From the IMG/VR virus record IMGVR_UViG_3300035670_000868, positions 1-32,134 of that record: 32,134 bases of DNA; one strand, given 5' to 3'. The translations under genes and the position numbers were made by a program. The DNA comes from a virus. Below, one piece after another: positions 1 to 32,134 of this stretch. Positions within the stretch are counted from its first letter, which is position 1, and every line of letters starts with the position of its first letter. The notes under the pieces are model-generated. The model worked only from the letters and a program-made list of their open reading frames with translations, was not told the origin of the DNA and made no database searches.

Positions 1-263
1 AGACAAAAAGAATATTTAATATCTCTATTAGATTATATGAATCTGTTGGCGTTGAAGTTGGTCCAGATTTAAATAATATGGAATCCATTCCATTTAGATC
101 TTCTGCAACACCTATGGATCAAGCTATCCCAGTATTTACAGGTGATAAGGAAGTAGAGTTTAGAGGTAACTATGAAACCGATGGTTTTATTTATGTACGT
201 CAAACTCAACCTTTACCTTTAACAGTTTTATCGTTATACCCAGAATTAATAACAAATGACTAA
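1..263 (+). CDS. Tail nozzle / tail tubular protein B-like, C-terminal end (partial)
   Basis: The frame is open from the first bases of the window to a TAA at 261-263, so the 5' part lies outside. The visible ~86 residues contain RLYESVGVEVG, then PFRSS, PMDQ, FTGDKEV, and a closing QPLPLTVLSLYP. This is the ending I recognise from podovirus tail nozzle proteins (T7 gp12 role), where the protein forms the distal tube through which DNA leaves. The ATG at 78 is internal and not the true start. The stop overlaps the next gene by 8 bp, consistent with one late virion operon. The family call rests on the C-terminal motif and on the next genes being internal virion proteins. Confidence 0.75.
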   Translation, partial: TKRIFNISIRLYESVGVEVGPDLNNMESIPFRSSATPMDQAIPVFTGDKEVEFRGNYETDGFIYVRQTQPLPLTVLSLYPELITND

Positions 264-759
264 TTCAGATATTTATTATATACCAGAAGAAGATAAGGAT
301 AGATTAGTCATAATACCTTACATTTCAGATCATGGTAAAATTATTATGCAATCTCAAATGAATCATAAACTTATGCAATTAGATGCAAATTTTTTAGCTA
401 ATGACAATATGACTGAGTGTATGAATTTAGAAGAAAATGGATTAGCATTTACAGGTGCAGTTAATAGAAAGATTGTTGCTTCAGCTGGTATTAAAAGAAT
501 ATGGGGTAATGTTGGAGAAGGTTGGGTTCTTGCAACTTATGATATTTGGAATCATCCTATTACTATTGCTCGTGCAATTAAAAAGAATTTTGAAGAATTA
601 GCTAAAGCTCATAATTTTAAAAGAATACAAACTGCTGTAAGAGCAGATTTTGGTATTGGCATTCGTTTTGCTAAATGGATGGGATTAACAAACGAAGGAT
701 TAATGAAGAACTATGGTTTTGATGGTTCTGATCATTATAGATTTGCGAGGATTTTCTAA
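256..759 (+). CDS. GNAT-fold virion-associated protein (T7 gp13 / DUF2833-like)
   Basis: A 167-residue protein. Its C-terminal half has the acetyltransferase-like pattern seen in phage GNAT/DUF2833 proteins: a strand-helix run around residues 80-125 and the ending MGLTNEGLMKNYGFDGSDHY, which resembles the closing 'GF..EG.M+.YG.DG.DH..YAR' motif of that family. In T7-like phages this position, just after the tail nozzle gene, holds gp13 (internal virion protein A), which is needed for assembly of the internal core. Whether it acetylates anything is unknown. It overlaps the preceding gene by 8 bp and the next start by 1 bp, so translation is probably coupled. Confidence 0.7.
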   Translation: MTNSDIYYIPEEDKDRLVIIPYISDHGKIIMQSQMNHKLMQLDANFLANDNMTECMNLEENGLAFTGAVNRKIVASAGIKRIWGNVGEGWVLATYDIWNHPITIARAIKKNFEELAKAHNFKRIQTAVRADFGIGIRFAKWMGLTNEGLMKNYGFDGSDHYRFARIF

Positions 760-1253
760 TGGCACCAGCTGTACCATATTTAATTGTCGGTGGCTTAGGT
801 GCTATGCAATACCAACAGCAAGGTGCTGCTGGTAAATATAACCAAGCTATACAAAATAGAAATGCTCAAATTGCAGAACAAGAAGCTGCACAGATTGAAA
901 AACAATTAGAATTTGATATAGCTAGATTTGATCAAAAATTTTCACAATTACAGGGACAAACTACAACTAGAATTTTAAAAACAGGTGCTGATTTATCTGG
1001 AACAGGATTAAGAGTATTAAGAGCAAACGCAGAAGAAGCTGAAAAAGAAAGAAATATTATGGAATATAATGCTAAAATTGGTCAAGCTAGAAAGTTTGAA
1101 GAAGCTAATTTTTTTAGAATACAGGGACAAGTTGCTAGACAACAGGCAAGAACTGCACAATTAGGAACTATAATGCAAACTGGAACAAGTTTACTTGGAA
1201 TGGGTGGTTATTTAAAACCTTTTGGAACAAAACAAAATCCAGCAATGGAATAA
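759..1253 (+). CDS. Internal virion protein, T7 gp14-like
   Basis: 164 residues. The short N-terminal hydrophobic stretch (PYLIVGGLGAM) is followed by a long helix rich in Q, A and E (residues ~17-145), and the protein ends in a Gly-rich hydrophobic tail around TSLLGMGGYL. This is the usual look of podovirus gp14-type ejection proteins, which sit in the internal core and are released into the cell envelope to help form the DNA channel. The context (GNAT/gp13-like gene before, two very large virion genes after) matches the T7 13-14-15-16 order. The call is by architecture and position, not a catalytic motif. The start overlaps the preceding stop (TAATG). Confidence 0.65.
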   Translation: MAPAVPYLIVGGLGAMQYQQQGAAGKYNQAIQNRNAQIAEQEAAQIEKQLEFDIARFDQKFSQLQGQTTTRILKTGADLSGTGLRVLRANAEEAEKERNIMEYNAKIGQARKFEEANFFRIQGQVARQQARTAQLGTIMQTGTSLLGMGGYLKPFGTKQNPAME

Positions 1254-1256
1254 TAT

Positions 1257-3260
1257 ATGCCAAAGATACCTACATTTGAAGCACAAGCAAGACCAACAGC
1301 TGAAGTACCAAGCATTAAAACTTCTTTTCAAGTTCCAATTACTAATGATATTTTTACTAAAGCACAATCGGCATTAGCTAATTATTATATTAAGGAAAGA
1401 GAAGAAGAAGCTAAAATTAAATCATTAGATTATGAAAATAAATTATTACCTAAATTATATGATGCTTTTGATAAACATTCTAAAAACCCATTTCCTAGTG
1501 AAGCATCTTCTAATTTTTTAAAAGAAGGAAAAGAAACAATTCAATCTATTATTGATAATGAATTAGTTAATGAAAATAATTTTGTTAAAAAAAGATTTTT
1601 AGAAAAAGGAAACGCTTCTCTTTCAACTATTAATTTAGCCACATTAAAACAATCCAGATTACTTATGGAATCTGAAAAAAATAAAGTAGCTAATAATTGG
1701 AAATCTGGTCTTTTTACAGAAATGCAAATTGGTGCAATAGATGTTGATTTTGCAAAACAAAAAGCTGCAGATTGGGTTAATACAAATATCTCAGATCCAG
1801 ATCCAAACATAAGTGTTAATAAGAAAAAATTTGAATTAGATTCTATTTATAAATCTATTGAAACTTTAGCTATGCAAAAAGATTCAAAAACTGATGATAA
1901 TTTTTTAAATAGATTAAAAGAAAATCCTAATTTATATTCATTAGTTGATTTAGAAGATAGAAATAAATTTATTTCTTATGCTCAAACAAACATTGCAAAA
2001 AGACAAGAAGAAAATTTTAACAATGTTATAAAAGCAGAAGTTAAAGAAACTCCATTTGGTCAGCAAGCTGACACAATATCTTCATTATTACCTATAATTA
2101 AACAAAGATACCCAGATGAACAAACTCAAACAAAAGCAATAAATGTTGCACAAAGAGCATTAGATGAAAAAAGAAAAACAATTATTGAACAAGGTGCTGG
2201 AGAATATTTTATAAACTTAGATCAAAAATTAAATCAAGAATATTTACAATCTTTGCAAGACCCAACTCAATTTAATGTTTTTAAAAAATCATTAGATGCA
2301 AAATATGATCAACAAAGAATACCAGATGAATACAGAACATATTTGCCAAATAACAAAATACAAGAAATTGGTGATTTAATTATAGGAACAAAAGATGTTA
2401 AACAAAAACAAAAAGTTATTAAAGATTTAAAAACATTTTATGGAGATGCTATGCCATATATTGTTAAACAAATTGATCAAAAAATAGGAACAAATATATC
2501 ACTTGCTTTATCTACCAATGATTTAGATTTACAAAATTTTTCTTTATTAGGAGAATTAAAGGATGAAGAAAAAAAAATTGTTAAAGGAAAAGTTGATAAT
2601 GCAAATGTTGAATCAGAATTAATAACTGTAATTAATAAAAATATACAACCTCTTGCTGATATTATAGCAAATCAACCAGATGGTTATGCAACTTATTCTC
2701 AATCAATAGGAAAAACAGTTACAACAATTAAGAACGCTGCAATGAGAGGTATTTATGAAGGTAAATATACTAGTGCAAAAGATGCTGCAGATAAATTGTC
2801 TTTAGGATTTATAGCTGATTATGATGCTACTAATGATACTTTTTATATTCCTTTTGATGTAAATGGCAAACTTGTTAATCATGGTCTTATAGAAGCAAAA
2901 ACTCAAATATTTAAAACAAAACTTTATTATAATGATATTGAGTTTTCTGATTTTAGTGTTGATCCAGTTGGCAGAGGCGGAAACTTTTTATCTAAACAAG
3001 AATCTATAGATTATTTTAAAAAAAATGGTGAATGGTATATGGATGGTAATACAGGAATTAAATTTGGAGTTAAAGGAGCAAATGGTTCTTTTACACCAAT
3101 GAAAGTTAGTGGAGAAAATGTTAGAATAAATTTTACAGATTATGATGGTGAATTTAAATCCATTAAAGATAAAAATGGAAACAGTTTTGTAATTCCTATG
3201 GATCAAATCTATAGTTTTGAATCAATAAGAGCAATGAATTTAAAAGCATACACACCATAA
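1257..3260 (+). CDS. Large internal virion protein, T7 gp15-like
   Basis: 667 residues, mostly hydrophilic and helical with K/E/Q/N-rich composition, no signal peptide or membrane segment. There is no enzymatic motif I can see. Length and position (third gene after the tail nozzle, between a gp14-like protein and two further large proteins) match gp15 of T7-like phages (about 750 residues), a core and ejection protein. The C-terminal third (from ~540) changes to a Gly/Asp-rich beta-type composition. It begins 3 bases after the preceding stop and ends 2 bases before the next start, so it is part of a tightly packed late operon. Function is inferred from synteny. Confidence 0.6.
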   Translation: MPKIPTFEAQARPTAEVPSIKTSFQVPITNDIFTKAQSALANYYIKEREEEAKIKSLDYENKLLPKLYDAFDKHSKNPFPSEASSNFLKEGKETIQSIIDNELVNENNFVKKRFLEKGNASLSTINLATLKQSRLLMESEKNKVANNWKSGLFTEMQIGAIDVDFAKQKAADWVNTNISDPDPNISVNKKKFELDSIYKSIETLAMQKDSKTDDNFLNRLKENPNLYSLVDLEDRNKFISYAQTNIAKRQEENFNNVIKAEVKETPFGQQADTISSLLPIIKQRYPDEQTQTKAINVAQRALDEKRKTIIEQGAGEYFINLDQKLNQEYLQSLQDPTQFNVFKKSLDAKYDQQRIPDEYRTYLPNNKIQEIGDLIIGTKDVKQKQKVIKDLKTFYGDAMPYIVKQIDQKIGTNISLALSTNDLDLQNFSLLGELKDEEKKIVKGKVDNANVESELITVINKNIQPLADIIANQPDGYATYSQSIGKTVTTIKNAAMRGIYEGKYTSAKDAADKLSLGFIADYDATNDTFYIPFDVNGKLVNHGLIEAKTQIFKTKLYYNDIEFSDFSVDPVGRGGNFLSKQESIDYFKKNGEWYMDGNTGIKFGVKGANGSFTPMKVSGENVRINFTDYDGEFKSIKDKNGNSFVIPMDQIYSFESIRAMNLKAYTP

Positions 3261-3262
3261 TA

Positions 3263-4996
3263 ATGATTGGTTTAGATATTAAAACAAGAGATAGTACAGA
3301 AGAAGAAAGATTAAATGCTCTTGATACAATGCCAACAACTTGGCTTGAGGCATTTGGAACTACATTTTCTTTAGCATCAGAAAACTCTCCATACGAATCT
3401 TTAAAAAGAGCAATAGATAGAACTTACGCTTCTTATGAAGAAGATGAAATTATTCCTATGGCAGAATTAAATAAACAATATGCTGGATTAGGTTTAACTT
3501 TTTTAAGAGATGAAAAGAAAGGTTATGTAGATTTACTTGTTAAAAAAAAACAAGATGATTTTGAAAAACAAAATATTATATCTCGTGGACCACAAAATGT
3601 GCTTGCTCGTGGTTCTTATTTTATATCTGGTTTAGGTGGATCATTTACAGATCCTATCAACATTGGAACTTCTGTAATTCCATTTGTGGGACAAGGAAGA
3701 TTTTTACAAATGGTTGGAAGATATGGAGTAACAAGAGCAAGGTTTTATAGAGGGGTTCAAGAAGGAGCAATAGGTAATACTTTATTTGAACCATTTGAAA
3801 TTGCATTATCTAATGCAGAACAAAGAGATTATGGTGCTATGGATTCTTTGTACAATATTGCATTTGGTGCTGTTCTTGGAGGAGGATTGCAAGTTGGTTT
3901 TGGTAAAATAGGTGATGTTTATAAAAAATATACTGGTAGAGATAATCTTTATCAAGACATTGAAAATGCACCACCAGAATTAAAAGAAGATTTGATAAAA
4001 TATTCTGTTGGTCAATTACTTCAAGGTAAAAGAATTAATGCAGCAGCATTTATAGAAGAAACAAAATTACAAAGAAATAAAGAAATACAATTGCAAAAAA
4101 TACAACAAATGCAGCTTAAAGGAAATTTAAATGTTTCTTTAGATACTCAATTAGAACCTAATGTTAAAAGCGTTGAGGGTATTGATGAACTAAGATCTTT
4201 ATTAAAAGATAAAATAAACTCAAATATTCCAAAAGAACAAAAATTAGAAATACAAAAATTAAAAAAACAATATGATGAATTAAGTCAAAAAGCATCTAAA
4301 AGAAGATTAGAACTTACAACTAAAAAAATAGCTGCAGGTGAAAAAGAAATTGATTTAAATATTATTAATAAAGATAAAAAACTTATTCCTATTGTTGCTA
4401 AGATTAATTATTTAAATAAAAAAATAAAAAAAATTGAAGAATTAGGTGAGAACACTACAATTAAAAATTTTTTAGAACAACAAAAATTAGAAAAACAAAA
4501 ATCATCTCAAGTTAGTCAATCTACTTTATCTAAATTAGAAGGATTAAGACAAGTTTATGGTAATGCTGCTGGATTAGAATTAACACCAAATACAATTACA
4601 GATCGTGCAAGAAAAATAGATTTAAGTTCTAAAAAAGATTTAGACATTATTATGAATTTAGAAAAAAATGTTGTTCAAGGAATGGATAAAGATATAAGAA
4701 GAGTTAATACAACTTATACTGTAGATGGTGCTGAAAAAATACTTGTAGATATTAATCCTATGTTAATTAAAAAAATTGATATAGATGATATAAATAAATT
4801 AGAATCTGAAATTAAAACATTTGAAGATCAATTTACTGGTATAGAAAACTTTGCTAAAAACAATCCAGCATTTGCTAGTTATTTAAAATCATTTGATTTA
4901 GAACTTAAAGATATTAATAAAAATATTGATAGACAAAATGATGTTATTAAAACCATTCAAGCTGGTGTATCTTGTATTATTAGAAAAGGAGCATAA
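3263..4996 (+). CDS. Internal virion protein (N-terminal part of gp16-like function?)
   Basis: 577 residues. Residues ~110-215 hold Gly/Phe/Ala-rich hydrophobic stretches (SYFISGLGGSFTDPINIG, AFGAVLGGGLQVGFG) typical of membrane-active segments in podovirus ejection proteins. The remainder (from ~230) is a charged, K/E-rich region predicted to be coiled coil. No lytic transglycosylase motif is visible. It ends GVSCIIRKGA, overlapping the next ATG by one base. The two together (577 + 832 residues) are about the size of one T7 gp16 (~1,318 residues), so this may be a naturally split ejection protein. Family call is from synteny and architecture. Confidence 0.55.
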   Translation: MIGLDIKTRDSTEEERLNALDTMPTTWLEAFGTTFSLASENSPYESLKRAIDRTYASYEEDEIIPMAELNKQYAGLGLTFLRDEKKGYVDLLVKKKQDDFEKQNIISRGPQNVLARGSYFISGLGGSFTDPINIGTSVIPFVGQGRFLQMVGRYGVTRARFYRGVQEGAIGNTLFEPFEIALSNAEQRDYGAMDSLYNIAFGAVLGGGLQVGFGKIGDVYKKYTGRDNLYQDIENAPPELKEDLIKYSVGQLLQGKRINAAAFIEETKLQRNKEIQLQKIQQMQLKGNLNVSLDTQLEPNVKSVEGIDELRSLLKDKINSNIPKEQKLEIQKLKKQYDELSQKASKRRLELTTKKIAAGEKEIDLNIINKDKKLIPIVAKINYLNKKIKKIEELGENTTIKNFLEQQKLEKQKSSQVSQSTLSKLEGLRQVYGNAAGLELTPNTITDRARKIDLSSKKDLDIIMNLEKNVVQGMDKDIRRVNTTYTVDGAEKILVDINPMLIKKIDIDDINKLESEIKTFEDQFTGIENFAKNNPAFASYLKSFDLELKDINKNIDRQNDVIKTIQAGVSCIIRKGA

Positions 4997-7494
4997 TGAA
5001 ATATAAAGAATGTTTAGTTGAGGTTCAAGCAGCAGTAAAAGATTTATTTAATGATAAAGAAGCTAGTGAATTACTAGATAAAATTAAAAACAGATTAGAT
5101 CAAAACAAAATAGCTTCTAATATAGAATTAACACAAGATAAAATTATAAAAGAAATTGCAGATGAAGAAAAAAAAATAGCACTTATAAAAAAATTTAATG
5201 CTTATAATGATAGACAAAAATCATTTGAAAGATTTTATGAAAATTTAGAAAATTTTCCTAATAATCCATTAAGAGGTTTGAAGGCTTTAATTGGTGGAAT
5301 ATCTTCTGGAGAACGTGGTGCAAGACTTTCAATAGATAATCACCAAATTATATTTAAATCTAAATATAAAGGATTTTTTAATGGAGAATTAGAAAAAAAT
5401 AATCTTATAGATTTAGCTGTATCAGGAAAAATTGATAAAGAAATATTTATAGAAATGTTTGATAATCCTTTTCTTCGTGATGAAGATGGAGCTATTGATG
5501 TTCCTATAACAGGAAACAAAGAAGCATACGAAATTGCTAAAATTGCTAAAATGGCAAACGATATGGTTGTTGATGATAAAAATAGTCTTGGTGCCTATAT
5601 TAAAAAATTACCAGGTTATGTTACAAGGCAATCTCACATAACTCATAAAATGCTAAAAGCCGCAGGAGATAATGTAAAAGATGAATCCGCACATAAAGCA
5701 GCATGGGTTGATTTTATTAAAACAAGATTAAAACCAGCAGAAACATTTGAAGGTGAAGATCCAAATAAATTTTTATCTGTTGCTTGGAATAATATTATAT
5801 CTGGTCATCACATTGTAACTCTTGATGGTAATCAACAATTTGGTTCTCGTAATATAGCTAATAGACAAAGTGCTGAACGAGTATTTCATTTTAAAGATGG
5901 ATTATCTTTTTATGAATATGATCAAAAATTTGGTAATGGTAATTTTTTTGAAGCAATGCACATGGGTTTAAACAAAGCTGGTCAAGATAATGGTTTAATG
6001 ACAATGCTAGGAACAAATCCAATAAACACTTTAAATAATGTTATTACTTTATTAAGAAATCATTATGGTGGAACTATTGCTAGGGATTTAAATTTTAAAC
6101 AAATAGAAAATGTTTACAAAGAAGTTGATGGTTCTATTAATTATGGATCTGATAACTGGCAAGCAAAAACAGCAAACGCTATTGGAGTTATGCAAGAAAC
6201 AGGAAAATTAGGAGGAATTACTATTACTTCTTTATTTGGTGATTTGCCTAACATGATAACTGAGCTTAATGTTAATGGAATGAATTTATTAGATTCTACT
6301 AGTTTTATTTTAAAAGAACTAAAAAGAACTAATAACAAAGAGCAATTAAAAGAAATACTTCAACCTTTTAATTTATTTTCAAATAGCATGATTAGTGGAT
6401 TAACAGAACACGATGCTATTGCAGAACAGCTTACTGGAGTATTAGCAAAATACAAATCTTCTTTTTATAAATACACTGGTTTTACTGGATTAATGCAAAG
6501 ATTTAAATCTGCAATGTTTTTAGCATTACAAAATCATTATGGTAATTTATCAAAAAAATCTGCATGGAATCAATTAGATGATCAAATAAAATCTAATTTA
6601 GGATTATATAAAATTGATGAAGGCATTTGGAATATAATGAGAAAAACTTCATTAAAAGAATTTGATGGTTATAATTTATTAACTGTTGATAATATAAAAG
6701 AAATAACAACAGAAGATGCTTTAGATTATTTAAAAAAAACAAAACCAGATGTTAAAAAATTTTCTAATAAACAAATAAATGATTTCAAACAAGAAGTGCA
6801 ATCTAAATGGAGAATATTTTTAAATGATAGAGTTCATCATGGAGTTTTAGAACCAGGTGCTAGAGAAAGATCTATATTAAACCAAGGATTTGAAAGAGGA
6901 ACTACTGCTGGTTTATTGTTAAGACTTATGACAAAATTTAAATCATTTCCAACAACTGTTTATACTAAAAAACTTGAACCAATAATTAGAGGTACTGGAC
7001 CAAATGTAAGATATGATCAAGCAATACCAGCGTTAGCTTATTATACTGTGCTTACTACAGTGTTTGGATATTTAGGATTATCAGTTGCGGATATGTTAAT
7101 GGGTAAAGAACCTAGAGATCCTAGAGATCCTAAAACAGTTGCTGCAGCTATTGCAAAAGGTGGTGGAGGTTCAATTATTTATGATATATTTTATCAAGAA
7201 ATAAGTAGATCAAATGGTGGTGCCGCATCTACACTTCTTGGACCAGCTTTTGCTGATGCTGAGGGTTTATTTAAAACTTTAGGTAATATTTATGAAGGTA
7301 AATTTGATAAAGCTGGAATAAAAGCATTTAGATTATTAGAATCAAACTTACCTGAAGATATATGGTTTTTAAGACCAGCTTATAATTATCTTATTGGCTA
7401 TCAAATAAAAGAAATGATTGATCCAGGTTACTTTCAAAGATTAGAAGGTTATACAAAAAGAGCTACTGGTCAAGATTTTTGGTTAAAACCATAG
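4996..7494 (+). CDS. Internal virion protein (C-terminal part of gp16-like function?)
   Basis: 832 residues. A charged helical N-terminus (1-80) is followed by long mixed alpha regions with several Gly-rich amphipathic patches, and a C-terminal hydrophobic region (ALAYYTVLTTVFGYLGLSVA, then GGGGSIIYDIFYQE). The C-terminus closes with aromatic-rich YNYLIGYQIKEMIDPGYFQR, an ending common in podovirus ejection proteins. It starts on an ATG overlapping the preceding TAA, with an AAAGGAG ribosome-binding site inside the upstream gene, so it looks like a true independent start and not a sequencing frameshift. No peptidoglycan-cleaving motif is seen. It is the last gene before the fibre region. Role inferred from order and size. 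Confidence 0.55.
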   Translation: MKYKECLVEVQAAVKDLFNDKEASELLDKIKNRLDQNKIASNIELTQDKIIKEIADEEKKIALIKKFNAYNDRQKSFERFYENLENFPNNPLRGLKALIGGISSGERGARLSIDNHQIIFKSKYKGFFNGELEKNNLIDLAVSGKIDKEIFIEMFDNPFLRDEDGAIDVPITGNKEAYEIAKIAKMANDMVVDDKNSLGAYIKKLPGYVTRQSHITHKMLKAAGDNVKDESAHKAAWVDFIKTRLKPAETFEGEDPNKFLSVAWNNIISGHHIVTLDGNQQFGSRNIANRQSAERVFHFKDGLSFYEYDQKFGNGNFFEAMHMGLNKAGQDNGLMTMLGTNPINTLNNVITLLRNHYGGTIARDLNFKQIENVYKEVDGSINYGSDNWQAKTANAIGVMQETGKLGGITITSLFGDLPNMITELNVNGMNLLDSTSFILKELKRTNNKEQLKEILQPFNLFSNSMISGLTEHDAIAEQLTGVLAKYKSSFYKYTGFTGLMQRFKSAMFLALQNHYGNLSKKSAWNQLDDQIKSNLGLYKIDEGIWNIMRKTSLKEFDGYNLLTVDNIKEITTEDALDYLKKTKPDVKKFSNKQINDFKQEVQSKWRIFLNDRVHHGVLEPGARERSILNQGFERGTTAGLLLRLMTKFKSFPTTVYTKKLEPIIRGTGPNVRYDQAIPALAYYTVLTTVFGYLGLSVADMLMGKEPRDPRDPKTVAAAIAKGGGGSIIYDIFYQEISRSNGGAASTLLGPAFADAEGLFKTLGNIYEGKFDKAGIKAFRLLESNLPEDIWFLRPAYNYLIGYQIKEMIDPGYFQRLEGYTKRATGQDFWLKP

Positions 7495-7526
7495 ACATAT
7501 AGATTAAAATATAATAAAGGAACTTT

Positions 7527-9059
7527 ATGACAATATCTTCAACTACAGTTAAGAATAGTTACGCAGGTGATAATTCTACAACTACGTTTTCATATACATT
7601 TAAGATATTCCAAGACTCAGATATTCAAGTAATTATACGTTCAGCTAATGGAACTGAAACAGTTAAAACAATTACAACCCACTATACAGTAACAGGTGCT
7701 GGTAACTCTGGTGGTGGATCAGTTATATTTACATCAGGTAATATTCCAACATCTACTGAAACAGTTGTATTAAGACGTAACATTCCACAAACACAATCAA
7801 TAGATTATATCGCTAACGATCCATTCCCTGCTGAATCGCATGAAGAAGGTTTAGACAGAGCAACAATGGCAATTCAACAATTGCAAGAAGAAGTAACAAG
7901 ATCTTTAAAATTATCTAAAACAAATACAATGACATCTACTGAGTTTACAGTGGGTGCATCAGATCGTGCTAATAAGATTTTAGCATTTGATACTAATGGT
8001 GAATTATCAGTTACACAAGAACTTGGAACTAACAGAGGTTCATGGAGTGCTGGTATTACATACAATGCCAGAGATATTGTAAAAGATGGTTCTAACAACA
8101 ACGTATATCTTTGTAACACAACTCATACGTCTACAGGTACAACTCCAATCAGTTCTAATGCTGATGTAGCTAAATGGGATTTAATTGTTGATGCACAATC
8201 TGCTACAAACTCAGCTAATGCAGCTGCGAACCATGCTTCTAACAGTTCTAATTTTGCTAACAACTCATCTAACTCAGCTAATACTGCAGCCAATCACGCA
8301 TCTAATGCAAGTAATCACGCATCTAATGCTTCTAACTCTGCAACTAATGCAGCTACATATTTAAGTTCAGTACAAGCTAATGCAAATGCTGCAACTAATT
8401 CTGCTAGCAATGCTTCTAACTTTGCAAACAATTCTAGTAACAGTGCCAACTCAGCTGCAAATCATTCTGCTAACTCAAGTAACTTTGCTAACAATAGTTC
8501 TAATAGTGCTAATGATTCAGCTAACCACGCAGCAAATTCTAGCAACTTTGCTAATAACAGTTCTAATAGTGCAAACACTTCTGCTAATCATGCTGCCAAT
8601 TCATCTAACTTTGCAAATAGCAGTTCAAACCATGCGGCAAACAGTTCAAACTTTGCCAATGCTTCTAGCAATCATGCAAGTAATTCATCTAATCATGCTG
8701 CTAACTCCAGTAACTTTGCTAATACATCTAGTAACCATGCAGCTAATTCAAGTAACTTTGCTAATAATTCTAGTAACTTTGCTAACACAGCTTCTGATGC
8801 TGCTAATGCCGCAAACAGTGCAAGAGATGCTGCTCTAACAGCAACTGACAATTTTGAAGATATATACTTGGGACAAAAAGCAAGTGATCCAACATTAGAT
8901 AATGATAATGATCCTTTAACACCAGGAGATCTATATTTTAACAATAGTTCAAATACATTGAAATATTACACAGGTTCTACTTGGCTAACTGTAGAAGCTA
9001 CTGATACAAGTACATTTGCAACAAAAGGATTTGCTCTAGCTGTATCTATTGCATTATAA
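7527..9059 (+). CDS. Tail fibre with T7 gp17-type N-terminal attachment domain
   Basis: 510 residues. Residues ~1-150 (NSYAGDNSTTTFSYTFKI, then VLRRNIPQTQ and DPFPAESHEEGLDRATM) are the phage T7 tail-fibre N-terminal domain that docks onto the tail. Residues ~218-435 are a low-complexity rod of heptads of the form [A/S]N[F/H/S]A[N/S]xS, alternating HAANS and FANNS types. Residues ~440-510 hold a short domain (DPLTPGDLYFNNSSN, YYTGSTW) found near the end of many marine phage fibres. A good AAGGAA ribosome-binding site precedes the ATG. The repetitive DNA leaves long open frames in other frames, which are not genes. Likely the trimeric fibre that carries or positions the adhesins encoded downstream. 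Confidence 0.85.
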   Translation: MTISSTTVKNSYAGDNSTTTFSYTFKIFQDSDIQVIIRSANGTETVKTITTHYTVTGAGNSGGGSVIFTSGNIPTSTETVVLRRNIPQTQSIDYIANDPFPAESHEEGLDRATMAIQQLQEEVTRSLKLSKTNTMTSTEFTVGASDRANKILAFDTNGELSVTQELGTNRGSWSAGITYNARDIVKDGSNNNVYLCNTTHTSTGTTPISSNADVAKWDLIVDAQSATNSANAAANHASNSSNFANNSSNSANTAANHASNASNHASNASNSATNAATYLSSVQANANAATNSASNASNFANNSSNSANSAANHSANSSNFANNSSNSANDSANHAANSSNFANNSSNSANTSANHAANSSNFANSSSNHAANSSNFANASSNHASNSSNHAANSSNFANTSSNHAANSSNFANNSSNFANTASDAANAANSARDAALTATDNFEDIYLGQKASDPTLDNDNDPLTPGDLYFNNSSNTLKYYTGSTWLTVEATDTSTFATKGFALAVSIAL

Positions 9060-9084
9060 TATAAACTAATATAGGAAATTAAAT

Positions 9085-9420
9085 ATGGCACAAAATTTCA
9101 GACGATACATAGAAAGAAACATTGGAACATCAGCAGTTGATATTCCAGATGGTTCAGACTTTAATAGTTACGATACAATCATAGGAATTAATTTAGCAAA
9201 TGTTACAGGAAGTGCAGTTAATGCTTCTGTATATATTGCAAGTGGTGGAAACAATTTTTACATTATCAAAGATGCACCTATACCTTCTGGATCTGCTTTG
9301 CAGGTAATAGATGGTGGTGCAAAATTCGTAGTTCAATCTGGAGATAGATTATATATCGTAAGTAACACAGCATCATCTATTGATGCAGTCGTATCTGCAG
9401 TTGATGATATAAGTTCATAG
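9085..9420 (+). CDS. Small beta-rich tail-associated protein
   Basis: 111 residues, predicted all-beta, starting AQNFRRYIERNIG, an N-terminus I have seen in short proteins of marine podo- and myovirus tail regions. Gly/Ser/Ala-rich strands follow (VYIASGGNNFYIIKDAPI). There are no cysteines and no membrane segment. A strong GGAAATTAA-type ribosome-binding site lies upstream, and the protein is packed between the fibre and the first adhesin. Its location suggests a structural or adaptor component of the tail. The function is not established. Confidence 0.55.
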   Translation: MAQNFRRYIERNIGTSAVDIPDGSDFNSYDTIIGINLANVTGSAVNASVYIASGGNNFYIIKDAPIPSGSALQVIDGGAKFVVQSGDRLYIVSNTASSIDAVVSAVDDISS

Positions 9421-9432
9421 GAGATAACTTAA

Positions 9433-10578
9433 ATGCCTTTCATAGGAAATCAACCTTCAGCAGTTCCTTTAACCTCAGCTGATATAACAGATGGTATTAT
9501 AACATCTGCAAAGATTGTAGATGGCACTATTGTTAATGCTGACATTAATGCAAGTGCAGCTATTGCTCAGTCTAAAATATTAGGAAATCCTTTAACTAAA
9601 AACGCAATTATTAATGGTGATTTTGCAGTTGCTCAAAGAGCAACATCTTTTACTTCAACAGGTAGTGCTAATAATGATGATACTTATACATTGGATAGAT
9701 GGTATATATTGTCTGATGGTAATGATGCTATTGACGTTACTCAAGAAACAACAACTGTACCTACTAATCAATTAACTGCAATCGCATTAGACGTTGAAAC
9801 AGCAAATAAAAAATTTGGTATTGCACAAATTATAGAACAAAAGAATTGTGTAGGATTAATTGGTAATACTGTAACTTTATCTTTTAAAGCTAAGGTATCA
9901 GCTACTACAAAATTAGATAATGTTAAGTGTGCAATCGTTGCTTGGTCTGGCACAGCAGATACAGTAACCTCTGATATTATTTCTGCATGGGGTGCTGAGG
10001 GAACTAATCCAACTTTGATTGCAAATGCCACTTATGAAAACACACCTGCAAATTTAAGCGTTACAACTTCTTATGCAACTTATTCAGTAAGTGCTGCAGT
10101 AGATACTGCATCTACTAAAAACATTATAGTATTTATCTGGTCTGATGTAACTGATACAACTGCTGGAGATTTTTTATACATTACAGATGTACAATTAGAA
10201 AAAGGTTCTGCTGCATCTGATTTTGAGTTCTTACCTATTGATGTTAGCTTAGGTAGATGTCAGAGGTATTATCAAACAACTTATAATTCTTCAATAACTG
10301 GTAATATAGGTTTTTTTGCTGTTGGAAATGCTTTTTGTGTAGGTAATGTTGCATGGAAAGTTTCAATGAGAGCAACCCCAACAACAACTGTTAGAGCAAG
10401 TGGTTCTGATGCTAACGGAACAGCTAGAAATTCAGGTACTGGATCTGTTGTAGGTACGACATTAAATTTAAACAATAACGTAGGTACTGAAAATGCTGGG
10501 TTTTTAGCAAATAGTGGAACCGTTTTTACTACCGGTGCAATGCATGACTTTCAATATACTGCTTCTTCTGAGTTATAA
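9433..10578 (+). CDS. Fibre-like adhesin, module 1
   Basis: 381 residues. The N-terminal ~55 residues include TDGIITSAKIVDGTIVNAD and INASAAIAQSK, a linker shared nearly word for word with the next adhesin (10822). Residues ~60-260 resemble a carbohydrate-binding beta-sandwich of phage fibres: it opens NAIINGDFAVAQRATSF with YTLDRWY, then runs to ITDVQLEKGSAASDFEFLPI. The C-terminal ~110 residues are a variable domain. AGGAGATA ribosome-binding site. It is followed immediately by a 56-residue accessory ORF. Probable receptor-binding role at the SAR11-like cell surface; the ligand is unknown. Confidence 0.75.
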   Translation: MPFIGNQPSAVPLTSADITDGIITSAKIVDGTIVNADINASAAIAQSKILGNPLTKNAIINGDFAVAQRATSFTSTGSANNDDTYTLDRWYILSDGNDAIDVTQETTTVPTNQLTAIALDVETANKKFGIAQIIEQKNCVGLIGNTVTLSFKAKVSATTKLDNVKCAIVAWSGTADTVTSDIISAWGAEGTNPTLIANATYENTPANLSVTTSYATYSVSAAVDTASTKNIIVFIWSDVTDTTAGDFLYITDVQLEKGSAASDFEFLPIDVSLGRCQRYYQTTYNSSITGNIGFFAVGNAFCVGNVAWKVSMRATPTTTVRASGSDANGTARNSGTGSVVGTTLNLNNNVGTENAGFLANSGTVFTTGAMHDFQYTASSEL

Positions 10579-10580
10579 TA

Positions 10581-10751
10581 ATGATTAAATATAAAATAAC
10601 AAAAAATATTTACACAGGAACACCTAATGGTGTAATTCGTTTTCCTGATATTGCAGGTATTCCATTTGACTTAGCCAATACAGATTATCAAGAATACTTA
10701 AAATGGCTTGAAGAAGGTAATACACCTTTACCAGCTGAGGAAAACAACTAA
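10581..10751 (+). CDS. Short tail-fibre accessory protein, module 1
   Basis: 56 residues, start 2 bases after the adhesin stop. It contains GVIRFPDIAGIPFD and then NTDYQEYLKWLEEGNTPLP, a pattern common in short proteins encoded directly after phage fibres (fibre assembly/accessory type). No RBS is needed if translation is coupled. Its stop overlaps the next possible ATG (TAATG). The same fibre + short protein arrangement recurs twice more downstream, which supports it being a real gene. Confidence 0.65.
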   Translation: MIKYKITKNIYTGTPNGVIRFPDIAGIPFDLANTDYQEYLKWLEEGNTPLPAEENN

Positions 10752-10819
10752 TGCTATCTTTAGATTTCATAGTTAAATTTTTTGTGATACTAAATAACAA
10801 CCAAGTTAAAAAAATTTAA
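10751..10819 (+). CDS. Possible 22-residue peptide
   Basis: A very short ORF whose ATG overlaps the stop of the preceding accessory gene and which ends 2 bases before the next adhesin start. It encodes a hydrophobic N-terminus (LSLDFIVKFFVIL) and a basic tail. It may only serve to couple translation across to the next gene, or be noise. No homology recognised. Confidence 0.25.
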   Translation: MLSLDFIVKFFVILNNNQVKKI

Positions 10820-10821
10820 GT

Positions 10822-11403
10822 ATGCCACTAACAAAAATACAATCACTAGGAATAACTGATGGCACAATAGTTAATGCCGATATTAATGCTAGTGCTGCTA
10901 TAGCTACATCTAAGTTTGGTGCTGGTGCGGTGTTGCAGGTTGTATCAGCAACTAAAACTGATACTAGTTCAAGTTCTACAACTTCATATGCTGATATTAC
11001 AGGATTATCAGTAAGTATTACTCCATCATCAGTTAATAATAAAGTATTAATAATGTTTAATACTTATAATGGTTCTGTTTTAAATACAACAGGCACATTA
11101 ATACAATTAGTTAGAAATTCAACAACTATTTGTATTGGTGATGCCGCTTCATTAAGACCAAGATTAAGTGGTAATAGTTATGCAGGTGATTTAAGTCCAA
11201 GTACACAAAATTTTATTGGTGTTGTTTCTAATACATTTTTAGATTCGCCAAATACAACTTCTGCAACAACTTATAAATTGCAATTTGCAGCTTCAGGTTC
11301 AGGTACTGCAATTTATATAAACAGAACTAGTTCTGATAGAGATGCAGCAACTTATGATCCAAGAACAGCATCAACAATTACAGTAATGGAAATAGCAGGA
11401 TAA
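10822..11403 (+). CDS. Fibre-like adhesin, module 2
   Basis: 193 residues. The N-terminus (residues ~10-30) repeats the module 1 linker: TDGTIVNADINASAAIATSK against the same run with Q for T. The rest is a Ser/Thr-rich beta domain (VLQVVSATKTDTSSSST ... ISVMEIAG-type ending TITVMEIAG) of a kind frequent in cyanophage and pelagiphage tail proteins. It follows the module 1 accessory ORF and precedes its own 99-residue accessory. Likely a second receptor-binding tip. The shared linker would allow homologous exchange of C-terminal domains. Confidence 0.75.
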   Translation: MPLTKIQSLGITDGTIVNADINASAAIATSKFGAGAVLQVVSATKTDTSSSSTTSYADITGLSVSITPSSVNNKVLIMFNTYNGSVLNTTGTLIQLVRNSTTICIGDAASLRPRLSGNSYAGDLSPSTQNFIGVVSNTFLDSPNTTSATTYKLQFAASGSGTAIYINRTSSDRDAATYDPRTASTITVMEIAG

Positions 11404-11404
11404 T

Positions 11405-11704
11405 ATGACTGATATAATTAAATCAATTTTAAAAATAAATCCAAAAGCTGAAGTTAGTGTTAATGCAGATGACATTAATCAAATCACTTGGCACAATGGA
11501 ACTACACCAATTCCTGCAAATGAAATACTTGCTAAGCAACAAGAACTAATTACAGAATATAATTCTAAACAATACCAAAGAGATAGAGCCAAAGATTATC
11601 CATCAATACAAGAGCAATTAGATATGCAGTATTGGGACAAGATTAATGGCACTAATAAATGGCAACAAGCCATCAACGCAGTTAAACAGAAATATCCAAA
11701 ATAA
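11405..11704 (+). CDS. Tail-fibre accessory protein, module 2 (XkdW/DUF4376-like)
   Basis: 99 residues. The C-terminal part reads RAKDYPSIQEQLDMQYWD, then a spacer and AINAVKQKYPK. The same pattern (RA..YP...E.LD ... AVK.KYPK) ends the 109-residue protein at 13384, so the two are homologues. Proteins with this ending are common downstream of phage fibres and are usually described as tail-fibre assembly or XkdW-like. The N-terminal half differs between the two copies. The start is one base after the adhesin stop. Confidence 0.65.
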   Translation: MTDIIKSILKINPKAEVSVNADDINQITWHNGTTPIPANEILAKQQELITEYNSKQYQRDRAKDYPSIQEQLDMQYWDKINGTNKWQQAINAVKQKYPK

Positions 11705-11707
11705 TTT

Positions 11708-12535
11708 ATGTTTATTGAAAACAAATATAAAGTTTGGCATGATAAGATAATTGCTAGAGCTAACAACAGAACATTAGAAGGATATAAAGAAGTTCACCAT
11801 ATTATTCCTAAAAGCTGTGGTGGTTCAAATGATAAAGATAATATTGTTAATCTTACTGCAAGAGAACATTATATAATTCATTTATTGTTACCTTATTGTA
11901 CTTCAGGTAATGCTAAGCATAAGATGCTAAATGCTTTTATATTTATGACATCTAAGTCTAGGTTCTGCAAAAGAGATTATAAGATTCATTCAAGAGTATA
12001 TCAAAAATTAAGAAGTGAATTTGCTGCATCATTAAAAGGTAGAAGATTAACTCCTGAGTGGAAAGCAAAAATATCTAAAACATTAACAGGAACTAAATTA
12101 CCAGAATCAACTAGAAGAAAAATTAGCTTAGCAAATATGGGTAGAGAAGTAAGCGAAAAAAACAAATTAGCTTTATCTATTCGTAGTATAGGTAATAAAT
12201 ATAATCTTGGTAAAAAAACATCATTAGAAACTAAAAGAAAACTATCTATTATTAATACTGGTAAAAAACATACAGAAGAAGCTAAAGCAAAAATTAAATA
12301 TGCTAGACAGTTTCAAGTTTGCTCAGACGAACAAAGAAAAAATTATAGTATTACTTATTCAAATTTAATTTGGGTTAATAAAGATAACAAGTCTAAAAGA
12401 ATACAAAAAGAATTAAAGCAAGAATATTTGAATAATGGATATAAACTTGGTAGAGATATGTCTTACATGACTAAAGAATTAAAAGATATTTTTGCACAAA
12501 AAACAAAAGCATATTGGGAAAGGAGAGTAGCATAG
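11708..12535 (+). CDS. Free-standing HNH endonuclease with NUMOD3-like repeats
   Basis: 275 residues. The N-terminal HNH motif is visible: YKEVHHIIPKSCGGSNDKDN (H30, H31), then NIVNLTAREHYIIH (N45/N48, H54, H58), a metal-dependent nicking/cutting fold. Residues ~92-205 carry several copies of the short DNA-binding NUMOD3-type repeat (KGRRLTPEWKAKISKTL, GTKLPESTRRKISLANMG, GKKHTEEAKAKIKYAR). This arrangement is typical of homing endonucleases of phages. It sits between adhesin modules 2 and 3 with no associated intron visible, so it may be a selfish gene promoting its own spread, and with it the neighbouring adhesins. The stop abuts the TTG start of the next gene, and its tail end supplies that gene's AGGAGAG ribosome-binding site. 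Confidence 0.85.
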   Translation: MFIENKYKVWHDKIIARANNRTLEGYKEVHHIIPKSCGGSNDKDNIVNLTAREHYIIHLLLPYCTSGNAKHKMLNAFIFMTSKSRFCKRDYKIHSRVYQKLRSEFAASLKGRRLTPEWKAKISKTLTGTKLPESTRRKISLANMGREVSEKNKLALSIRSIGNKYNLGKKTSLETKRKLSIINTGKKHTEEAKAKIKYARQFQVCSDEQRKNYSITYSNLIWVNKDNKSKRIQKELKQEYLNNGYKLGRDMSYMTKELKDIFAQKTKAYWERRVA

Positions 12536-13381
12536 TTGTCATATATTGGAAAAAATCCTGTGAGTGGGAATTTTGTAAAGCTAGATGCTATTACAACATC
12601 CGCTACAGCTACATACAATTTATTAAATGGTGGAGTTGCGTATTTCCCACAAACTGCAAACAACTGCATCGTATCTTTAAATGGTGTTATTCAATCGCCA
12701 ACTTCAGCTTATACAATATCAGGTTCAACAATAGTATTCTCAGATGCTTTAACTGCTTCTGACTCAATAGATTTTATTTTAGTATTAGGTGATGTACTAA
12801 ACATTGGAACTCCTAGCGATGCAACAGTAGGTTTTGCAAAAGTAACTTCTAATTTAATTACTGGTGCTACAGCAGAAACTTCTATTGATGGTGCAGATAG
12901 TGTTTTAATCTATGATGATTCTGCCACAGCATTAAGAAAGATGACTAGAACTAATTTCTTTACAGCACAACCATCTTTTAGTGCTTATCAAAGTTCAGCT
13001 CAAACTTTATCTTCTGGTGTAGCTACTAAAATAAATTTTCAAACAGAAGAATTTGATACTAATAGTAATTTTGATTCAACAACTAATTACAGATTTACTC
13101 CAACTGTTGCTGGATATTATTATTTTACTGGTAATATTGCAGTTGCCTCATCTGCTACAAGCGTATTAATAGATTTTTACAAAAATGGTTCAAGTGCTAC
13201 CTCTAAAAGAACAAATTATATTGTTGCATCTGCTGGAAATACAGTAAATGGTTCTGCTTTGATTTCTTTAAATGGCACAACAGATTATGTAGAAATGTTT
13301 GCTTTTTTTGGTACTGGACAAGCTGTAACTGCTGATAGCAGAATGACTTATTTTCAAGGATTTTTTGTAAGAACATTATAA
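12536..13381 (+). CDS. Fibre-like adhesin with C-terminal C1q-like domain, module 3
   Basis: 281 residues beginning with TTG (SYIGKNPVSGNFV). The TTG is favoured because AGGAGAG lies about 10 bases upstream and the start abuts the previous stop. The first ~100 residues (SLNGVIQSPTSAYTISGSTI, IDFILVLGDVLNIGTPSD) form the typical phage fibre shaft/attachment domain. Residues ~148-281 are C1q/TNF-like: FSAYQSSAQTLSSGVATKI, then FTPTVAGYYYFTGNI, closing FQGFFVRTL. C1q-like domains trimerise and bind surface ligands. It precedes a 109-residue accessory protein, completing the third adhesin module. Confidence 0.8.
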   Translation: MSYIGKNPVSGNFVKLDAITTSATATYNLLNGGVAYFPQTANNCIVSLNGVIQSPTSAYTISGSTIVFSDALTASDSIDFILVLGDVLNIGTPSDATVGFAKVTSNLITGATAETSIDGADSVLIYDDSATALRKMTRTNFFTAQPSFSAYQSSAQTLSSGVATKINFQTEEFDTNSNFDSTTNYRFTPTVAGYYYFTGNIAVASSATSVLIDFYKNGSSATSKRTNYIVASAGNTVNGSALISLNGTTDYVEMFAFFGTGQAVTADSRMTYFQGFFVRTL

Positions 13382-13383
13382 TT

Positions 13384-13713
13384 ATGACACAAATAACAAC
13401 TAAAATAAAACTATACGCAAATAGAGAAATAGATTTTCTTAAAGACGTAAGATTACAAGACAATTCAGATGGTAATGGAGTATTCATAGCTGAATGGAAT
13501 CTTGATATACCTAAACCTACAATGGCACAACTAGATGCCTTTGAAGCACAAGCCAATGAAGTTGAAAGATTAAACCTAGTTAAAGCAAATAGAGCAAACG
13601 AATATCCTGACTTTAAAGAATACCTAGATGGTATTGTTAAAGGTGATGATGCTCAAATACAAAAGTATATTAACGATTGTCTAGCAGTTAAAGCTAAATA
13701 TCCAAAAGAATAG
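13384..13713 (+). CDS. Tail-fibre accessory protein, module 3 (XkdW/DUF4376-like)
   Basis: 109 residues with a beta-type N-terminus and a helical C-terminus: LVKANRANEYPDFKEYLD ... YINDCLAVKAKYPKE. It is homologous to the C-terminal half of the protein at 11405. It starts 2 bases after the C1q-like adhesin. Probable chaperone or structural partner of its adhesin; this is inferred from the recurring gene order. Confidence 0.65.
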   Translation: MTQITTKIKLYANREIDFLKDVRLQDNSDGNGVFIAEWNLDIPKPTMAQLDAFEAQANEVERLNLVKANRANEYPDFKEYLDGIVKGDDAQIQKYINDCLAVKAKYPKE

Positions 13714-13715
13714 AT

Positions 13716-13743
13716 TTAACAATCCTAAAGAATAAGATATAAA
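13716..13743 (+). promoter_or_regulatory. Candidate sigma70-type promoter for the glycosyltransferase gene
   Basis: TTAACA at 13716-13721 and TATAAA at 13738-13743 with a 16-bp spacer. A start about 7 bases downstream would give a very short leader before ATG 13760. The stretch GTTCAT (13748-13753) and ATGAAC (13760-13765, including the start codon) is an inverted repeat, so the start codon may sit in a small hairpin. No Shine-Dalgarno sequence is seen. Confidence 0.35.
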
Positions 13744-13759
13744 TATTGTTCATACAACG

Positions 13760-14515
13760 ATGAACATCTTAATAGCAATCCCATGTTTTGGCGGAAATGT
13801 TTCCAATCTAACATTCCATTCCATATTAAATACATTACGTTGGTTAAACGATCAGGGACATAATATTAGAGTTGAAACATTACCAACTGAATCATTAATC
13901 AATCGTGCTAGAAATAAATTTGTAACTAAATTCTTAGATGATAAAGAATTTAATGGAACACACCTATTATTTATTGATGCTGATATAGGTTTTACAATAG
14001 AAAATTTAAAAAGAATAATAGACTTTAATAAAGAAGTTGTAACCTGCACCTATCCTGTTAAAGGATTCTACTGGCAGCAATTACTAAATCGTATTAAAGA
14101 AAATACTAACATAGATGAAAAGACTATGCGTGATTATCTTTTGCAGTTCAATGTTAATCTATATCCTAACACAGAATTTAAAAATGGTTTTGCTCGTGTT
14201 AAAGAGTCAGCGACTGGATTTATGATGATACGCAGAGAAGTGTTTACTACTATCATGGATAAAAATCCTCAGCTTAAATACAAACCAGATCTAAGAACAG
14301 GAATAGAAGGATCAGAGAATGCCTATGATTTCTTTCCAGTTGGAATTTATAAAGAGAAAGATGGTGTAAATAGATTCTTATCTGAAGACTATTACTTCTG
14401 TAGATTAGCTGAAGAGTGCGGCTTTGAGATCTGGACAGACTTATCTACACCAATTACACACTTGGGTTCTACCGAATATCATGGTATGTTTATGACTCAA
14501 CTAAACAGGAAATAA
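13760..14515 (+). CDS. Glycosyltransferase, GT-A (GT2-like) fold
   Basis: 251 residues. N-terminal strand NILIAIPCFGG begins a nucleotide-sugar binding fold. The DxD-type motif is HLLFIDADIGF (D73-A-D75), the metal/UDP-sugar site. Further landmarks: TCTYPVKGFYW, ATGFMMIRREVF and a late SEDYYFCRLAEECGF with H (PITHLGS) that fits the acidic catalytic and C-terminal regions of GT-A enzymes. Such genes occur in marine phages and may modify virion proteins, phage DNA or the host surface. The target here is unknown. It is transcribed apart from the adhesin operon, with its own candidate promoter. Confidence 0.8.
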   Translation: MNILIAIPCFGGNVSNLTFHSILNTLRWLNDQGHNIRVETLPTESLINRARNKFVTKFLDDKEFNGTHLLFIDADIGFTIENLKRIIDFNKEVVTCTYPVKGFYWQQLLNRIKENTNIDEKTMRDYLLQFNVNLYPNTEFKNGFARVKESATGFMMIRREVFTTIMDKNPQLKYKPDLRTGIEGSENAYDFFPVGIYKEKDGVNRFLSEDYYFCRLAEECGFEIWTDLSTPITHLGSTEYHGMFMTQLNRK

Positions 14516-14516
14516 T

Positions 14517-14624
14517 ATGATTACTCTTATTATTGGTTTACTAGCTGGAGGTTTAATTGGTTACGCTTATAAAGATGAAATCAACAAAGCTATTGAATCT
14601 ATCAAAGCAATCTTGAAAATATAA
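14517..14624 (+). CDS. 35-residue single-membrane-span peptide
   Basis: Starts 1 base after the glycosyltransferase stop. The N-terminal 18 residues (MITLIIGLLAGGLIGYAY) form a Gly-rich transmembrane segment, followed by a charged helix (KDEINKAIESIKAILKI). No family recognised. It could be an accessory membrane peptide. The clean membrane/helix architecture and coupling to the upstream gene argue against chance. Confidence 0.5.
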   Translation: MITLIIGLLAGGLIGYAYKDEINKAIESIKAILKI

Positions 14625-14666
14625 TAATTTAACCTATATAGACTTCATTAACCAATGGAGAATATA

Positions 14667-14786
14667 ATGTTAAACTATACTGATATTAAAAACTACTGGA
14701 CTAAATTCTATGCAGATGCTTTTGAAGATGCAAAATCATTCTGGAAGAACTACTCAGATACAGTAGAAAAATTATATAAAAAATAA
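14667..14786 (+). CDS. 39-residue helical protein, unknown
   Basis: ATG with GGAGAATATA upstream, a fair ribosome-binding site. The sequence is a single amphipathic helix rich in aromatic residues (NYWTKFYADAFEDAKSFWKN), vaguely like a fragment of a phasin-type helix. No function can be assigned. AT-rich sequence 14787-14889 after it contains two direct copies of AGTTATAAAA and no gene. Confidence 0.5.
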   Translation: MLNYTDIKNYWTKFYADAFEDAKSFWKNYSDTVEKLYKK

Positions 14787-14889
14787 ATAAATAATAGTTA
14801 TAAAACAATAAGTTATAAAAAATAATTTTATTTACTTATTATTCAATTAACTTTATCTCGCACATGCCAAACCAACTATAGGAGTTTGC

Positions 14890-15057
14890 ATGGCAAAAAA
14901 GAAAAAGAAATCAGCTACAGAACTTTTATATCAAATCAAAGATTTACTTGATGACTTAGAGTTATTGGTAAATCAAGATGATGATTATATATCTGATGAT
15001 GAAGAGGATATAGATGATGATCTGGAAATTGATGATGAAGAGGATGAGGATAATTAA
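14890..15057 (+). CDS. 55-residue protein with basic head and very acidic tail
   Basis: Preceded by TAGGAGTTTGC, a strong ribosome-binding site. Residues 2-7 are AKKKKK, residues 8-28 form a Leu-rich helix, and residues 30-55 are almost all D/E (27 residues with about 19 acidic). The acidic tail could mimic nucleic acid or bind a basic partner; this is speculation. No family recognised. It is followed by a stem-loop that could end the transcript. Confidence 0.6.
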   Translation: MAKKKKKSATELLYQIKDLLDDLELLVNQDDDYISDDEEDIDDDLEIDDEEDEDN

Positions 15058-15077
15058 TAACTAATCCTTACAGTATT

Positions 15078-15105
15078 GGTGGTAGCAATACCACCTTTAC
15101 TTATC
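15078..15105 (+). terminator. GNRA-capped stem-loop, probable terminator
   Basis: GGTGGTA (15078-15084), tetraloop GCAA, then TACCACC (15089-15095): a perfect 7-bp GC-containing stem with a GNRA loop, followed by TTTACTT. It lies 20 bases after the acidic small gene. The U-tract is weak, so RNA stability or processing is also possible. Confidence 0.5.
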
Positions 15106-15109
15106 CACA
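15101..15109 (+). promoter_or_regulatory. Perfect DnaA box TTATCCACA
   Basis: An exact match to the bacterial DnaA-box consensus, directly after the stem-loop at 15078. A second exact copy lies at 15715-15723 and both share the longer context TTTACTTATCCACA, flanking the HNH gene at 15157. A third is beside the iterons at 24154. Confidence 0.6.
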
Positions 15110-15113
15110 TTAA

Positions 15114-15139
15114 ATACAATTGATTGTATAATTTTTTTT
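15114..15139 (+). terminator. AT-rich hairpin with T8 tract (terminator or promoter)
   Basis: ATACAA (15114-15119), loop TTGA, TTGTAT (15124-15129), then AATTTTTTTT. The stem is short and nearly all A-T, so the terminator would be weak. The same bases include a TATAAT-like -10 (15127-15132) that could drive the HNH gene starting at 15157. Confidence 0.3.
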
Positions 15140-15156
15140 ATATAATTAATTAATAC

Positions 15157-15699
15157 ATGCCACTCAAAAATATAGAACAACTTAAAGCATATAAAAAAAC
15201 ATATTATTTAAATAACAAAGATAATATAAAAAAATATCAATCAAAATATTATTTAAACAATAAAGAAAAGTTTAAAGAAATAAATAGATTATATAAATTA
15301 AATAATAAAGAGTTTATAAAAGAATATCTTTTAAAAAATAAAGAAAAAATTTCAAAACAAAGAAAGCAATATTATTTAAATAACGCAGAAAAACAAAAAA
15401 AATATACTAAAAATTATACTTTAAATAATAAAGATAAAATAAAAGAATATCATTTAAAAAATCCACACACTAAAAAAGCGATAACTGCTAAAAGACGTGC
15501 CTTAAAATTAAAAGCTACACCTAAGTTTGCTAATCTTAATAAGATAAGAGAGATCTACAAGAACTGTCCCAAAGGCTATGTTGTTGATCATATAGTGCCA
15601 TTACAAGGTAAGATTGTTTGTGGCTTGCATGTTGAGTGGAATCTTCAATATCTTACACCATCAGAAAACTCATCTAAGTCTAATAGATTTGTTTGGTAA
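15157..15699 (+). CDS. HNH endonuclease with lysine-rich repeated N-terminus
   Basis: 180 residues. The C-terminal ~45 residues are an HNH nuclease: CPKGYVVDHIVPLQGK (D144-H145), GLHVEWNLQYLTPSEN (H158, N162, N171) and a final K174. Residues 16-105 consist of about six imperfect repeats of YYLNNKxKxKxY spaced roughly 13-16 residues, very rich in K, N and Y, which probably form DNA-contacting helices. This architecture is known in phage HNH proteins. It is flanked on both sides by TTTACTTATCCACA repeats, which may mark its insertion limits. Likely a homing-type selfish gene. Confidence 0.8.
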   Translation: MPLKNIEQLKAYKKTYYLNNKDNIKKYQSKYYLNNKEKFKEINRLYKLNNKEFIKEYLLKNKEKISKQRKQYYLNNAEKQKKYTKNYTLNNKDKIKEYHLKNPHTKKAITAKRRALKLKATPKFANLNKIREIYKNCPKGYVVDHIVPLQGKIVCGLHVEWNLQYLTPSENSSKSNRFVW

Positions 15700-15714
15700 G
15701 CTACCCTTATTTAC

Positions 15715-15723
15715 TTATCCACA
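15715..15723 (+). promoter_or_regulatory. Perfect DnaA box TTATCCACA (second copy)
   Basis: Exact DnaA-box consensus, 12 bases after the HNH stop. It repeats the sequence TTTACTTATCCACA found at 15096-15109 just before that HNH gene, so the pair forms a 14-bp direct repeat around the nuclease gene. Confidence 0.55.
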
Positions 15724-15743
15724 ATTTAGTGTAAATAACTTTA

Positions 15744-15962
15744 ATGAATTTTTTATTAGTGTTTACTGTTTGCTCAATGGTTAATGGCAACTGCTTAGAC
15801 ACTATGAGTACAGCTAAGAAGTTTAATACCTTTAGAGAATGTACTATAGCTGGATATGAGTTTATAGCAGAACAGAATAAACTATTCCCATTAGATCAGT
15901 TTGAGAAAGTCAAACCATCATTTCATTTTGACTGCATAGAAACAGCAGAGCAACCCACATAA
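15744..15962 (+). CDS. Small exported-type cysteine protein, unknown
   Basis: 72 residues. A short hydrophobic N-terminus (NFLLVFTVCSMVNGNC) resembles a signal or membrane segment. Cysteines at 9, 17, 33 and 64 could form two disulfides in the periplasm. The middle (FRECTIAGYEFIAEQ) resembles a small protein family I have seen in marine phages, with no known function. No clear ribosome-binding site precedes the ATG. It lies just ahead of the lysis region. Confidence 0.6.
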   Translation: MNFLLVFTVCSMVNGNCLDTMSTAKKFNTFRECTIAGYEFIAEQNKLFPLDQFEKVKPSFHFDCIETAEQPT

Positions 15963-16003
15963 TTACAATCTGTAATTGACTTTTAAATAACACTATATAT
16001 GGT
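15961..16003 (+). promoter_or_regulatory. Dyad plus sigma70-type promoter for the lysis region
   Basis: AATTACA-ATC-TGTAATT (15961-15977) is a perfect 7-bp inverted repeat. It overlaps TTGACT (15976-15981), which is followed after 16 bp by TATGGT (15998-16003). The expected transcription start would be at or next to ATG 16010, so the first gene may be leaderless. The dyad over the -35 could be an operator, or the end of the upstream transcript. Confidence 0.4.
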
Positions 16004-16009
16004 GTGCCA

Positions 16010-16237
16010 ATGAGAAAGAAACACAAGACAGTATCTGCTACTTCCATAAGGCTATCAGCCTATGAGAACTATTCTAAAGAAAGAATGGATACAATTATTA
16101 AAAGATTAGATGATCTTACAGTTGAAGTTAAAGATCTTAGAACTGATGTGAGTATGGGTAAAGGTGTCATAGCATTTCTAGTAGTCATTGGTAGCATAGC
16201 AGGTTCAATCATAGGTTTCTTTCAATTCAAAAACTAA
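16010..16237 (+). CDS. XhlA-like membrane-associated lysis protein
   Basis: 75 residues from ATG 16010. A GTG at 16004 would add two residues but has no better ribosome-binding site. The central part (ERMDTIIKRLDDLTVEVKDL) is coiled coil and the C-terminus (GVIAFLVVIGSIAGSIIGFF) is one transmembrane segment. This coiled-coil plus C-terminal anchor layout is that of XhlA-type haemolysin/holin accessory proteins. It opens the group that includes the lysozyme and a GTA-type holin. It probably helps the holin or times lysis. Confidence 0.6.
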   Translation: MRKKHKTVSATSIRLSAYENYSKERMDTIIKRLDDLTVEVKDLRTDVSMGKGVIAFLVVIGSIAGSIIGFFQFKN

Positions 16238-16256
16238 AACAACTAAAGGTTTTACA

Positions 16257-16559
16257 TTGCGAAAGGCAGACAAAGGATTAGTATCAGAAGCATTAGCTCA
16301 AGCACACTTTGCTAAAGATCCAAACTTAATTGTATTCACAGCACTAGGTGGTGTTGGTCCAATAGATATTTGTACGTTTAACACCAAGACAAAACAATAT
16401 ACTAACTACGATGTTAAGACTGTATCATATAGAAAGTCAGCTACTAAGTATGCACACAAAAAGAATGATCGTATCAATAGATCTCCATCTAAAATACAAT
16501 CCACTATGAATGTGAAGATTGTATATGTTTATGAAGATGGTAAGATATTAATCAAATGA
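16257..16559 (+). CDS. PD-(D/E)XK nuclease, Holliday-junction-resolvase-like
   Basis: 100 residues, start TTG 16257 supported by TAAAGG 8 bases upstream; no ATG lies near the conserved N-terminus. Visible active-site elements: E11 (LVSEALAQAHF), D37 (GGVGPIDICTF) and D52-x-K54 (NYDVKTVSYRK). The order E...D...DxK is that of small archaeal-type Hjc/phage resolvase-like nucleases. It may resolve branched DNA before packaging or degrade host DNA. The stop overlaps the lysozyme start (ATGA). Confidence 0.7.
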   Translation: MRKADKGLVSEALAQAHFAKDPNLIVFTALGGVGPIDICTFNTKTKQYTNYDVKTVSYRKSATKYAHKKNDRINRSPSKIQSTMNVKIVYVYEDGKILIK

Positions 16560-16990
16560 ATTACGAAGACGTTAAGACACGTATAAAGAAACACGAAGGT
16601 TTCTCTGCCAAAGTATATTTAGATTCACTTGGCAAAGGTACTATTGGTTATGGTCATCTACTTACTGAAGATGATGATTTTGAAGAAGGTATTATTTACG
16701 ACAAAGATATACTTGAAGCATTATTTGATAAAGATTTTATTAAAGCTAAACAAGGTATGGAAGAATTAGTTGGAACATTAGCATTACCTATGCTTGTTAA
16801 AGGAGTTATTATTGAGATGGTATTTCAATTAGGTAAGACTGGTGTATCTAAGTTTAAGAATATGTTTGCAGCTTTAAACGAATTTGATTACACAAGAGCT
16901 GCAGCTGAAATGCTTAACTCAGCCTGGTATAGACAAACGCCAAGCAGATGCGAAGAGCTGGCTAACTTAGTTAGGAAGTGTACAATATAA
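16556..16990 (+). CDS. Endolysin, T4-type lysozyme (GH24)
   Basis: 144 residues. The catalytic triad of the T4 lysozyme family is present: E14 in KKHEGFSAKVY, D23 in YLDSLGKGTIGYGH and T29 of the same motif, followed by the GYGH turn. The C-terminal helical lobe holds the usual FQLGKTGVSKFKNM and AEMLNSAWYRQTPSRCEEL (T4-type 'SRWY.QTP.R...') motifs. No signal peptide is visible, so export depends on the holin encoded next. Its start overlaps the preceding nuclease gene by 4 bp. Confidence 0.93.
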   Translation: MNYEDVKTRIKKHEGFSAKVYLDSLGKGTIGYGHLLTEDDDFEEGIIYDKDILEALFDKDFIKAKQGMEELVGTLALPMLVKGVIIEMVFQLGKTGVSKFKNMFAALNEFDYTRAAAEMLNSAWYRQTPSRCEELANLVRKCTI

Positions 16991-17367
16991 TGTGGTGGAG
17001 CATATTACCAACTGTTTTTAAAACTGGTGCTGAGATCTATAAGAACCATAAGCAATCAGAACTATTAGAATCTGAAGCTGAGAAGCGTTACTATGAACGT
17101 ATGGCTAAAGGTGAGATTGAATATCAAAGAGATGTTTATGATGACCAGCAAAAGGGTTGGAAAGATGAGTTTGTTTTAATCATAGTATGTATTCCTATTA
17201 TGCTTTTATCTTATGCTATCTTTACTGATGATCCATTAATCAAATCTAAATTAGATTTATTTTTTGATTACTTTGGTAAGTTTCCTACTTGGTATCAATG
17301 GTTAATCGTTGGTATATTTTCCGCAATTTATGGTCTTAAGCCGACTTTAGATATATTTAAAAAATGA
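16990..17367 (+). CDS. Holin, GTA_holin_3TM-like
   Basis: 125 residues from the ATG overlapping the lysozyme stop (TAATG at 16988-16992). A GTG at 16978 is possible but lies inside the lysozyme gene without need. An N-terminal helix (WWSILPTVFKTGAEIY) and a charged coil are followed by two membrane segments (FVLIIVCIPIMLLSYAIF and WYQWLIVGIFSAIYGL) separated by a short loop ending in FDYFGKFPTWYQW. This resembles the holin family of gene transfer agents and alphaproteobacterial phages. Placed directly after the endolysin, it probably makes the inner-membrane hole. Confidence 0.75.
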   Translation: MWWSILPTVFKTGAEIYKNHKQSELLESEAEKRYYERMAKGEIEYQRDVYDDQQKGWKDEFVLIIVCIPIMLLSYAIFTDDPLIKSKLDLFFDYFGKFPTWYQWLIVGIFSAIYGLKPTLDIFKK

Positions 17368-17489
17368 GCAACGATATAACTACAATGTTTGCTCAAGCAT
17401 ATTCTAAAAAGAAACCTACGTTACTTGCACAGCAAGGATCTAATGTTAAGATTAAACTAAAGAAGAAGAATGGCAAGAAAAAATCTTGA
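17364..17489 (+). CDS. 41-residue basic protein
   Basis: ATG overlaps the holin stop (ATGA). The protein ends in a lysine run (VKIKLKKKNGKKKS). No family recognised. It is the first of a series of small basic proteins. Its last 20 bases overlap the next ORF in another frame. Confidence 0.55.
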   Translation: MSNDITTMFAQAYSKKKPTLLAQQGSNVKIKLKKKNGKKKS

Positions 17490-17595
17490 GAATAAACATA
17501 TTAGAAAACCACCAAAGAAAAGAAAAGGTAGGCACACTAAGCGTGTTAATAAAGGTAAGACATATAAAAAATATGTGGGTCAAGGCAGAGTATAG
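17470..17595 (+). CDS. 41-residue highly basic protein
   Basis: ATG 17470, 20 bp inside the previous gene. MARKNLENKHIRKPPKKRKG and the GQGRV ending resemble a tiny protein repeatedly encoded in marine phages (consensus near 'HIR.PPKKR.GRH'). Net charge is strongly positive; nucleic-acid or capsid binding is plausible. The function is unknown. Confidence 0.6.
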   Translation: MARKNLENKHIRKPPKKRKGRHTKRVNKGKTYKKYVGQGRV

Positions 17596-17598
17596 TTT

Positions 17599-17715
17599 AT
17601 GAAAAAAGTCAAATGTATTTTTTGGTTATATGCAGGATTCTGTTCTTTACTGAATCAATGCAAGTGTGTTAAAATAAATGAGGATGACTACAATCCTTTT
17701 AAGGAGAAATTATAA
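17599..17715 (+). CDS. 38-residue cysteine-rich membrane-associated peptide
   Basis: ATG 17599. KKVKCIFWLYAGFCSLLNQC looks like a basic N-terminus plus a short hydrophobic segment, with C6, C15, C21 and C23. The C-terminus is acidic (NEDDYNPFKEKL). It could be a tiny lipoprotein-like or envelope peptide, possibly a spanin-like component given the nearby lysis genes; the evidence for that is thin. Its TAA overlaps the ATG of the next gene. Confidence 0.45.
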   Translation: MKKVKCIFWLYAGFCSLLNQCKCVKINEDDYNPFKEKL

Positions 17716-17987
17716 TGGTTAAAAAAATGTATCAAAATCCTAGCGGTGGATTAAACGAAGCTGGTAGAAAATATTTTAATAGAAAAGAAGGATCTAATCT
17801 TAAAGCTCCTGTAAAATCTGGAACTAATTCAAGACGAGTTTCTTTTGCTGCAAGGTTTGGTGGCATGAAGGGATCATTACTTACTAAATCAGGTGAGCCA
17901 ACTCGTTTGAAGCTAGCACTCAAAGCCTGGGGATTTAGTTCTAAAGAGGAAGCAAGAGCTTTCGCAAATAAAAATAAAAAGAGTTAG
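17715..17987 (+). CDS. DUF6321-like small basic phage protein
   Basis: 90 residues. NPSGGLNEAGRKYFNRKEG, then SNLKAPVKSG, RRVSFAARFGGMKGSL and GEPTRLKLALKAWGF are the conserved blocks of a small phage protein family (DUF6321-like) of unknown role, rich in basic residues. AAGGAGAAA ribosome-binding site. It probably binds nucleic acid. This is the best conserved gene of the small-protein cluster. Confidence 0.75.
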   Translation: MVKKMYQNPSGGLNEAGRKYFNRKEGSNLKAPVKSGTNSRRVSFAARFGGMKGSLLTKSGEPTRLKLALKAWGFSSKEEARAFANKNKKS

Positions 17988-17989
17988 TC

Positions 17990-18268
17990 TTGGCTAAGAA
18001 AAAATTAATTTTAAAATCCTGTGGCTTCTGCCATATCTGTGGCAAAGAACACATGAGCAATGAAGGTGGTTGGGTTATTAATGCTGAACGATTAAACTTC
18101 TGTCATTCATTAGAGCATAGTTGCTACGAGATTTACTTTAATAATGTAAGAGCCGCACAGAAACAAAGTCTTGTCAATAACAATGAAAATGATAAACGTA
18201 TGAATATGTACATTGAGTATTTAAAGAAACAAAAATGTAAACATAAATATGCTACAGAAGAGGTTTAA
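17990..18268 (+). CDS. Small zinc-finger-like protein
   Basis: 92 residues from TTG 17990, two bases after the preceding stop. Residues 10-45 hold SCGFCHICGKEHMSNEGGW and FCHSLEHSCYEIYF, giving C/H pairs (C11, C14, C17, H21, C38, H39, C44) that could bind zinc. The C-terminus is a charged helix. Small phage proteins with such CxxC knuckles often bind DNA/RNA. The TTG is chosen because it gives MAKKKLILK directly before the motif and no other start fits. Confidence 0.6.
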   Translation: MAKKKLILKSCGFCHICGKEHMSNEGGWVINAERLNFCHSLEHSCYEIYFNNVRAAQKQSLVNNNENDKRMNMYIEYLKKQKCKHKYATEEV

Positions 18269-18274
18269 AGATTA

Positions 18275-18421
18275 ATGCCACTGAATAAAAAAGGTAAAAA
18301 GATTTTAGCAGAAATGCAAAAGGAATATGGTAAAGAAAAAGGTAAAGCTGTATTCTACGCATCAGAAAATAAAGGAACTATTAAAGGTGTTAAGAAGAAA
18401 GGTAAGTCGCTACTATCATAA
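18275..18421 (+). CDS. 48-residue Lys-rich conserved phage protein
   Basis: MPLNKKGKKILAEMQKEYGK continues to KGKAVFYASENKGTIKGV. Tiny proteins with 'GK.KG..VFYAS.NKGTI.G' occur widely in phages, usually near structural or lysis genes, with no known function. It belongs to the basic small-protein cluster; the TAA shares its last base with the next ATG. Confidence 0.65.
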   Translation: MPLNKKGKKILAEMQKEYGKEKGKAVFYASENKGTIKGVKKKGKSLLS

Positions 18422-18582
18422 TGGAATCTAAATATCACACAACTAAAGAAGGAAAGAAAGTTCGCAAAGGTTTATACTATAATATTAATCAACGTAAGAA
18501 AGCTGGTACATCAAGATCTAAATCTGAATCTACAATATCTAAGAAGGCTTATAAAAGTTTATTGTCAGGATTTGAGGATTAA
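18421..18582 (+). CDS. 53-residue conserved basic phage protein
   Basis: Start overlaps the preceding stop by 1 base. The core GLYYNINQRKKAGTSRSKSE with a later ISKKAYKSL matches a small phage family often paired with the 'VFYAS.NKGTI' protein just upstream. Basic and hydrophilic. It is the last plus-strand gene before the convergent minus-strand block, with only 12 bp between the two stop codons. Confidence 0.65.
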   Translation: MESKYHTTKEGKKVRKGLYYNINQRKKAGTSRSKSESTISKKAYKSLLSGFED

Positions 18583-18594
18583 ACTTCGTTAGGA

Positions 18595-19101
18595 TTAGTT
18601 CTTAACATTATCCATCACATATTTATATCTATTCCAAATAATATTATCTGGTTTCCAGAAGTGCTGCTTATTAATTTTCATCTTAACATGGTGCATCATT
18701 GTGGTGTGATCTCTATTACCAAGTAATACACCTATCTTTGTGAATGGCATATCATACTTATCTCTTAATACATTTATTAATATGGATCGTGCAATCACAG
18801 CAGACTGAACTCTAGTTTGTGCAATGATCTCATTTACATCTATGTTTAATTGATTGGCAACGATTGCTAATATTTCTTTTACATTCTCAGGAACTACTAC
18901 ATCATTAATGGTTACATACTTAACCACTTCTTTAACAACTGTTTTCCTATGCCTAAAACTATTTCTAAAATATTCTCTTGCTAATTTATATCCAGTTCTA
19001 AATCCTGCACGATAAATTTTCTTTTCTCTTGGATCTAAGTTTGCAAAACTATTAAATGAATATCTTAATTTGATTTCACGTTTAAATTCTTTTGGTGTCA
19101 T
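18595..19101 (-). CDS. DnaA domain IV-like DNA-binding protein (no AAA+ domain)
   Basis: 168 residues. Residues ~73-145 match the DnaA DNA-binding domain: VKEILAIVANQLNIDVNEII, then TRVQSAVIARSILINVLRDK and the signature LLGNRDHTTMMHHVKMKI (DnaA consensus 'GGRDHTTV.HA..K'). The N-terminal ~70 residues are basic and unlike DnaA; no Walker motifs or AAA+ domain are present, so it cannot act as the ATP-driven initiator. It may bind DnaA boxes, three perfect copies of which occur in this window. It could regulate the phage origin, or compete with or recruit host DnaA. AAAGGG ribosome-binding site, preceded by small hairpin-forming repeats (ACAAC/GTTGT). Confidence 0.8.
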   Translation of the reverse strand: MTPKEFKREIKLRYSFNSFANLDPREKKIYRAGFRTGYKLAREYFRNSFRHRKTVVKEVVKYVTINDVVVPENVKEILAIVANQLNIDVNEIIAQTRVQSAVIARSILINVLRDKYDMPFTKIGVLLGNRDHTTMMHHVKMKINKQHFWKPDNIIWNRYKYVMDNVKN

Positions 19102-19162
19102 AGCTATCCCTTTCAGTTGTAAACAACTTCACGTTGTCTTTCGTTGTTATATCAATAATGAC

Positions 19163-19291
19163 TTATGCCATTATCTTTTCTTTTGTCTGCTCAATTTTAA
19201 ATATCAATCTTTTAGAATCATTTAGATTCTTTTGATACTTATGAAAGAACTCAAGAGCTTTACGATGTCGCATCTCTTGTAGATCTCTCAT
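19163..19291 (-). CDS. 42-residue helical protein
   Basis: Reads MRDLQEMRHRKALEFFHKYQ and then a charged coil (NLNDSKRLIFKIEQTKEKIM). The ATG at 19291 gives 42 residues; an in-frame ATG at 19273 gives 36. It overlaps the upstream gene's end by about 30 bp in another frame. The coiled-coil pattern suggests a small oligomeric protein. No function recognised. Confidence 0.45.
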   Translation of the reverse strand: MRDLQEMRHRKALEFFHKYQKNLNDSKRLIFKIEQTKEKIMA

Positions 19292-19490
19292 CTTTTGCAG
19301 ACGAATCTTTAGTTTGTCCAACTAAATCATCCTTCTGTTTAATAGTTGTAAAAACTGTTTTGATATTAGAAATCTTAACATCAATCACTACACCTTTGGC
19401 AGCTGGATCTGATGCAATTTCAGCACTATCAAATTCTTCTGTATAAACAAAAGAACACTCACAGTTCTTATTACGTATAAACTTTACCAC
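19260..19490 (-). CDS. Small hypothetical protein
   Basis: 76 residues, mixed beta/alpha with a hydrophilic K/D/S/T-rich tail (KDSSAKDERSTRDATS). No known motif recognised. It shares one base with the stop of the gene before it, so it is co-translated with the DUF6378-like gene at 19490. Confidence 0.5.
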   Translation of the reverse strand: MVKFIRNKNCECSFVYTEEFDSAEIASDPAAKGVVIDVKISNIKTVFTTIKQKDDLVGQTKDSSAKDERSTRDATS

Positions 19491-19798
19491 TATTTATCCT
19501 TTTTGGCAATACAGTTCTTTTGTCTTAGCTGCTTAGTCATCTTGCAATAGATTGCTAGATCATCATAGCTATCAGCTTTGTATCTTTTAGTGCATCTATA
19601 TAGTTTTAATGCCATCATTAGATGACCCACATCTTCAGGTGTTAATGCTTGTTTTACTTTATCAAATAATACTATTGAAAATAACTCAGCAAGTAATGCA
19701 AAGTTTTCCTCATAATCACCATACTCTTTGTGGCGATCTTCTATAATTTTTTTCTGTATTTTTTCTTCAATGTCAATGAAATCTGATTTGTTTATCAT
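19490..19798 (-). CDS. DUF6378-like phage protein
   Basis: 102 residues, helical. RHKEYGDYEENFALLAELFS and TPEDVGHLMMALKLYRCT followed by DSYDDLAIYCKM is the pattern of DUF6378-like phage proteins, where 'R...YG....NF..IA.L' and 'L.P.DV.....LK..R' are conserved and may bind a small ligand or act as a nucleotide-metabolism accessory. No catalytic site is proven. Its long structured leader (19799-19906) may control its translation. Confidence 0.65.
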   Translation of the reverse strand: MINKSDFIDIEEKIQKKIIEDRHKEYGDYEENFALLAELFSIVLFDKVKQALTPEDVGHLMMALKLYRCTKRYKADSYDDLAIYCKMTKQLRQKNCIAKKDK

Positions 19799-19824
19799 AT
19801 ATAATATCCTTTTGTTGTTTTACT

Positions 19825-19882
19825 CTACCCCTAGGGACAACGAAAGGGTAGGCATGACTGCCTGATGAAACCCTAGGGATAG
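19825..19882 (-). ncRNA. Structured leader element upstream of the DUF6378-like gene
   Basis: On the minus strand, CTATCCCTAGGG (from 19882) pairs with CCCTAGGGGTAG (to 19825) as a 12-bp stem enclosing the hairpin AGGCA-GTCA-TGCCT (19863-19850). The single imperfect pair is G-U on the minus-strand RNA but A-C on the plus strand, so the fold is complete only in the sense of the downstream gene. I do not recognise a known riboswitch. The rest of 19799-19906 contains no ORF. Confidence 0.55.
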
Positions 19883-19906
19883 AATGAATAATAGTATTAC
19901 CTATTA

Positions 19907-20248
19907 TTAGTATTGTCTATTACCAAAAGATTTATTGTTGGCAAATGATTTCTTTTGAAATCCACCAGCTTTAAATCCAGGTTGTTTATTTGCTCCTGCT
20001 GTTGCTTGTGCTTCTTTCTTAGTTAAGATCACAGTGTATCCACCTGTTGGATTTCCATCTATGTCTGTTCCATCAAACGCACAATAGTCGTACCACTCTC
20101 CCTGAATATTCACGTTCATTTTCCAGTTCTTTCCCTCTGGAGCTTTTGGTGAATTAGGTGCAACCATCACTGGTTGATTGTCGCCTGCTTTTTTATTTAA
20201 GTTAGGAACAAGATTTAAATATATCTTGTTCTTTGGTTGGTCGTTCAT
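19907..20248 (-). CDS. Possible single-stranded DNA-binding accessory, unknown
   Basis: 113 residues. A beta-rich core (WKMNVNIQGEWYDYCAF) is followed by a flexible tail rich in Q/G/A/K/F (QPGFKAGGFQKKSFANNKSF). The low-complexity C-terminus recalls ssDNA-binding proteins, and it sits directly after the annealing protein. No OB-fold motif can be confirmed by eye. It starts one base from the upstream stop (20248/20249), so it is coupled to recombination gene expression. Confidence 0.4.
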   Translation of the reverse strand: MNDQPKNKIYLNLVPNLNKKAGDNQPVMVAPNSPKAPEGKNWKMNVNIQGEWYDYCAFDGTDIDGNPTGGYTVILTKKEAQATAGANKQPGFKAGGFQKKSFANNKSFGNRQY

Positions 20249-20848
20249 CTATACCTCATTTTGAGTTGTGATCTCATCACGCTTACTATTAAATTTATTT
20301 AAAATAGAATTGTAAGTGGATTGATCTTTTATTTTTATTTGATTTAGAAGATCTTTATTAGCACGCCACAGAAAATCTAACTTTGCTGTATGCGGTGCAT
20401 AATGTACCTTCTTCATCAGTTCATTTATTGTATTAGTATCAGAACTTTCTGGTCCAATACTCTTTCCATTCATTGGTTGAACTGGGATTTCCAATTCCTC
20501 ATATTCTTCTTTGCTTGTTAAATCTTCCAAGCAAATTCCAAAGAATGATAAAGCTCGTGTGATTGCAAATGTTTCAGCAATCTCTAAGTAGCCTGGTTTA
20601 TCTCTGTATTGTTTAGAATAACCTGTTGCTACAATATGTTCAGGATCTGATTTAGTTATAATACATTTCATTATAACATAACGATCAGAGTGTTCTTGTA
20701 TTACGCAGTTGATACCAAACTCAGTGCCAAATACTTCTCTAAAATATTTTACTTTGCTCCAAGCTGATACTGTTTTCTTTCCATGTTGATTTAAGTATGT
20801 GCCATTGGCTGCACATAAATCATTAACTTGTTTTATTTTATCTTTCAT
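20249..20848 (-). CDS. Single-strand annealing protein, ERF/Rad52-like
   Basis: 199 residues. Residues ~28-110 contain the ERF/Rad52-like fold landmarks: a beta-hairpin region (YVIMKCIITKSD), then HIVATGYSKQY and YLEIAETFAITRALSFFGI, matching the 'A.G.A.E....YE.AET.AIGRAL..LG' block of phage annealing proteins. The C-terminus is a helical tail. It pairs with the RecB-type exonuclease encoded upstream on the same strand, giving a two-component recombination system like Red/RecET. This call rests mainly on the AETxAIxRAL motif. Confidence 0.65.
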   Translation of the reverse strand: MKDKIKQVNDLCAANGTYLNQHGKKTVSAWSKVKYFREVFGTEFGINCVIQEHSDRYVIMKCIITKSDPEHIVATGYSKQYRDKPGYLEIAETFAITRALSFFGICLEDLTSKEEYEELEIPVQPMNGKSIGPESSDTNTINELMKKVHYAPHTAKLDFLWRANKDLLNQIKIKDQSTYNSILNKFNSKRDEITTQNEV

Positions 20849-20903
20849 TGTTTCCTCTATATTGTTTTATAATTGCAAGTATATGCATACTCTTATTTCT
20901 CAA

Positions 20904-21119
20904 TCATGTTATTTTCTCGTATGAACATGAATGAGCAAACACTTCCTTAGATTTGTAGTATATACCTGTCTTGTTTCTTGCTGTACTGAACCTACTTGTG
21001 TGTACATAAGTATGCTTATTAAACAAAGCATCACACAAACGAGGATCAATATTATCTACTTTATATTCGTATGAATGACTATAACCATTCATAAGAATTA
21101 TTGTGAGTATAATTTTCAT
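20904..21119 (-). CDS. Small exported-type protein, unknown
   Basis: 71 residues. A short hydrophobic N-terminus (KIILTIILMNG) and two cysteines (C29, C66). The body is basic and Tyr-rich (YYKSKEVFAHSC). It resembles, in size and layout only, the small protein at 15744. It overlaps the ORF at 21116 by ATGA, so it is co-translated with the tail-anchored protein before it. Confidence 0.5.
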   Translation of the reverse strand: MKIILTIILMNGYSHSYEYKVDNIDPRLCDALFNKHTYVHTSRFSTARNKTGIYYKSKEVFAHSCSYEKIT

Positions 21120-21292
21120 TTAGCAATTAAATAAACTAGCAATAAAAATATAATTAAAATTAAAAATATTTTAACAAACATATCTTTAAATAATTTATCC
21201 TCTCGTTTTTTTATCTCACGCATTATAGCATCATGTCTAAATTGTTGTCTAATCTTTTCATGTTGTTTAAGTAAATTATTATATGTATCCAT
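21116..21292 (-). CDS. 58-residue C-tail-anchored membrane protein
   Basis: ATG 21292 overlaps the exonuclease stop by one base; the TGA overlaps the next ATG (ATGA). Residues 1-38 are a charged, amphipathic helix (LLKQHEKIRQQFRH, then EIKKREDKLFKDM). Residues 39-58 (VKIFLILIIFLLLVYLIAK) form a transmembrane segment, so the protein should be anchored by its C-terminus with the N-terminus in the cytoplasm. Good coupling on both sides supports a true gene. Function unknown. Confidence 0.6.
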   Translation of the reverse strand: MDTYNNLLKQHEKIRQQFRHDAIMREIKKREDKLFKDMFVKIFLILIIFLLLVYLIAK

Positions 21293-22242
21293 TATATATT
21301 ATCCCACAATGAAGCCGCTTTGCGAACAAAGTCTTCTTGGATGTCCCGCCACATAAAACCAGAAAAATCTGGTGGTGCAATTAACTTAGCCATTTCAAAA
21401 GGATTACCTTTACAAATATAAACCAAGTTCTGTCTTATCTTTGCTTTAATTAAATCTTGTTGAATTAAAAATTCCATATACTCAGGCGTAAGTAATTCAC
21501 AGTTATCAGGTGTAAATACATTGTAGCTGTCTTGATTAACGTACAATAGATGTGGAGTTTTCTTTGTACTATGCCAATAGAAAGCACATTGTTTTAAATG
21601 GTTGATGTCTGGTGTCTTAGGTAAATAACCTTTAACCCAACTGAAACCAGCTTTGGTATCTGATTTTCTTTTTGATCTATGCTTAGTTTTTAATTCAATA
21701 AATTTATTTTTAGAATCTTCGTAATCAATTCTACCTATCTTTGGTAAAACTAATTCTTTAAATTTATGTGAGCAATATCTTTCGCTGGCAGACTCTTCAC
21801 CTAAGCCAATGTCATTAACAGCTTTCACTGTTATCTTAATCATATCAACTAAATAGTTTTTAGTATCTTCGTGTTGCTCTTTATCTGCTTCGTTGTGTGC
21901 TTGGTATTTATCATACTCTTTTAATTCTTCATCTATGATTTGGTCCAGAGATTTCTTTTCATTTAATATTTTTTTCTCAGCATCATACATATACTTAGAA
22001 ACAAATTTTTGCGAAGCTCTACCAATAGATACACCAGCAGTCATACGATAAGAGATGTTCATTAATCTACGATCCTCTTGAGTGAAGTGGCAGTATCTAA
22101 CTAACCAATCGCTATCTGTTAATGCTTCCTGAGATGGTGAGCTGTGATCTAAATTTAATTTTTTATAATATTGTAATGCAATATCTTCATCTATATTTTT
22201 TATAGACGCAGTAGAATTATTCTTTGTTAAATCAATAACCAT
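21292..22242 (-). CDS. PD-(D/E)XK exonuclease, RecB/Cas4-like
   Basis: 316 residues. The nuclease core is clear: GRIDYED (D173), FIELKTKH (E183-x-K185), and the later HLKQCAFYWHST (Q218 and Y222), the QxxxY motif typical of RecB/AddB/Cas4-type enzymes. An N-terminal helical region holds H/E residues. It is encoded just upstream of the ERF/Rad52-like annealing protein and is the first gene of the minus-strand operon, driven by a sigma70-type promoter at 22267-22295. Likely a 5'-3' dsDNA exonuclease for phage recombination. Confidence 0.75.
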   Translation of the reverse strand: MVIDLTKNNSTASIKNIDEDIALQYYKKLNLDHSSPSQEALTDSDWLVRYCHFTQEDRRLMNISYRMTAGVSIGRASQKFVSKYMYDAEKKILNEKKSLDQIIDEELKEYDKYQAHNEADKEQHEDTKNYLVDMIKITVKAVNDIGLGEESASERYCSHKFKELVLPKIGRIDYEDSKNKFIELKTKHRSKRKSDTKAGFSWVKGYLPKTPDINHLKQCAFYWHSTKKTPHLLYVNQDSYNVFTPDNCELLTPEYMEFLIQQDLIKAKIRQNLVYICKGNPFEMAKLIAPPDFSGFMWRDIQEDFVRKAASLWDNI

Positions 22243-22266
22243 TTTAAACCTTTCATTGTTTGAAGT

Positions 22267-22295
22267 ACCATAATCTTATTGGTTATTAATGTCAA
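22267..22295 (-). promoter_or_regulatory. Early promoter, minus strand (recombination operon)
   Basis: On the minus strand TTGACA (22295-22290), 17-bp spacer, TATGGT (22272-22267). The spacer begins TTAATAACCAATA. This box is shared in position and sequence with the divergent plus promoter. Leader then carries AAAGG before ATG 22242. Confidence 0.6.
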
Positions 22296-22316
22296 ATAAA
22301 TAATTTAAAATATGTA

Positions 22317-22345
22317 TTGACTATAATAACCATATAGTTTATACA
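22317..22345 (+). promoter_or_regulatory. Early promoter, plus strand (regulator/replication operon)
   Basis: TTGACT (22317-22322), 17-bp spacer, TATACA (22340-22345). The first bases after the -35, ATAATAACCA, align with the same place in the minus promoter. The two promoters are back to back with 21 bp between their -35 boxes, a natural spot for a common operator. GAAAGGG ribosome-binding site before ATG 22377. Confidence 0.6.
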
Positions 22346-22376
22346 GTATTTAAACAACAAAAGAAAGGGTTAAACA

Positions 22377-22694
22377 ATGAAAGATAAGTTAAATAAACAA
22401 ACTAAAAAACTGTTACAAAATTATCACAAAACATTTGATTGTTTTGGTAATAGAAAAAAAGTTAAGAAAAAAGCATACGAATGGTATGTAACTACAATTG
22501 AAAATAATAACTTTGAATATGTTATTAGTAAAAAGAATAATACTTTTTATATTAATAAAAAAATACCAAACAAAAGTTGTTATCCAAAATACTATAATCA
22601 AAACTATGCTGGTCAATTTATACAAATACAATTTGACAAAGCAAAGTCATTAAAAAAAGCTAAAGAAATAATAACGAATGATAAGGAGATGTAA
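22377..22694 (+). CDS. Small basic early protein, unknown
   Basis: 105 residues, rich in K, N and Y (RKKVKKKAYEWYVTTIEN, NQNYAGQFIQIQFDKAKSLK). No motif recognised. It is the first gene after the plus-strand early promoter, with a good GAAAGGG ribosome-binding site. Position suggests an early regulatory or host-takeover protein. It is followed 3 bases later by an HTH protein. Confidence 0.5.
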   Translation: MKDKLNKQTKKLLQNYHKTFDCFGNRKKVKKKAYEWYVTTIENNNFEYVISKKNNTFYINKKIPNKSCYPKYYNQNYAGQFIQIQFDKAKSLKKAKEIITNDKEM

Positions 22695-22697
22695 TAA

Positions 22698-22925
22698 ATG
22701 AAACATAAACTATTAAAATTTCAGGAGGATAATAAGTTTAGCAATAATGATATGGCTAAACTCTTTGGATTAAAAGGAACTAATCCAATGGTAACTTATT
22801 TAAGGTGGAGGAATTGCCAAAGGTTGCCTCATCCTAAACTAATGAAAGTTATTACAGAAAAAACTAATAACTTGTGCACACCCAATGATTTTTATGAGGC
22901 ATGGTATGCAAAGCATAAAATTTGA
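22698..22925 (+). CDS. Cro/CI-type helix-turn-helix regulator
   Basis: 75 residues. Residues ~14-45 (FSNNDMAKLFGLKGTNPMVT, then YLRWRNCQRLPHPKL) fit the small HTH of Cro/CI-type phage regulators, with a recognition-type helix after a GLKGTNP turn. The C-terminal part (LCTPNDFYEAWY) resembles YdaS/Cro-like ends ('TP.dFY'). AAGGAGATG ribosome-binding site. Located just downstream of the divergent early promoters, it probably represses or tunes one or both of them. Confidence 0.7.
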   Translation: MKHKLLKFQEDNKFSNNDMAKLFGLKGTNPMVTYLRWRNCQRLPHPKLMKVITEKTNNLCTPNDFYEAWYAKHKI

Positions 22926-23169
22926 AAAGGTTATAGTTGTTTGGCAAGATATTAATAGTTGCGATAACGCATGGAATACTGAGGAGGATTTAAAAAATCT
23001 TAAACCTGCAATATGCACTACGATAGGTTATCTTTATGAAGACAATGATAACTTTATTAAAACTTTTGCCACTTATTCTATTGATCCAACAACAGATGAG
23101 CTAGACGTAGGCGACTGTGTTGTTATCCCAAAGGGTGTAATAGTTAAATTAGAAAAATTGGAAAGTTGA
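22906..23169 (+). CDS. Small conserved early phage protein (WxD-type), unknown
   Basis: 87 residues from ATG 22906, chosen for GAGG 6 bases upstream; an ATG at 22885 would add 7 residues inside the HTH gene. VIVVWQDINSCDNAW, then PAICTTIGYLYEDNDNFI and VIPKGVIVKLEKL follow a layout common in short phage proteins ('v.W.D......W....d......i.t.G.l......' and a final 'iPkg.i'). The function is not known. It overlaps the HTH gene by 20 bp. Confidence 0.55.
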   Translation: MQSIKFEKVIVVWQDINSCDNAWNTEEDLKNLKPAICTTIGYLYEDNDNFIKTFATYSIDPTTDELDVGDCVVIPKGVIVKLEKLES

Positions 23170-23170
23170 T

Positions 23171-23320
23171 ATGTTAGATAAGCAATTGGAAGTAGAAGAT
23201 GTCATAGAAATGTATGACGAAAAAATCTTAGTTCTTAAAAAAGAAATAGATAGGTTAAACGAAGAGATACAAGTTCTTAATATTCAATTGATGCAAGAAA
23301 GAGCTAAGAACAATGATTGA
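23171..23320 (+). CDS. 49-residue coiled-coil protein
   Basis: ATG 23171, one base after the preceding stop. The whole chain is an acidic/basic leucine-repeat helix (VIEMYDEKILVLKKEIDRLN), so it should dimerise or trimerise. It overlaps the next ORF by 8 bp. No family recognised. Confidence 0.5.
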   Translation: MLDKQLEVEDVIEMYDEKILVLKKEIDRLNEEIQVLNIQLMQERAKNND

Positions 23321-23471
23321 TTTAAAGAACAGAGGATTTAATGATCTTGAAGTTATAATTCATAGATTAAAAAAGCATGTAATTATTTTAGAAAGATTAG
23401 CTCTTGAACAGCATAAAGAAATTAAAGAATTAAAATCTAAATTAAAAGATCAAATTAAATCTGATAATTAA
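23313..23471 (+). CDS. 52-residue coiled-coil protein
   Basis: Starts inside the previous gene and its TAA overlaps the next ATG by one base. It is a second helical, Leu/Lys-rich coil (VIILERLALEQHKEIKEL). Two adjacent small coiled-coil proteins may form a hetero-oligomer. This is inference from sequence character only. Confidence 0.5.
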   Translation: MIDLKNRGFNDLEVIIHRLKKHVIILERLALEQHKEIKELKSKLKDQIKSDN

Positions 23472-23869
23472 TGGCAAGAGATATTTACTTTAATAAAGCA
23501 CGAGTTAATTGGTACAACGAATGGCATCGCCAGATACAGAATGATCATTGGCGTATGATTGATATAGACTCTTACGAGTATTGTAATGAATGTAGAAATG
23601 GCATAGCCATTATTGAAACCACCTATGATGTAGGTAAATATAACAAAGTTGCCTATTTAACAGCAGATATTGGTACTAAACTAGGCATACCTGCATATAT
23701 CGTTTATTATAACATTGAGGGTGCGGAGTATCCAACGTTTAAGATCGCAAAAATTAATGCCATTTTGGAGGAAATAGACCCTATTTCTGAGGGGTCTTTG
23801 GTGTGTTTAAATGAGCAGGAATATATAGGTTATTTAAATTGGTTAAGACAACAGCATAAATGCACATAA
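23471..23869 (+). CDS. PD-(D/E)XK-like protein, active site altered
   Basis: 132 residues. NWYNEWHRQIQNDHWRMIDI, then DSYEYCNECRNGIAIIETTY and GIPAYIVYYNIE follow the layout of small VRR-NUC/PD-(D/E)XK phage nucleases: D31/D33, E37, then an 'xxIxE-x-K' strand. Here the last is E49-T-T with no lysine at the usual place, so catalytic activity is doubtful. CxxC (C38, C41) precedes the strand. Located among replication genes, directly upstream of the initiator gene. Confidence 0.45.
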   Translation: MARDIYFNKARVNWYNEWHRQIQNDHWRMIDIDSYEYCNECRNGIAIIETTYDVGKYNKVAYLTADIGTKLGIPAYIVYYNIEGAEYPTFKIAKINAILEEIDPISEGSLVCLNEQEYIGYLNWLRQQHKCT

Positions 23870-23873
23870 TATA

Positions 23874-24596
23874 ATGGCTAAATATACTAAGTTAAATGGC
23901 GATATAGTGGAACACCCTCTATTTTTAGGCTTACCAGTGAGGAGGAAAGCTCATTGTTTTTCTGTGTTGGTAATGCTTTTAAGGTACGCTAATTATAAAA
24001 CTGGCGAGTGCTACCCAAGGCTTTCAACCATTGCCAAGCCTCTAGGTTTATCAAATGTCACAGTTTATAAGTGCATTAACACAATGATTGAAGGCGGCAT
24101 ACTTTTAAAGGAACGCTTACCTTCTACTAATTTATACAGAATTAACCCAGAATTTATCCACAGTGATATTAAAACTGTTAAGATCACTACCCCAAGTGAT
24201 ATTAAAACTGTTAAGGGGGATATTAAAACTATTAAGGGGGGTATTAAAACTGTTAAGGTATTAATAGAACATAATATAGAACAGTATATATATAACATAG
24301 ACAAGATCATAAATAATAATAAAGGTGATAAGGATAGAATAGTTTATTTAATCGCACAGGCTATTCCCCTGCCAGAATTAAACAACCTATTACTACAAAA
24401 CATTCATTCATATTACGTTAGGTTAGCCATAGATAAACATAGGGAAATGCTGCGTCAGAAAAATTTGTTGCCTGAAAGTGTTGCTAAGACACAGATAAGC
24501 CAAGCATTAAAGGCTAATGGTAAGAAGCGATCAGCAAACTATGTAGCCAAGGTAGAATATAACAAACGAAATGGTATCAAGCCATGGGAAAAATGA
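23874..24596 (+). CDS. Replication initiator, winged-helix (lambda O-like)
   Basis: 240 residues. Residues ~28-92 form a MarR/replication-type winged helix: FSVLVMLLRYANYKTGECYP, then RLSTIAKPLGLSNVTVYKCI and GGILLKERLPSTN, which is common in phage replication proteins of the lambda O/P22 gp18 type. Residues 97-129 are four tandem copies of DIKTVK/DIKTIK/GIKTVK encoded by DNA iterons at 24165-24257, as in lambda O, whose origin lies within its gene. The C-terminal domain is basic and helical and would bind a helicase loader or host protein. No DNA polymerase or helicase accompanies it, so it must use the host replisome. Confidence 0.75.
   Translation: MAKYTKLNGDIVEHPLFLGLPVRRKAHCFSVLVMLLRYANYKTGECYPRLSTIAKPLGLSNVTVYKCINTMIEGGILLKERLPSTNLYRINPEFIHSDIKTVKITTPSDIKTVKGDIKTIKGGIKTVKVLIEHNIEQYIYNIDKIINNNKGDKDRIVYLIAQAIPLPELNNLLLQNIHSYYVRLAIDKHREMLRQKNLLPESVAKTQISQALKANGKKRSANYVAKVEYNKRNGIKPWEK
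24154..24162 (+). promoter_or_regulatory. Perfect DnaA box next to iteron 1
   Basis: TTATCCACA, exact DnaA-box consensus, ends 2 bases before iteron 1 (24165). It lies in the initiator coding sequence. Confidence 0.65.
24165..24257 (+). repeat. Four origin iterons inside the initiator gene
   Basis: GATATTAAAACTGTTAAG at 24165-24182 and 24198-24215 (identical), GATATTAAAACTATTAAG at 24219-24236 (one change), and GGTATTAAAACTGTTAAG at 24240-24257 (one change). Start-to-start spacing is 33, 21 and 21 bp, near 3 and 2 helical turns, so all four face the same side of the helix. They encode the DIKTVK peptide repeats. Directly after them, 24258-24330 is strongly AT-rich with few G/C bases and could be the unwinding element. 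The whole resembles lambda ori. Confidence 0.75.
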
Positions 24597-24635
24597 TTAA
24601 ACATTTTTCACATTTAACATGGGAGAAGAAATGAT

Positions 24636-25109
24636 ATGCCAGGAAGACCAAGCAGAAAGATTACTTGCATGGCAAATAAACGAAGAACAAATATTAGATG
24701 TTCAGCCAAGGGGTTTTTGGTCAACACATTTAATGCTGATGGTACGCCTAGGTATCTTTGTAGGATGCATGGGGGACAAGCATCAGATAATTTCGGTGTT
24801 AAACATAAGCAAGGAAGAGGTGGTTTTAAAAAGCCAGGTTATGATGATGAGGATAGGATTAAGTTGCTATCAAATTTAAAACAGTTTAAAAACAAGCCAA
24901 TAGAATATGTCAGAAATTACTACAACACAACAATCAAAGAACGAATTGATAATAAACGATACCGATCTGAATACAGTAGAAGAGCTGCTGACAGAAGGTT
25001 TAACGCTTACAGAGATTTTTACGGATCAAAAAGTCTTACCGATAACCTTACACAAATTCTACTCTTACTTAAGAAAGCCAGAAAACAAAGAGATCAAAGC
25101 CAGAATTGA
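24636..25109 (+). CDS. HGG-motif phage protein upstream of terS
   Basis: 157 residues. RRTNIRCSAKGFLVNTFNAD is followed by the diagnostic PRYLCRMHGGQASDN (C-x-x-H-G-G), the pattern of a small protein often encoded beside terminase genes; its C...CxxHGG residues may bind a metal. The last ~67 residues overlap the terminase small-subunit gene in another frame for 203 bp. The ATG at 24636 is preceded by GGGAGAAG. The conserved part ends near residue 80, so the overlapping tail may be an extension. An alternative frame from 24619 (86 residues) is a shadow. Confidence 0.65.
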   Translation: MPGRPSRKITCMANKRRTNIRCSAKGFLVNTFNADGTPRYLCRMHGGQASDNFGVKHKQGRGGFKKPGYDDEDRIKLLSNLKQFKNKPIEYVRNYYNTTIKERIDNKRYRSEYSRRAADRRFNAYRDFYGSKSLTDNLTQILLLLKKARKQRDQSQN

Positions 25110-25407
25110 TGAGGCTAGAAGGCAAGGGGTTCAAACTTTAGTTGATAAACTATTACAAATTTATAATACAAATTTAGATGATAAAACCTTAGATCCTGCT
25201 GTGGTAGTGTGGACCAGAGATAGAGCAGCTATGGTTAAGTGGGTTGCTTCTAAGATTTCAGATATTTATTCTGACAAGCCAAAGGATATTAATATTAATA
25301 AGCAACAATCAATTGTTGTTAGTTGGTTAGACTCTCCTGAGTTAGAACAGAAATATACTCAGTATGAAAAGATAAACGAAGAAAAAAAAGAAATTATAGA
25401 ACAGTAA
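24907..25407 (+). CDS. terS: Terminase small subunit (Sf6-type)
   Basis: 166 residues. EELLTEGLTLTEIFTDQKVL, then TLHKFYSYLRKPENKEIKAR and IDEARRQGVQTLVDKLLQIY match the N-terminal DNA-recognition helices and hinge of Sf6-type small terminases ('eG.sl..I....g.P....vy.wL......f...i..Ar'). RDRAAMVKWVASKISDIYSD resembles the 'RI....WLA.K..P..YG' segment. It recognises phage DNA ends for packaging. It begins inside the HGG gene and is separated from the large subunit gene by a minus-strand block and the main noncoding region. Confidence 0.75.
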   Translation: MSEITTTQQSKNELIINDTDLNTVEELLTEGLTLTEIFTDQKVLPITLHKFYSYLRKPENKEIKARIDEARRQGVQTLVDKLLQIYNTNLDDKTLDPAVVVWTRDRAAMVKWVASKISDIYSDKPKDININKQQSIVVSWLDSPELEQKYTQYEKINEEKKEIIEQ

Positions 25408-25500
25408 TTATTTTTTATAATTCCAAGCTATAACAAAATACAAAGCCAAGATAAGCAAGCCAAGTTCAAATATATTATAGCTTAGAATTAAATCATTCAT
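25408..25500 (-). CDS. 30-residue membrane peptide
   Basis: ATG 25500 overlaps the stop of the peptide before it (TAATG). Almost the whole peptide is a transmembrane segment (IFELGLLILALYFVIAWNY) with a charged end (KK). Likely part of a pair with the 29-residue peptide; too short to classify. Its stop adjoins the terS stop, so the two genes converge with no gap. Confidence 0.45.
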   Translation of the reverse strand: MNDLILSYNIFELGLLILALYFVIAWNYKK

Positions 25501-25589
25501 TAGTTAAGCATTATATACATAATTGAAATTATACCAATCATATTGATAGCTCCTAAAAACAAAGCCAGGAGATGATAAAATGTTGTCAT
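25500..25589 (-). CDS. 29-residue membrane peptide
   Basis: ATG 25589 overlaps the stop of the gene at 25586 (ATGA). Two-thirds of the peptide is hydrophobic (LLALFLGAINMIGIISIMYI). Coupled on both sides to neighbouring minus-strand ORFs, which supports translation. Function unknown; could be an early inner-membrane effector. Confidence 0.45.
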   Translation of the reverse strand: MTTFYHLLALFLGAINMIGIISIMYIMLN

Positions 25590-25792
25590 TGTGCGTACTC
25601 CATTTCGTAGTTGTCTTCCATTATTTTATGATCCAACAAACGTCTAGTGTATAATTCATACTCTATGATTTGTTGGTATATTATTTCTTTAATACCCTTT
25701 GAATGAACGGATCTATATAAATCAAATTCATTTAAAAGTTTTTCATCGTCAAACGTGCTAATGTATTCTTTCATTGTTTGAATTGAATTCAT
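25586..25792 (-). CDS. Small early protein, unknown
   Basis: 68 residues, acidic and helical (STFDDEKLLNEFDLYRSVHS, then EYELYTRRLLDHKIMED). No family recognised. It overlaps the preceding ORF by 1 base and the next by ATGA, so it is part of a translationally coupled minus-strand group. Confidence 0.5.
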   Translation of the reverse strand: MNSIQTMKEYISTFDDEKLLNEFDLYRSVHSKGIKEIIYQQIIEYELYTRRLLDHKIMEDNYEMEYAQ

Positions 25793-25977
25793 TATGCTGC
25801 CTTTCTTTGTTTGTATTTAGCAAAAAAAGATATAGCCAAACGAATTATTCTTTTTGCATTTTGTTTGTTATCAGAAAACAAATATCGGTTTTTTTCATAA
25901 CCAGAATTTAAAAAATCTGATAACTCTTTGTTGTTAAACTTAGCTATCGTTTTATTTTTGTAGTCTATAACGTACAT
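25792..25977 (-). CDS. Small basic early protein, C-terminal -AA
   Basis: 61 residues (VIDYKNKTIAKFNNKEL, IIRLAISFFAKYKQRKAA). Basic helical C-terminus ending in Ala-Ala, which resembles ClpXP-recognised tails. CAACTGAAAGGGTTATAAT precedes the ATG, a good ribosome-binding site. A TTGACA box lies upstream (26035-26030 on the minus strand) with the ATAACCAATA box beside it. Confidence 0.5.
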   Translation of the reverse strand: MYVIDYKNKTIAKFNNKELSDFLNSGYEKNRYLFSDNKQNAKRIIRLAISFFAKYKQRKAA

Positions 25978-26019
25978 ATTATAACCCTTTCAGTTGTTAT
26001 ATTTATACTAAATACTATC

Positions 26020-26035
26020 ATAACCAATATGTCAA
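26020..26035 (-). promoter_or_regulatory. -35 box with shared ATAACCAATA motif
   Basis: On the minus strand TTGACA (26035-26030) is followed at once by TATTGGTTAT (26029-26020), the reverse complement of the ATAACCAATA present in the minus-strand promoter at 22277-22286. The -10 is poorly defined (TATTTA with a 15-bp spacer, or TTTAGT with 17). Confidence 0.35.
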
Positions 26036-26045
26036 TCTAGTATTT

Positions 26046-26093
26046 GATCTTATATTTTAAGATCTCATTAGCCTATAAAAATCATAGGCTAAT
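26046..26093 (-). terminator. Two adjacent strong hairpins between minus-strand genes
   Basis: GATCTTA-TATTT-TAAGATC (26046-26064, 7-bp stem) and ATTAGCCTAT-AAAAATC-ATAGGCTAAT (26067-26093, perfect 10-bp stem). They follow the stop of the 63-residue gene (26106) and precede the promoter of the next. No long T-tract follows on either strand, so they may act as processing or protective structures as much as a terminator. Confidence 0.5.
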
Positions 26094-26105
26094 AAGTTGT
26101 TAAAA

Positions 26106-26297
26106 TTATGCTGCGTCTTTTTTTCTGAACTGTTGAATAAATTGGTATGTTTCAACATCATTAATTATTTCATTTCTCTTTGTTGAATACCAAGCATAAA
26201 AAGCTGTATTATCTTCAACATGAATATTAAAAAACTTGCTTATTAAATCTTTAAATTCATTATTAAAAGATTTGTATTGTTCAGTAGTTATTTTCAT
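26106..26297 (-). CDS. Small early protein, C-terminal -AA
   Basis: 63 residues, mixed charged helix (KSFNNEFKDLISKFFNIHVE, AWYSTKRNEIINDVETY) ending KKDAA. No family recognised. It abuts the 70-residue gene at 26298 with no gap and is followed by two hairpins. Confidence 0.5.
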   Translation of the reverse strand: MKITTEQYKSFNNEFKDLISKFFNIHVEDNTAFYAWYSTKRNEIINDVETYQFIQQFRKKDAA

Positions 26298-26510
26298 TTA
26301 AGCAACCTCCATATAAGTTTGTTTGATATATTCATCAGATGCAGCTTGTGCCTGTTCTATTGTTTTAGCATTATAATTAGTAAAACAATCAAGTGCATGA
26401 TGATCTCTACTTCCAGTTTCATCTATTGAATAAACATTAAATGTAGAAGTTCCATACCATTCTACTTCTAAATGATCATATTCAAAAACTACTCTTATTT
26501 TGCTTTTCAT
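26298..26510 (-). CDS. Small early protein, beta-rich
   Basis: 70 residues: RVVFEYDHLEVEWYGTSTFN suggests a beta sheet, then a helix with QAQAASDEYIKQTYMEVA. The C-terminus is -VA. First gene of the minus-strand block; its leader holds AAAGG ahead of the ATG. No function recognised. Confidence 0.5.
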   Translation of the reverse strand: MKSKIRVVFEYDHLEVEWYGTSTFNVYSIDETGSRDHHALDCFTNYNAKTIEQAQAASDEYIKQTYMEVA

Positions 26511-27250
26511 ATTATTTACCTTTGTTGTTTAATTAAATAACCTTTTAGGGTATGAATAATAATAAGTAAATACATAAAATGAACTAAAATATTAAATAAC
26601 TGATTTTATTATCTTATTTCTTTATATCTATATTTTACGCCAATTAAAAAAGGGAAAGGCAAAAAGAGAAAATTATATAAAAGAGAAATAGCTTTAAACA
26701 TATCCTGGACATTGGACCAGTTTATCAACAGCTAACTATTAGATTGTATTTTAGGAATTTAATAGCAACTAATATTAAACAATAGATGAAACAAAATCAT
26801 TGGTTGTGTGTGTAAGTATTAAGATTAAAACATCAATAAAAGATCCTATTTATAATCACATCCAATCGTTTGCTTCTTATGCGTTTATAATTCGGTGTCA
26901 CATATATATCACAATGTGTTGTATAAATGTCACAGTATTATATTAATACAACCATAAATATATTTCCGATAATTAAACGTTATCGGAACTTTACTATAAT
27001 AGATTATCTATTCCTACAAGCTCGCACAATTTCAGATTGCACACCCCCCTATACCCCCATAAACACGCCGCCATTTTTATTATATATATACATGGGACTT
27101 TTTAGGATACCTTTAGCCAGTCAGCCTTCCACAGGATTCCGCCGCACCAAAGTTTACAAAAACATAAATGGGTATATCCACAAAACAACCCGCACCTTTT
27201 TCCTTTGCCTGACCACCTTAATATAATATTAAAACACTACCTATTGTAGT
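26511..27250. other. Main noncoding region between divergent operons
   Basis: About 740 bp separating the minus-strand small-gene block from the plus-strand terminase operon. It is strongly AT-rich up to ~27015, then shows a C-rich patch (27040-27075, with CCCCCC and CCCCC runs and CGCCGCC), unlike the rest of the genome. It holds TGTCACA repeats at ~26896 and ~26928, the dif-like stem-loop at 26962-26990, a near-DnaA box (ATATCCACA, 27174-27182) and a TATAAT at 27222-27227 that may serve the terL operon. Likely the regulatory and/or packaging-end region. The 99-residue ORF at 26927 is not convincing. Confidence 0.55.
26962..26990 (+). other. Xer/dif-like inverted repeat
   Basis: Arms ATTTCCGATAA (26962-26972) and TTATCGGAACT (26980-26990) around a 7-bp centre TTAAACG. 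TTCCGATAA/TTATCGGAA is a perfect 9-bp inverted repeat. Arms ending -ATAA and starting TTAT- resemble XerC/XerD half-sites, though a standard dif centre is 6 bp. A plain stem-loop or operator remains possible. Confidence 0.35.
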
Positions 27251-27460
27251 ATGTTTGAAAATATGCACCAAGATGATGATGACTTTTACAACTCTAACGT
27301 CAAAGCAGTTGTATTTATAGAAAAGGATAATTCCATAACTGTTAAGTTCACAGGATTTGAAAGCAAAGAACATTCAGCAATATTTAGTTCTTGGTTAATG
27401 ATGTTATTGAATATTGAGAATGCAATCATAAATGATGCAAAGTCTAAGGCAATCCATTAA
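27251..27460 (+). CDS. Small protein upstream of terL
   Basis: 69 residues, with VKAVVFIEKDNSITVKFTGF suggesting a beta sheet and a following hydrophobic helix (SSWLMMLLNIENAI). The family is not recognised. The ATG at 27251 lies within a dyad (ACTAC...GTAGT), and no Shine-Dalgarno is seen; ATG 27263 is an alternative. Its stop shares one base with the terL start, so it is probably co-translated with the large terminase. Confidence 0.55.
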   Translation: MFENMHQDDDDFYNSNVKAVVFIEKDNSITVKFTGFESKEHSAIFSSWLMMLLNIENAIINDAKSKAIH

Positions 27461-28770
27461 TGACACAGATTACAGAAACAGTAATTAACAGTGGAACTGT
27501 ACAATACAAAATTCCATACTACCCAAGAGAAAAGCAAATAGAACTTCATTTCAATATGAAGAAATATCGCTGGTCAGTATTAGTCTGCCACAGAAGGTTT
27601 GGCAAAACAGTTTGTATGATTAATCATTTGCTTATGTCAGCACTACGTTCTACTAACAAAGCACCCAGATATGCCTATATAGCACCCACCTTCAAACAAG
27701 CTAAATCAATTGCATGGGATTATATGAAACAATACACATCATTAATACCAGGTGTTAAATTTAATGAAACAGAATTACGTTGTGATTTACCTAATGGATC
27801 TAGAATAACATTATTAGGTTCAGAGAACTCAGATGGATTACGAGGTATCTATTTAGATGGTTGCGTTATTGATGAGTATGCAAACGTACAAGGCAAACTA
27901 TTTACAGAAATTATTAGACCAGCATTGTCAGATAGAAAAGGATGGTGCGTATTTATTGGAACTCCACAAGGAACTAATAATAACTTCTATGAATTATATC
28001 AGCATGCACAAGGCGATAAAGAATGGTTTAACTATAAAGCTAAAGCATCTGAAACTAAAATAGTTGATCAAGCCGAATTAGACGCTGCGAAAAAAGTAAT
28101 GGGTGAAAAGAAATATCTACAAGAGTTTGAATGCGATTGGATTGCAAATATAGAAGGTGCTGTTTATGGAGATATTATAACTAAGATGGAAGATGCTAGG
28201 CAGTTAACAAGAGTGCCTTATGATCCAAGTCTTCCTGTTTCTACTGCGTGGGATTTAGGTGTGTCAGATCATTCAGCAGTTATATTCTTTCAACAAATGG
28301 GTAGAGCTATAAACATTATTGATTACTACGAAGAACGTGGTCAAGGATTACCGCATTATATTCAAATGCTACAAAGCAAAGATTATGTTTATAAAGATCA
28401 TTTTGCACCCCATGATATTGAAGTTACTGATTTTAGTAATGGTAAAACAAGACGTGAAGTTGCTTATCAATTAGGTGTTAATTTTAAAGTAGTTCCTAAG
28501 ATTCCTTTTGAAGATGGAATACATGCTACCACAATGTTATTACCTAGATGTTGGATTGATACAGACAGTTGCAAAAAACTTATAGATGCGTTAAGACACT
28601 ACCATAGGAAGTTTATAGATAAAAACAGAATGTTTAGATCTAAGCCTGTACATGATTGGAGTTCACACGCTTGTGATGCTATGCGTTACCTTGCAGTTGG
28701 AATCCAAGAAATAAATACTAGACAATCTGCACCGCAAAGTGTAGCTGATAGTAATTACAAAATTATATAG
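27460..28770 (+). CDS. terL: Terminase large subunit
   Basis: 436 residues. ATPase: Walker A VCHRRFGKT (42-50), Walker B YLDGCVIDE (131-139), and the coupling motif IGTPQGTNN (167-174). Nuclease: STAWDLGVSDHSAV (D265), KDHFAPHDIEV with D319, and the C-terminal HDWSSHACDAMRY (D406). All hallmarks of the two-domain packaging motor are present, and the length suits a podovirus enzyme. It packages DNA into the procapsid through the portal encoded three genes downstream. An HNH or intron does not interrupt it. Confidence 0.95.
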   Translation: MTQITETVINSGTVQYKIPYYPREKQIELHFNMKKYRWSVLVCHRRFGKTVCMINHLLMSALRSTNKAPRYAYIAPTFKQAKSIAWDYMKQYTSLIPGVKFNETELRCDLPNGSRITLLGSENSDGLRGIYLDGCVIDEYANVQGKLFTEIIRPALSDRKGWCVFIGTPQGTNNNFYELYQHAQGDKEWFNYKAKASETKIVDQAELDAAKKVMGEKKYLQEFECDWIANIEGAVYGDIITKMEDARQLTRVPYDPSLPVSTAWDLGVSDHSAVIFFQQMGRAINIIDYYEERGQGLPHYIQMLQSKDYVYKDHFAPHDIEVTDFSNGKTRREVAYQLGVNFKVVPKIPFEDGIHATTMLLPRCWIDTDSCKKLIDALRHYHRKFIDKNRMFRSKPVHDWSSHACDAMRYLAVGIQEINTRQSAPQSVADSNYKII

Positions 28771-28780
28771 GATTTTATAT

Positions 28781-28993
28781 ATGGGTTTTTTATCGCCAAA
28801 AATGCCAGCGTTGCCACCAGTGCAACCATTGCCAGAACCACCTTCTACTAAATTGTCAGAAGAAGAAGAGGCAAGAATTAAAGCTGAACAAGACGCAATT
28901 GAAAGAAGACGTAAAGGTAGAGCAAGTACAATATTAACATCTCCATTAGTTGAAGAAGCAACGACAGAGAAAAAAACTTTATTAGGAATGTAA
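28781..28993 (+). CDS. Small RGR/TILT protein, copy 1
   Basis: 70 residues. A Pro-rich N-terminus (MPALPPVQPLPEPP) is followed by an acidic/basic helix and ERRRKGRASTILTSPL ... TLLGM. It is a paralogue of the 73-residue protein 2 bases downstream, which ends RRRRGRSPTILTG ... TLLG. Such proteins are a regular companion of the portal gene in marine podoviruses. Their function is unknown; a packaging or capsid adaptor role is possible. Confidence 0.7.
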   Translation: MGFLSPKMPALPPVQPLPEPPSTKLSEEEEARIKAEQDAIERRRKGRASTILTSPLVEEATTEKKTLLGM

Positions 28994-28994
28994 T

Positions 28995-29216
28995 ATGGGT
29001 GGTCCAATACCAAATCCTTTTAAATCTCCATCTGCTCCTGCACCACAACCTGTAGCTACTGCACCAACTACTGCAGAAGTATCTCAAGCTACAACAAGTG
29101 ATATGGATGAAAAAGGAATTAGAAGAAGAAGACGTGGTAGATCTCCAACAATACTTACAGGATCAGCTGGTCTTTCAGAAGGTGCAACTTTAGGCACACC
29201 AACTTTATTAGGATAA
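28995..29216 (+). CDS. Small RGR/TILT protein, copy 2
   Basis: 73 residues: a Pro/Ala-rich N-terminus (NPFKSPSAPAPQPVA), then DEKGIRRRRRGRSPTILTG and TLGTPTLLG. The GR..TILT...LLG tail aligns with the preceding protein, giving a tandem pair. It ends 3 bases before the portal start, in the same operon. Confidence 0.7.
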   Translation: MGGPIPNPFKSPSAPAPQPVATAPTTAEVSQATTSDMDEKGIRRRRRGRSPTILTGSAGLSEGATLGTPTLLG

Positions 29217-29219
29217 ACA

Positions 29220-30845
29220 ATGGGTGAAACGGATTTAGTAAAAGATCTCTTAAAGAGATTTGGAAAATTAGTAACACAAAGACAAACTTGGGAATCGCAT
29301 TGGCAAGAAGTATCAGATTATATGATGCCAAGAAAAGCAGATGTAACTAAAAGAAGATCACCAGGAGATAAAAGATCTGAATTAATATTTGATTCATCAC
29401 CATTACATGCGGTGGAATTATTATCTGCATCTCTACATGGTATGTTAACTAATCCATCTACACCATGGTTCTCATTAAAATTTAAAAATATAGATTTAGT
29501 AGATGAAGATGCAGCTAAAGAATGGTTAGAAGATTCAACTGAGAAAATGTATGAAGCATTTAACAGATCTAATTTTCAACAAGAAATATTTGAACTGTAT
29601 CACGATCTAATTACTTTCGGTACAGCAGCAATGTACATTGAAGAAGATGAAGAAGACATAGTAAGATTTTCTACAAGACACATTGGTGAAGTTTACATTT
29701 CAGAAAACAATAAAGGAAAAGTAGATACAGTATTTAGAAAATTTAAATTAACAGCTCGTGCTGCAATTATGCAATTTGGAGAAAAGAATGTTTCTAAAAC
29801 AACTAGAGGCATTGCATTAAAAGATCCTTATGAAGAAATTACAATTCTTCACGTTGTATATCCAAGAGAAAATTACGATCCTAGAAAAAAAGATAACAAG
29901 AATATGCCATTTGCTTCTTGCTATATTGAACCAGAAAACAAACACGAAATATCTCAATCAGGATTTAATGAATTCCCATACGTTGTACCACGTTATTTAA
30001 AAGCATCATTTGAAATCTATGGAAGATCTCCTGCTATGACTGCTTTACCAGATGTTAAGATGTTAAATGAAATGTCTAAGACAACTATTAAAGCTGCACA
30101 AAAACAAGTTGATCCTCCACTATTAGTTCCTGATGATGGATTTATATTACCAGTAAGAACAGTACCAGGTGGATTAAATTTTTATAGAGCAGGTACTAGA
30201 GATAGAATTGAACCATTAAACATTGGTGCAAATAATCCATTAGGTTTAAACATGGAAGAGCAAAGAAGAAATGCAATTAGAGATACGTTTTATGTAAATC
30301 AATTAATGATGCAATCTGGACCACAGATGACTGCAACAGAAGTTGTACAACGTAACGAAGAGAAGATGAGATTACTTGGTCCAGTTCTTGGAAGATTACA
30401 ATCAGAATTATTAAGACCATTAATTGATAGAACTTTTGCAATATTACTTAGAAAGAAATTATTTAAACCAGCGCCAGATTTCTTATCAGGTGTAGATATT
30501 CAAATTGAATATGTATCACCATTAGCTAAAGCACAAAGATCTTCTGAACTACAATCTATTATGAGAGCGATTGAAATATTTGGATCACTTGCACAAGTAT
30601 CTCCAGTATTTGATCATATTAATATTGATAATCTAGTTACACACTTGGCTGATATTGTTGGAGTTCCTGCTAAAGTATTAAATTCTAAATCAGAAGTTAA
30701 TGCGATTAGACAACAGAAACAACAACAAGCAGATCAACAAATGCAATTGCAACAGTTACAACAAGTTGCACAAGCAGGTGGTCAAATAGCTCCACTTGCA
30801 AAAGCATTACCTGAGGAGGCACAAGAGTTAATTAGATCTGAATAA
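29220..30845 (+). CDS. Portal (head-tail connector) protein, T7 gp8-like
   Basis: 541 residues, close to T7 gp8 (536). Landmarks: WESHWQEVSDYMMPRKADVT at the N-terminus, DSSPLHAVELLSASLHGMLT and PSTPWFSLKF, then ENYDPRKKDNKN and FPYVVPRYLKASFEIYGRSP, and the later RDTFYVNQLMMQSGPQMTAT (MTATEV). This is the usual order of podovirus head-to-tail connector proteins. The C-terminus is Gln-rich. It forms the dodecameric ring at one capsid vertex through which terL pumps DNA. Confidence 0.93.
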   Translation: MGETDLVKDLLKRFGKLVTQRQTWESHWQEVSDYMMPRKADVTKRRSPGDKRSELIFDSSPLHAVELLSASLHGMLTNPSTPWFSLKFKNIDLVDEDAAKEWLEDSTEKMYEAFNRSNFQQEIFELYHDLITFGTAAMYIEEDEEDIVRFSTRHIGEVYISENNKGKVDTVFRKFKLTARAAIMQFGEKNVSKTTRGIALKDPYEEITILHVVYPRENYDPRKKDNKNMPFASCYIEPENKHEISQSGFNEFPYVVPRYLKASFEIYGRSPAMTALPDVKMLNEMSKTTIKAAQKQVDPPLLVPDDGFILPVRTVPGGLNFYRAGTRDRIEPLNIGANNPLGLNMEEQRRNAIRDTFYVNQLMMQSGPQMTATEVVQRNEEKMRLLGPVLGRLQSELLRPLIDRTFAILLRKKLFKPAPDFLSGVDIQIEYVSPLAKAQRSSELQSIMRAIEIFGSLAQVSPVFDHINIDNLVTHLADIVGVPAKVLNSKSEVNAIRQQKQQQADQQMQLQQLQQVAQAGGQIAPLAKALPEEAQELIRSE

Positions 30846-30863
30846 CAACTGAAAGGAAAATAA

Positions 30864-31082
30864 ATGGAAGACCAAGTAAATAAATTAAAAGAATATTATA
30901 AAATAGTTTTTGAATCTGATCATGGCAAGATTGTCATGCAAGATTTAGAAAAGAGATGCCACTATAATGCTACCACTAATGTAAGAGGGGATAGTCATGA
31001 AAGTGCATATATGGAGGGACAACGCAGCGTTCTTCTATTTATTAAAAACATGCTGCTTAATGATAAACTAAAAGGAAAATAA
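30864..31082 (+). CDS. Bbp19-like small protein
   Basis: 72 residues. YKIVFESDHGKIVMQDLEKR, then HESAYMEGQRSVLLFIKNML corresponds to the Bbp19-type phage protein ('y..vF....g..vl.dL....' and 'A...eGrRsvll.I...l') normally found between portal and scaffold/capsid genes. Its role is unknown. CAACTGAAAGGAAAATAA gives a strong ribosome-binding site. Confidence 0.75.
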   Translation: MEDQVNKLKEYYKIVFESDHGKIVMQDLEKRCHYNATTNVRGDSHESAYMEGQRSVLLFIKNMLLNDKLKGK

Positions 31083-31958
31083 ATGTCAGAACAAATACAG
31101 ACAACTGAGGTAACTCAGCCTGTTGCAACTGAAACAACAACACAAACAACCGCAACAGCAACACCAATACTAAGCTCAACACAACAACCAACTCAACCAC
31201 TTTCTGGTAAGACTTGGAAAGAAGCAATCTCACAAGAGTACAGAACAAATCCAAACATAGAAAAGTTTACTGAATTAGATGCACTAGCTAAAAGCTACAT
31301 CAATGCAGTATCTATGATTGGAACTGATAAGATTCCTCTTCCAGGAAAGTCTGCAACAGATGAACAGTGGAATGAAGTATATAATAAATTAGGCAGACCA
31401 GAATCTCCTGATAAATATACTTTAGAACTTAAAACTGATGTTGCTCCTGTTGATGAAAATATAATCAAAGGATTCGCACAGAATGCTCACAAGCTAGGTT
31501 TAAATAATAAACAAGCTCAAGGTATTCTAGAGTTTTATAAATCAACATTAGAAGGCTCAGCAAAAGAAATGTCAGTGAATATGGAAACTGCACAAGCTGA
31601 AGCTACTAACGCTTTAAGATCAGAATGGGGAAGAGCATACGATGACAACTTGAGAAAAGCTGCAAATGTTGCTCAAACTTATTTAGAACCAGAACTTCTT
31701 GATACTCAATTAAGAGATGGATCTAGATTAGGTGATAATCCAAAGATCATCAAAGCATTTGCTAATATTGCTAATCTATTATCTGAAGATAAAATTATCG
31801 GTACAGAAGCTGATAATGTTCTTCAAGGTAGAGATATTGAAAGAGAAATAGATGAATTAACATCTGATAAACAAGGTGCTTATTGGAATAAAATGCACCC
31901 TAACCACAATAAAGTGGTTAATCAAGTACTTGCATTAAGAGAATTATTAACTCAATAA
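31083..31958 (+). CDS. Capsid assembly scaffolding protein
   Basis: 291 residues. A low-complexity T/Q-rich N-terminus (EVTQPVATETTTQTTATATP) is followed by WKEAISQEYRTNPNIEKFTE, then LAKSYINAVSMIGTDKIPLP and DEQWNEVYNKLGRPESPDKY, a signature of podovirus scaffolding proteins ('LPK..a.deew..vy..LG.P...d.Y'). It ends in a charged helix. It directs procapsid formation and is released before maturation. The major capsid gene is expected right after, beyond the window. Confidence 0.9.
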   Translation: MSEQIQTTEVTQPVATETTTQTTATATPILSSTQQPTQPLSGKTWKEAISQEYRTNPNIEKFTELDALAKSYINAVSMIGTDKIPLPGKSATDEQWNEVYNKLGRPESPDKYTLELKTDVAPVDENIIKGFAQNAHKLGLNNKQAQGILEFYKSTLEGSAKEMSVNMETAQAEATNALRSEWGRAYDDNLRKAANVAQTYLEPELLDTQLRDGSRLGDNPKIIKAFANIANLLSEDKIIGTEADNVLQGRDIEREIDELTSDKQGAYWNKMHPNHNKVVNQVLALRELLTQ

Positions 31959-31988
31959 TTCTATTGCAATCAATTCAAAATTGATATA

Positions 31989-32036
31989 TTGCGATTTCTA
32001 GGGTGACTTTTAATTAAGTTACCTTAGAAATTGTAA
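31989..32036 (+). ncRNA. Long hairpin after the scaffold gene
   Basis: 31989-32009 pairs with 32016-32036 over 21 consecutive base pairs (four of them G-U wobbles) around the loop TTAATT. It lies 30 bp after the scaffold stop, before the presumed capsid gene. The wobble pairs keep the fold only at RNA level. A preceding small inverted repeat (ATCAATT/AATTGAT, 31969-31985) is adjacent. No T-tract follows, so it may be an RNase III-like processing or mRNA-stabilising site. Confidence 0.55.
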
Positions 32037-32134
32037 GACAATTCTATTAGAACCTTACATGCCTGTTGGAAAGACAACCGACTAACAGTCGTTAAATGCA
32101 AGATAGCCTATCTTTTGGTGGGGAACTTTCTGAA
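32037..32134 (+). other. Structured tail of the window; possible intron start or capsid leader
   Basis: Three short hairpins follow in a row: GTTG-gaaaga-CAAC (32064-32077), CGACT-AAC-AGTCG (32079-32091) and AAGATA-gcc-TATCTT (32100-32114), then TTGGTGGGGAACTTTCTGAA. ATG 32059 gives only MPVGKTTD; ATG 32096 opens a frame (MQDSLSFGGELSE) to the end, without a ribosome-binding site. Either could belong to the capsid gene start, or this is the 5' part of an RNA element. Confidence 0.3.

What the first reader, a model, noticed from the sequence alone, without database searches (positions are those of the whole stretch)
24154..24330. Lambda-style origin inside the initiator gene: phased iterons, DnaA box and AT-rich stretch
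Four 18-bp repeats (two identical, two with one change) start 33, 21 and 21 bp apart, so they lie on one face of the helix. A perfect TTATCCACA sits 2 bp before the first and an AT-rich stretch follows the last. The encoded protein has a winged-helix domain, and the iterons translate into peptide repeats between its two halves. This is the layout of lambda O/ori. In a phage with no visible polymerase or helicase, it suggests an independent origin that recruits the host replisome.
Basis: partly seen in the sequence, partly recalled or inferred. Interest (0 to 1): 0.78.

Follow-up and report, generated by a model that had tools for sequence, protein, structure and literature searches.

The report
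Replication origin inside pelagiphage initiator gene
A very abundant family of viruses that infect SAR11 bacteria appears to carry its DNA replication start site inside the gene for the protein that recognises it, a gene so far labelled a transcription regulator, which makes the copying of these viruses directly testable.

Summary
In detail: four 18-bp repeats start at 24165, 24198, 24219 and 24240, in the linker of a winged-helix gene (23874-24596), with a perfect DnaA box before and an AT-rich stretch after. The gene is the counterpart of the 'putative transcriptional regulator' of HTVC010P-type pelagiphages. Over 90 homologues form 32 linker families; 23 have their best DNA repeat spaced exactly 21 or 22 bp (shuffled mean 1.7, maximum 5). 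At 22 bp the copies lie in different reading frames: one DNA word reads SKIAV in one copy and QDSRF in the next. The repeat is kept as DNA, not as peptide. Repeat word and winged-helix domain stay together while the C-terminal domain is exchanged, and the AT-rich flank is general (25 of 28). This is the lambda O / SPP1 oriL layout, an intragenic origin. Two corrections: the DnaA box is not general (absent from the isolates' linkers), and no helicase loader is visible while the C-terminal domain matches no solved fold, so helicase loading is open. The phage also encodes a DnaA domain-IV protein. Origin activity itself is untested. New member of a known kind, in a family whose replication mode was only guessed at.

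The parts
23874..24596 (+). initiator gene, 240 aa; homologue of the 'putative transcriptional regulator' of HTVC010P-type pelagiphages
   Evidence: HTH_36 E=4e-8; PHROG replication initiation / O-like / DnaD-like loader families E 5e-7 to 1e-5; relatives in 19 Pelagibacter phage records
23901..24158 (+). winged-helix DNA-binding domain, about residues 10-95
   Evidence: AlphaFold2 pLDDT about 90; generic winged-helix matches in PDB
24165..24182 (+). iteron 1 GATATTAAAACTGTTAAG
24198..24215 (+). iteron 2 GATATTAAAACTGTTAAG, 33 bp after iteron 1
24219..24236 (+). iteron 3 GATATTAAAACTATTAAG, 21 bp after iteron 2
24240..24257 (+). iteron 4 GGTATTAAAACTGTTAAG, 21 bp after iteron 3
24258..24330 (.). 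AT-rich stretch (81% AT), candidate unwinding element
   Evidence: the stretch after the iterons is richer in AT than both flanking coding parts in 25 of 28 families
24154..24162 (+). perfect DnaA box TTATCCACA; kept only in the window's own near-identical group, possibly accessory or fortuitous
24276..24593 (+). helical C-terminal domain (from about residue 135), exchanged between phages independently of winged helix and iterons; ends in the conserved NGIKPWEK motif
   Evidence: no Pfam or PDB match

Best explanation
The gene encodes the replication initiator of an HTVC010P-type pelagiphage, and the linker-coding part of the gene is the phage's replication origin. The winged-helix domain binds the phased iterons on one face of the DNA and wraps them; the adjacent AT-rich stretch opens; the C-terminal domain, directly or through a host factor, brings in the host DnaB helicase, and the host primase and polymerase III do the rest, since the phage encodes none of these. 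Shown here: phased DNA repeats in the linker, selection on them as DNA across the family, the linked winged-helix/iteron module, the AT-rich flank, absence of polymerase, helicase and primase annotation in complete relatives. Inferred: binding, opening, helicase recruitment and origin activity. The DnaA box is at most an accessory in the window's own group.
For: Repeats exceed dinucleotide and synonymous-codon nulls in the window and in most families. 23 of 32 linker families have best spacing 21 or 22 bp; shuffled mean 1.7, maximum 5. In the 22-bp families the copies are in different codon phases and encode different peptides; isolates HTVC010P, Greip, HTVC204P and Skadi-1 have such 22-bp pairs. 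Lederberg and L086 have 32+22 bp where the window has 33+21. In seven genomes the linker pair ranks 1st to 4th among all 21/22-bp-spaced repeats. N-domain and iteron identities correlate at 0.82 against 0.57 for C-domain and iterons; 12 pairs share the C-domain (at least 90%) but not the N-domain (at most 70%), and iterons follow the N-domain; no pair breaks the N-iteron link. AT-rich flank in 25 of 28 families, p about 1e-5. PHROG replication-initiation or DnaD-like loader families in all seven homologues tested. No polymerase, helicase or primase annotated in six complete relatives; the Skadi authors infer host DNA polymerase use (PMC10504331).
Against: No direct evidence of replication start or binding. 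The L025 group (10 loci) has no clear direct repeat and the L045 group only about one and a half copies. Most marine phages have only two copies. The window's own iteron is not significantly palindromic. The C-terminal domain matches nothing known and no helicase loader was recognised. Cumulative GC skew follows gene direction and does not help. The 32 families are related, so they are not 32 independent tests.
Confidence: 0.8

Rival explanations
1. The protein is a transcription regulator, as annotated, and the repeats are an operator inside its own gene through which it represses or activates early transcription.
For: Most relatives are annotated as transcriptional regulators; HTH_36 is a general DNA-binding domain; the linked N-domain/iteron module would also fit an operator.
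Against: PHROG matches are to replication initiation families; an operator in mid-gene next to an AT-rich stretch, kept across nearly all families, would be unusual; the phages have no other visible initiator apart from the DnaA domain-IV protein, which lacks an ATPase domain.
Confidence: 0.11
2. The repeats are a packaging or recombination site read by another protein, for instance the small terminase encoded about 650 bp downstream (24907-25407).
For: A Sf6-like small terminase gene lies close by, and such sites can consist of phased repeats.
Against: Iteron words follow the initiator's own winged-helix domain and are not separated from it in any pair examined; the site lies inside that gene in the homologues.
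Confidence: 0.05
3. The repeats matter as protein: a repetitive disordered linker that arose by tandem codon duplication.
For: In 21-bp families the copies are in frame and encode peptide repeats; the linker is predicted to be disordered.
Against: In 22-bp families the same DNA word is read in different frames and the peptide does not repeat; the DNA match exceeds synonymous shuffles.
Confidence: 0.03

Closest known systems
Phage lambda O gene / ori-lambda (and related lambdoid origins; PMC7466680)
   Same: Initiator with N-terminal DNA-binding domain; phased iterons followed by an AT-rich tract in the middle of the initiator gene; variable iteron number; host polymerase and primase.
   Different: No match to a lambda O Pfam family; lambda O works with the helicase loader P, here no loader is recognised; the C-terminal domain has no known fold; many different iteron words within one phage family.
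Bacillus phage SPP1 oriL within gene 38 (G38P; PMC6316719)
   Same: Direct repeats and AT-rich unwinding element inside the initiator gene, bound by the initiator.
   Different: SPP1 has a second origin (oriR) and its own loader gp39 and helicase gp40; in the window the iteron word occurs only as one cluster and no helicase is seen.
Iteron plasmid origins with adjacent DnaA boxes (pSC101/RK2 type; from general knowledge)
   Same: Iterons, AT-rich region and, in the window's own group, a DnaA box.
   Different: The DnaA box is not kept across the family; the iterons lie inside the initiator gene.

Membership tests
lambda O / ori-lambda type intragenic origin | N-terminal winged-helix or comparable DNA-binding domain in a phage initiator | tested here: met
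   HTH_36 E=4e-8, model, PHROG O-like E=9e-7
lambda O / ori-lambda type intragenic origin | phased iterons inside the initiator gene | tested here: met
lambda O / ori-lambda type intragenic origin | AT-rich tract next to the iterons | tested here: met
   25 of 28 families
lambda O / ori-lambda type intragenic origin | each iteron is a dyad bound by a dimer | tested here: inconclusive
   best dyad p of 0.05 or less in 12 of 32 families, not in the window (0.42)
lambda O / ori-lambda type intragenic origin | sequence homology to a lambda O Pfam family | tested here: not met
   only HTH families and a weak DnaD_N among the matches
lambda O / ori-lambda type intragenic origin | neighbouring helicase loader (P or DnaC-like) | tested here: not met
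   downstream gene 24636-25109 matches no Pfam, PHROG or NCBIfam family; none among the other products searched
lambda O / ori-lambda type intragenic origin | initiator binds iterons and replication starts there | not testable with these tools
   needs footprinting and infected-cell read depth
Iteron origin with DnaA box | DnaA box conserved beside the iterons | tested here: not met
   6 of 32 families, 4 at one shared codon site, none in the isolates' linkers, absent in close relative L008
HTVC010P-type pelagiphages (proposed Ubiqueviridae) | shared portal, gene order and DnaA_C gene | tested here: met
   portal 75-77% identical to the best-matching isolates; initiator and DnaA_C relatives each in 19 Pelagibacter records; gene order
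DnaD/DnaB2-like helicase loader | DnaD-like C-terminal domain | tested here: not met
   PHROG DnaD-like match over the whole protein (E=6e-7), but the C-terminal part alone has no Pfam match and no PDB match by sequence or fold

The most novel reading that the evidence does not exclude
These phages take over replication with two small proteins: an initiator whose previously unseen C-terminal domain loads the host helicase at the intragenic origin without a separate loader, and a DnaA domain-IV protein without an ATPase domain that occupies DnaA boxes and shuts off the host origin.
Probability: 0.2. Interest if true: 0.8.

Novelty: new member of a known kind. Interest (0 to 1): 0.58.

Why it matters
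HTVC010P-type phages are among the most abundant viruses known in the ocean, and how they replicate has only been guessed at (host polymerase, perhaps rolling circle; PMC10504331). This gives each isolate a named initiator gene and an origin located to within about 100 bp, testable in cultured HTCC1062 infections. It also corrects a copied annotation ('putative transcriptional regulator'), and the many different iteron words, each tied to its own winged-helix domain, are a natural data set for studying how initiator and origin change together.

Tried and rejected
DnaA box as a defining element: rejected for the family. The two other perfect boxes as an alternative DnaA-type origin in the AT-rich 14.5-15.7 kb region: they are copies of one 14-bp repeat flanking an endonuclease gene. 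GC skew: extremes follow changes of gene direction, uninformative. DnaD-like or other known loader fold for the C-terminal domain: no support. Relatives in bacterial genomes: none found. RNA families and tRNA: none. Promoter scan: no more sites than in shuffled sequence. Literature: no paper found describing an origin in these phages in the library searched; most subscription journals are not covered.

Full report
Observation. The window is a 32,134-bp virus record. All details in the finding are present. Four copies of GATATTAAAACTGTTAAG (two exact, two with one change) start at 24165, 24198, 24219 and 24240; TTATCCACA lies at 24154-24162 and an 81% AT stretch at 24258-24330. The repeat cluster occurs once in the window, and 0 of 100 shuffles gave four matches. 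A null that keeps the peptide and redraws synonymous codons never reached the observed DNA repeat score (0 of 300).

Identity. The gene 23874-24596 has an HTH_36 winged helix (E = 4e-8) and matches several PHROG families named replication initiation, O-like or DnaD-like loader (best E = 5e-7). Its relatives in cultured phages are all in Pelagibacter phages of the HTVC010P type, including HTVC010P gp57, Greip gp33, Lederberg_38 and Skadi1_17; nearly all are annotated 'putative transcriptional regulator'. The window's portal protein is 75-77% identical to those of the best-matching isolates, and gene order around the initiator agrees. By comparison with the complete relatives, the part missing from the window holds capsid and tail-tube genes, so the replication region is complete; six complete relatives carry no annotated DNA polymerase, helicase or primase. 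The Skadi authors also infer host polymerase use, call these genes transcriptional regulators, mention a helicase loader and suggest rolling-circle-like replication (PMC10504331); the deposited Skadi-1 annotation names no helicase loader.

Homologues. Two scans of viral contigs gave over 90 homologues, which, with the isolates, fall into 32 linker families. In 23 of 32 the best direct repeat has a start-to-start distance of exactly 21 (10 families) or 22 bp (13 families); shuffled linkers give a mean of 1.7 and at most 5. Others have 44, 33 or 54 bp; the 54-bp cases (Lederberg and L086) resolve into 32+22, the counterpart of the window's 33+21. These distances are near whole numbers of helical turns. 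The number of copies varies, for example five in L020 and four in L016.

DNA, not peptide. A distance of 22 bp is not a multiple of three. In L032 the word CAAGATAGCCGTT is read as part of SKIAV in one copy and QDSRF in the next; in L042 ATGTTTCAAA is read MFQ and then NVSN; in L011 the repeat is read SSQGD and then AVRLT. HTVC010P, Greip, HTVC204P and Skadi-1 have such 22-bp pairs. A purely protein-level reason for the repeats is thereby nearly excluded. In seven genomes the linker pair ranks 1st to 4th among all 21/22-bp-spaced repeats.

Module. Pairwise DNA identity of the N-domain and of the iteron stretch correlate at 0.82, of the C-domain and the iterons at 0.57. Twelve pairs have C-domains at least 90% identical and N-domains at most 70% identical, and the iterons differ as the N-domains do; no pair was found in which N-domain and iterons disagree. 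This is what a binding domain and its own site would show. Physical closeness contributes, but no exchange was seen on the N-terminal side of the iterons.

AT-rich flank. The 70 bp after the iterons are richer in AT than both flanking coding parts in 25 of 28 families (Wilcoxon p about 1e-5 against the C-part).

DnaA box. Six of 32 linkers contain TTWTNCACA (1.2 expected from synonymous shuffles), but four of these are TTATACACA at the same conserved codons; none of the isolates has one in the linker, and L008, 89% identical to the window protein, has lost it. It may help in the window's group but is not part of the family's layout.

Structure and mechanism. The model has a confident winged helix (about residues 10-95), a disordered linker that corresponds to the iterons, and a helical C-terminal domain. 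The winged helix resembles many solved regulators and, among predicted viral proteins, replisome organizers and a lambda GpO-type protein (whole-chain TM-scores are low because the relative placement of the two parts is not fixed). The C-terminal domain alone matches no solved structure and no Pfam family. The most likely working is: the initiator binds the iterons, the AT-rich stretch melts, and host DnaB, primase and polymerase III are brought in. Binding, melting and recruitment are inferred from lambda, where two iterons plus the AT-rich region are the minimal fragment competent for unwinding (as cited in PMC7466680), and from SPP1, where oriL lies within gene 38 (PMC6316719).

DnaA domain-IV protein. 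The window gene 18595-19101 (-) matches DnaA domain IV (PF08299 E = 1.5e-15; PDB 8btg and 1j1v) and shows no ATPase domain. Relatives occur in 19 Pelagibacter records, the same number as the initiator. R97, R105 and the DHTT motif are invariant in the seven sequences aligned, so DnaA-box binding is likely; a role in blocking host initiation is a hypothesis only. Chen et al. already list DnaA among the genes found in all HTVC010P-related genomes (PMC6811365).

Verdict. A real intragenic iteron-origin layout, strongly supported as a DNA-level function and most likely the phage's replication origin; a known kind of origin in a family where, in the papers searched, none had been described. Origin activity needs experiment.

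Noticed in passing
window 18595-19101 (-): Phage-encoded DnaA domain-IV protein without ATPase domain, with invariant R97, R105 and DHTT across seven aligned relatives; found in 19 Pelagibacter phage records. Could occupy host DnaA boxes.
   Followed up: partly
window 15096-15109 and 15710-15723: A 14-bp direct repeat TTTACTTATCCACA flanks an endonuclease VII-like gene (15157-15699), as an inserted gene with a duplicated target would; it accounts for two of the three perfect DnaA boxes.
   Followed up: partly
window 8480-8789: Tandem repeats with periods 21, 42 and 63 bp inside the tail-fibre gene 7527-9059.
   Followed up: no
window 11708-12535: Homing endonuclease gene (phrog_655, E = 3e-41) among tail-fibre genes.
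   Followed up: no
L025 1-9940 and nine related loci (L026, L063, L068, L069, L071, L072, L073, L074, L076): Initiator group without clear direct repeats in the linker; two weak dyads 32 bp apart instead. Exception to the rule.
   Followed up: partly
window 24570-24593, end of the initiator: Strongly conserved C-terminal motif NGIKPWEK, replaced in some relatives by NLDYKG or NLDWKG; possible contact point for a replication protein.
   Followed up: no
window 26964-26988: Ten-pair inverted repeat TTCCGATAA..TTATCGGAA inside the small ORF 26927-27226, just upstream of the terminase region.
   Followed up: no
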